A stretch of DNA of 37,634 nucleotides from contig CALYTW010000007.1 in the NCBI GenBank assembly GCA_945487905.1, positions 1 to 37,634 on the forward strand, in the 5' to 3' direction. The stretch comes from an uncultured cyanobacterium. GTDB lineage: Bacteria; Cyanobacteriota; Vampirovibrionia; Gastranaerophilales; Gastranaerophilaceae. The translations under genes and the position numbers were made by a program. A model generated the notes under the pieces. It did no database searches, was not told the origin of the DNA, and saw only the letters and a program-made list of their open reading frames with translations. Below, piece after piece: positions 1-37,634 of this stretch; position 1 is the first letter of the stretch; each line of letters opens with the position of its first letter.

Positions 1-77
1 AGATTCTTCAGCAGGCTGCAGCAACATTGTTGTCAACAGCGAACCAAACACCAAGTATCGCACTCAACTTGCTGTAA
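1..77 (+). CDS. Flagellin, C-terminal end (partial)
   Basis: Only the last 24 codons (3-74) and the TAA stop (75-77) lie in the window. The translation contains QQAAATLL and then STANQTPSIALNLL just before the stop. This is the usual end of bacterial flagellins: an amphipathic D0 helix with an (A/S)QANQ-P-x-x-(A/V)-L-x-LL pattern. The D0 helix packs in the core of the flagellar filament. A rho-independent terminator follows at 124-150, so this is probably the end of a transcription unit. The family call rests on a short stretch, but the ANQTP...LL ending is distinctive. A related filament-type protein cannot be excluded. Confidence 0.68.
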   Translation, partial: ILQQAAATLLSTANQTPSIALNLL

Positions 78-123
78 TTGGAAAAAGGTACTGAAAGTAT
101 GTATATCTGACAGATATTACAAA

Positions 124-150
124 GCCGGAAATGGATTTTCCGGCTTTTTT
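124..150 (+). terminator. Rho-independent terminator after flagellin
   Basis: A perfect 8-bp stem, GCCGGAAA (124-131) with TTTCCGGC (137-144), has a 5-base loop and is followed by six T (145-150). It sits about 50 bases after the flagellin stop and points with that gene. A short run of A precedes the stem, so it could also act weakly for the convergent gene ending at 205. Confidence 0.85.
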
Positions 151-158
151 CTTATTCT

Positions 159-196
159 GTCATTCTGAGGGCAACGCTTTATAAGCCCGAAGAATC
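159..196. repeat. Half copy of an interspersed palindromic repeat
   Basis: GTCATTCTGAG (159-169) is followed 16 bases later by CCCGAAGAATC (186-196). The same two blocks occur, also 16 bases apart, in the fuller element at 35042-35128. The right half of that element (AGATCCTTCGG and CTCAGGATGAC) is missing here. The type is the short REP/MITE-like palindrome family with GTCATTCTGAG ends found between genes in many bacterial genomes. It lies in the gap between two convergent genes. Confidence 0.7.
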
Positions 197-204
197 ACTA
201 TAAC

Positions 205-1899
205 TTATTTTATATTTGAATACGTCCAAGCATCAAACGTAGGTGTTTCGGAGACATTAAGCTCTTTTTTCTTTTCACCGGCGGAACAATCGTCGTGTGC
301 AATAGGAGCATACAATCTGTTATAATATTCAATAACCATTCTGTCTGAATTGAAGTATGCTTCAGATGTTCTGATTGCTTGTCTCATCAATCTTGCCCAT
401 TCTTTCTTATTCTTGTAATAAGTCGGAATAATTTGATCTTCAATAATGCTCATAACGCATTCGTGGTCTTTCCAATGTCTTTCTTCCCAAGGCATATCGT
501 CATCAAGGCCTTCATATTCAACAGTGTAACCGTTAATTCCGTTAAATGTACCTTCAACCGTCCAGCCGTCAAAAATAGACAGGTGGAGCGTGCCGTTCAT
601 ATTAGCCGACATACCTGAAGTACCTGATGCTTCAAAAGGTCTCAACGGTGTATTTAACCAAATATCAGAACCTCTTTTTAACATGCCTGAAAGCTGTAAT
701 TCGTATCCTGGAAGAACGACAACATTTTTTAATGAGTGAGAACGATTCAGCAATTTGTTGAACATTTCCTTACCCATAACGTCATCCGGATGGAATTTAC
801 CTGCAAAAATAATCTGAACCTTGTTTTCGTCAAGAAGTTTTCCGATTCTGTCCTTATCCATAAGGATTAACCATGCACGTTTGTAATCTGCAAATCTTCT
901 TGCCCAAGTAATTGTCAAAACATCCGGATCAAATCTTTTACCTGCAACATTTGCTATATATTTAAACAATTCTGCCTTCATTTCACGTTTAACTGCAAGA
1001 AGTTCTTCAGGATGGTTTTGAACTTTAGCTATTCTCTTATCCTGCCAGTATTGAAGATTTACGGCATTTGTAATAGCTCTAATCGGGCATCTGTCCTCAA
1101 CCCATTCCCACATCTTGTTAGCAACAAGCCCGTGGAGCTGAGAGACTGCATTTGCTATTCTTGACATTCTAAGTGCCGCAACAGTAAGAGAGAAGTTTTC
1201 TCCGCCCAGTTTAATAGCTGTGTCTCTGGATGCACCTGCAAAGAATCCGCCTTCAAGAAGCGTATCAACCCAGTGAACTTCATTTCCTGCTGCAACCGGA
1301 GTGTGAGTAGTGAATACGGTCTTTCTCTTAACTTCATCCAGATTGCCGTTATATTGTCTCAAAAGTTCAAACGCAGCAGGCAGAGCGTGACCTTCGTTCA
1401 TATGAACAACGTCAAAATTATAGCCCGCTTTTTGAAGAACTCTTATACCAGCTACACCCAAAATAGTCTCCTGAGCGATTCTAATTTTCTCATTGCCGTC
1501 ATAAAGCCTGTGAGAAATGCTTTTTGCCCAATCGCTGTTGCCGTCAATATCTGTTGTTAAAAGATAAACTGGACAAGTTCCGAACAATTCCGGATTGACT
1601 TTGAACGCTTTTACTTTAACTTTTTCCCCGAAAGTATCAACATCCACCGTGATACCGGTATCTTCAAGATAGTCGTAATATTTTCTTATATAAGCAACTT
1701 CAACATTTCCGGAGTGATCAATACGCTGATCATAATAACCGTATGACCAAAGCATTGTAACGCCCACCATAGGCATTTGTAAGTATCCTGCCGAAAGCAT
1801 GTGCGACCCTGCAAGAAAGCCCAATCCGCCTGAATATGTACTAAGCGATTGGTCCATTGCAATTTCCATTGAAAAATAAGCTACGTTTGGTAATGTCAT
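205..1899 (-). CDS. GT35-type alpha-glucan phosphorylase homologue lacking the PLP lysine
   Basis: A 564-residue protein that starts like the short alpha-glucan phosphorylases of glycosyltransferase family 35 (VAYFSMEI at 7-13, STYSGGLGFLAG at 20-31). It keeps much of the active site: His199 in FTTHTP, Arg335 and Lys340 in RRFADYKR (the phosphate-site Arg/Lys of glycogen phosphorylase), and Glu423 in the PFEASGTSGM loop. The next residue should be the lysine that binds pyridoxal phosphate (family pattern SGTSGMK or SGTGNMK). Here it is Ser431, codon TCG at 607-609 on the minus strand. Family members cleave alpha-1,4-glucan to glucose-1-phosphate. Without the lysine, classical phosphorolysis is doubtful, and a different glycosyl-transfer or binding role is possible. 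The ATG start (1897-1899) has AAGGG upstream. The phosphoglucose isomerase downstream in the window fits a glycogen/glycolysis context. Confidence 0.85.
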   Translation of the reverse strand: MTLPNVAYFSMEIAMDQSLSTYSGGLGFLAGSHMLSAGYLQMPMVGVTMLWSYGYYDQRIDHSGNVEVAYIRKYYDYLEDTGITVDVDTFGEKVKVKAFKVNPELFGTCPVYLLTTDIDGNSDWAKSISHRLYDGNEKIRIAQETILGVAGIRVLQKAGYNFDVVHMNEGHALPAAFELLRQYNGNLDEVKRKTVFTTHTPVAAGNEVHWVDTLLEGGFFAGASRDTAIKLGGENFSLTVAALRMSRIANAVSQLHGLVANKMWEWVEDRCPIRAITNAVNLQYWQDKRIAKVQNHPEELLAVKREMKAELFKYIANVAGKRFDPDVLTITWARRFADYKRAWLILMDKDRIGKLLDENKVQIIFAGKFHPDDVMGKEMFNKLLNRSHSLKNVVVLPGYELQLSGMLKRGSDIWLNTPLRPFEASGTSGMSANMNGTLHLSIFDGWTVEGTFNGINGYTVEYEGLDDDMPWEERHWKDHECVMSIIEDQIIPTYYKNKKEWARLMRQAIRTSEAYFNSDRMVIEYYNRLYAPIAHDDCSAGEKKKELNVSETPTFDAWTYSNIK

Positions 1900-1983
1900 G
1901 ATTTTAACCCTTATCCTAATTAATATACTACTAAAGAGCTATAAACTCCCTTTTATTTATATCAGCAACATACCATATATTCA

Positions 1984-2011
1984 ATATTATTTGTACACAA
2001 TATACTTTCAA
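1984..2011 (-). promoter_or_regulatory. Possible promoter of the GT35 gene
   Basis: Read on the minus strand, TTGAAA (2006-2011) is followed 16 bases later by TAATAT (1984-1989), about 85 bases before the ATG at 1899. The region is very AT-rich, so chance matches are likely. No other clear signal is seen on this strand in 1900-2150. Confidence 0.3.
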
Positions 2012-2161
2012 AAAAACTGCAATAAAGCGAAAACCCTTGTAAAACATAGCACTTTGCAATTGTTAAATTTTGTTACAAAGTAATACTAAAGGATTAGTTA
2101 ATGAGAATTATTAAAATTATGTGAACTATGTTTGTCAAAAATAATATTGCCTTAAATCGGG

Positions 2162-2190
2162 TTGACAGAGGTCAGTATTTATTTGATAAT
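2162..2190 (+). promoter_or_regulatory. Sigma70-type promoter of the hydrogenase-maturation leader
   Basis: A perfect TTGACA (2162-2167), a 17-base spacer and GATAAT (2185-2190, five of six consensus bases). Transcription would begin near 2197, about 210 bases before the first large gene at 2406. The transcript would therefore carry a long leader with the small ORF, the strong hairpin and the foldable element listed below. Between 1900 and 2160 I see no gene and only AT-rich sequence. Confidence 0.7.
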
Positions 2191-2219
2191 ATTCGTGTGC
2201 CTGATTCACGAGGGGGTAA

Positions 2220-2291
2220 ATGAATTTTTTCATAAAATTCCGAACCTTTGGAAAAAGATACCGATTCTTAAAAAATGTCGTGTCTTTATAG
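2220..2291 (+). CDS. Possible 23-codon leader ORF
   Basis: ATG at 2220 follows GAGGGGG with a short 3-base gap and runs 23 codons to TAG (2289-2291). The product is short and basic (MNFFIKFRTFGKRYR, then FLKNVVSL). Its last codons and stop overlap the left arm and loop of the hairpin at 2271-2304, the layout expected of a leader peptide whose translation affects a terminator. There is no run of one regulatory codon, and it could equally be a chance frame in an untranslated leader or a small RNA. Confidence 0.3.
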   Translation: MNFFIKFRTFGKRYRFLKNVVSL

Positions 2292-2304
2292 GCACGACAT
2301 TTTT
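2271..2304 (+). terminator. Strong hairpin with T-tract in the hyd leader (attenuator or sRNA terminator)
   Basis: The perfect 12-base arms AAAAATGTCGTG (2271-2282) and CACGACATTTTT (2293-2304) are extended inward by a T-G and a C-G pair, with loop TTTATA. The stem ends in a T-tract, as an intrinsic terminator does. It lies about 75-105 bases after the predicted transcription start and about 100 bases before the regulator gene. It should therefore stop transcripts before the coding genes unless it is overridden. Its symmetric A/T ends mean it could work in both directions. Confidence 0.7.
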
Positions 2305-2309
2305 AGTAT

Positions 2310-2398
2310 AAGCGTGAACCCGCTTGAAGTTTGTTAAGAGGAGTACCGGTAGTAACGCCTATAACTTGTAGTTTAGCGAAATGTACTCCGATTAGAGG
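2310..2398 (+). ncRNA. Foldable 5' leader element ahead of the TM1266-hydGFE operon (unidentified)
   Basis: A small hairpin AAGCG (2310-2314)/CGCTT (2321-2325) is followed by a closing stem GGAGTAC (2340-2346)/GTACTCC (2383-2389), seven perfect pairs. The stem encloses about 36 bases with two weaker helices, GGT/GCC (2348-2350/2357-2359) and AACT/AGTT (2363-2366/2370-2373). This is a small multibranched junction. The closing stem ends five bases before the ribosome-binding site AGAGG (2394-2398) of the gene at 2406, a typical position for translational control. I compared it from memory with the TPP, SAM, cobalamin, THF, fluoride, glycine and preQ1 classes and recognise none. It may be a new cis-regulatory RNA or fortuitous pairing. 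Confidence 0.4.
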
Positions 2399-2405
2399 TA
2401 TAAAA

Positions 2406-2651
2406 ATGGACACTCGTGTAGCAATAGTTAGCATAATAGTAGAAAATGATGCCGTAATCTGCGATATTCAGAATCTTTTGACAGAATATTCGCAATTTAT
2501 TATCGGCAGATTCGGTATACCTTATAAGCAGAAAAATATAAGAATAATCAGTGTAGTGCTTGATGCACCTGCTGATACAATAAACTCTTTGACCGGCAAA
2601 ATCGGAAGGCTTGAACATGTAAATGCCAAAACAGTTTACTCAAATGTATAG
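2406..2651 (+). CDS. TM1266-like iron-only hydrogenase system regulator
   Basis: An 81-residue protein with the pattern of the small 'iron-only hydrogenase system regulator' family (TM1266 type). It starts MDTRVAIVSIIVEN, has a middle part with FIIGRFGIPYKQKNIRIIS, and ends LTGKIGRLEHVNAKTVYS. The family resembles the C-terminal ACT/NikR-like sensing domain and is almost always encoded next to hydE, hydF or hydG. Its molecular role is not well established. The start is ATG 2406 with AGAGG eight bases upstream. The frame stays open upstream to TTG 2331, but that part overlaps the structured leader and has no homologue-like sequence. It is the first gene of the operon, 27 bases before hydG. Confidence 0.85.
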   Translation: MDTRVAIVSIIVENDAVICDIQNLLTEYSQFIIGRFGIPYKQKNIRIISVVLDAPADTINSLTGKIGRLEHVNAKTVYSNV

Positions 2652-2678
2652 AATGGAAAAAGGAAAAAGGAAAAAAGA

Positions 2679-4118
2679 ATGTACAACAAAAAATCAATGA
2701 AAGCGGAAGAATTTATTAATCATGAGGAAGTTTTGAGAACTCTTGATTACGCTGAAAAAAATAAGAACAATTTAGAATTAATAGATAAAATTTTAAATAA
2801 AGCTCGCCCCGTTCGCAACGGAAAACAAGTTCACTGCGAGGGTTTGAGCCACGAAGAAGCAAGCATATTGCTGGCGTGTGATGATAAATCCGTGATTGAC
2901 AAGATTTATAAGCTTGCAGAAGAAATAAAAAAAGCATTTTACGGAAACAGAATTGTTATTTTTGCACCGCTTTATCTTTCAAATTACTGTATAAACGGTT
3001 GTGTATACTGTCCTTATCACGCTAAGAACACTCACATTCCACGAAAAAAACTTACACAGGAAGAAGTTAAAGCAGAGGTTATTGCGCTTCAGGATATGGG
3101 ACATAAACGTCTTGCGATAGAATCCGGCGAAGACCCTGTTAATAATCCGATTGAATATATTTTGGAGTGTATCAAAACGATTTATTCAATCAAACATAAA
3201 AATGGTGCTATCAGGAGAGTAAATGTAAATATTGCAGCAACTACCGTTGAAAATTACCGCAAATTAAAAGATGCCGGAATCGGTACTTATATTTTATTTC
3301 AGGAAACCTACCACAAAGAATCTTATGAAAAATTACATCCTACAGGCCCTAAACACAACTATGCATACCATACTGAGGCTATGGACAGGGCAATGGAAGG
3401 CGGTATTGATGATGTAGGATTAGGGGTTCTTTTCGGACTTGAAAGATACAAGTATGAATTTGCAGCGCTTTTAATGCATGCCGAGCATTTAGAAGCTGTT
3501 CACGGGGTCGGACCTCATACAATCTCCGTTCCGAGAGTAAAAAAAGCTGACGATATCGACCCGAACGCTTTTGACAACGGAATTGACGACGAAACTTTTA
3601 CTAAAATTGTTGCACTGACACGTATTGCCGTACCTTATACAGGCATAATCATTTCTACCCGTGAAACGGAACAAGTCAGAGAAAAGCTTTTAAAACTTGG
3701 CGTTTCGCAGGTTTCAGGCGCATCAAGAACCTCTGTAGGAGGTTATACACAAGAAGAACGACCGACCGATACTGAGCAATTCAATGTTTCAGACCAAAGA
3801 ACATTGGATGAAGTTGTCAAATGGCTTATGGAACAGGGGCATATACCGTCTTTCTGCACAGCTTGCTACAGAGAAGGCAGAACAGGCGACCGCTTTATGT
3901 CGCTATGCAAAACCGGACAGATTCAAAACTGCTGTCATCCAAACGCTTTGATTACATTGAAAGAATTTCTTGAAGATTATGCAACTGCTAAAACAAAGAA
4001 AGTCGGCGAAGCACTGATAGAAAAAGAAATAAATAATGTTCCGAATGAAAAAGTACGAGAAATCCTGATGGGGAACTTGAAAGAGATAGAAAACGGAAGC
4101 CGTGATTTCAGATTTTAA
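2679..4118 (+). CDS. hydG: HydG, radical SAM tyrosine lyase for the [FeFe]-hydrogenase H-cluster
   Basis: HydG splits tyrosine to p-cresol and dehydroglycine, yielding the CO and cyanide ligands of the [FeFe]-hydrogenase H-cluster. It has 479 residues, normal for the family. The radical-SAM cluster motif CX3CX2C is Cys104, Cys108 and Cys111 (CINGCVYC). The C-terminal auxiliary cluster motif CX2CX22C is Cys393, Cys396 and Cys419, in the typical context CTACYREGRTGDRF. The KAEEFINHEE segment near the N-terminus is also family-specific. ATG 2679 follows AAGGAAAAAAG; a second in-frame ATG at 2697 is possible. The neighbours hydF and hydE complete the maturation set. No hydrogenase structural gene is in the window. 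Confidence 0.97.
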   Translation: MYNKKSMKAEEFINHEEVLRTLDYAEKNKNNLELIDKILNKARPVRNGKQVHCEGLSHEEASILLACDDKSVIDKIYKLAEEIKKAFYGNRIVIFAPLYLSNYCINGCVYCPYHAKNTHIPRKKLTQEEVKAEVIALQDMGHKRLAIESGEDPVNNPIEYILECIKTIYSIKHKNGAIRRVNVNIAATTVENYRKLKDAGIGTYILFQETYHKESYEKLHPTGPKHNYAYHTEAMDRAMEGGIDDVGLGVLFGLERYKYEFAALLMHAEHLEAVHGVGPHTISVPRVKKADDIDPNAFDNGIDDETFTKIVALTRIAVPYTGIIISTRETEQVREKLLKLGVSQVSGASRTSVGGYTQEERPTDTEQFNVSDQRTLDEVVKWLMEQGHIPSFCTACYREGRTGDRFMSLCKTGQIQNCCHPNALITLKEFLEDYATAKTKKVGEALIEKEINNVPNEKVREILMGNLKEIENGSRDFRF

Positions 4119-4231
4119 GACTTTCCAAAAGTTATTATTTTTCGGAAAACGCTTTTGACTTCGGCTCTTGCTAATATCCTCAAAACATACAACTTTTTCC
4201 AGCATGAAATAAAATCGAACGGAGAAAACAA

Positions 4232-5404
4232 ATGTTGACAAATACCTTAACATCATCAGAACGTATGCACATAGCCTTTTTTGGCTGTAGAAATGCTGGT
4301 AAATCAAGCTTGGTTAATGCTTTTACAAATCAACAACTATCTGTTGTTTCTGATATTAAAGGCACGACAACAGATCCCGTCAAGAAAGCGATAGAAATTT
4401 TACCCATTGGACCTGTGGTAATAATTGATACAGCAGGACTTGACGACGATGGTGCATTGGGAAAACTGCGGGTGGAAAAAACAATGCAGGTTCTTGGCAA
4501 AACGGATATAGCAGTTCTTGTTGTTGATTCTACTGTTGGAATAAATGATTATGACAAAGATTTGATAAAGCAATTTGAAGAAAGAAAGTTGCCTTACGTT
4601 ATTGCATATAATAAATGTGACTTGATTCAACACCCGCCCTTCGAGGGAGGGGAACTGTATATTTCCGCCAAGACAGGAAAAGGGATAAATGAACTAAAAG
4701 AACTACTTGTAAAAATCTCATGTCAAAATATATCGAATCGATATATTTTACGGGATTTAATAAAATCGGGCGACATAATTATACTCGTTATCCCGATTGA
4801 CGAATCCGCTCCGAAGGGAAGGCTTATACTCCCTCAGCAGAATGTTTTGAGAGAAATTCTCGATTCGCATGCCACGGCAATATGTGTTCAGCCGGAAGAA
4901 TTGGAAGAAACTTTAGAAAAAGTAAAACCAAATCTTGTCATTACAGATTCTCAGGTATTTGAAAAAGTAAAATATATCGTTTCGATAGATATTCCTTTAA
5001 CCTCCTTTTCAATACTAATGGCAAGGTATAAAGGCAAGTTAAACGAGCTGATTAACAGTGCTAAAGTGATTTCAGCCCTAAAAGACGGTTCAAAAGTATT
5101 GATATCTGAAGGATGCACCCACCACAGACAATGCAACGACATAGGAACCGTAAAATTCCCAAAATGGCTGACTGATTATACCGGCAAAAACTTAAATTTT
5201 GAATTTACGCAGGGTGGGGACTTTCCGCAAGATTTATATCGATTCGATATAATCATTCATTGCGGGGGATGTATGATAAACGAAGCGGAGATGCAAACAA
5301 GACTTAAGCTGGCAAAGGAACAGGGAATTCCTGTTGTAAATTACGGCATGGCAATTGCTTATATGAACGGAATTTTAGAAAGAGCCTTGGAGATTTTTAA
5401 GTAA
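4232..5404 (+). CDS. hydF: HydF, [FeFe]-hydrogenase maturation GTPase and scaffold
   Basis: HydF is the GTPase and iron-sulfur scaffold on which the H-cluster precursor is completed and passed to the hydrogenase. Domains in order: a GTPase domain with P-loop GCRNAGKS (18-25), DTAGL (66-70), NKCD and SAKTG; a dimerisation domain; and a C-terminal cluster domain. The cluster ligands fit CxH-x45-HCxxC: Cys295, His297, His343, Cys344 and Cys347. Length is 390 residues, near normal. ATG 4232 has GGAG seven bases upstream. It is 113 bases after hydG and on the same strand. No terminator is seen in that gap. Confidence 0.97.
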   Translation: MLTNTLTSSERMHIAFFGCRNAGKSSLVNAFTNQQLSVVSDIKGTTTDPVKKAIEILPIGPVVIIDTAGLDDDGALGKLRVEKTMQVLGKTDIAVLVVDSTVGINDYDKDLIKQFEERKLPYVIAYNKCDLIQHPPFEGGELYISAKTGKGINELKELLVKISCQNISNRYILRDLIKSGDIIILVIPIDESAPKGRLILPQQNVLREILDSHATAICVQPEELEETLEKVKPNLVITDSQVFEKVKYIVSIDIPLTSFSILMARYKGKLNELINSAKVISALKDGSKVLISEGCTHHRQCNDIGTVKFPKWLTDYTGKNLNFEFTQGGDFPQDLYRFDIIIHCGGCMINEAEMQTRLKLAKEQGIPVVNYGMAIAYMNGILERALEIFK

Positions 5405-5517
5405 TTACCGCATTTTTAACAAAATATCCACTTTCTTTTGTAGCAAAAGCTCTCGAAGTCACAGTTGACAAACTCTTAACGGAATACAAAAAAAATCTGT
5501 AGTGATAAAATGTTTTT

Positions 5518-6501
5518 ATGAACAGACAAGAAATTATCGATATTTTATCTGACAAAACAAAAAATGATTGGCTTTTTAAAACCGCCAATCAAATCAGGCA
5601 TGAAAATGTCGGAGATGAAGTTCATCTCAGGGGGCTGATTGAATTTTCAAATATTTGCAAGCGTCAATGCAAGTATTGCGGACTGCGTTCTGCTAATAAC
5701 AAGGTTGAACGGTACAGATTATCTGTAAACGAAATATTGTCAACCGCCAAAAATGCTGTAGCTATGGGTTACAAAACCCTTGTTCTTCAATCCGGCGAAG
5801 ATGATTACTACGACACGGATAAAATGTGCGAAATAATAAGCGGTATAAAAAAGCTTGATACAGCGCTTACTCTAAGTATCGGAGAAAAAACCTATGAAGA
5901 CTACAAAGCATATAAAAAATCAGGCGCAGACAGATATCTTTTAAGAATAGAAACTACCGACAAAAAACTTTATACAAATATGCACCCGGGGGCAAGTATA
6001 GAAAACAGGTTTAATTGCCTTTTCAACCTAAAGAAATTGGGTTATGAAACAGGTACAGGCTGTCTTGTCGGACTTCCTGACCAAACAATTGAATCTTTAG
6101 CGGATGATATTCTGTTCTTTAAAGAACTTGATGCTGATATGGTCGGAATAGGTCCTTTTATTCCGCACAAAGAAACCCCGTTCAAAGATGCGGGAAACGG
6201 AGACTTTTGGCTTGCCTTAAAAGTTATGGCATTAACTAGAATAATCCTCCCGAATATTAATATTCCGGCAACAACAGCAATGGAAACACTTAATCCAAAC
6301 GGCAGAATAATTGCTCTTCAAAGCGGTGCAAATGTTGTTATGCCAAATGTTACAGGTGTTGAATACAGACCTAAATACGAAATTTATCCAAACAAAATCT
6401 GCTTGAACGATGCTCCGGAAAAATGCAGAGGGTGCATTGAGGGAAAAATCAATTCAATCGGAAGATCAATATCAAGAAAATACGGATTCAGAAAGCACTA
6501 A
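5518..6501 (+). CDS. hydE: HydE, radical SAM maturase of the [FeFe]-hydrogenase H-cluster
   Basis: HydE is a radical SAM enzyme that processes an iron-cysteine complex from HydG during assembly of the H-cluster. The CX3CX2C motif is Cys47, Cys51 and Cys54 (CKRQCKYCGLR). The optional second cluster motif CX7CX2C is also present (Cys295, Cys303, Cys306). VLQSGEDDYY, LLRIETT and GLPDQTIESL match the family core. At 327 residues it is about 20 shorter at the N-terminus than Thermotoga HydE. The ATG at 5518 has no clear ribosome-binding site, and three stop codons in a row (TAG TGA TAA, 5500-5508) precede it in the same frame. It is the last gene of the maturation operon. Confidence 0.96.
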   Translation: MNRQEIIDILSDKTKNDWLFKTANQIRHENVGDEVHLRGLIEFSNICKRQCKYCGLRSANNKVERYRLSVNEILSTAKNAVAMGYKTLVLQSGEDDYYDTDKMCEIISGIKKLDTALTLSIGEKTYEDYKAYKKSGADRYLLRIETTDKKLYTNMHPGASIENRFNCLFNLKKLGYETGTGCLVGLPDQTIESLADDILFFKELDADMVGIGPFIPHKETPFKDAGNGDFWLALKVMALTRIILPNINIPATTAMETLNPNGRIIALQSGANVVMPNVTGVEYRPKYEIYPNKICLNDAPEKCRGCIEGKINSIGRSISRKYGFRKH

Positions 6502-6587
6502 TTTTATTAACAATTCTTAATATACGCTTGTATGCTATATCTGTTTAATATACCCTCTAATATATCTGAGTATATAAGGAGGTTTTT

Positions 6588-7211
6588 ATGAAAGTACAAT
6601 CAATTCAAAACAATTACAGTGTGAAAAATTATTCTGCAAACTCTGCAAAACCGGCATTTAAAAGCAAACTTGTTAATGCCGTTTTAGACGAAACCGTTTA
6701 TCTTCCGAGTACGCAAAAAGAACTATCCAGATTCTGGGGAAAACTTTTTAGAGCAATTAAGAAAGAACCGACTCTAAAAATTGCAAACAAGGAGTATTTT
6801 GACTATTTGTGCAAACTGCAACCTGATGACTTGGGAGCATTCTTTTACAAAAATAATATAGAAGACAAACCATACGGATACCGTGTTGATATAGCAAATG
6901 ATGAAGACGGAAGACTTTTATCATACGCTAAAGATTTTGACGGAACTTTTATGGAAATTCAGACAGATAGAGGGTTCAGACGTATAGGTTTAACATACAG
7001 CGACGGGAAATACAGATACTACTATTATCAAGATCCCGATTCAATGATAGATTTTTGGCCAAGAGATACTTATGGAGACGGGCCTCAAAGACGTATAACA
7101 ACAAAATCTTTCCCCGGTTCAAGCACAACATATTGTGATGAAAACGGAGATTCAACCGTTATTTCGAATATAAAAGGGTTCGTAAAAGATTTTCTTGATA
7201 TTTTTAAATAG
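6588..7211 (+). CDS. Unknown protein with N-terminal 'KPAFKSK' tag
   Basis: A 207-residue protein I do not recognise. It opens with a polar Asn/Ser-rich stretch ending KPAFKSK (about 20-26). Comparable short N-terminal segments (Asn-rich, then P-x-F-K-x-K) occur on many otherwise unrelated proteins of gut Melainabacteria, to my knowledge without a known function. The rest is mixed alpha/beta in character, rich in Tyr and Asp, with DGKYRYYYYQDPDS (about 139-153). There is no signal peptide or membrane segment. The start is certain: AAGGAGG lies six bases before the ATG. It stands alone between hydE and the isomerase gene, with 86 AT-rich bases upstream that probably hold its own promoter. Confidence 0.75.
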   Translation: MKVQSIQNNYSVKNYSANSAKPAFKSKLVNAVLDETVYLPSTQKELSRFWGKLFRAIKKEPTLKIANKEYFDYLCKLQPDDLGAFFYKNNIEDKPYGYRVDIANDEDGRLLSYAKDFDGTFMEIQTDRGFRRIGLTYSDGKYRYYYYQDPDSMIDFWPRDTYGDGPQRRITTKSFPGSSTTYCDENGDSTVISNIKGFVKDFLDIFK

Positions 7212-7301
7212 TTAATAGCAAAAAATTTTTTTAGACGATTTTATAACAACAAGGGAATTTATATACTTGTGTGTAGAGAAATATTAATAGGAGGTTTTAC
7301 A

Positions 7302-8657
7302 ATGGTATTAAACAGCTTGGCAATCAGTCATCCGTCATCAGGTATTTCAACAAAGATTGAAGCAAATTTTGGTAAAGCGGTAACAAGAAAAGTTGAAGCG
7401 GTTTTACCGAAGGCTGTTGATGAATTTGTATCAAGATCGGGAAAAGAAGGACAGTTTTTAAATTGGCCGGATTTACCCAAACAACAGTTAAAAAGAGTTG
7501 ATGAAATTTATGACATGGTTGATAAACTAAGAGGACAAACCGATGCAAAAGTTCTTACAGTTCTTGGCATCGGCGGTTCAAAACATACGGTTGAACACAT
7601 GCTCGGCATTAACGGATTGAATCTTAAAGGAGATAAAGTTAAATTTTATTCTGATATCGATTCTACAAGCTTTAACAGATTTTTACAACAGCTTGACGGA
7701 GATGTTACAAACTCTAATTATCTTGTAGCTTCAAAATCAGGTTCAACTTTTGAAACAAAAGACGGTATGAACAGAGTTATGGATTTATTAAGAGCCAAAT
7801 TTAATCCGTCCGGCGTTTTCCCGATTGCTACAGAACGTGAAATCGCAAAATATATGGTTGCAGTAACAGATAAAAACCCTGAAAAGAGTGAACTAAGACG
7901 TATGTCCGACAAAAATGAATGGCTTGGCAAATTATATATTCATGATGATGTAGGCGGAAGATTTTCAGCACTTGATGACCACGCACTGTTTACACTTGCA
8001 TGGGCAGGAATGAAGAAGGAAGACATGGTTAAAATGCTTCAAGGTGCTGATACGATGTCACAAATTGCGGTTAATAAGGATATTATGCATAATACACCTC
8101 TTGCACAGGCAGGGTTCTGGACAGCGGCTAAGTTAGACGGAATCAAAACAAGCGTTCAACAGTATTTAGGCGATATGTTTAATGCTACCGAGAGATGGCA
8201 TGCTCAAATGCAGAATGAATCAATGAAAGATACTTCAAAACAGATTGCCAAGATTACTGATGCTATGCACCATTCGTCAGAAGCATGGTACAAGCTTGGA
8301 AATAAGTTTGCATTCGGACTTACAGCTCCTATTGACAAAGGTGCTGCAAGAGAAAATGTAGAAGGTTATATCGGTGCTATTTCTAAGACAAATGAAGAAT
8401 ACGGGCCTTCTATGATAGAACTTGTTGAAACAAAAGATTTGGGATTAACTCCTGAAGCTGCAGGTGCTATGACTCAAGCAAGAGCTTTTACCACAGTTTA
8501 TCAGGAAATCATCGAAAAACTGGCTTTGGGTCAACCTTTGCCGAAGGTTTTAGACAGTGTTCTTCAACCTAATGTAGAAGAATATAAGAAAAACCTTAAA
8601 CCGATTGAAGGGAATCAACCTCCTGTAGTTGCCGGAAGAATCTCAACAATTGTATAG
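7302..8657 (+). CDS. pgi: Glucose-6-phosphate isomerase
   Basis: Interconverts glucose-6-phosphate and fructose-6-phosphate in glycolysis. Two SIS-type sugar-isomerase domains are visible: VLGIGGSKHT, then SKSGSTFET (phosphate-binding loop), then GGRFSALDD at 218-226, matching the first PGI signature. The second signature (usually FDQxGVExxK) is altered to VLQPNVEEYKKN, but the catalytic lysine position is kept (Lys429). Length from the chosen start is 451 residues, like Thermotoga/Bacillus-type enzymes. I chose ATG 7302 because AGGAGG lies seven bases upstream. An in-frame GTG at 7269 would add 11 residues that resemble no homologue. A terminator follows at 8681-8707. Confidence 0.9.
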   Translation: MVLNSLAISHPSSGISTKIEANFGKAVTRKVEAVLPKAVDEFVSRSGKEGQFLNWPDLPKQQLKRVDEIYDMVDKLRGQTDAKVLTVLGIGGSKHTVEHMLGINGLNLKGDKVKFYSDIDSTSFNRFLQQLDGDVTNSNYLVASKSGSTFETKDGMNRVMDLLRAKFNPSGVFPIATEREIAKYMVAVTDKNPEKSELRRMSDKNEWLGKLYIHDDVGGRFSALDDHALFTLAWAGMKKEDMVKMLQGADTMSQIAVNKDIMHNTPLAQAGFWTAAKLDGIKTSVQQYLGDMFNATERWHAQMQNESMKDTSKQIAKITDAMHHSSEAWYKLGNKFAFGLTAPIDKGAARENVEGYIGAISKTNEEYGPSMIELVETKDLGLTPEAAGAMTQARAFTTVYQEIIEKLALGQPLPKVLDSVLQPNVEEYKKNLKPIEGNQPPVVAGRISTIV

Positions 8658-8680
8658 TTATTGGTTGCTGATAAAGTAAA

Positions 8681-8707
8681 AAGACCCGATTCAAATCGGG
8701 TCTTTTT
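8681..8707. terminator. Bidirectional terminator between pgi and the acyl-CoA synthetase gene
   Basis: AAGACCCGATT (8681-8691) pairs with AATCGGGTCTT (8694-8704), with the innermost pairs opening as a loop, followed by TTT on the plus strand and TTTT on the minus strand. It sits between two convergent genes and can serve both. Confidence 0.85.
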
Positions 8708-8723
8708 TTATAAAGACTTTTTG

Positions 8724-10400
8724 TTAAACACTGATAAGTGCTTTAACTTCTTTTCTTTTAACCTTCAGCGTCGTTGTTCTTGGAAGCGGTCCTTTATTAA
8801 TAATTATATTCGTAGGACATTTGTATGATGCCAAATGTTCCGAAAGAGTCTTTACTTCAACCTTAATCATTCTTTCGATATCATCTTCCGAATAATTATC
8901 ATACATTTCTTTTTTAGGAACAATTACCGCTGTAACTTCTTCGGTACCGTCTTTTGCACCAAATTCTCTTATCGTACCCAGAACACAAACCTCTTGTACA
9001 TAATTGCTGTTTTCAAGAACTGCTTCAACCTCTTCAGGGAATACTTTTTTACCCCCCTGAAGCACAATCATATTCTTTATTCTGCCGGTTATAAAAATAT
9101 GTCCGCGACTATCAATTCTTGCTATATCACCGGTATGAAGCCATCCGTCTTGATCAATAACCTCAGCTGTCATTTCCGGCTGGTTGTGATACCCCTTCAT
9201 AATCGAAGGTCCCCTCAAAAGAAGTTCGCCGGTTGACTCATCGGTAACAGCTTCAAAATGAGGAAGTGCAGGGCCGACAGATGAAAGCTCTCCCGGTCTG
9301 TCCATATTAACCGAAACCACAGGGCTTGTTTCCGAAAGTCCATATCCCTGATAAACTCTGATTCCGACTCTCTCAAAGAATTTTCCGACTTCTACATCCA
9401 GCGGAGCTCCGCCCGAAATACATCCGAAGAACTTCCCTCCCAGCTGTTCGTGAAGTTTTGAAAAGAAAATTCGTCTCAATTTATAAGTAGGAATAAATCT
9501 TGCAAAATGATACATACCTTTGAATATTGTTTTTTGCAATACCGGTGCGGAATTGATTTTCTTTTCAATCCCCGCCTTAAGCAATTTTAAGAAAGCAGGT
9601 ACTACAAGCATAAATTGAATACCTTTTTCCCTCATAACGCTTGTTATATCTGCAGGTTTCAAACTGCTTGTATAATAAACAGTATGTCCAAAGCTTAAAA
9701 AGGTTGAAAAACCAACCGTCATTTCAAACAAATGATTCATAGGAAGAATCGAAAGCATGTTTATTTTTTGACCTTTCGGTAAAATTTTTCTTACCGCATA
9801 AGATAAATCCTCAAGCTGTGCGTTTACGTTTGCAAAAGAGATTTCAACACCCTTCGGCGCACCTGTCGTTCCGGAAGTATAAATTATAAGCGCCGTAGAC
9901 TTAGAGCTTCTCTGCCTCCACTTTGCATCGTATTTGTCAGGTAAATCATAGATATTTTTGATTTCGCCATTATTTGCATGCTCATCATTTACAAGAATAT
10001 GCTGAATTGAAGGAATTTCTTTCTGTAGACACAAGGCTGTATCCAGATATTGTTGTGAACATATTAAAATTGACGGTAAGCAATCAGACAAAATCGATTT
10101 TAATTCATATTGAGAAAGCTTTATATCAAGAGGAACAGTTATTGTTCCGGTCAACACAGAAGCAAATACGCAGGGTGCATATTGAGGTTTTGACTCGGAC
10201 AGAATAGCAAGACACTCGCCCTTTTTAATTCCCAAATCTTCGATTAAATATCTTGCAATTTTTCTTGATAAAATTCCTACGCCTTTGTAAGACATTTCTG
10301 ACCAGCCGTATATATTTTTCATCCCTACAGCTATTCTCTCAGAATATTCCGCCGTTTTATCTTCCAAAAATGACAAAATGTGACTGTTTCTTTCTTCCAT
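8724..10400 (-). CDS. Long-chain acyl-CoA (or acyl-ACP) synthetase, AMP-forming
   Basis: A 558-residue member of the ANL adenylating family. It activates a fatty acid with ATP and transfers it to CoA or acyl carrier protein. Visible motifs in order: YTSGTTGAPKGVE (A3, ATP/phosphate loop), GYGLSETSP (A5), GWLHTGDIARID (A7), GRIKNMIVLQGGKKVFPEEVE (A8 hinge), and near the C-terminus TTTLKVKRKEV with the adenylation lysine. The start is ATG 10400, with GGAG nine bases upstream. A TTG at 10415 in the same frame is less likely. There are no transmembrane segments. In the cyanobacterial relatives such proteins often recycle fatty acids as acyl-ACP synthetases, so the acceptor is uncertain. It is divergent from gcvT and transcribed alone. 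Confidence 0.88.
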   Translation of the reverse strand: MEERNSHILSFLEDKTAEYSERIAVGMKNIYGWSEMSYKGVGILSRKIARYLIEDLGIKKGECLAILSESKPQYAPCVFASVLTGTITVPLDIKLSQYELKSILSDCLPSILICSQQYLDTALCLQKEIPSIQHILVNDEHANNGEIKNIYDLPDKYDAKWRQRSSKSTALIIYTSGTTGAPKGVEISFANVNAQLEDLSYAVRKILPKGQKINMLSILPMNHLFEMTVGFSTFLSFGHTVYYTSSLKPADITSVMREKGIQFMLVVPAFLKLLKAGIEKKINSAPVLQKTIFKGMYHFARFIPTYKLRRIFFSKLHEQLGGKFFGCISGGAPLDVEVGKFFERVGIRVYQGYGLSETSPVVSVNMDRPGELSSVGPALPHFEAVTDESTGELLLRGPSIMKGYHNQPEMTAEVIDQDGWLHTGDIARIDSRGHIFITGRIKNMIVLQGGKKVFPEEVEAVLENSNYVQEVCVLGTIREFGAKDGTEEVTAVIVPKKEMYDNYSEDDIERMIKVEVKTLSEHLASYKCPTNIIINKGPLPRTTTLKVKRKEVKALISV

Positions 10401-10498
10401 CTTTCTTAACTCCAATTAATTTAATGCCCCCAAAATCACAGTATAATTGTACATTTGATACAAGCCAAAGTCAATAATAAGTTTTACAAACTCTTTAC

Positions 10499-10527
10499 TT
10501 GACACCATAACCGTTTACATAGAAAAT
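10499..10527 (+). promoter_or_regulatory. Likely promoter of the gcv operon
   Basis: A perfect TTGACA (10499-10504), a 17-base spacer and GAAAAT (10522-10527, four of six). A weaker alternative is TTTACA (10514-10519) with GATATT (10537-10542). Both lie in the 152-base gap between the divergent acyl-CoA synthetase gene and gcvT. No glycine riboswitch is visible in that gap. Confidence 0.45.
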
Positions 10528-10552
10528 TGTTATATAGATATTATGGAGGGGT

Positions 10553-11656
10553 ATGGTTAAACAAACTTTTTTACATGATGAACATGTAAAATTAGGGGCT
10601 AAGATGGTTGATTTTGCAGGCTGGCACATGCCGGTACAATACACTTCAATTATCGATGAGCATAAAATCGTGCGTGAATCAGTCGGATTATTTGATGTTT
10701 CACACATGGGAGAGGTTATTTACAAAGGAAAAGATGTTATAACATTTTTGAACAAAATGGTTCCGCAAAGCATTGATAAATTGACTGACGGCAAAGCTGT
10801 TTACTGCCAATTACCAAATAAAGAGGGCGGGTTAATAGATGATTTAATTATCTACAGACTTAATGCCGAAAAGTTTTTGATTGTACACAATGCTTCAAGA
10901 GTAGATGAAGATATCAATTGGATGTCATTAAACATTGGGGATTTAGATGTAGAAATAGTTAACGAATCACATAATTACTCAATGATTGCAGTACAAGGAC
11001 CTAAAGCTTGTGATTATATAAAAAACCTTGGCATATCAGATTTACCTCCTTTTTTCTCCATAAAAGAAGATCTCCTGTTTGGAATTGATTTATGGGTTTC
11101 AAGAACCGGTTATACAGGCGAAGACGGTGTTGAACTTATTATGAAAAATAAAGATGCCGTTAAAATCTGGCGAAACCTTCTTTCTCATTCGGAAGATTTT
11201 ATTGTAAAGCCAATTGGACTGGGTGCAAGAGATACCTTAAGACTTGAAGCATGCCTGCACCTTTACGGAAACGATTTGGACGAAAATACCACTCCTGTCG
11301 AAGCAGGTCTTGCTTGGTCAATACCGAAAAACAAAACGGAAGCTTATAATGGAAAAGAAGTTATAGAAAATCAACTCAAAAACGGTATAAAAAAGAAACT
11401 GGTCGGATTAAAAATGGTCGACAGAGGAATTGCCCGCCACGGATATGGAGTTTTTTATAATGGAGAACAAATCGGTGTTGTATCAAGCGGAAGCGTTTCC
11501 CCAACACGTGGAGATAATATTGCACTCGCTTATATAAAAAACCTTGACAATTTAACTGTAGGCTCTACAATTCAAATATTAATAAGAGATAAATATTGCA
11601 ATGCGGAAATTATAAAAAAACCGTTTGTTCAAAAAAGAAATAAAGACAGTAAATAG
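10553..11656 (+). CDS. gcvT: Aminomethyltransferase, glycine cleavage system T protein
   Basis: GcvT takes the aminomethyl group from lipoylated GcvH and gives 5,10-methylene-tetrahydrofolate plus ammonia. The N-terminus HVKLGAKMVDFAGWHMPVQY, then VGLFDVSHMGE, SRTGYTGEDGVEL and GLGARDTLRLEACLHLYG are the usual T-protein blocks. The C-terminal beta-barrel domain (VGLKMVDRGIARHGY, SGSVSPT) is complete. At 367 residues it has normal length. ATG 10553 is preceded by GGAGGGG with only about three bases between; a closer ATG upstream meets a stop after five codons, so this start holds. It is the first gene of gcvT-gcvH-gcvPA. Confidence 0.96.
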   Translation: MVKQTFLHDEHVKLGAKMVDFAGWHMPVQYTSIIDEHKIVRESVGLFDVSHMGEVIYKGKDVITFLNKMVPQSIDKLTDGKAVYCQLPNKEGGLIDDLIIYRLNAEKFLIVHNASRVDEDINWMSLNIGDLDVEIVNESHNYSMIAVQGPKACDYIKNLGISDLPPFFSIKEDLLFGIDLWVSRTGYTGEDGVELIMKNKDAVKIWRNLLSHSEDFIVKPIGLGARDTLRLEACLHLYGNDLDENTTPVEAGLAWSIPKNKTEAYNGKEVIENQLKNGIKKKLVGLKMVDRGIARHGYGVFYNGEQIGVVSSGSVSPTRGDNIALAYIKNLDNLTVGSTIQILIRDKYCNAEIIKKPFVQKRNKDSK

Positions 11657-11669
11657 GAGATAAGAATAG

Positions 11670-12047
11670 ATGAACGAAAATTCATTATGCACAAAAACTC
11701 ACGAATATGTTTTGGAACTCGGCAACGGTAAATATGAAACAGGAATTACCGACTATGCGATAGGACAACTCGGGGATATAGTTTTTATTGAGCTTCCTGA
11801 AGTCGGCTCTGAGTTTGTTAAAAACGAAGTCTTCGCTACAGTTGAATCTGTTAAGGCAGCTTCCGAAATCTATATGCCTGTTTCAGGTAAAATAACTGAA
11901 ATTAATGAAGAAGTTGTAAATAGTCCAGAATTGTTAAATGACGATGGTTATGAAAATAAATGGCTTATAAAATTTGATTCGGATGCGGATCAATTGGAAT
12001 TTGCAGATTTAATGGATTACTCAGACTATAAAGAAGAACTTGAATAA
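11670..12047 (+). CDS. gcvH: Glycine cleavage system H protein
   Basis: The lipoyl carrier protein of the glycine cleavage system. It moves the aminomethyl group among the P, T and L proteins. It has 125 residues. The lipoyl lysine is Lys62 in the conserved ATVESVKAASE hairpin. The N-terminal THEYV and the ITDYAIGQLGDIVFIELPEVG block are standard. AGGAGA lies ten bases before ATG 11670. The gene follows gcvT by 13 bases and its stop overlaps the gcvPA start (TAATGA), indicating translational coupling. The lipoylation enzymes are not in this window. Confidence 0.97.
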   Translation: MNENSLCTKTHEYVLELGNGKYETGITDYAIGQLGDIVFIELPEVGSEFVKNEVFATVESVKAASEIYMPVSGKITEINEEVVNSPELLNDDGYENKWLIKFDSDADQLEFADLMDYSDYKEELE

Positions 12048-13285
12048 TGAAAAATTTTATTGCACATTCTGATAACGTAAGAGAAGAAATGCTTAAAGGC
12101 ATTGGGTGTAGTTCTGTTGAAGATTTGTTTAAACAAATCCCGATAAAATTTGAAAATTTTAAAATGGAAAAACCTTTAATCGAGATGGAGACTCAAAAAC
12201 GAGTTAAGATGCTTGCGAAAAAAAACAAGGTTGAATATTCCAATTTCTTAGGCGGAGGAGTCTATAACAAATTTATTCCAGCAGGGGTTAATTATTTGGC
12301 ACAGAGAATGGAATTTCTGACAGCTTATACACCTTATCAGCCTGAAATTTCACAAGGAACTTTGCAGGTAATTTATGAATACCAAACGATGATTTCACGC
12401 ATTACGGGAATGGATATTGCAAATGCTTCAATGTATGATGGCGGTTCTGCTTGTGCGGAAGCTGTCTTAATGGCTCACAGAATTAACAAGGGGAAATATA
12501 ATAAATGTCTTGTCTCGAACAGACTAAATCCAGAATATAAAGAAGTTGTCAAAACATATTGTTGGGCAAAAAACATTGAAATTGAATGGTTTGACGAAAT
12601 TCCTGAAAATACGGAAGGCTATTTCTGCGTACTAATCCAAAACCCTGATTATTACGGAGAATTAACAGAAATAAAAAAGCATGATATAACTCTGATTGTT
12701 TGTGCGAATTTGAGTGCTTTATCAATAGTAGAACCGCCAAGAAATGCTGATATCGTCGTTGGAGATATTCAACCGCTCGGAATTCCTATGAACTTCGGAG
12801 GCCCGCATGCCGGTTATATGGCTTGTAAAGAAGTTTATATGAGACAAATGCCCGGAAGATTAGTCGGGGCATCGCTTGATGCTGACAGCAAAAGAGCATA
12901 CACTCTTACGATTCAGACCCGTGAACAGCATATAAAAAGAGAAAAAGCTACCAGCAATATTTGTTCAAATCAATCTCTTATTGCTCTTTGTGCAACTGTT
13001 TACTTGAGTCTGCTCGGAGAAGAAGGCTTCAGGCAAACAGGTGTAATGTGTTTCAACAATGCTCACAAACTTTCAGAAATGCTTGAACAAAAAGGTATCA
13101 AAACACTCAATAAAAACTTTTTTAATGAATTTGTCATTAAAGTTGAAAATTCTGATGAGTTTTTAAGTAAACTTAAATTAAATAACATATTGGGCGGAAT
13201 TAAGCTTAATAATAACAATATTTTGGTCTGCGCTACAGAAATGAATTCAGAAGAAGAAATAGAAAAATACGTTAATTCAATATAA
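12047..13285 (+). CDS. gcvPA: Glycine dehydrogenase (decarboxylating) subunit 1
   Basis: One half of the two-subunit P protein, which decarboxylates glycine. Family blocks: FLGGGVYNKFIPAGVNYL, EFLTAYTPYQPEISQGTLQ, MYDGGSACAEA, LGIPMNFGGPHAGYMA and TIQTREQHIKREKATSNIC. At 412 residues it is 25-40 shorter than usual, mainly in the second half; the C-terminus (ILVCATEMNSEEEIEKYV) is still intact. Subunit 1 does not carry the PLP lysine, which belongs to gcvPB. No gcvPB is found next to it or elsewhere in the window, so the enzyme must depend on a gene outside. Start and gcvH stop overlap. Confidence 0.94.
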   Translation: MKNFIAHSDNVREEMLKGIGCSSVEDLFKQIPIKFENFKMEKPLIEMETQKRVKMLAKKNKVEYSNFLGGGVYNKFIPAGVNYLAQRMEFLTAYTPYQPEISQGTLQVIYEYQTMISRITGMDIANASMYDGGSACAEAVLMAHRINKGKYNKCLVSNRLNPEYKEVVKTYCWAKNIEIEWFDEIPENTEGYFCVLIQNPDYYGELTEIKKHDITLIVCANLSALSIVEPPRNADIVVGDIQPLGIPMNFGGPHAGYMACKEVYMRQMPGRLVGASLDADSKRAYTLTIQTREQHIKREKATSNICSNQSLIALCATVYLSLLGEEGFRQTGVMCFNNAHKLSEMLEQKGIKTLNKNFFNEFVIKVENSDEFLSKLKLNNILGGIKLNNNNILVCATEMNSEEEIEKYVNSI

Positions 13286-13296
13286 AAGGAGAGCCG

Positions 13297-14565
13297 ATGT
13301 CAAGATTCGTTGGACTTATAGGTATAGTCGTTATATTTTTGCTTTGTTATTTAATGTCAAATAACAAGAAGGCCATAAATTACAAAACGGTCGGCATGGG
13401 ATTTCTATTACAGGTTTCTCTGGCTATATTTATATTCAAAGTTCCTTTAGGGCAGAAAATGTTTTTTCTGATAGGCGCTTTTATCAGAAAAATTCTTGAA
13501 TTTGCTTATGAAGGCGGAAATTTTGTTTTTGGACCTTTGCTGAACAACTCAAGACTCGCCGAACTATTCGGGAATAATTACAGTGTTTTTGCATTGCAGT
13601 TAATCTGCTCGACAATCTTTATGATGGTGCTGGTAAATATTTTGTATTATTACGGAATAATGCAAAGGGTTGTTGCAGGTTTAGGCAAAGCTATGAACAA
13701 GGTTATGAAAGTATCCGGAGCAGAAGCTCTTTCCAATGTCGCAAGTGCTTTTGTTGGACAGATTGTAGCACAAATTATGATTAAACCTTATTTGGAAAAA
13801 CTTACACGCTCGGAGCTGTTGGCTTCTATGGCAGGTTCAATGGCTTGTATATCCGGTGCAATAATGCCAATCTATATAGGAATGGGGATTCCGGCTCACT
13901 ATCTGCTGGCTTCTTCTGTTATGGCAGCCCCAGGTGCGTTAATTCTTTCTAAAATTGTTTATCCAGAAACTGGCGAACCTGAAACAAGAGATAATATAAG
14001 AGTTTCAAGACGAAGAACTTTTGCAAATGTTTTTGACGGTATTTCGAACGGTGCCTCCGAAGGAATGAAAGTTGCAATAAATGTTACAGCAATGATTCTT
14101 GCTCTCGTTGCTCTGGTTGCATTTATCGATTGGGGTTTGGGACTTGCCGGAGGATTTTTATATTCTCATGTTGCGGGATGCTCTCACTGCACATTTTTAT
14201 CACATTTATCGTTGAAATTGATTTTAGGCAAAGTCTTTGCTCTATTTGCTTTGATAATAGGTGTTCCCTTGCCGGATATCTCTACTGTCGGAGCTTTAAT
14301 GGGAACTAAAATAGTTTTGAATGAAATGGTTGCTTATGTTGATTTATCTCATATAGCTTCAACCTTAAATCCTAAAAGCTTTATGCTGGCTTGTTTTGCT
14401 TTATGCTCGTTCGGCAACTTCGGCTCTATAGCAATTCAAATTGGCGGTATCGGAGAGCTTGCACCTAACCAGAGAAAAAATTTAGCACGCCTGAGCATTA
14501 GAGCATTGATTTGCGGGACACTGAGCTGTTATATGTCGGCTGCTATCGTCGGAGTCTTGTTATAA
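13297..14565 (+). CDS. nupC: NupC-family concentrative nucleoside transporter
   Basis: A 422-residue inner-membrane protein of the concentrative nucleoside transporter (CNT) family, which imports nucleosides with Na+ or H+. Family blocks include the N-terminal GFLLQVSLAIFIFKVPLG, GNFVFGPLL, the core FVGQIVAQIMIKPYLEKLTRSEL, and GSMACISGAIMPIYIGMG. Nine or so hydrophobic segments are visible along its length. AAAGGAGAG lies just before ATG 13297. It follows gcvPA by 11 bases and is probably co-transcribed with it, an odd pairing unless nucleoside salvage is co-regulated with one-carbon supply. Its stop overlaps the convergent small gene by six bases. Confidence 0.93.
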   Translation: MSRFVGLIGIVVIFLLCYLMSNNKKAINYKTVGMGFLLQVSLAIFIFKVPLGQKMFFLIGAFIRKILEFAYEGGNFVFGPLLNNSRLAELFGNNYSVFALQLICSTIFMMVLVNILYYYGIMQRVVAGLGKAMNKVMKVSGAEALSNVASAFVGQIVAQIMIKPYLEKLTRSELLASMAGSMACISGAIMPIYIGMGIPAHYLLASSVMAAPGALILSKIVYPETGEPETRDNIRVSRRRTFANVFDGISNGASEGMKVAINVTAMILALVALVAFIDWGLGLAGGFLYSHVAGCSHCTFLSHLSLKLILGKVFALFALIIGVPLPDISTVGALMGTKIVLNEMVAYVDLSHIASTLNPKSFMLACFALCSFGNFGSIAIQIGGIGELAPNQRKNLARLSIRALICGTLSCYMSAAIVGVLL

Positions 14566-14826
14566 GCCGTTTATTGCGTTTTCAATGTTTGTATTCAGAG
14601 CAATTACGTTGCATACCTTATCCAGAGCAATATCCAGCATATCTATATACTGGCTTCTTTCTTCGCTCAGGGTAAACTTATATTCCGGCGGTAAATCATA
14701 ATATTTGGCCGAATTTTCTCGTTCAAGACATGATGCCTGAGTTGTTTTAATAATGCTTTTTAAACACAATAGCTGATTAATAGAATCTTCGCAAAAATTT
14801 TGTAAATTTAAGCTGTTATTTGACAC
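14560..14826 (-). CDS. Small unknown protein (88 residues)
   Basis: I do not recognise this protein. It is probably all helical, with two amphipathic stretches (about 5-30 and 50-85), three cysteines and no membrane segment. I place the start at GTG 14826 because GGAGG (14835-14839) is eight bases upstream. The in-frame ATG at 14841 overlaps that ribosome-binding site and is less likely. The gene is convergent with nupC and overlaps its stop by six bases. It lies between nupC and the DUF262-like gene, 166 bases downstream of the latter with a terminator-like hairpin between, so it seems to be its own unit. Confidence 0.6.
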   Translation of the reverse strand: MSNNSLNLQNFCEDSINQLLCLKSIIKTTQASCLERENSAKYYDLPPEYKFTLSEERSQYIDMLDIALDKVCNVIALNTNIENAINGL

Positions 14827-14943
14827 GATAAAAACCTCCATTCAATAATACTTTACTCTGCTTTAGCCTTTGGTAAGAGTATTATATCAGGTTCTAAAAA
14901 AATAACTTCAATATATTTTCCAATTAACAAAAATTTACAATGG

Positions 14944-14980
14944 GAGTTTGCGGAAAAACTAAAATTTTCCCTGCAAACTC
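14944..14980 (-). terminator. Terminator-like hairpin after the DUF262-type gene
   Basis: GAGTTTGC (14944-14951) pairs with GCAAACTC (14973-14980), continued inward by GGAAAA/TTTTCC with a small bulge and an A/T-rich loop. It starts 13 bases after the stop of the minus-strand gene at 14993. The T-run on the minus strand is not immediate (a weak ATTTTT follows), so terminator strength is uncertain. On the plus strand the hairpin is followed by ATTTTT. Confidence 0.5.
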
Positions 14981-14992
14981 ATTTTTCCAAAA

Positions 14993-16087
14993 TTATTTAT
15001 ATGCAATAAATGCATTTAAGTATTTTATCAACTCATTAAAGCTGACATCGTTCTGAGATTTTTCCCTGTTTTGCAGATATTCTTTAACAGCCGATAAAAT
15101 TTCCAAAAATGTTGCTTGAGAAAGATTACCATCATCATAATCTTCATAAACACTCAGCAAATATGCGAATGTGTCTTCGCAGTCATAGAATTTCAACTGA
15201 ATAAGCCCGTTTCTTATGTCTTTGTCGGGAATATCAACATTTATAAGCTGTAAATATAATTCTGAAGAATGTTTTATTTTTGCTAAAATTTCTTGACCTT
15301 TTGAATATTTGCTCATCGTTTCAAAATAATTTACAAAGTACTCATAAAGCATATTTTCATTGAACTCTTTATAATTAAATTTGTTCTGAAAAAAATCCTT
15401 AAAAAACAGTTTTATATCAGCAGTTTTGTTTTTGTATATTTCCTTAATCTCGTTCCATATTTTTTTATACTCCGCTTTACTCAAATAATCTTCAATTAAA
15501 AGAATATGATTAAGCTCACGTTTGTTATGATTAAGCGAATAATACAGGTCTCTCGGACTTACATACTCAGTGGCTACAACAGTTACCGTTATTTTTTCAA
15601 GCATACCGAAAATATGCGAAGCTTGAAGGCGGTTTTCTTTTATATCAACCCAAAAATTATGCAAAAGAACAAACATCGGGTTTTCTTTTTCTTTTCCGGA
15701 AAGCCTTTCGCCGTATATTATCTTATCATAGACATTCTGCATATTTTTAGGCAGACGAAGTTTTGTTTTTGTGTTATTAAGCAAATATTTCTTACGGATA
15801 GTTCTTATTGCTTTATCATTTTTATCAGACGTCTTTTTATAACATTCACAAATAGCGTGAAGAAGCAAAGACAAAGAAAGCAGTCTGCTTAATCCGTCAA
15901 CAACAATGCTTTTTTCCGAGGTAATTTCTTTTAAGTAAACTATTCCCAAATCAATCCGCTGTACAAAATCTTCTTCTACAGAGATTAAATCCAGAAAATT
16001 AACCAGCTTTGAATCACATTTTGCGTAATCCAAAGCGGATAAGTTTTTTGTATTGTGCAATAATTCAAGTAAATTTTTTACTTCCAT
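14993..16087 (-). CDS. Degenerate DUF262 (GmrSD-N / ParB-like) protein
   Basis: A 364-residue protein whose layout matches the DUF262 domain of GmrSD type IV restriction enzymes and SspE. A hydrophobic segment with VVDGLSRLLSLSLLLHAI (62-79) stands where DUF262 has DGQQRLTTL. It is followed by a helical region and then DLYYSLNHNKRELNHILLIEDYL (180-202), corresponding to the family's FxxLNxxGxxLxxxDLIK block. Two catalytic-motif residues are lost (DGQQR becomes Asp64-Gly-Leu-Ser-Arg68). The N-terminal IPxYQRxYxW motif is absent, and there is no C-terminal HNH (DUF1524) nuclease domain. A nuclease or NTPase role is therefore doubtful, and a binding or regulatory role is more likely. ATG 16087 is three bases after the stop of the winged-helix gene, suggesting coupled expression. 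The family call is moderate; the function is unknown. Confidence 0.6.
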   Translation of the reverse strand: MEVKNLLELLHNTKNLSALDYAKCDSKLVNFLDLISVEEDFVQRIDLGIVYLKEITSEKSIVVDGLSRLLSLSLLLHAICECYKKTSDKNDKAIRTIRKKYLLNNTKTKLRLPKNMQNVYDKIIYGERLSGKEKENPMFVLLHNFWVDIKENRLQASHIFGMLEKITVTVVATEYVSPRDLYYSLNHNKRELNHILLIEDYLSKAEYKKIWNEIKEIYKNKTADIKLFFKDFFQNKFNYKEFNENMLYEYFVNYFETMSKYSKGQEILAKIKHSSELYLQLINVDIPDKDIRNGLIQLKFYDCEDTFAYLLSVYEDYDDGNLSQATFLEILSAVKEYLQNREKSQNDVSFNELIKYLNAFIAYK

Positions 16088-16090
16088 TGA

Positions 16091-16741
16091 CTACTCGGTT
16101 AATATAAAACCTCCGGAGGGAACATTTTTCAGCTTGTCTCCTTCGATTTTAGCTCTCAGATTTTTAATATATTTGTATACATAATCTCTCGGCAATTCCA
16201 AAAGTTCCGCCAAATCTTTAGCAAAAACAGGCTTGCCGATATTGTTTAAAAAGTATTCAAACACCATTTGTTCTCTGTCAGTCAAGGACTTTTTAAGAAC
16301 TATATTGATATCAGAATGAGATGAGAATTCTTCGACACTGTCAAGCAAAGACTTTTCATCCTTCGGAATCACTGTTTCTTTTTTAACGGAATCAGTATCT
16401 GCATTAATGTCCGAAGTCTTTTTAGAAACAATTTCCTTTGCCGTTAGCACTGTTTCTTCAGTTTTTACAGCCGCTTTCATTCCCTTTTTGTTTATGGAAA
16501 ACGGTGTGTGCGTAAGCTGTCTTTCTCTTGCGAAAGCTCTTTCCGCAATCGCCGAAAATCCGTCGCTTATATTATTAGTATTTGAAGAAGTACCTTTGGA
16601 CATTACAATATCAACAACATCATTCGTCGATTTACTCTCTTCTACTGTTTTCCCCAATCTCGCCGCATATTCCTCAAGCGTTATCTTCTCTAAAGAACTT
16701 CTCCACTGTCTTATTTCTTCCTTTGTCAAATAATTAGGCAT
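16091..16741 (-). CDS. Winged-helix DNA-binding protein with disordered middle
   Basis: A 216-residue protein. The N-terminus (about 1-46) is helical, with TLEEYAARLGKTVEES. A long Ser/Thr/Lys-rich, probably disordered linker covers about 47-145. The last 65 residues form an OmpR/PhoB-like winged helix: LTDREQMVFEYFLNN, AKDLAELLELPRDYVYKYI as turn and recognition helix, LRAKIEGDKLK, and a C-terminal PSGGFIL wing strand. There is no receiver domain, so it is not a normal response regulator. AGGAGA is eight bases upstream of ATG 16741. It is followed after three bases by the DUF262-like gene. It is separated from the SPOR gene upstream by 129 bases with a TATAAA-like box, so this pair may have its own promoter. 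Confidence 0.6.
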   Translation of the reverse strand: MPNYLTKEEIRQWRSSLEKITLEEYAARLGKTVEESKSTNDVVDIVMSKGTSSNTNNISDGFSAIAERAFARERQLTHTPFSINKKGMKAAVKTEETVLTAKEIVSKKTSDINADTDSVKKETVIPKDEKSLLDSVEEFSSHSDINIVLKKSLTDREQMVFEYFLNNIGKPVFAKDLAELLELPRDYVYKYIKNLRAKIEGDKLKNVPSGGFILTE

Positions 16742-16870
16742 CCAACATCTCCTATATTATGTGTGATAGTCTGTTATAATCCCCGTAATGGACTTCATAT
16801 TTTATAATGTACCACAAAACTTTTAAAATTATTCAAAATGTTTCGTGATGTAAAGATTTCTTTATAAAAA

Positions 16871-17464
16871 TTAATTCTCCTCCACAATCCTGCCCGGCAG
16901 GTGGTTTTGCTGAATTGTGGAAAGCAGTGTTTCCGCTCCGGTTTTGTTCTTAAAAATACCGACCTGAAGCGTGTAATCATTAGAACCTATACATTTTACT
17001 ATCGGATTCAGACCCAGTCCGGTTTCTTGAATAATATCTTTTGCAACTTTTGCCTGTTCAGCAGAAGTATAAGTTCCTATATAAACTTTGAACACCGAAT
17101 CTGCGGAAACTGCAGGAATCTGAGGTGCAGATTCTGCCTTGCTGAGAACGCTTGATTTTTCCGAATGCCCGCTTTCTGACGAATCTATCTGAATATCATC
17201 GGCTCTTTTCATTAAATCAGCAAAATCACTTACTCTGTCCTCATCTTGAATTGCGGAAAGTCTGTCATCAACATTGATTGCCATTTCCGGTTCAGACTCT
17301 TGTTTGTAATCTCCGATAGAAACATCTACCGAAGGAGAAAAAGATTTGATAAGCACTGTGAACACTAAAAGCATGCCGAAAAACGAAATGATAAACAAAT
17401 GTATGAGCGAATAATCTCTCTTTTTAGCGCTTTTTTTCATATATTTTTTGTAAGTTCCTGCCAT
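16871..17464 (-). CDS. Membrane-anchored SPOR-domain protein
   Basis: A 197-residue protein. A basic cytoplasmic N-terminus (KKYMKKSAKKRD) is followed by one transmembrane helix (about 19-42). A polar acidic linker with many Ser/Asp/Glu covers about 45-120. The C-terminal SPOR domain (about 124-195) contains FKVYIGTYTSAEQAKVA and YTLQVGIFKNKTGAETLL, the two repeats of that fold. SPOR domains bind denuded glycan strands of peptidoglycan and usually bring proteins to the division site. The start is ATG 17464, one base after the DUF366 stop, with GGGGGG about nine bases upstream. It is probably in one operon with queC and the HEAT gene, which gives no direct clue to its job. Confidence 0.8.
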   Translation of the reverse strand: MAGTYKKYMKKSAKKRDYSLIHLFIISFFGMLLVFTVLIKSFSPSVDVSIGDYKQESEPEMAINVDDRLSAIQDEDRVSDFADLMKRADDIQIDSSESGHSEKSSVLSKAESAPQIPAVSADSVFKVYIGTYTSAEQAKVAKDIIQETGLGLNPIVKCIGSNDYTLQVGIFKNKTGAETLLSTIQQNHLPGRIVEEN

Positions 17465-17465
17465 C

Positions 17466-18020
17466 CTAAACCCCCCGAACCTTTGTTCCGGCAAGAATTA
17501 CGTCTTCAATTTCTTCCGTATATCTTTTCATAACCTCCAATCCAAACGCTTTGATATCAGTTATTCCAAGCTCGCTGGTTAATCCGGATGCTTTGACTGG
17601 CGCACCTTCTGATAAAATATTTAAACCTGTGTGAATCAGTATGGAAGTCGTTGATTTTGTAGCAATAGAAACAGACAATTTACCACCGTCAACAATTAAA
17701 TCGTCCCCTTTCCTTGTCACAAAAATTCCCTTTTCTTCAAGTAATTCTTTAATTATACACATTAAAAGCCTTTGTCTGAAAACGCCTTCTGTTAAGCCTA
17801 TTCCATACTGTTCCGATATAAAACTCAGCATATATTTGCTGTATATAGGCTCGTTGTTTATAACATCCTCTATATCAACCATTTCCGTCAGTTTTACTTC
17901 GCATTCTCCGATAAAAGCAACTATTGCATCTCCTTGAATCTTAAAATTTTTATAAATCCAATGCGGTGCAAGTTGTGAACCTATATATTTAATTTCCTCG
18001 TCTATAAATTTACTTCTCAT
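17466..18020 (-). CDS. DUF366-like protein
   Basis: A 184-residue soluble protein that I match, from memory, to the DUF366 family, which is spread over archaea and thermophilic bacteria and has no assigned function. Recognisable stretches are YIGSQLAPHWIY (12-23), QGDAIVAFIGECEV near 30-42, MVDIEDVINNEPIYS, and a Gly/Asp core KGDDLIVDGGKLSVSIAT. The last of these looks like a beta-hairpin nucleotide or metal site, but that is a guess. ATG 18020 lies inside the end of queC (11-base overlap), with no good ribosome-binding site, so translation is probably coupled. The partnership with queC suggests, but does not prove, a link to 7-deazapurine metabolism. Confidence 0.6.
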   Translation of the reverse strand: MRSKFIDEEIKYIGSQLAPHWIYKNFKIQGDAIVAFIGECEVKLTEMVDIEDVINNEPIYSKYMLSFISEQYGIGLTEGVFRQRLLMCIIKELLEEKGIFVTRKGDDLIVDGGKLSVSIATKSTTSILIHTGLNILSEGAPVKASGLTSELGITDIKAFGLEVMKRYTEEIEDVILAGTKVRGV

Positions 18021-18693
18021 TTTCAAATAATATATTTAAGTATCTTTCACATTGATTTGTAATAAGTGCTTTTTTTAAATTATTGCACGATTCGCATTTA
18101 CCGCAGTGTTTACTCCCCTTGTTATAACAACTCCATACAAACTCTAACGGAACGGAATCCCTAACTGCAATTCTTACTATATCATCCTTGTTATAATTTA
18201 TCAAGGGGGCTGTAACCTCGGGATGTACAAGGGTTGAGGTTTTGAACAAATCCGAAACCTTTTTTCTGAAGTTTTCTGTATTATCGGGAAAAGTCTCTCC
18301 TTCCTCCTTGTTACCGCCATATATTATATATTCATAACCAATTGCATCACAAAAACTCCCTGCTATATTCAAAAAAAGAGCGTTCCGATTCGGAACCCAA
18401 ACGGAAGAAGCACTTTCAGGGGTATGAAAATTTGTTTCCGGTATCATATTTTCGGAAACAAGCCCTGTTTTTGTGATTTCCTTTAACCAATCAAGTGTTA
18501 TTACCTTATGACGGATTCCATAGTAATGACATATTTTTGCCGATGTTTCAATTTCTTTTTCCGCAGATTTTTGCCCGTAATCAAAAGTCAGTGCTAGTAA
18601 TACATCATAGTTCAGATGTTTTATCGAATAGTCAAGCGCTACAAGAGAATCCAACCCGCCGGAAAGTAATATTAATGCTTTATGTTTATTCAT
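18010..18693 (-). CDS. queC: QueC, 7-cyano-7-deazaguanine (preQ0) synthase
   Basis: QueC converts 7-carboxy-7-deazaguanine to preQ0 using ATP and ammonia, on the route to queuosine in tRNA. It has 227 residues. The PP-loop LLSGGLDSLVAL (Ser11-Gly-Gly-Leu-Asp-Ser16) is intact, as is TFDYGQKSAEKE. The zinc site CX7CX2CX2C is Cys189, Cys197, Cys200 and Cys203 (SKHCGKCESC). VWVPNRNALFLNIA and NKEEGETFPDNT are typical. The start is ATG 18693, which overlaps the HEAT gene stop by eight bases and has GAGG eight bases upstream. The other queuosine genes (queD, queE, queF) are not in the window. Confidence 0.94.
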   Translation of the reverse strand: MNKHKALILLSGGLDSLVALDYSIKHLNYDVLLALTFDYGQKSAEKEIETSAKICHYYGIRHKVITLDWLKEITKTGLVSENMIPETNFHTPESASSVWVPNRNALFLNIAGSFCDAIGYEYIIYGGNKEEGETFPDNTENFRKKVSDLFKTSTLVHPEVTAPLINYNKDDIVRIAVRDSVPLEFVWSCYNKGSKHCGKCESCNNLKKALITNQCERYLNILFENEK

Positions 18694-19615
18694 CCAAATC
18701 CTCATATTCACTTATTATTTCTTTTGCCTCGGTTTTTAAGAATTCCGAATATATAGGAAGTTCTATTACTTCATCCAGTATATCTCTGCCCGAAAGGTTG
18801 TATAAAGCAATTAAAGCATTCCTTTTAACTTCGTCGTCTTCATCCTGTAGACACGGTTTGATTAATTCTGCGGAATTTTCTTCCTCACTGTTCATAATTG
18901 CTTCTATTGCATTAATTCTAACAATTGAAGAAGAATCCATGAGTGAACTTTTTAAAGCTTTTAAAACTTTTTTGTTGTTTAAGTTTAGTTTACCGAGAGC
19001 TTCAACAATTTTTTCCTTCAAGAATGTAAATTTGTCCAAAAAACCCTGTTTTGATTCAAGGATTGCAACAAGCGGTTCAATAGCGCTCGTATCGCCCAAC
19101 AGTCCTAGTGCGAAGGTCGCTGACTCTTTCAAATAAACCGACTTTTCTTCATCATCCTCTACCAAATCCAGCAAAGGTTTTACCGCATACCGATCTCCAA
19201 TTCGTCCGAGCGCATCGGCACAAGCAAGACGCACCTTGTAGTTTTCTTTCTTGTTATTCATACAGTTCAGAAGTGCAGTAACTGTCGATGTGTCTTTATA
19301 ATTGGCTATTGTTCTGACACACATTGTACGCACATTTATAAAACTCTCATTATCCTCATCCGATTTAAATTGAAGCATCTCCAGCAGAATAGAAAGGGTT
19401 GTTTCAGCATGATGTTCATCCGTAAGCTTTATGACCTGAATAAGAATTTCAGGATCTTCTACGTTTAGCAGAAAATAATTATATATACTTACAAGTTCAG
19501 CTTCGTTATAAAGCACCTCTAAGTTAGCGATTTTCTTTACAACCAAACTTGAAGTTAATTTGCCGACCCCGCAATCAGAAAGAATAGAATTATAATCCAA
19601 CACCTTATTATCCAC
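18686..19615 (-). CDS. HEAT-repeat protein
   Basis: A 309-residue, all-helical protein with no signal or membrane segment. Repeats of about 31 residues are visible from about 95 to 300. Examples are ACADALGRIGDRYAVKPLLDLVED, the SATFALGLLGDTSAIEPLVAILES unit and the later VRINAIEAIM and VKRNALIALYNL units. These are PBS-lyase/HEAT-type repeats, which usually make a protein-binding solenoid; in cyanobacterial relatives the same repeat occurs in phycobilin lyases. The start is GTG 19615, the first in-frame start after a TAG, with no strong ribosome-binding site. It is the first gene of the queC operon. The partner is unknown. Confidence 0.75.
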   Translation of the reverse strand: MDNKVLDYNSILSDCGVGKLTSSLVVKKIANLEVLYNEAELVSIYNYFLLNVEDPEILIQVIKLTDEHHAETTLSILLEMLQFKSDEDNESFINVRTMCVRTIANYKDTSTVTALLNCMNNKKENYKVRLACADALGRIGDRYAVKPLLDLVEDDEEKSVYLKESATFALGLLGDTSAIEPLVAILESKQGFLDKFTFLKEKIVEALGKLNLNNKKVLKALKSSLMDSSSIVRINAIEAIMNSEEENSAELIKPCLQDEDDEVKRNALIALYNLSGRDILDEVIELPIYSEFLKTEAKEIISEYEDLDE

Positions 19616-19783
19616 ATTCTAAAGATACTATAAAAGTCCTTATTTAGCAAACGATTTGCTTAATTAGTCCGCTTTTAAAATTCATTGTTAATAATTCTTA
19701 ATAAACTTAAATAAAAAAGGCAATTTTTGGAAACAAAAAAACTTTATATAAATAGAAAGACAGTTAATAAGGAGCCTCTGTAC

Positions 19784-19987
19784 ATGAGAGAAGATGAATT
19801 GAATGCAGTTATATCAGTTATTCCTGATCCTGTTAATAATGTTTATAAACTGAATTCAAGAAAAGATATAGAAGAAATTCAAAGAATTTGCAGAATTTTT
19901 GCTATTGCCGAAAATCAGGCAAACAAACACAAAATGTTATCAATCAAAAATCTTGCAACATTCAGATTGGTTTTGAGCAATAACTAA
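19784..19987 (+). CDS. Small unknown protein (67 residues)
   Basis: Not recognised. It starts MREDELNAVISVIPDPVNNVYK, with a helical second half rich in Lys, Ile and Asn. There is no signal or membrane segment. ATG 19784 has AAGGAG nine bases upstream. The frame stays open to a TTG at 19727, also preceded by AAGG, which would give 86 residues. A strong terminator (20011-20037) comes right after the stop, so this is a monocistronic unit. The 168 bases upstream, shared with the divergent HEAT gene, hold only AT-rich sequence with a weak TTGTTA (19685-19690)...TAAATA (19708-19713) promoter-like pair. Confidence 0.55.
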   Translation: MREDELNAVISVIPDPVNNVYKLNSRKDIEEIQRICRIFAIAENQANKHKMLSIKNLATFRLVLSNN

Positions 19988-20010
19988 AGATAAAGGAATT
20001 AGGAAAAATA

Positions 20011-20042
20011 AAAGCCGGATTTAAAAAATCCGGCTTTTATTT
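20011..20042 (+). terminator. Rho-independent terminator after the 67-residue gene
   Basis: Perfect 12-base arms AAAGCCGGATTT (20011-20022) and AAATCCGGCTTT (20026-20037) enclose loop AAA, followed by TATTTTT. It ends the small gene and insulates the lpt operon. Confidence 0.88.
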
Positions 20043-20064
20043 TTATATATGTTTAGGTGGAAAA

Positions 20065-20172
20065 ATGAAAATGCTGGGATTAGATGTTACCGATATAAGC
20101 AAAATGCATCTTCAAACTTTATCAGAAAAACATCTGACTCTAATTAAATTCTGTGGTAAAATACTGTTATGA
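20065..20172 (+). CDS. Possible 35-codon ORF overlapping the lptC start
   Basis: ATG 20065 follows AGGTGG (seven bases) and runs 35 codons to a TGA at 20170-20172, which overlaps the lptC start as ATGA. The product starts MKMLGLDVTDISKM and ends IKFCGKILL. I recognise no family. lptC itself has no obvious ribosome-binding site, so this ORF may exist to couple ribosomes into lptC. It may also be a chance frame in a leader. Confidence 0.35.
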   Translation: MKMLGLDVTDISKMHLQTLSEKHLTLIKFCGKILL

Positions 20173-20780
20173 ATCGTCTTAAAAAAATATTTTCGGAATT
20201 TCAAAAACTTGATTCAAGAAGAAAAAGCTACACATTAGTTATTTCACTTATCGTCTTGGTTATAGGATGGGCTTTTGTTTCTGCCGGCGTTATTACTGGA
20301 AATTTTAATCGTGCACAGATTAAAAACGGGGCTGATGAACAAAAAGTTAATGCTCAGGGTATAATTATTACCGAAACTAAAGACGGAACTAAATATTTTG
20401 AATTGTACGGCGAAAACGGAAACTATAATAATATTGATAAAGTTGCCGTTTTGTATAATGTAATCGGTAATTTTTATAAAAATAACGAAGTTTATATGAG
20501 TTTTCAGTCTTCAAAAGGGCAATATGACGAAAAAAATCGTGTTATAACTTTGTATGAAAATACATTTATTGCGCTTCAGGATGACACTACGCTTGAAACG
20601 GATAAACTCGTTTGGTCAGGTTCCGATAAAGATACCTATGCTATCGGACACGTTAAAATCAAACGTGCAAAAGATATGGTTGCTGTTGCCGACAAGTGTA
20701 TTATCGGCGCCGGTTATAATAAATTTAAAATTGTAGGAAATACAAAGACGGAAGTTTTTGGAAAAGATAAGGAGAACTAA
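20169..20780 (+). CDS. lptC: LptC-like LPS transport protein
   Basis: A 203-residue bitopic inner-membrane protein: a basic N-terminus, one transmembrane helix (about 22-43), then a periplasmic beta-rich domain. The domain matches the LptC/YrbK fold, with VNAQGIIITETKDGTKYFELYGENGNY, YDEKNRVITLYENTF and an ETDKLVW strand. LptC docks on the LptBFG transporter and passes lipopolysaccharide to LptA. The ATG overlaps the small ORF upstream, and the stop overlaps the lptA start (TAATGA). No lptB, lptF or lptG is in the window. This gene supports an outer membrane with LPS-like lipid. Confidence 0.82.
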   Translation: MNRLKKIFSEFQKLDSRRKSYTLVISLIVLVIGWAFVSAGVITGNFNRAQIKNGADEQKVNAQGIIITETKDGTKYFELYGENGNYNNIDKVAVLYNVIGNFYKNNEVYMSFQSSKGQYDEKNRVITLYENTFIALQDDTTLETDKLVWSGSDKDTYAIGHVKIKRAKDMVAVADKCIIGAGYNKFKIVGNTKTEVFGKDKEN

Positions 20781-21739
20781 TGAAAAAGTTATTAATACTT
20801 TCTTTGTTAATATTATCAAGTCTGGCGGTTTTTGCTTCGGATTTAATTATCGAATCTAAAACCCAGACTTTTGCCGATAAAGAGCATAAAATCAAACTGG
20901 ATGGCGAGGTTAAGGTTAAAATGGATAATTTAACCGTTGTAAGCCCGAGGGCTGACGTTACCATAAGGCGTAATAAGAAACTGGATACGGCTACTTTCTA
21001 CGATAAACCTTATGCTTTTGAAATTAATTTGAATAAAAAAAGAGAAGTTAAGGCTAATATCCTGCAAGTTTCTTTGATTAACAAAATCGTTCGTGCAGAA
21101 GGCGATACGCAGTCAATTATAACGGAAGGAAATACTCCGATTGCCATTATTAACGCTGACGAACAAGAATACGATACAAAAAGCAATATTATGGTTGCTC
21201 AAGGAAAAGTCGGTATTAAATATAAAGACATAGATACTATTTCCGATAAAGCTATTATTATAACCGATGCAAAAGGAGGGTTAAAAAAAATTGACTTAAT
21301 CGGTAATGCTACTGTTAAACAGGACAAAAACGTATCAGAGGGGCATCACTTCATTTATAACCCGATTAATGATGATATGAATGTAAGCGGAAATACAAAA
21401 ACTATTGCATATACCGATGACGGGAAAAAATTAACAATACACTCTGACTATCAGCAGTATAACAAGAAACAGAATTCTTATATCGGTAACGGACATGTTA
21501 AAATTTGGTTTGACGATTATTATGCTCAAGGCCCGAAAGTTACCGTGTTTCCTGATTTAAAAACAAACAAAATGAATCAGGTATACTTCGTCGGACGTTC
21601 TAAAATAATTCAGGAAGATAAGGATATTATTGCGGATAAAATTATGATAACACTTGACCCAAAAGATTTTAAGGCAGAAGGCAATGTCAGAACGGTTATT
21701 CATAATATTGATACAAAAAGTATGGATGGAGATTTATAA
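20780..21739 (+). CDS. lptA: LptA/OstA-like periplasmic LPS bridge protein
   Basis: 319 residues with a Sec signal peptide (hydrophobic 4-17, cleavage expected after VFA at 17-19). The mature part is a long series of beta-strands of the OstA/LptA jellyroll type: LDGEVKVKMDNLTVVSPRAD, then AQGKVGIKYKDIDTISDKA, GNGHVKIWFDDYYAQGPKV and an AEGNVRTV ending. It is almost twice the length of E. coli LptA (185), as if two OstA units were fused, so one chain could span more of the periplasm. Start and stop overlap the neighbours by one base each (TAATG), so lptC-lptA-TPR is translated as a coupled set. Confidence 0.82.
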   Translation: MKKLLILSLLILSSLAVFASDLIIESKTQTFADKEHKIKLDGEVKVKMDNLTVVSPRADVTIRRNKKLDTATFYDKPYAFEINLNKKREVKANILQVSLINKIVRAEGDTQSIITEGNTPIAIINADEQEYDTKSNIMVAQGKVGIKYKDIDTISDKAIIITDAKGGLKKIDLIGNATVKQDKNVSEGHHFIYNPINDDMNVSGNTKTIAYTDDGKKLTIHSDYQQYNKKQNSYIGNGHVKIWFDDYYAQGPKVTVFPDLKTNKMNQVYFVGRSKIIQEDKDIIADKIMITLDPKDFKAEGNVRTVIHNIDTKSMDGDL

Positions 21740-22506
21740 TGTCTGAAAAAATAGAACGGGCAATGGATTTATTTAAAGAAGGCAAGTATAAAGAATGTGT
21801 GGATGCATTTAGTCTTGTACTTGAAAACGAACCGGATAATGCTGATGTATACAACAATATGGGCGTAGCATATTCTTGTCTTGCAGATTCAGACCACGCT
21901 GTTAATTGTTTTACAAAAGCTATAGAGCTTGACCCTGAACTTGCACAGGCATATATAAATCTTTCCGATACATATTTTAAAGCAGGTGATTTGCCTTCCG
22001 CAATCGGTACTCTGCAAAGAGGAACTTATGAGTTGGAAACAAATTTAACACTGGCACATCTTTTAGCAAGGGTTTATATAGAAGACCAAAGATACGAAGA
22101 TGCAATTGTTGAATTAGAACGTGTGCTTGACGGAGAACCGGAAAACTATGATGCATATTATGATTTGGGACACGTTTGCTTTGAACTCGGAGATTATGAA
22201 GGTGCAATTTCTAATTTTGAAAATGTTTTAAACTACAAAGAAAACAGCGAGCTTCTGTTTTACTCGCTTGCACAAGCTTATGAAGCAAATAATGAAATTG
22301 ATAAAGCTATTTCCAACTACTTAAAAGCGATTGCCGTTAATGACAAGTTTACTCTTGCATATAAAAAACTCGGAATTCTTTTTATGGCAAGAAATAATTT
22401 TGAAGATGCAATAGAATATTTTGAAGAATATACTAATTTTGATATTCCGCAAGAGGAAAAAGAGTCTGTTAACAAGTTAATTGAGAGAATACGTACAAAA
22501 GTATAA
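21739..22506 (+). CDS. TPR-repeat protein
   Basis: 255 residues built almost wholly of tetratricopeptide repeats. Six or so 34-residue units are visible. Examples are AMDLFKEGKYKECVDAFSLV, ADVYNNMGVAYSCLADSDHA with NCFTKAIELDP, YYDLGHVCFELGDYEGAISN and FTLAYKKLGILFMARNNFED. There is no signal peptide, so it is probably cytosolic. TPR solenoids bind partner proteins. Its start overlaps the lptA stop, so it may serve LPS transport or envelope assembly, but this is only context. A very stable terminator follows directly. Confidence 0.85.
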   Translation: MSEKIERAMDLFKEGKYKECVDAFSLVLENEPDNADVYNNMGVAYSCLADSDHAVNCFTKAIELDPELAQAYINLSDTYFKAGDLPSAIGTLQRGTYELETNLTLAHLLARVYIEDQRYEDAIVELERVLDGEPENYDAYYDLGHVCFELGDYEGAISNFENVLNYKENSELLFYSLAQAYEANNEIDKAISNYLKAIAVNDKFTLAYKKLGILFMARNNFEDAIEYFEEYTNFDIPQEEKESVNKLIERIRTKV

Positions 22507-22546
22507 AACAAGTGGGCGAAGCCAAAGGCTTCGCCCACTTGTTTTT
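22505..22546. terminator. Bidirectional terminator between the TPR and emrA-like genes
   Basis: A perfect 19-bp stem, 22505-22523 with 22527-22545, has loop AAA and a GC-rich core GTGGGCGAAGCC. It is flanked by A on the left and T on the right. It starts within two bases of the TPR stop and ends six bases before the stop of the convergent gene. Confidence 0.9.
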
Positions 22547-22551
22547 CCTAT

Positions 22552-23529
22552 TTATTTCGTTTTTACTTTCGGCACAACCGACATCCCCGGAATTATTGAA
22601 TATTCCTCAGGGTCAATTTGTTCCGTAAATACTATTTTTACCGGAATTCTTTGTACTATTTTTACAAAAGAACCTACTGCATTTTCGGGCGGAAAAAGGC
22701 TTGACTTAGCACCCGAAGATCTCTGTATTGAGTCAATTTCTCCCTTAAAAACTTTATGCGGATATGTGTCTATTTTGATATCAACCGGCATGCCTTTTTT
22801 CATACCTTTAATCTGGGTTTCTTTGTAATTTGCAACAACCCAGACATTGTTTGGAACAATAACAAAAAGAGGCGATCCGGGCTGTACCATCATCCCTACT
22901 TCAACCTTTTTACCTGAGACAGTTCCGTCAATCGGAGCAATAATATCAGTGTATTCCAGTGCAAGCTCTGCCGCTTTTTTCTGCGCTTTTAAAACATTCA
23001 AATCCGCATCTGCAACCTTTGATGCATTTGAAGGATTTGAAGAAAAGATTGCTTGTTCTGCAGTAATTTGGCATGCCTGTATTGATTCCAAATTTGTAAC
23101 AGCCTTATCTAAGGTCTGTTTTGAAACAGCACCTGCTTCATAAAGATTTTTGTACCGCTCTACATCTTTTTTAGCAAGCTCAATTTCCGAATTAGCAGCA
23201 TTAAGATTTGCGTGTGCATTTTGCTGATTCAAAACTGCTCTGTCATAGGCTGCATTTGCCTGCTGAAGTTTAACTTCATAGTCAACTTTATCAATAACCG
23301 CAACAACATCACCTGCTTTAACCTGCTGATTATCTTTTACAAGCACTTTAACAATTTGTCCGGAAACCTTCGGGGAGACAGAAACTGTTGTTGTCTCTAC
23401 ATACGCATCATCGGTTGATTGATATTTCCCTGCATCTATCATCAAAAACAATACAATTATAAGCGCTACTGCACCGCAGAATATAAGCCAGTATTTTTTT
23501 GTACTCAATTTATTATTTTCATCACTCAT
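22552..23529 (-). CDS. EmrA/HlyD-family membrane fusion protein
   Basis: 325 residues: a short cytoplasmic N-terminus, one transmembrane helix (about 12-32), then the periplasmic adaptor of a tripartite efflux pump. The family opening is STDDAYVETTTVSVSPKVSG (38-57), with lipoyl halves KVLVKDNQQVKAGDVVAVID and IIAPIDGTVSGKKVEVG, and a coiled-coil hairpin between them. The start is ATG 23529 with AGAGGT seven bases upstream. The stop of marR is 11 bases upstream on the same strand, so the two are co-transcribed. EmrA-type adaptors normally pair with an EmrB (MFS) pump, but none is in the window. The TolC-like gene divergent from marR would supply the outer-membrane part. Confidence 0.9.
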   Translation of the reverse strand: MSDENNKLSTKKYWLIFCGAVALIIVLFLMIDAGKYQSTDDAYVETTTVSVSPKVSGQIVKVLVKDNQQVKAGDVVAVIDKVDYEVKLQQANAAYDRAVLNQQNAHANLNAANSEIELAKKDVERYKNLYEAGAVSKQTLDKAVTNLESIQACQITAEQAIFSSNPSNASKVADADLNVLKAQKKAAELALEYTDIIAPIDGTVSGKKVEVGMMVQPGSPLFVIVPNNVWVVANYKETQIKGMKKGMPVDIKIDTYPHKVFKGEIDSIQRSSGAKSSLFPPENAVGSFVKIVQRIPVKIVFTEQIDPEEYSIIPGMSVVPKVKTK

Positions 23530-23539
23530 TTTTTTACCT

Positions 23540-24007
23540 CTATATCTGTATTTCAATAGTCTCTTTCAATATTTCACGCAATTCTTTTAATAATTCTCCC
23601 ACTTTTGAGATATGTCTCTTATTAATTTTTTCTTTTATAAGATTGTAGTTAGGCCGAGCCTTTTCGGCAATTTCATTAACTTTTTTTACACCTTCATCCG
23701 TAATTTTTACCAATTTTACAGGGCGGTTATTTTTAACCGTTAAATCTCTTGATATATATCCCTTACCTGCAAGAGTATCCAGCAATTTGCCCGTATTAGC
23801 TCTGTCTTTGAGAATTAATTTTGCAATATCTCTCTGGCAAAGAGCATCATTAATGGTAAGAACATCCAAGACAGAATATTCCTCAAGTGAAATTCCGGAA
23901 TCAAATTTTTCAAAAACCTGTTGTCCGAGAAGTTTGCAATACTTTGCAGTTAATTCTATTTGATAAAAAATTGTGTCCGTAAAATGTTCATGCAAATCTG
24001 TTTTCAT
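23540..24007 (-). CDS. MarR-family transcriptional repressor
   Basis: 155 residues with the MarR winged helix-turn-helix: ISLEEYSVLDVLTINDALCQ, the turn helix RDIAKLILKDRANTGKLLDTL (about 58-78), then the wing KGYISRDLTVKNNRPVKLVKITDEG. N- and C-terminal helices are of the dimerising type. MarR proteins repress efflux genes and let go when they bind phenolic or other small ligands. It is the first gene of marR-emrA and faces the TolC-like gene. The perfect palindrome at 24046-24061 is its likely operator. Confidence 0.9.
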   Translation of the reverse strand: MKTDLHEHFTDTIFYQIELTAKYCKLLGQQVFEKFDSGISLEEYSVLDVLTINDALCQRDIAKLILKDRANTGKLLDTLAGKGYISRDLTVKNNRPVKLVKITDEGVKKVNEIAEKARPNYNLIKEKINKRHISKVGELLKELREILKETIEIQI

Positions 24008-24033
24008 ATATCCGATAATCCTGCCTGTATGTT

Positions 24034-24067
24034 GTTTATACTACATGTTGCAAATGCAACACAATTA
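24034..24067 (-). promoter_or_regulatory. Possible marR-emrA promoter
   Basis: Read on the minus strand, TTGTGT and, about 18 bases later, TATAAA lie on either side of the operator palindrome, roughly 30 bases before the marR ATG at 24007. Boundaries are approximate. The match is moderate, but the location over the operator fits self-repression. Confidence 0.4.
24046..24061. promoter_or_regulatory. Palindromic MarR operator in the marR/tolC divergent gap
   Basis: TGTTGCA (24046-24052), AA, TGCAACA (24055-24061): a perfect 7-2-7 inverted repeat of the TTGCAA type common for MarR dimers. It covers the -35 region of the tolC-side promoter (24048-24076) and lies within the spacer of a possible marR-side promoter. 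One bound dimer could repress both directions. Confidence 0.75.
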
Positions 24068-24076
24068 TGTTATCAT
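24048..24076 (+). promoter_or_regulatory. Promoter of the TolC-like gene
   Basis: TTGCAA (24048-24053), a 17-base spacer and TATCAT (24071-24076, five of six consensus). The ATG is 38 bases further on. The -35 is inside the palindromic operator. Confidence 0.6.
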
Positions 24077-24113
24077 TGTTGTCATAAAAAATCAAGTGGA
24101 GAATAGTAAGAAT

Positions 24114-25502
24114 ATGAAAAAACTTATATCAACAGTTGTAATTCTGTCATTAACAATGTCGTATGCACTGCCAAGCATAGCAATAGAAGATGTTAATACT
24201 TTATCGCAAAATAATGTGAAAATTGAAAAAAAGAAAAACGGAAAAATTAAACCGGTAAAAAATAAATATGAATACATAAACATGGAATGGTGGAAAAATT
24301 TTAACGATGAGTATTTGGAATCTTATCTTATAAACGCCGTTGAAAATAACAAAGACTTAAAAGCAGCAACACTGAATGTTGAAGAATTTTATCAAAACGT
24401 GGTAATGCAAAGAGCCGGAGAACTTCCTTCAATTCAAACGGGTTTTATGCCGGGATACGGAAACCTTATGGGAAGAACTCATGAAAGCTTTGCGTTTCCA
24501 ATTTTTGCAAGTTATGAACTTGATTTGTTCGGCAAAAATCACAACAAAACTACTTCAATGAGAAAACTTTATGAATCCTCTATTCTGGATGAGCGTTCGG
24601 CATATATCGCCATAGCTTCTGCCGTCGGAAGCACATATATAAATATTGTAAAACTTGATTCAATGATTGAACTACAGGAAGAAATAGTTACTCTAAGAGG
24701 AGAAATTCTTAAGATGATGCTTGTATCAAACAGTGAAGGAATCGCATCAACTTCGGATTTGATTCGTACCAATGAATCATATATAGCAGGTGTTACGGAC
24801 TTAACGGAATTAAAGAAACAGCGCACTCAGCTTTTGCATTCTCTGGCAGTATTAACCGGAGACAGCCCGAATAATATCGAAGAATATAAACGTGTAAATT
24901 GGAAAGAACTTGCTTACAGCGGTAATATTCCGGAATATGTAAGTTCGGAAGTGATTATGCAGAGACCTGACTATATGAGAGCGGAAAAAATGCTTGAAAA
25001 AGCAGGTATTGATGTTAAAGTTGCAAGAAAAGAATGCCTGCCTTCCATAAACCTCGGCGGTGGTGTATTATTCAATGCACAGCAGATAGGAAGTCTTTTC
25101 ACAACATCTAATGCTCTATTTGGTCTGGGGGGTGGAATTATGCAAAATATTTTTGCCGGCGGACGAATAAAAGCAAATTTGAAATCTAAAAAACTAGCCT
25201 ATGAAAAAAGCCTAAGAAACTATGAAAAGGTCAACTTAACTTCTATGCAGGAAGTTAATGACACACTGGTAGCAGTTAATATGGACAGAGAAAAACTTTC
25301 TAAACAGCAAAAAATTCTGAAACTTGAAGAACAAGATTTTTCACTCAACAGTTTGAAATATGATGAAGGCGTAATTTCAAAACTCGATTTGAATCAGAGA
25401 AAAGAAAACCTTATGACGATTAATAAAATGGTATATTCCAGCCAATTTGACTGCATGATTGATTATATAAATTATTACAAAGCGGTTGGTGCAAAAGCAT
25501 AA
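24114..25502 (+). CDS. TolC-like outer-membrane efflux channel
   Basis: 462 residues with a Sec signal peptide (hydrophobic 4-18, cleavage expected after SIA at 21-23) and no lipobox cysteine, so not the lipoprotein subtype. Two outer-membrane efflux protein repeats follow: EWWKNFNDEYLESYLINAVE, DLKAATLNVEEFYQ, ASYELDLFGKNHNKT, then MQRPDYMRAEKMLEKAGIDV, FAGGRIKANLKSKKLAYE and ending YDEGVISKLDLNQR. The pattern is that of NodT/OprM-type channels that complete tripartite pumps. I start at ATG 24114, with GGAG 11 bases upstream and a signal peptide right after. The longer frame back to 23973 would overlap marR and the operator. It is divergent from marR-emrA. Confidence 0.92.
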   Translation: MKKLISTVVILSLTMSYALPSIAIEDVNTLSQNNVKIEKKKNGKIKPVKNKYEYINMEWWKNFNDEYLESYLINAVENNKDLKAATLNVEEFYQNVVMQRAGELPSIQTGFMPGYGNLMGRTHESFAFPIFASYELDLFGKNHNKTTSMRKLYESSILDERSAYIAIASAVGSTYINIVKLDSMIELQEEIVTLRGEILKMMLVSNSEGIASTSDLIRTNESYIAGVTDLTELKKQRTQLLHSLAVLTGDSPNNIEEYKRVNWKELAYSGNIPEYVSSEVIMQRPDYMRAEKMLEKAGIDVKVARKECLPSINLGGGVLFNAQQIGSLFTTSNALFGLGGGIMQNIFAGGRIKANLKSKKLAYEKSLRNYEKVNLTSMQEVNDTLVAVNMDREKLSKQQKILKLEEQDFSLNSLKYDEGVISKLDLNQRKENLMTINKMVYSSQFDCMIDYINYYKAVGAKA

Positions 25503-25532
25503 AAAAAAACGACTCTTGAGAGTCGTTTTTTT
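25503..25532 (+). terminator. Rho-independent terminator after the TolC-like gene
   Basis: ACGACTC (25509-25515) pairs with GAGTCGT (25520-25526) around TTGA. Seven A before and seven T after extend the stem. It begins at the stop codon and probably also serves the convergent gene ending at 25561. Confidence 0.88.
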
Positions 25533-25560
25533 AATGTTCCCAATTTTTCCTTTTTCCGCT

Positions 25561-25749
25561 TTAATCCAATAGTGCTTCCAAAATTGCAGCATTCTTTGTT
25601 GCAATTGCTGATGATTTTACTCTGCTTTTGTACATATACGTACGCAAAGCTTCTCTGATTAACTCAGAGCGTGTTCTGTTTTCGCCTTCTGCGACTTGAT
25701 CGATTCTGCTTAAAAAATCTTCCGGCATGGAAATAAGTACTCTTGCCAT
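25561..25749 (-). CDS. Ribbon-helix-helix (CopG-type) DNA-binding protein
   Basis: 62 residues. ARVLISMPEDFLSRIDQVAEG is the beta-strand and first helix, and NRTRSELIREALRTYM is the second helix of a ribbon-helix-helix fold (like CopG, NikR-N and many antitoxins). A short basic and Ala-rich tail follows. ATG 25749 has AAGGAGA five bases upstream. A longer frame to 25842 would include the promoter and is unlikely. No toxin gene is adjacent: the neighbours are the TolC-like channel and Mini-RNase III. It therefore looks like an orphan regulator, probably controlling itself through the inverted repeat at 25778-25815. Confidence 0.8.
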   Translation of the reverse strand: MARVLISMPEDFLSRIDQVAEGENRTRSELIREALRTYMYKSRVKSSAIATKNAAILEALLD

Positions 25750-25777
25750 ATATTTCTCCTTTACTTTATATATAACG

Positions 25778-25815
25778 ATATTTGATATCCTGTATATATA
25801 TAAAGTATCAAATAT
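25778..25815. promoter_or_regulatory. Inverted repeat upstream of the ribbon-helix-helix gene
   Basis: ATATTTGATA (25778-25787) and TATCAAATAT (25806-25815) are perfect 10-base arms around an 18-base AT-rich spacer, 29 bases upstream of the ATG on the minus strand. The TTGATA of the right-hand arm, read on the minus strand, could be a -35 box. The pattern of two half-sites about 28 bases centre to centre (roughly three helical turns) fits cooperative binding by ribbon-helix-helix dimers. Confidence 0.55.
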
Positions 25816-25884
25816 AAAAAAAATTGCTATTTTAAAAGCCAAACATTAAGTTTTATTAAGACAACTTTGTGATAAACTAGGACT

Positions 25885-26256
25885 ATGCTTAGAGAAACAA
25901 TGAATTTAAGAAATTATGCACATATAGGAGATGCAGTTTGGGAAGTTTTCGTAAGAGAATACACCATCCGCCAAACTCAAAACGCAAAAACTCTGCATAA
26001 AATAACAACAGACAGAGTTAATGCCGAGTTTCAAAAGAGAATGCTTGAGTTGATATGGGAAGATTTGACCGAAGAAGAACAAGAACTGGCTCGCAGAGGA
26101 AGGAATTTACCTATACCGGTAGGTCGAAAAAACATGCAAACAACATACAGACAGGCGACTGCGTTTGAAGTTTTAATAGGACACTTATATTTGTATGACA
26201 AAAACAGACTCTGTTATTTTTATGAAAAATTTAAACAAACCGAATATTTTTCTTAA
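25885..26256 (+). CDS. mrnC: Mini-ribonuclease III (MrnC)
   Basis: 123 residues, only an RNase III catalytic domain with no double-stranded-RNA-binding domain, as in MrnC, which matures 23S rRNA in Bacillus and in Cyanobacteria. AHIGDAVWEVFVRE (12-25, with the metal ligand Asp16) and ATAFEVLIGHLYL (91-103, with Glu95) are the two catalytic blocks. The RRGRN stretch is also typical. ATG 25885 with AGGA five bases upstream; ATG 25900 is possible. Its stop overlaps the convergent ftsB-like gene by four bases. Confidence 0.92.
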   Translation: MLRETMNLRNYAHIGDAVWEVFVREYTIRQTQNAKTLHKITTDRVNAEFQKRMLELIWEDLTEEEQELARRGRNLPIPVGRKNMQTTYRQATAFEVLIGHLYLYDKNRLCYFYEKFKQTEYFS

Positions 26257-26687
26257 TTACCGAATATTCCGAATTTTTTAGGTTTTTCCTTGGCAGGTTC
26301 TTCCTTCGGAGTATTAATAATTACCATGACTTCATCTTCAGAAGACATTCTCAGGTTGTTTCTTGCAATTGCTTCCAAACCGGTTACATTAGAAAAATTC
26401 TTTATATTATCTCTCAATTGCATATTCAAGGCTTGTGCTGCATTTCTGGTATTTGTTATCTGGATAATTTTTGCCTTGTATGAAACTATCTTAGATATGT
26501 TCAAAACAGCGCTTATTGTAATTTGAACCAGACAAAACAGTAAAATAACCGTTAAGAACGAGTAATAGAAACCGCCGGATGAACTTCCTCCGGAGAGTCC
26601 TCCGTTTGGCTTTTTGTCTGTTTTACCCTTTTTACCATTATTTACCACCTTTTTGGGCGGTTTTTGTCCTTTTCCTAAGCGTTTCAT
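26253..26687 (-). CDS. FtsB/DivIC-like septum formation protein
   Basis: 144 residues: a basic and Gly/Ser-rich cytoplasmic tail (1-40), one transmembrane helix (about 41-63), then a coiled coil (about 64-100) and the ending GLEAIARNNLRMSSEDEVMVII, which is the hallmark of the FtsB/DivIC family. These proteins join FtsL and FtsQ/DivIB at the division septum. The C-terminus adds a Pro/Lys tail KEEPAKEKPKK. The long basic N-terminus is unusual for FtsB and more like DivIC-type or cyanobacterial forms. The gene is convergent with mrnC and 30 bases downstream of the exported protein gene. Confidence 0.82.
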   Translation of the reverse strand: MKRLGKGQKPPKKVVNNGKKGKTDKKPNGGLSGGSSSGGFYYSFLTVILLFCLVQITISAVLNISKIVSYKAKIIQITNTRNAAQALNMQLRDNIKNFSNVTGLEAIARNNLRMSSEDEVMVIINTPKEEPAKEKPKKFGIFGN

Positions 26688-26717
26688 GGTTACAATTATA
26701 TATAAATTTCTGCCTTA

Positions 26718-27452
26718 TTACAACTTAAATCCTGTAGAAAATGATACTGACGAGCTTTGCCTGCCGTCTCTGTAGTACGATTGTGCAATGCCGAGTTCGA
26801 ATTTTAAAGCATCCGCATATTTTCTTAATTCAGGCGTATAAACAATTGTGAGTTCATTTTTGTTTTTCGGCAGGTTCACATAACTGCTGAAAGAATCTTT
26901 AAGTGTTAATCTTTCTGTTATATGCCATTCCGGCATAACTCTTAAAATATTATACTGAGTGCCTATATCCTGATTTGTGGCTTGTCTTATTGAGCTTGAC
27001 AGGGAAAAGTATCTCGGGAAATCATACCTGATAAAAAAAGCGGTTGTATCTTGCATTTGTGCAAAAGAAAGCTCCTGCCCCCAAGTTTGACCGTAAGAAA
27101 AGCCGCCTATGCTTTCGGCAATACTGCCGGTAAGAGGCATTATATCTGTTAAGTCACTCCGGCTGATTCTTGCTCTTGCAAGTGCGCTTCTCGCTGTATT
27201 TGCATTTGACGTGATGTTTAACACTCCTACCGGCAGGGTAAGTTTTTTTTGGGGAATGTTTATAAGCGGTTTTTTTACATCTTCATCAAGGTAAATGGTT
27301 TCAATTTCGTTATCATTGTATTCAATTTGACCTTTAATTTTATATGTTTCTTTGACAACATTATTGTCCTTCTCTGTAGTTTCAGCATTTATTGCATACA
27401 CAGAAGACAAATTCAATAATATTAAAGATAGAACCAAAAAATATCTGAACAT
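26718..27452 (-). CDS. Unknown exported protein, probably outer-membrane beta-strand rich
   Basis: 244 residues, not recognised. Signal peptide 1-20 (FRYFLVLSLILLNLSSVYA). A middle segment rich in Asp/Glu/Lys (about 25-65) is followed by alternating polar/hydrophobic strands: TAFFIRYDFPRYFSLSSSIR, YNILRVMPEWHI, ERLTLKDSFSSYVNL and SSSVSFSTGFKL at the end. That pattern of aromatic-rich antiparallel strands to the very C-terminus suggests a partial or small beta-barrel, though it ends in Leu rather than the usual Phe. It is on the same strand as the ftsB-like gene, 30 bases upstream of it. The gene on the other side, skp, is divergent, an attractive chaperone neighbour for an outer-membrane protein. 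Confidence 0.7.
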   Translation of the reverse strand: MFRYFLVLSLILLNLSSVYAINAETTEKDNNVVKETYKIKGQIEYNDNEIETIYLDEDVKKPLINIPQKKLTLPVGVLNITSNANTARSALARARISRSDLTDIMPLTGSIAESIGGFSYGQTWGQELSFAQMQDTTAFFIRYDFPRYFSLSSSIRQATNQDIGTQYNILRVMPEWHITERLTLKDSFSSYVNLPKNKNELTIVYTPELRKYADALKFELGIAQSYYRDGRQSSSVSFSTGFKL

Positions 27453-27564
27453 ATTAATATTTTAGATTAAATTAAATACCTTTTCAATCATATAAATATC
27501 CTACTTGCTAATGGAAATTAATGTCAATGTTTTTTATAACGAAATCAGAGGGGAGGAGTAAATT

Positions 27565-27996
27565 ATGAGAAAAATATTGGTTTTGGTTTTATTATTATTT
27601 TCCGGAGTATCGGTTTTCGCTTCCGAAGATATAGCAATAGTAGATTTAGGAAGACTTGTGGAGGGTTCTGCACAGGTGCGTCAGTTAAAACAGGAGCATT
27701 CTAAAAAAGTTGCGGATTTGGACAGAATTCTTGTTAACGCAAGGGGAGAAATTTCAAACGAAAAAGACCCTGCTAAAGTACTTATGCTGGAAGACAAGTA
27801 TATGAAGGAATTCAACACAAAGCGTGAAGCTCTGGAAAGAGAATATGGCAATAAAATTTCTATAATCGAAAAAAACATAAAAGATGAAGTCGCAAAAAAA
27901 GCAAAAAAAGACGGCTATGAGTACGTTTTTGCAAAAAGCGTTGTTCTTTACGGCGGAAAAGATATAACCACTGAATTAATTAACAGTATAAAGTAG
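27565..27996 (+). CDS. skp: Skp/OmpH-like periplasmic chaperone
   Basis: 143 residues with a signal peptide (cleavage after VFA at 17-19). The mature protein has the OmpH/Skp pattern: a short strand IAIVDLGRLVEGSAQVRQL, a long coiled coil (about 40-110, rich in Lys/Glu) and a closing strand YEYVFAKSVVLYGGKDIT. Skp trimers hold unfolded outer-membrane proteins in the periplasm. GGGGAGGAG lies seven bases before ATG 27565. It is divergent from the exported protein gene. The bamA or lpxD neighbours common elsewhere are not in the window. Confidence 0.85.
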   Translation: MRKILVLVLLLFSGVSVFASEDIAIVDLGRLVEGSAQVRQLKQEHSKKVADLDRILVNARGEISNEKDPAKVLMLEDKYMKEFNTKREALEREYGNKISIIEKNIKDEVAKKAKKDGYEYVFAKSVVLYGGKDITTELINSIK

Positions 27997-28060
27997 CAAA
28001 TTTTATTTTCACGGTTTTTATATTATAATGTAGATATGAAAAAGTTATAGGGAAACATTA

Positions 28061-28501
28061 ATGTCAAAGAAATATTTAACAACTATTGCAATGGTTTCGT
28101 TTTTTGTGCTTGCTGTATGTGCAGTGCAGGCATATCCTCAAAATACTTTATTCGGAACAGGTTACGGATTTGCAGGATATAACAATTACAGCAATGGTGC
28201 AGCTTCATCAAGCGCAATCAATGCACCAGTCAAACAATTCAAAGAAACCGTTGAATCATCCAAATCAGAAAAACACAATTACGAATTTGAAAAGAAGGTT
28301 TCAAACGTAGCCCGTGACCATGATGAAGCACCAAATGCAGGGTATAAAACTAATTATACTTACATAGAAAAAGATATGTCGGATTTTAATCCTTATACAG
28401 GAGCCGATTCAGGAGTAAATGACTCTAAGTCTATTTACACAGATGATTTGGGCAGAATTCATTTCTTCGGAAAAGGAAGCCAGTTCAGAACAAACAAATA
28501 G
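28061..28501 (+). CDS. Unknown exported protein
   Basis: 146 residues, not recognised. The signal peptide is 1-24 (hydrophobic 8-21, cleavage after VQA). The mature part is low-complexity and polar: a Gly/Tyr/Asn stretch (TGYGFAGYNNYSNG), a Lys/Glu helix, and an ending DDLGRIHFFGKGSQFRTNK. It is probably a small secreted or periplasmic protein. AGGG is eight bases before ATG 28061. A perfect TATAAT (28024-28029) is upstream but without a good -35. Its terminator follows. Confidence 0.65.
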   Translation: MSKKYLTTIAMVSFFVLAVCAVQAYPQNTLFGTGYGFAGYNNYSNGAASSSAINAPVKQFKETVESSKSEKHNYEFEKKVSNVARDHDEAPNAGYKTNYTYIEKDMSDFNPYTGADSGVNDSKSIYTDDLGRIHFFGKGSQFRTNK

Positions 28502-28520
28502 GTTTTGTACTAGTTTATTT

Positions 28521-28556
28521 AAAAGGCATGGTATAGAAATAACCATGCTTTTTTTG
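28521..28556 (+). terminator. Rho-independent terminator
   Basis: GCATGGT (28526-28532) pairs with ACCATGC (28542-28548), with AAA/TTT extending the stem and seven T after it. It lies 20 bases after the stop of the exported protein gene. Confidence 0.8.
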
Positions 28557-28566
28557 CTTAACAATT

Positions 28567-28595
28567 TTGCAATAAGCAAATATTTCTTTTATAAT
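28567..28595 (+). promoter_or_regulatory. Promoter of glyA
   Basis: TTGCAA (28567-28572), a 17-base spacer and a perfect TATAAT (28590-28595). The ATG is 25 bases on. It starts the glyA-wecA unit right after a terminator. Confidence 0.75.
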
Positions 28596-28620
28596 CAATA
28601 TAGTTAGGGAGGAGTTTTAG

Positions 28621-29856
28621 ATGAATTTAGATAAAGTGAGAGCGATTGATCCTGAACTTGCCGGATATATCGAAGAAGAACTGCACCGTCAGCAGACTAA
28701 TATTGAGCTTATAGCGAGTGAAAACTTTACTTCGCCTGCGGTAATGGAAGCCTGCGGAACAATTTTGACAAATAAATATGCGGAAGGAAAACCACACAAA
28801 CGCTATTACAACGGATGTGAAGCAATAGATAAAGTTGAAGAACTTGCCCAAAAGAGAGCCTGCGAGCTTTTTAAAATGGATCATGCAAATGTTCAGCCTC
28901 ATTCAGGAGCTCAGGCAAATATGGCAGTATTTATGTCTGTTCTTAATCCTGGAGATAAGGTTCTCGGTATGGATTTATCAAACGGCGGACACTTGAGTCA
29001 CGGGTCGCCGGTTAATTTTTCGGGGCTTTTCTTCGATGTAAAAAGCTATGGAGTTGATGAAAACGGAAATATTGATTATGAAGATGTTCGCAGAATGGCT
29101 CACGAACATAAGCCGAAACTTATAATTTGCGGAGCAAGCAATTATTCCAAGATAATTGATTTCAAAAAATTCAGAGAAATTGCAGATGAAGTCGGTGCAT
29201 ATTTGTTAGCTGATATTGCACACATAGCAGGTCTTGTAGCAGGCGAGGTTCATCCGTCGCCGGCAGGTTATGCACATTTTGTAACGACTACAACACATAA
29301 AACCTTACGTGGACCGAGGGGCGGTATTATTATGTGTGACAAAGATTTGGCTTTACAGCTTGACAAGGCTGTTTTCCCAGGATGTCAGGGCGGGCCATTG
29401 GAACATATTATCGCAGGAAAAGCGGTTGCCTTAAAAGAAGCATCTTCTCCGGAATTTAAAGAATATGCCCGTCAAATTGTTAAAAACGCAAAAGCTCTGG
29501 CACAAGGACTTTTGGATAACGGACTGGATATTGTGGGCGGAATGACAGAAAACCACCTTATGACTCTTGACCTCAGAAAAACCGGTAAAACAGGTAAGGA
29601 TATGGCAAATGTTCTCGAACGAGTGGGTATTACGGCAAACAAAAATACGGTTCCAAATGATACTCAAAGCCCGTTTGTAACCAGTGGAATCCGTTTGGGG
29701 ACTCCTGCTATGACAACAAGAGGATTCAAAGAAGAAGATATGAAAGAAGTTGCAAGAATTATTGCTGAAGCAATTAAAAATTCAGATAACGACGAAATTC
29801 TTGCAAAATTAAGAGCGGATGCACTAAAACTTTGCGAAGCACATCCGCTGTATTAG
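28621..29856 (+). CDS. glyA: Serine hydroxymethyltransferase
   Basis: PLP enzyme that interconverts serine and glycine, loading tetrahydrofolate with a methylene group. It supplies the same one-carbon pool as the glycine cleavage genes in this window. 411 residues, normal length. [50 protein letters not shown] and [11 protein letters not shown] (PLP lysine Lys227) are intact. GGGAGGAG lies six bases before ATG 28621. It is followed after 12 bases by the wecA-like gene and is probably co-transcribed. Confidence 0.97.
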
Positions 29857-29868
29857 GGGTAAATTTAA

Positions 29869-30933
29869 ATGATAGTCAAACTTACGCAGGCACATATAAT
29901 AGGAGCATTTGTATCATACTTGATAGGAGTATTTATAGTTCCTTTTGTAATAGAATTTTCTCAAAAAGAAGGACTGGTTGATCTTCCGAATGAAAGGAAA
30001 ATTCATACAAATCCGATATCAAGACTGGGTGGTATTGCTATTTGGTCAAGTACAATACTGACATTTCTCTGCCTTGTATTATTAAGCTATTACCCTTATG
30101 GTAGTTTGCTTTCAGGGATTTTGCTAGGCGGTTCTTTAATGTTTCTTTTAGGTTTGATTGACGATATTTATAACCTTGATGCAAAATTTAAACTTATTAT
30201 TCAACTTTCTATTGCAACAATTGTTTACCTATTGGGAGTAAAAATTGATACAATATTTAACCCGTTCGGCGGAAGTCCTTTCCAATTGGGTATTTTTTCA
30301 TATCCGATAACTATATTGTGGATTGTAGGAATTTCTAATGCAGTAAACTTTATTGACGGTGTCGACGGGCTTGCAGGCTCTGTTATTACAGTCAACTCGA
30401 TAACTCTTGCTCTTATTGCGGTTTCTGTTACACCTGCTCAGCCGATTACAGCGCTGATAGGATTCATTCTTGCAGGTTCTATGCTTGCATTTTTAACTTA
30501 TAATTTCAATCCTGCAAAAATATTTATGGGAGATTCCGGAGCTTTGTTTTCGGGATTTTTGCTTGCAACTCTTTCAATTGCAGGTGTAATGAAAGGTGCA
30601 ACACTGGCGATTTTACTTCCGTTTATGGTGCTGGCTGTTCCTATTATGGATATCACTTATTCAAGCCTTAGACGTATTATGAAAGGAAAATCTCCGTTTG
30701 TAGCGGATGCAGAGCATATTCATCATAAACTTTTGAAAGCCGGATTTTCTCAAAAAATAACGACAGCTATACTGACTTCTGTTGCAATAGCAGGCGGAGC
30801 AATAGCAACATATTTTACTGGAGCTATAAAGCATTATTTTGCTTATATTGCTGTATTACTTCTTATTATGGTCGGACTAAGCGTTATAAGCGTTTTAACT
30901 AAAAACGTGAATAAAAAAAATATGTCGGATTGA
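29869..30933 (+). CDS. WecA/TagO-like undecaprenyl-phosphate glycosyl-1-phosphate transferase
   Basis: A 354-residue multi-pass membrane enzyme of the MraY/WecA family. It moves a sugar-1-phosphate (usually GlcNAc) from UDP-sugar to undecaprenyl phosphate to start a cell-surface polysaccharide. Motifs: RKIHTNPISRLGG, GLIDDIYNLDAK (Asp-rich metal site), NFIDGVDGLAGS, FMGDSGALFSG and the WecA-type HIHHKL. About eleven hydrophobic segments. The HIHH motif separates it from MraY. The sugar is not proven. The ManC gene follows and supports surface glycan synthesis. Confidence 0.92.
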   Translation: MIVKLTQAHIIGAFVSYLIGVFIVPFVIEFSQKEGLVDLPNERKIHTNPISRLGGIAIWSSTILTFLCLVLLSYYPYGSLLSGILLGGSLMFLLGLIDDIYNLDAKFKLIIQLSIATIVYLLGVKIDTIFNPFGGSPFQLGIFSYPITILWIVGISNAVNFIDGVDGLAGSVITVNSITLALIAVSVTPAQPITALIGFILAGSMLAFLTYNFNPAKIFMGDSGALFSGFLLATLSIAGVMKGATLAILLPFMVLAVPIMDITYSSLRRIMKGKSPFVADAEHIHHKLLKAGFSQKITTAILTSVAIAGGAIATYFTGAIKHYFAYIAVLLLIMVGLSVISVLTKNVNKKNMSD

Positions 30934-30968
30934 CCGGCATATTCGTAAGTAAAAATAATAAGATGTCC

Positions 30969-31004
30969 TATTCTTAAATTCATGGTAAAATGAATTTAAG
31001 AATA
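30969..31004. repeat. 15-bp inverted repeat upstream of manC
   Basis: TATTCTTAAATTCAT (30969-30983) and ATGAATTTAAGAATA (30990-31004) are perfect arms around GGTAAA. The arms have no GC core and no T-tract follows, so it is a poor terminator. It sits 24 bases before manC and is better seen as an operator or mRNA hairpin. Confidence 0.55.
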
Positions 31005-31027
31005 AAGCTTTAGGGAGAGTATATAAT

Positions 31028-32419
31028 ATGTACGGATTAATTTTAGCAGGCGGTTCCGGAAGCAGATTGTGGCCATTGTCGAGAGAATTGCACCCGAAGC
31101 AGCTGTTGAATATCCAAAATAGCGAAAGCCCGTTGCAATATGCATTTTTGAGATTAAAAGAATGTGTGCCTCCAGAGAATATTATCAGTATGACCGGAAT
31201 AAAACACGTATCAGGTGTTAAATATCAATTGTCTGCAATTACGGATAAAACCGTTGTGTTATCCGAACCTATTTCTAAAAATACTGCTCCTGCGATTATT
31301 ATAGGTACAAAATATATTGCCGATACTACAAAAACCGACCCTGTAATTATTGTAACCCCTTCTGATCAGTCTGTTAAAGATACAGCCTCTTTCATTGATA
31401 CGGTCAAAGATGGGGAAAAGATTGCAGAAGAAGGTTATATAGTGACTTTTGGTGTAAAACCTTCATACCCTGAAACGGGATACGGCTACATAAATACTTC
31501 TGACAAAAAGATTTTTGACGGATTCAAGGTTAGCAAATTTATAGAAAAGCCGGATTCTCAGACTGCGGTAAAATATTTTAATGACGGAAATTACTATTGG
31601 AACAGCGGAATTTTTATGTTCAAAGCTTCTGTTTTGTTGGACGAAGTAAAAAAGCATGCTCCTGAAATATACCAATTACTCGAAAATTTTGACTTTACAA
31701 AAACCTCGGAGATTCCGTTTACGGAATTTGATAAAATGCCTTCAATTTCTATTGATTATGCAATTATGGAAAAATCAGAAAACATTGCTCTTGTTGAATT
31801 AAAAAGCGATTGGAATGATTTGGGAAGCTGGAAGTCAATATACGATGTCAGCAAGAAAGATGAAAACGGAAACGTTAAAATTGGGAATGTGCTTGATGAA
31901 GGTTCAAAAAATTCTTTTGTTTATTCGTCTTCAAAGCTTGTTGCAACAATCGGGCTTGAAGATATAGTTCTTGTGGAAACAGAAGATGCTATACTTGCGT
32001 GCAAATCCGACAGATCGCAGGATGTCAAGAAGATTTATGACAAATTAAAACAGCAGAACAACTCTGCTCATAAAATTCACAAAACGGTGTACAGACCGTG
32101 GGGTTATTATACGGTTACGGGCGAGGGGAAAGGATTTTTGACAAAAATGATTCACGTTAATCCCGGGCAAAAACTTTCCGTTCAGTCCCACAACTTTAGA
32201 AGCGAACACTGGGTTGTACTTGAAGGTAAGGCAAAAGTCATCCTTGAGGGTAAAGAATTGATACTAAGCCCAGGCCACAGTGTTGATATTCCTGTGAAAG
32301 CTATTCATTCTCTGCAAAATCCATACAAAGAAGATTTGAAGATTGTAGAAGTTCAAAAGGGCAATACTCTGATTGAAGAAGACATTATCCGTTACGAAGA
32401 TATGTATGGCAGAGTATAA
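31028..32419 (+). CDS. manC: Mannose-1-phosphate guanylyltransferase / mannose-6-phosphate isomerase
   Basis: A bifunctional enzyme that makes GDP-mannose for surface polysaccharide. The N-terminal nucleotidyltransferase (1-about 335) starts MYGLILAGGSGSRLWPLSR (pyrophosphorylase signature) with HPKQLLNI, and has VTPSDQSVKD, FIEKPD and YYWNSGIFMF. The C-terminal type II phosphomannose-isomerase cupin (about 350-463) has YRPWGYYTVTGEG, FLTKMIHVNPGQKLSVQSH, EHWVVLEGKAKV and IPVKAIHSLQNP. 463 residues, normal for the bifunctional form. AGGGAGAG lies 9-10 bases before the ATG. It is preceded by a 15-bp inverted repeat. Confidence 0.95.
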   Translation: MYGLILAGGSGSRLWPLSRELHPKQLLNIQNSESPLQYAFLRLKECVPPENIISMTGIKHVSGVKYQLSAITDKTVVLSEPISKNTAPAIIIGTKYIADTTKTDPVIIVTPSDQSVKDTASFIDTVKDGEKIAEEGYIVTFGVKPSYPETGYGYINTSDKKIFDGFKVSKFIEKPDSQTAVKYFNDGNYYWNSGIFMFKASVLLDEVKKHAPEIYQLLENFDFTKTSEIPFTEFDKMPSISIDYAIMEKSENIALVELKSDWNDLGSWKSIYDVSKKDENGNVKIGNVLDEGSKNSFVYSSSKLVATIGLEDIVLVETEDAILACKSDRSQDVKKIYDKLKQQNNSAHKIHKTVYRPWGYYTVTGEGKGFLTKMIHVNPGQKLSVQSHNFRSEHWVVLEGKAKVILEGKELILSPGHSVDIPVKAIHSLQNPYKEDLKIVEVQKGNTLIEEDIIRYEDMYGRV

Positions 32420-32441
32420 AATTTACCTCTTTAACCAAACA

Positions 32442-32485
32442 CAAGCAAATTGCACAAGCAAATTGTTAACGAATGTAACAATTTG
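32442..32485. repeat. Direct and inverted repeats upstream of the EF-hand gene
   Basis: CAAGCAAATTG occurs twice (32442-32452 and 32455-32465). The second copy runs into an inverted repeat CAAATTGTTA (32459-32468)/TAACAATTTG (32476-32485) with a 7-base spacer. It lies about 75-115 bases before ATG 32559, in the promoter region, with TAAAAT (32489-32494) right after it. It is probably a regulator binding site or mRNA hairpin. Confidence 0.5.
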
Positions 32486-32558
32486 TCTTAAAATGCTAAA
32501 GTTTTTAAGAAAAATGCCGTAATCCATGTCAAGGAAAAAAGGAAAAGGAGTCTATACT

Positions 32559-34997
32559 ATGTCAAGCGAGATTAATGCATTACAAAAATTCTTTAGCTTT
32601 CTCTATCAAAACGATATGACCGCTGAAGATGTTGTGGCTGAAGCTGATACAAATGAAGACGGTTATCTTACAAAAGGCGAATTTAAAAATTTCATCAAAG
32701 ATGCAAATATTAATATTACTAATGACGAAGTTTCACAGATTTTTAAATCTTTAGATACAAAGACTAATGGTAAGATTTCAGGCACAAGACTGAATAACAG
32801 AAATGCATTAGATTCAAACGAAATGGACAAAATGCAGGAAAAACTTGATGCATATACTGAAATAAAACAGGCATTGGACGAAGTTTTTGCTTCAGGATAC
32901 GGATATATTTCAATTCCTACTGAATTAAAACAGTATGTTTCGATAGCTTCTGTAGAAGCTTCTGTTCTTGCCAGCTTAAACAAAAACTTTGAAGTTAGAG
33001 GCGATTTAGAAGATATATTAAACTCAGCTATCGCTAAAACAGCAGCTAATGGATACGGTCAAGCTCAATTTACTAAAATACTGAATAATCTTAAAACGCA
33101 GAATAAAGTTCCTGCCTCTTATAACGGAGATGATGAATTCCAGTCGCTTCTTTCTGCTTATATAAAAACTCTTGGTGCAGAAACTGATTTAGAGTCAATA
33201 ATGAGCGATGTTGATAAGATTATTATTGCTTATTTTGCATCTGCAGCTATTTTTATTAATAATCCACAAGGAAGCAATTCAGCAGCTTTAGGGGGGAATG
33301 CAGCACTTCCGAATGCACAATCACCTAATGTATCTAATAGAGGAAACGGATACGCTTCAACACCTTTTGTATGGGATGATGAATATGGCTTAAATTCTTT
33401 ACAGCTTGCAGTTCTTGCTGACCAAATAATTAAAACCAGTGGTTATAAAGATGATATTTATAACAAATTTAAGTCTGAATTTGATGCAGCTATTCAAGGA
33501 TTTATAAGCGATACTTGCTCCGGCATGACATTCTCTGAGATTGTAGCTCGTCATCTTAATGATTTTAAAGACTCTAAATATGGAAAAGCACTTGAGGTGC
33601 TGATTACTTTGTCTGATTTTTCAGAACCCAAGTATGGCACTTCCCCACTCAATAATGCATTTTACAACGCACTAGAGGATGCTTTTGGCGAAGAATTTGC
33701 TAATACTCTTGCTATGGCTGATGTAGACTACATTGCAGAAAATGGTGTTTATAATACAGTTCTCAAAACCGTTTACCAAATGATCATGAGTGGCGAAATC
33801 GAAAATAATGATACTGCTATTGTAAATAAAATGATAGAACTTATTATCAATAATTATGCCGAATTTAAAGATGGTCTCGGTGTAGGAAGTTCCGACTCTC
33901 CGATTGAAGATTTGTATAACAACGTACAGGTTCTTGCAGACAATGGTGCATTAGCTGCAGTAAGAACTGCTGCAATAGCTTATCTCGATGCGGTTTGGGC
34001 ACTCGGAAACGAAAAGCTTAACACCTTTATTAAAACTCAATTTAGCGGAATGGATTACAAAACAGCCATAAATAAGCTTGTATCAAAAACTGTTATAGAC
34101 AGCAAAATTGATAAAATCAACGATAAATACAAAAGCATGGTTAACTCAGGAGAAATCGTTCTTAAGGTTGAACCGTCAAGCTATACAGCTAAATGGCACA
34201 ACGTTACTGTTCCGACATTTAGAGTCGGCGGTTCTCCTCAATCTTTCTCTTGTACGGCTACAATAACAAAAGACCCGAATGACCCGTTAGAACCCCCCTT
34301 GGAAAGCTCTACTACTAACCAAATTACTTATGGTATTGTAAGCGTTGTCAGTGATACCGGTTCTACTGCAACAATTAATGCTGGTACAGGCGAAATTACG
34401 TTCACTCCCGGAACTACAGACGGTCCTGCAATAATTAAAGTAAAAGTTATGGTCAACGGAGTCGAAGTCGGTACAAAAGAAATTACCATCAATGTCAAGA
34501 AATCAATGAATGATGTTAATTTCGCTGAAGGTGATGAATCTTGGTGCTTGGAAGTTTGGGGTACTAATGGTACAGAAAATAATACCCAAATAACAGATTA
34601 CGATTTCAGTCTTTTATACAATAATAATGCAGCTATCTCTCTCATATATGATGACATAGTTAACTGTAATTTATCATTACTCAAAGAAAGATTGAGCCTG
34701 CTAGGAGAATTAGTTGTGAATGCTTTGTCAAAGACAGGGTATAAGAAAGGTATCCTTGAACAAGCAACAGGGAATATAGTAGAAGCATGGAGCCATTTCC
34801 CACCATCGGCGAGTGTGAGCTCGCAGCATGCTTGTCTAGCAGGTGCTGAGTATCTGCAACAAAATCAAAATTATCAAGGCGTAGTCCAGTATGCGTGGGA
34901 AGAGTCGACTGGTATTTGCAAAAGTGCGCTTATGGTTTCATTTAGAGCATTTGTTGATGCTATCATCGAAGAATATTCAAGACTCGGCGGTAAGTAA
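32559..34997 (+). CDS. Large EF-hand protein with a C-terminal Ig-like domain
   Basis: 812 residues. An N-terminal EF-hand pair comes first: a perfect calcium loop DTNEDGYLTKGE (30-41) and a second, degenerate loop DTKTNGKISGTR (66-77), where Arg replaces the final Glu. A long helical region (about 80-530) follows, then a beta-rich segment (about 535-650) like a bacterial Ig/BIG domain, with SGEIVLKVEPS, TATINAGTGEITFTPG and VGTKEITINVKK. A final helical part closes the protein. No signal peptide or membrane segment is visible, so if it is exported it must use another route. The start is ATG 32559 with AAGGAG eight bases upstream; an ATG at 32526 lies before that ribosome-binding site. The family is not recognised beyond the EF-hands. 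Confidence 0.7.
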   Translation: MSSEINALQKFFSFLYQNDMTAEDVVAEADTNEDGYLTKGEFKNFIKDANINITNDEVSQIFKSLDTKTNGKISGTRLNNRNALDSNEMDKMQEKLDAYTEIKQALDEVFASGYGYISIPTELKQYVSIASVEASVLASLNKNFEVRGDLEDILNSAIAKTAANGYGQAQFTKILNNLKTQNKVPASYNGDDEFQSLLSAYIKTLGAETDLESIMSDVDKIIIAYFASAAIFINNPQGSNSAALGGNAALPNAQSPNVSNRGNGYASTPFVWDDEYGLNSLQLAVLADQIIKTSGYKDDIYNKFKSEFDAAIQGFISDTCSGMTFSEIVARHLNDFKDSKYGKALEVLITLSDFSEPKYGTSPLNNAFYNALEDAFGEEFANTLAMADVDYIAENGVYNTVLKTVYQMIMSGEIENNDTAIVNKMIELIINNYAEFKDGLGVGSSDSPIEDLYNNVQVLADNGALAAVRTAAIAYLDAVWALGNEKLNTFIKTQFSGMDYKTAINKLVSKTVIDSKIDKINDKYKSMVNSGEIVLKVEPSSYTAKWHNVTVPTFRVGGSPQSFSCTATITKDPNDPLEPPLESSTTNQITYGIVSVVSDTGSTATINAGTGEITFTPGTTDGPAIIKVKVMVNGVEVGTKEITINVKKSMNDVNFAEGDESWCLEVWGTNGTENNTQITDYDFSLLYNNNAAISLIYDDIVNCNLSLLKERLSLLGELVVNALSKTGYKKGILEQATGNIVEAWSHFPPSASVSSQHACLAGAEYLQQNQNYQGVVQYAWEESTGICKSALMVSFRAFVDAIIEEYSRLGGK

Positions 34998-35023
34998 ACC
35001 ACTAACATATAAACCTTTTCCCC

Positions 35024-35157
35024 GTCATTCTCAGCCCCCACGTCATTCTGAGCGAAGTTTTATTTACCCCCGAAGAATCTCGTAAACTTTAAAGAGATCC
35101 TTCGGTCGTTTCACTCCCTCAGGATGACAAAAAAAAGAAAAACCCTCAGGATGACAA
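35024..35157. repeat. Interspersed palindromic repeat with flanking fragments
   Basis: The main copy is 35042-35128: GTCATTCTGAGCGAAG at the left, CCCGAAGAATC, then AGATCCTTCGG and CTCAGGATGAC at the right. Its ends are imperfect inverted repeats and its inner parts also pair (GAAGAATCT with AGATCCTTC). A degenerate left end (GTCATTCTCAG, 35024-35034) and a second right end (CCCTCAGGATGAC, ending near 35155) flank it, as if elements had inserted into each other or decayed. A related half copy lies at 159-196. No transposase is in the window. Confidence 0.75.
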
Positions 35158-35176
35158 AGGTTATTAAATAAACCTT

Positions 35177-35217
35177 AAACGAAGGGCGGGATTGTTTCAC
35201 AATCCCGCCCTTCGTTT
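35177..35217. terminator. Bidirectional terminator between the EF-hand gene and leuS
   Basis: A perfect 19-bp stem, 35177-35195 with 35199-35217, has loop TTC and a GC-rich core GAAGGGCGGGATTGT, flanked by A/T. It ends nine bases before the leuS stop. T-tracts are short on both sides. Confidence 0.82.
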
Positions 35218-35225
35218 ATTTCCAA

Positions 35226-37634
35226 CTAGCTTACAACTATATTTACAAGTTTTTTTGGAACAACTATTATTTTGACAATTTCTTTGACTTCGGTTAATTC
35301 CTTGACTTTAGAACTTTCGAGTGCAATTGCTTTCAGCTCATCGTCTTTTGCTTCTGCATCAGCTTCAATTTTGTCCTTTACTTTTCCGTTAACCTGTATA
35401 ACAAGCGTAATTTTGCTTGCTCTTGACAAATTTTCATCCCACTCGCACCATGGCTGTTCATGAACAGAGCCTTCTCCTCCAAGCTCGTGCCAAGCTTCCT
35501 CCGTCAAATGAACCGCTACGGGAGACATGAGTTTCAATAAGGATTTTACAGCAAAGCTGTATACCTGTTTATTTTCATCAGATACAAAGTTATTTTTATT
35601 AACCCAATCATATATAGCATTAACAAGCTCTCGATATTTTGATATTACAGTGTTAAACTGAAATTCATTGGTAATATCGTTAGTTATGCCTTTAATCTGC
35701 ATATGAACGGTACGAACAAGGTCGTCATTCTCTTTTGTGGTAGCCTTTACAGCTTTTTCGTCAACATGCAAATCCGTATTCGCTTGATTCATCCAGAGAA
35801 GTCTCCAAACCCTGTTGAGAAACTTATAACAGCCTTCCACACCTGCATCTGACCAGTCAAAATCCCTTGCCGGCGGAGAATCCGAAAGAATAAATAATCT
35901 TGCCGTATCAGCTCCGTAGTTTTCGAATATTTCATCAGGATCGACAGTATTTCCTTTTGATTTTGACATCTTCGCACCGTCTTTCAGCACCATACCTTGT
36001 GTTAAAAGATTTTTAAACGGTTCATCAAAGTCCAAAAGCCCGCAGTCTTTGAGAGCTTTTGTAAAAAACCTTGAATATAAAAGATGCAAAATTGCGTGTT
36101 CAATACCGCCTACATACTGGTCAACGGGAAGCCAATGATTTACTTTATCTTTATTAAAACATTCTTTATCATTTTTTGCATCGGAATATCTCAGATAATA
36201 CCAGCTTGAGCAAATAAAGGTATCCATTGTATCCATTTCTCTGACAGCGTGACCTCCGCATATAGGACAAATGGTGTCTTTAAACGTAGGGGACGTTGTA
36301 ATGGGAGATTTTCCGATGACAGAAAAATCAACATCTGTCGGAAGCATTACAGGTAAATTTTCTTCTTTTTCCGGAACAACCCCGCATGTGTCGCAATAAA
36401 CAATCGGAATGGGTGCGCCCCAATACCTTTGACGTGATATCAGCCAATCTCTAAGCCGGTATTGTGTTTTAAATTCCCCAAAACCACCGTCAACAGCTTT
36501 TTGAGTAATTGCACGTTTTGCTTCCGTGTTTTTCATACCGTTAAACTCATTGGAATTTAATAAAACACCTTCTTCTGTATATGCTTCTTCTGTACAATCT
36601 GAAGGATTTTCAGAATTTTGAATAACCACCTTCTTCGGCAAATTATATTTCTTTGCAAAGGCAAAGTCTCTTGTATCGTGTGTCGGAACTGCCATAACAG
36701 CTCCTGTCCCATATTCTGCAAGAGCATAATCTGCCGTCCAAAGCGGAAATTCTTCGCCGTTAAAAGGATTGATACAATGAGTTCCGAGAGGAACGCCTGT
36801 TTTTGGTCTGTCAGTGGAAAGTCTTTCGATTTCCGACATTTTTCGTGCATTAGCTCTGTATTCCTCTACTGCATCTTTGTTTTCAGGGGTTGTAAGTTTT
36901 TCAATATCTTTATACTCGGGGGCTACAACCAAATAAGTTATACCGTATACCGTATCAGGTCTTGTCGTATATACAGGCACTTCCAGTCCTTCAATTTCTT
37001 TGACTTTAAATCTTAATAAAGCACCTTCGGATTTGCCAATCCAATTTGCCTGCATTGTTTTTACGTTATCGCCCCAGCCCGTAAGCTTGTCTAAATCCTT
37101 AAGCAAAACATCGGCATAGTCCGTAATTTTTAGAAACCATTGTGAAAGATATTTTTTTTCGACTACGCTGTCGCATCTCCAGCACTTGCCGTCAATAACC
37201 TGCTCATTCGCAAGAACTGTTCCGCATTTGTCACACCAATTTACGGCAGCTTCTTTTTTGTAAGCAAGACCTTTTTTGTAAAGCTGAAGGAAAAGCCATT
37301 GAGTCCATTTGTAATAATCGGGTTTGCAGGTGGTAACTTCTCTATCCCAATCATAAGAAAGCCCAAGCATTTTAAGCTGTTTTGTCATATATGCGATATT
37401 TTCGTCAGTCCATTTTGCAGGATCTGCATTGTGCTGCATAGCTGCGTTTTCTGCCGGTAAACCAAAGCTGTCCCAGCCAATCGGATGAAGTACATTATAT
37501 CCGTTCATTTTTTTGAAACGTGCTATAACATCAGTTATTGTGTAATTTCTGACATGTCCCATATGCAATTTGCCTGAGGGGTAAGGGAACATTGATAACG
37601 CAAAGTACTTCGGTTTATCGCTCTTATCCGAAGT
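35226..37634 (-). CDS. leuS: Leucyl-tRNA synthetase (5' end beyond the window)
   Basis: Class I synthetase that charges tRNA-Leu. 802 residues are in the window. The reading frame is open to the right edge, and residues before the first internal Met (ending KPKYFALSMFPYPSGK) belong to the protein, so the true start is outside. Visible in order: PYPSGKLHMGH (the HIGH motif), a zinc-binding CDKCG...CWRCD, the editing domain with TRPDTVYGITY and GTGAVMAVPTHDTRD, WLISRQRYWGAPIP, the catalytic loop AKMSKSKGNTVDPDEI, and the anticodon-binding and C-terminal domains ending VVPKKLVNIVV. Only roughly the first 15-25 residues appear to be missing. Confidence 0.97.
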   Translation of the reverse strand, partial: TSDKSDKPKYFALSMFPYPSGKLHMGHVRNYTITDVIARFKKMNGYNVLHPIGWDSFGLPAENAAMQHNADPAKWTDENIAYMTKQLKMLGLSYDWDREVTTCKPDYYKWTQWLFLQLYKKGLAYKKEAAVNWCDKCGTVLANEQVIDGKCWRCDSVVEKKYLSQWFLKITDYADVLLKDLDKLTGWGDNVKTMQANWIGKSEGALLRFKVKEIEGLEVPVYTTRPDTVYGITYLVVAPEYKDIEKLTTPENKDAVEEYRANARKMSEIERLSTDRPKTGVPLGTHCINPFNGEEFPLWTADYALAEYGTGAVMAVPTHDTRDFAFAKKYNLPKKVVIQNSENPSDCTEEAYTEEGVLLNSNEFNGMKNTEAKRAITQKAVDGGFGEFKTQYRLRDWLISRQRYWGAPIPIVYCDTCGVVPEKEENLPVMLPTDVDFSVIGKSPITTSPTFKDTICPICGGHAVREMDTMDTFICSSWYYLRYSDAKNDKECFNKDKVNHWLPVDQYVGGIEHAILHLLYSRFFTKALKDCGLLDFDEPFKNLLTQGMVLKDGAKMSKSKGNTVDPDEIFENYGADTARLFILSDSPPARDFDWSDAGVEGCYKFLNRVWRLLWMNQANTDLHVDEKAVKATTKENDDLVRTVHMQIKGITNDITNEFQFNTVISKYRELVNAIYDWVNKNNFVSDENKQVYSFAVKSLLKLMSPVAVHLTEEAWHELGGEGSVHEQPWCEWDENLSRASKITLVIQVNGKVKDKIEADAEAKDDELKAIALESSKVKELTEVKEIVKIIVVPKKLVNIVVS

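Follow-up and report, generated by a model that had tools for sequence, protein, structure and literature searches.

The window, which is the whole stretch of DNA that was analysed (37,634 nucleotides), is a contig from a Candidatus Gastranaerophilales genome of 1.66 Mb that is 97% complete. Two neighbouring genes, here termed wHTH and D262, lie on its reverse strand behind a putative promoter of their own (Table 1). The stop codon of wHTH and the start codon of D262 are three bases apart, so the two-gene unit described in the sequence-only reading of this DNA is confirmed. The genus sample that was searched comprised 58 species, and metagenomes of the rumen and other gut sites are the main source of the named relatives. 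A literature search found no paper describing either protein in Gastranaerophilales.

Table 1. Features of the wHTH-D262 locus, in positions of the window.
Feature	Position	Strand	Basis or remark
wHTH regulator gene, 216 aa	16091..16741	(-)	N-terminal block, disordered linker and OmpR-type winged helix, without receiver
D262 gene, nuclease-free DUF262-type, 364 aa	14993..16087	(-)	ORF, model, profile and structure matches
wHTH N-terminal conserved block, residues 1-45, YLTKEEIRQWRSSLEKITLEEYAARLGK...	16607..16741	(-)	Two predicted helices
wHTH C-terminal OmpR/PhoB-type winged helix, residues 150-216	16094..16294	(-)	pLDDT, structural matches
D262 DGLSR, residues 64-68, counterpart of the DGQQR NTPase motif	15884..15898	(-)	D, G and R kept
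D262 HAICEC, residues 77-82, start of a segment that only the wHTH-linked clade conserves	15842..15859	(-)	
D262 C-terminal all-helical domain, residues 191-364	14996..15517	(-)	Model secondary structure, DndI alignment
21-bp promoter box TTTACATCACGAAACATTTTG, candidate wHTH autoregulatory operator	16834..16854	(-)	Conserved
Extended -10 element TGgTACATT, promoter of the pair	16806..16814	(-)	TG.TA.AtT columns conserved

The AlphaFold model of the wHTH protein has a confidently predicted C-terminal winged helix (pLDDT about 90 or more), two short helices at the N-terminus (pLDDT 79-87 over residues 1-30), and a largely disordered middle in which pLDDT falls below 50 at residues 39-57 and 93-134. 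OmpR/PhoB DNA-binding domains are among its best structural matches: the C-terminal region was aligned with PhoP, DrrB, DrrD and YycF with a Foldseek probability of 1.00, at 1.7-2.3 Å and E values of 0.008-0.04. In the Pfam scan the match to PF00486 stayed below the cut-off (E 0.0039), and NCBIfam returned nothing useful for wHTH or D262. The winged helix is the one found at the C-terminus of OmpR/PhoB response regulators, the cyanobacterial RpaA and RpaB included. Unlike these regulators, wHTH has a unique N-terminal block and a disordered linker and lacks a receiver; no receiver domain with a phospho-Asp was found in the Pfam scan, and the N-terminus is made up of the two short helices and disorder. 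Structural matches, low-confidence stretches and the domain scan thus all agree with the initial description of an OmpR-like winged helix on a long disordered linker.

Comparison of 26 wHTH sequences from several families revealed 31 invariant columns. There are two conserved blocks, the N-terminal one and the winged helix, and the linker between them varies freely. The idea that the N-terminal block is a shared module was rejected, since the genome holds a single copy with no second match. A linker motif, ERERQ.SHTPFSI, was likewise rejected as a D262-binding site, since similar motifs occur in genera that have no D262. The wHTH gene is single-copy, and its profile found it in 233 of the 237 genomes of the order that are at least 95% complete, representing 39 of 41 genera. 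In other orders and classes it was not found, the matches there being marginal (E 0.002-0.009). Because it is near-universal in the order and was not detected elsewhere beyond those marginal matches, wHTH is a core protein specific to this lineage, independent of D262.

The AlphaFold (AF2) model of D262 has a pLDDT of 89.7. Its residues 1-363 were aligned with residues 5-434 of DndI (PDB 9JFL, of IscS-DndBCDE-DndI) at Z 18.1 and rmsd 7.0 over 348 residues; SspE followed at Z 13.9, and BrxU reached Z 5.5, where unrelated structures start at Z 7.5. Structure prediction, put forward earlier as a check, therefore assigns D262 to the DUF262 (ParB/Srx) superfamily: like DndI and SspE, it has an N-terminal DUF262 fold followed by a helical domain, the latter being equivalent to the region that links DUF262 and DUF1524 in those proteins. 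DndI is a protein of 596 aa with an HNH motif in its C-terminal domain (PMC11662687), and the D262 model ends before this nuclease region. In the same way, the PADLOC profile Orf5 matched D262 with an E value of 1.1e-19, residues 59-343 corresponding to positions 63-359 of 543, and the match stops about 180 positions short of the profile end. The HNH domain PF07510 (DUF1524/GmrD) was absent from D262 and from all seven D262-bearing genomes searched, while control genomes were positive. Both the GmrSD/SspE-like layout and the missing HNH domain had been recognized in the sequence-only reading.

Sequence profiles recovered this relationship less directly. D262 shares GmrSD_N (PF03235) homology with the GmrSD/BrxU type IV restriction enzymes (PF03235 plus PF07510), but differs from them in lacking PF07510 and in having altered the near-universal DGQQR. 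In the window its GmrSD_N score, 17.0 bits, is below the gathering score of 33.2. Relatives with the same gene pair scored 37.9 (L137), 31 and 24 bits, and canonical short relatives in other families scored 94-121; through these scores the relatives bridge D262 to GmrSD_N. When the genus alignment of D262 was searched as a profile against the PDB, no relevant match emerged, and DndI and SspE were retrieved only after the canonical relatives had been added to the profile, or by structure. The canonical DUF262 relatives, from families f5, f6 and f7, have no HNH domain either. In three f6 loci (L063, L064, L065) such a gene is directly followed by one for a protein of 169-175 aa, which matches the P-mevalo_kinase and deoxynucleotide monophosphate kinase (DNMK-like) models. 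Elsewhere, in several genera (L199-L208), what was found of D262 is confined to its C-terminal helical half, in proteins of 185-240 aa encoded at other loci; in g46 and g47 these are encoded upstream of an ObgE-like gene. Neither full nor partial D262 was found in g31-g40.

The DGQQR counterpart reads DG[LVFIM][NSGKR]R in 55 of 56 sequences of the wHTH-linked clade, D-G-x-x-R being kept, so the reported change to DGLSR is characteristic of this clade. The conserved arginine is essential for hydrolysis in related proteins (R87 in DndI; R100 and R133 in SspE; PMC11662687, PMC13251355), and with it the D and G of the DndI and SspE motif are retained in D262; both glutamines are lost, QQ having become [LV][NS]. 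As initially observed, the IPxYQR motif is gone, and it is missing from the entire wHTH-linked clade. The corresponding region of DndI and SspE carries the tyrosine that senses phosphorothioate (PT; Y25 and Y30, respectively). The canonical relatives have kept IP.[FYW]QR (in one case ICTWQR) and DG[QK]QR. After the DGxxR motif, the wHTH-linked clade has a segment of its own, [HY][AS]ICE[CS][YFW]K.T, which is not conserved outside it.

The combined loss of the HNH domain, IPxYQR and QQ, together with the preservation of only the C-terminal half in other genera and of nothing detectable in g31-g40, could be taken as the decay of a GmrSD gene, of which D262 would be the relic. This is contradicted by selection: dN/dS in close pairs is 0.016-0.061, as in the housekeeping neighbours, a large set of residues is invariant among 56 sequences, and the frame is open in nearly all genomes. 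We consider decay extremely improbable. In one locus (L029, G043:C28:10870-11958) D262 has an in-frame TAG, which is a sequencing error, suppression or a recent pseudogene. Judged from these sequences, the motif change is a replacement and not decay, maintained by strong purifying selection. Since the altered motif is stable and dN/dS is low, the original description of D262 as eroded is not supported.

Both genes were found in 52 of the 58 genus genomes (52 to 54 of the 58 species), and in all 52 they are adjacent, which answers the earlier call to examine co-occurrence in relatives. With the DUF262 fold of D262 and this co-occurrence, neither of the two results that the initial reading had named as refuting it came about. 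Four of the remaining genomes lack both genes, and two have D262 ends only. In one of these four (G006, 94% complete) NupC and a gene of 93 aa are kept and the pair and DUF366 are missing, which could be a joint loss or an assembly gap. The distance between the two genes is 1-3 nt in 51 of 62 loci. The usual gene order is HEAT-QueC-DUF366-SPOR-wHTH-D262-(93 aa)-NupC-gcv, a housekeeping neighbourhood and not a defence island. The HEAT-QueC-DUF366-SPOR genes (16871-19615, reverse strand) are separated by overlaps or very short gaps, and their synteny holds throughout the genus; QueC and DUF366 are constantly linked, which suggests a role of DUF366 near 7-deazapurine metabolism. Downstream, the gene for the 93-aa protein (14560-14841, reverse strand) overlaps the 3' end of NupC, which is encoded on the other strand; its product is conserved within the genus and has no family match. 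The gene was rejected as a part of the unit, since it remains with NupC where the pair is missing.

Beyond the genus, the pair remains adjacent in g44, g48 and the group of L137, L139 and L140 at about 30% identity, in surroundings that otherwise vary. No D262 of the wHTH-linked form was seen apart from wHTH, and most other genera have wHTH without D262. Directly upstream of wHTH, many D262-less genera carry two tandem thymidylate-kinase-like genes (seen at L179, L181, L183 and L185-L188). The wHTH and D262 trees can be reconciled with a history in which the genes were paired once and then inherited vertically, with a loss in g31-g40; the key node of the wHTH tree is weakly supported (82/37). 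As to whether the pair is core or patchy, wHTH is core throughout the order and the pair is near-universal in the genus.

This distribution bears on the proposal that the two genes form an undescribed anti-phage module, in which D262 would sense phage DNA or nucleotides and wHTH would be the effector or controller. D262 is homologous to the defence proteins GmrSD, SspE and DndI, and Menshen, Dazbog and PD-T4-2, three systems directed against phage, include DUF262 proteins that lack DUF1524, in Menshen together with a predicted OLD nuclease (PMC10952713). D262 resembles the DUF262 proteins of these three systems in having no HNH domain of its own, but the pair has neither a nuclease partner nor a defence neighbourhood. 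None of the neighbours (HEAT, QueC, DUF366, SPOR, NupC, gcv) is a cognate partner from these systems, as judged for Dazbog and PD-T4-2 by the families of the neighbours. Likewise, D262 differs from DndI and SspE in being encoded in a housekeeping operon, near-universally in its genus, with the wHTH regulator as its partner. No nuclease was detected in cis or in trans in the seven D262-bearing genomes searched, tblastn found no viral relatives of D262, and the trees are compatible with vertical descent. A defence module, one of the options raised initially, is disfavoured by these findings, and we regard it as very improbable.

Upstream of wHTH, the box TTTACATCACGAAACATTTTG is followed after about 19 bp by the extended -10 element. 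The box is an imperfect direct repeat, ACAT...ACAT, with half-sites 10 bp apart, located at about -55 to -35 from the start inferred near 16799, which is the position expected for sites of the OmpR/PhoB family. Half-sites of the ACAT type at this spacing are also found in HLR1-type boxes such as TTACAAnnnnTTACAA (PMC6331805), a likeness that is one of resemblance only. Conservation of the box extends through the genus and to about a dozen further genera, D262-less ones among them. In ten D262-less loci it has a mean of 3.0 mismatches, compared to a median of 9.0 among the remaining upstream 21-mers and to 9.1 in shuffled sequence. It was not found at the g43, g45, g47, g49, g54 and g55 loci or in more distant families. 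In four genomes (G000, G052, G099, G203) the sole match at 0 or 1 mismatch is the wHTH promoter, and autoregulation of wHTH through the box is therefore the simplest reading that these sequences suggest. The genome also encodes two receiver-bearing OmpR-type regulators, which could be alternative binders of the box. A search for a regulon with up to 3 mismatches was not retained: the counts were similar to those of a reversed-pattern control, and ten weaker sites that were inspected lie mostly inside genes. We therefore claim no regulon beyond wHTH's own promoter, and for this reason the label "regulator" rests on the fold of the protein.

The arrangement of regulator gene first and putative effector second, tightly coupled and preceded by a candidate autoregulatory box, is also what one would expect if D262 were a toxin-like DUF262 protein that arrests growth and wHTH repressed it in the role of regulator or antitoxin. 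However, wHTH is a core gene that is retained without D262 in dozens of genera, D262 has no nuclease, and the pair is near-universal in the genus, with none of the patchiness and mobile or defence context of toxin-antitoxin systems and defence islands. An antitoxin role of wHTH is accordingly improbable in our estimation.

In the best-supported reading, D262 is a domesticated DUF262 module, free of nuclease, that works as an accessory to a core regulator specific to this lineage. That a defence-type sensor was domesticated into a regulatory unit had been among the initial suggestions, and this part stands; the emphasis does not. As wHTH is an order-wide single-copy core protein and most genera lack D262, wHTH is primary and D262 accessory, and D262 is not decaying. 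D262 must also be dispensable for the general role of wHTH, given that most genera have wHTH without it and that the box is conserved there too. More specifically, the two genes may form one transcription unit with its own promoter, consisting of core regulator and accessory, in which the domesticated D262 modulates wHTH; we put the chances of this at about even.

Mechanistically, wHTH would bind the conserved tandem box just upstream of the -10 element and control its own operon. D262 may act as a domesticated sensor or adaptor whose remodelled pocket binds a nucleotide or some other ligand bearing phosphate, and a full NTPase cycle would probably not take place. Its helical domain would then modulate wHTH, so that D262 stands in for the absent receiver in the lineages that carry it. 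The loss of IPxYQR and of the two DGQQR glutamines counts against such ligand binding. The notion that D262 may act on wHTH is derived from their conserved coupling. Against a direct link stands the mirror-tree comparison of the two proteins, which gave no correlation in excess of that of neighbouring genes (residual correlation 0.16, rank 11 of 21 gene pairs).

The same observation is in keeping with a shared operon but separate mechanisms, where D262 would be an independent housekeeping protein that binds nucleotides or hydrolyses NTP and is co-transcribed or dosage-matched with wHTH. The independence of wHTH from D262 in most genera and the retention of DGxxR fit this alternative, as do the canonical nuclease-free relatives in other families, which sit away from wHTH and, in f6, beside the gene for the DNMK-like kinase. 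It does not readily account for the adjacency and the 1-3 nt gap, which survive divergence to about 30% identity while the neighbourhood changes. We find separate mechanisms rather unlikely, though more probable than the other alternatives. We further propose, tentatively, that a sensor domain from a DUF262 restriction enzyme may have become the subunit that senses a ligand for an OmpR-type core regulator without receiver, forming a one-component-like signalling pair that replaces receiver and histidine kinase.

Our findings shift the description of this locus from an eroded defence protein to a core regulator of the lineage, accompanied by a nuclease-free DUF262 accessory that has been stably repurposed. 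As a single-copy, order-wide transcription-factor-like protein, wHTH is a candidate marker and a candidate master regulator of an uncultured gut lineage related to cyanobacteria. D262 is a clear case of an NTPase module from phage defence that, having shed its nuclease and altered its active-site motif, came under strong purifying selection within a housekeeping operon. Should D262 indeed sense a nucleotide on behalf of wHTH, the pair would offer a concrete and testable path from defence protein to regulator.
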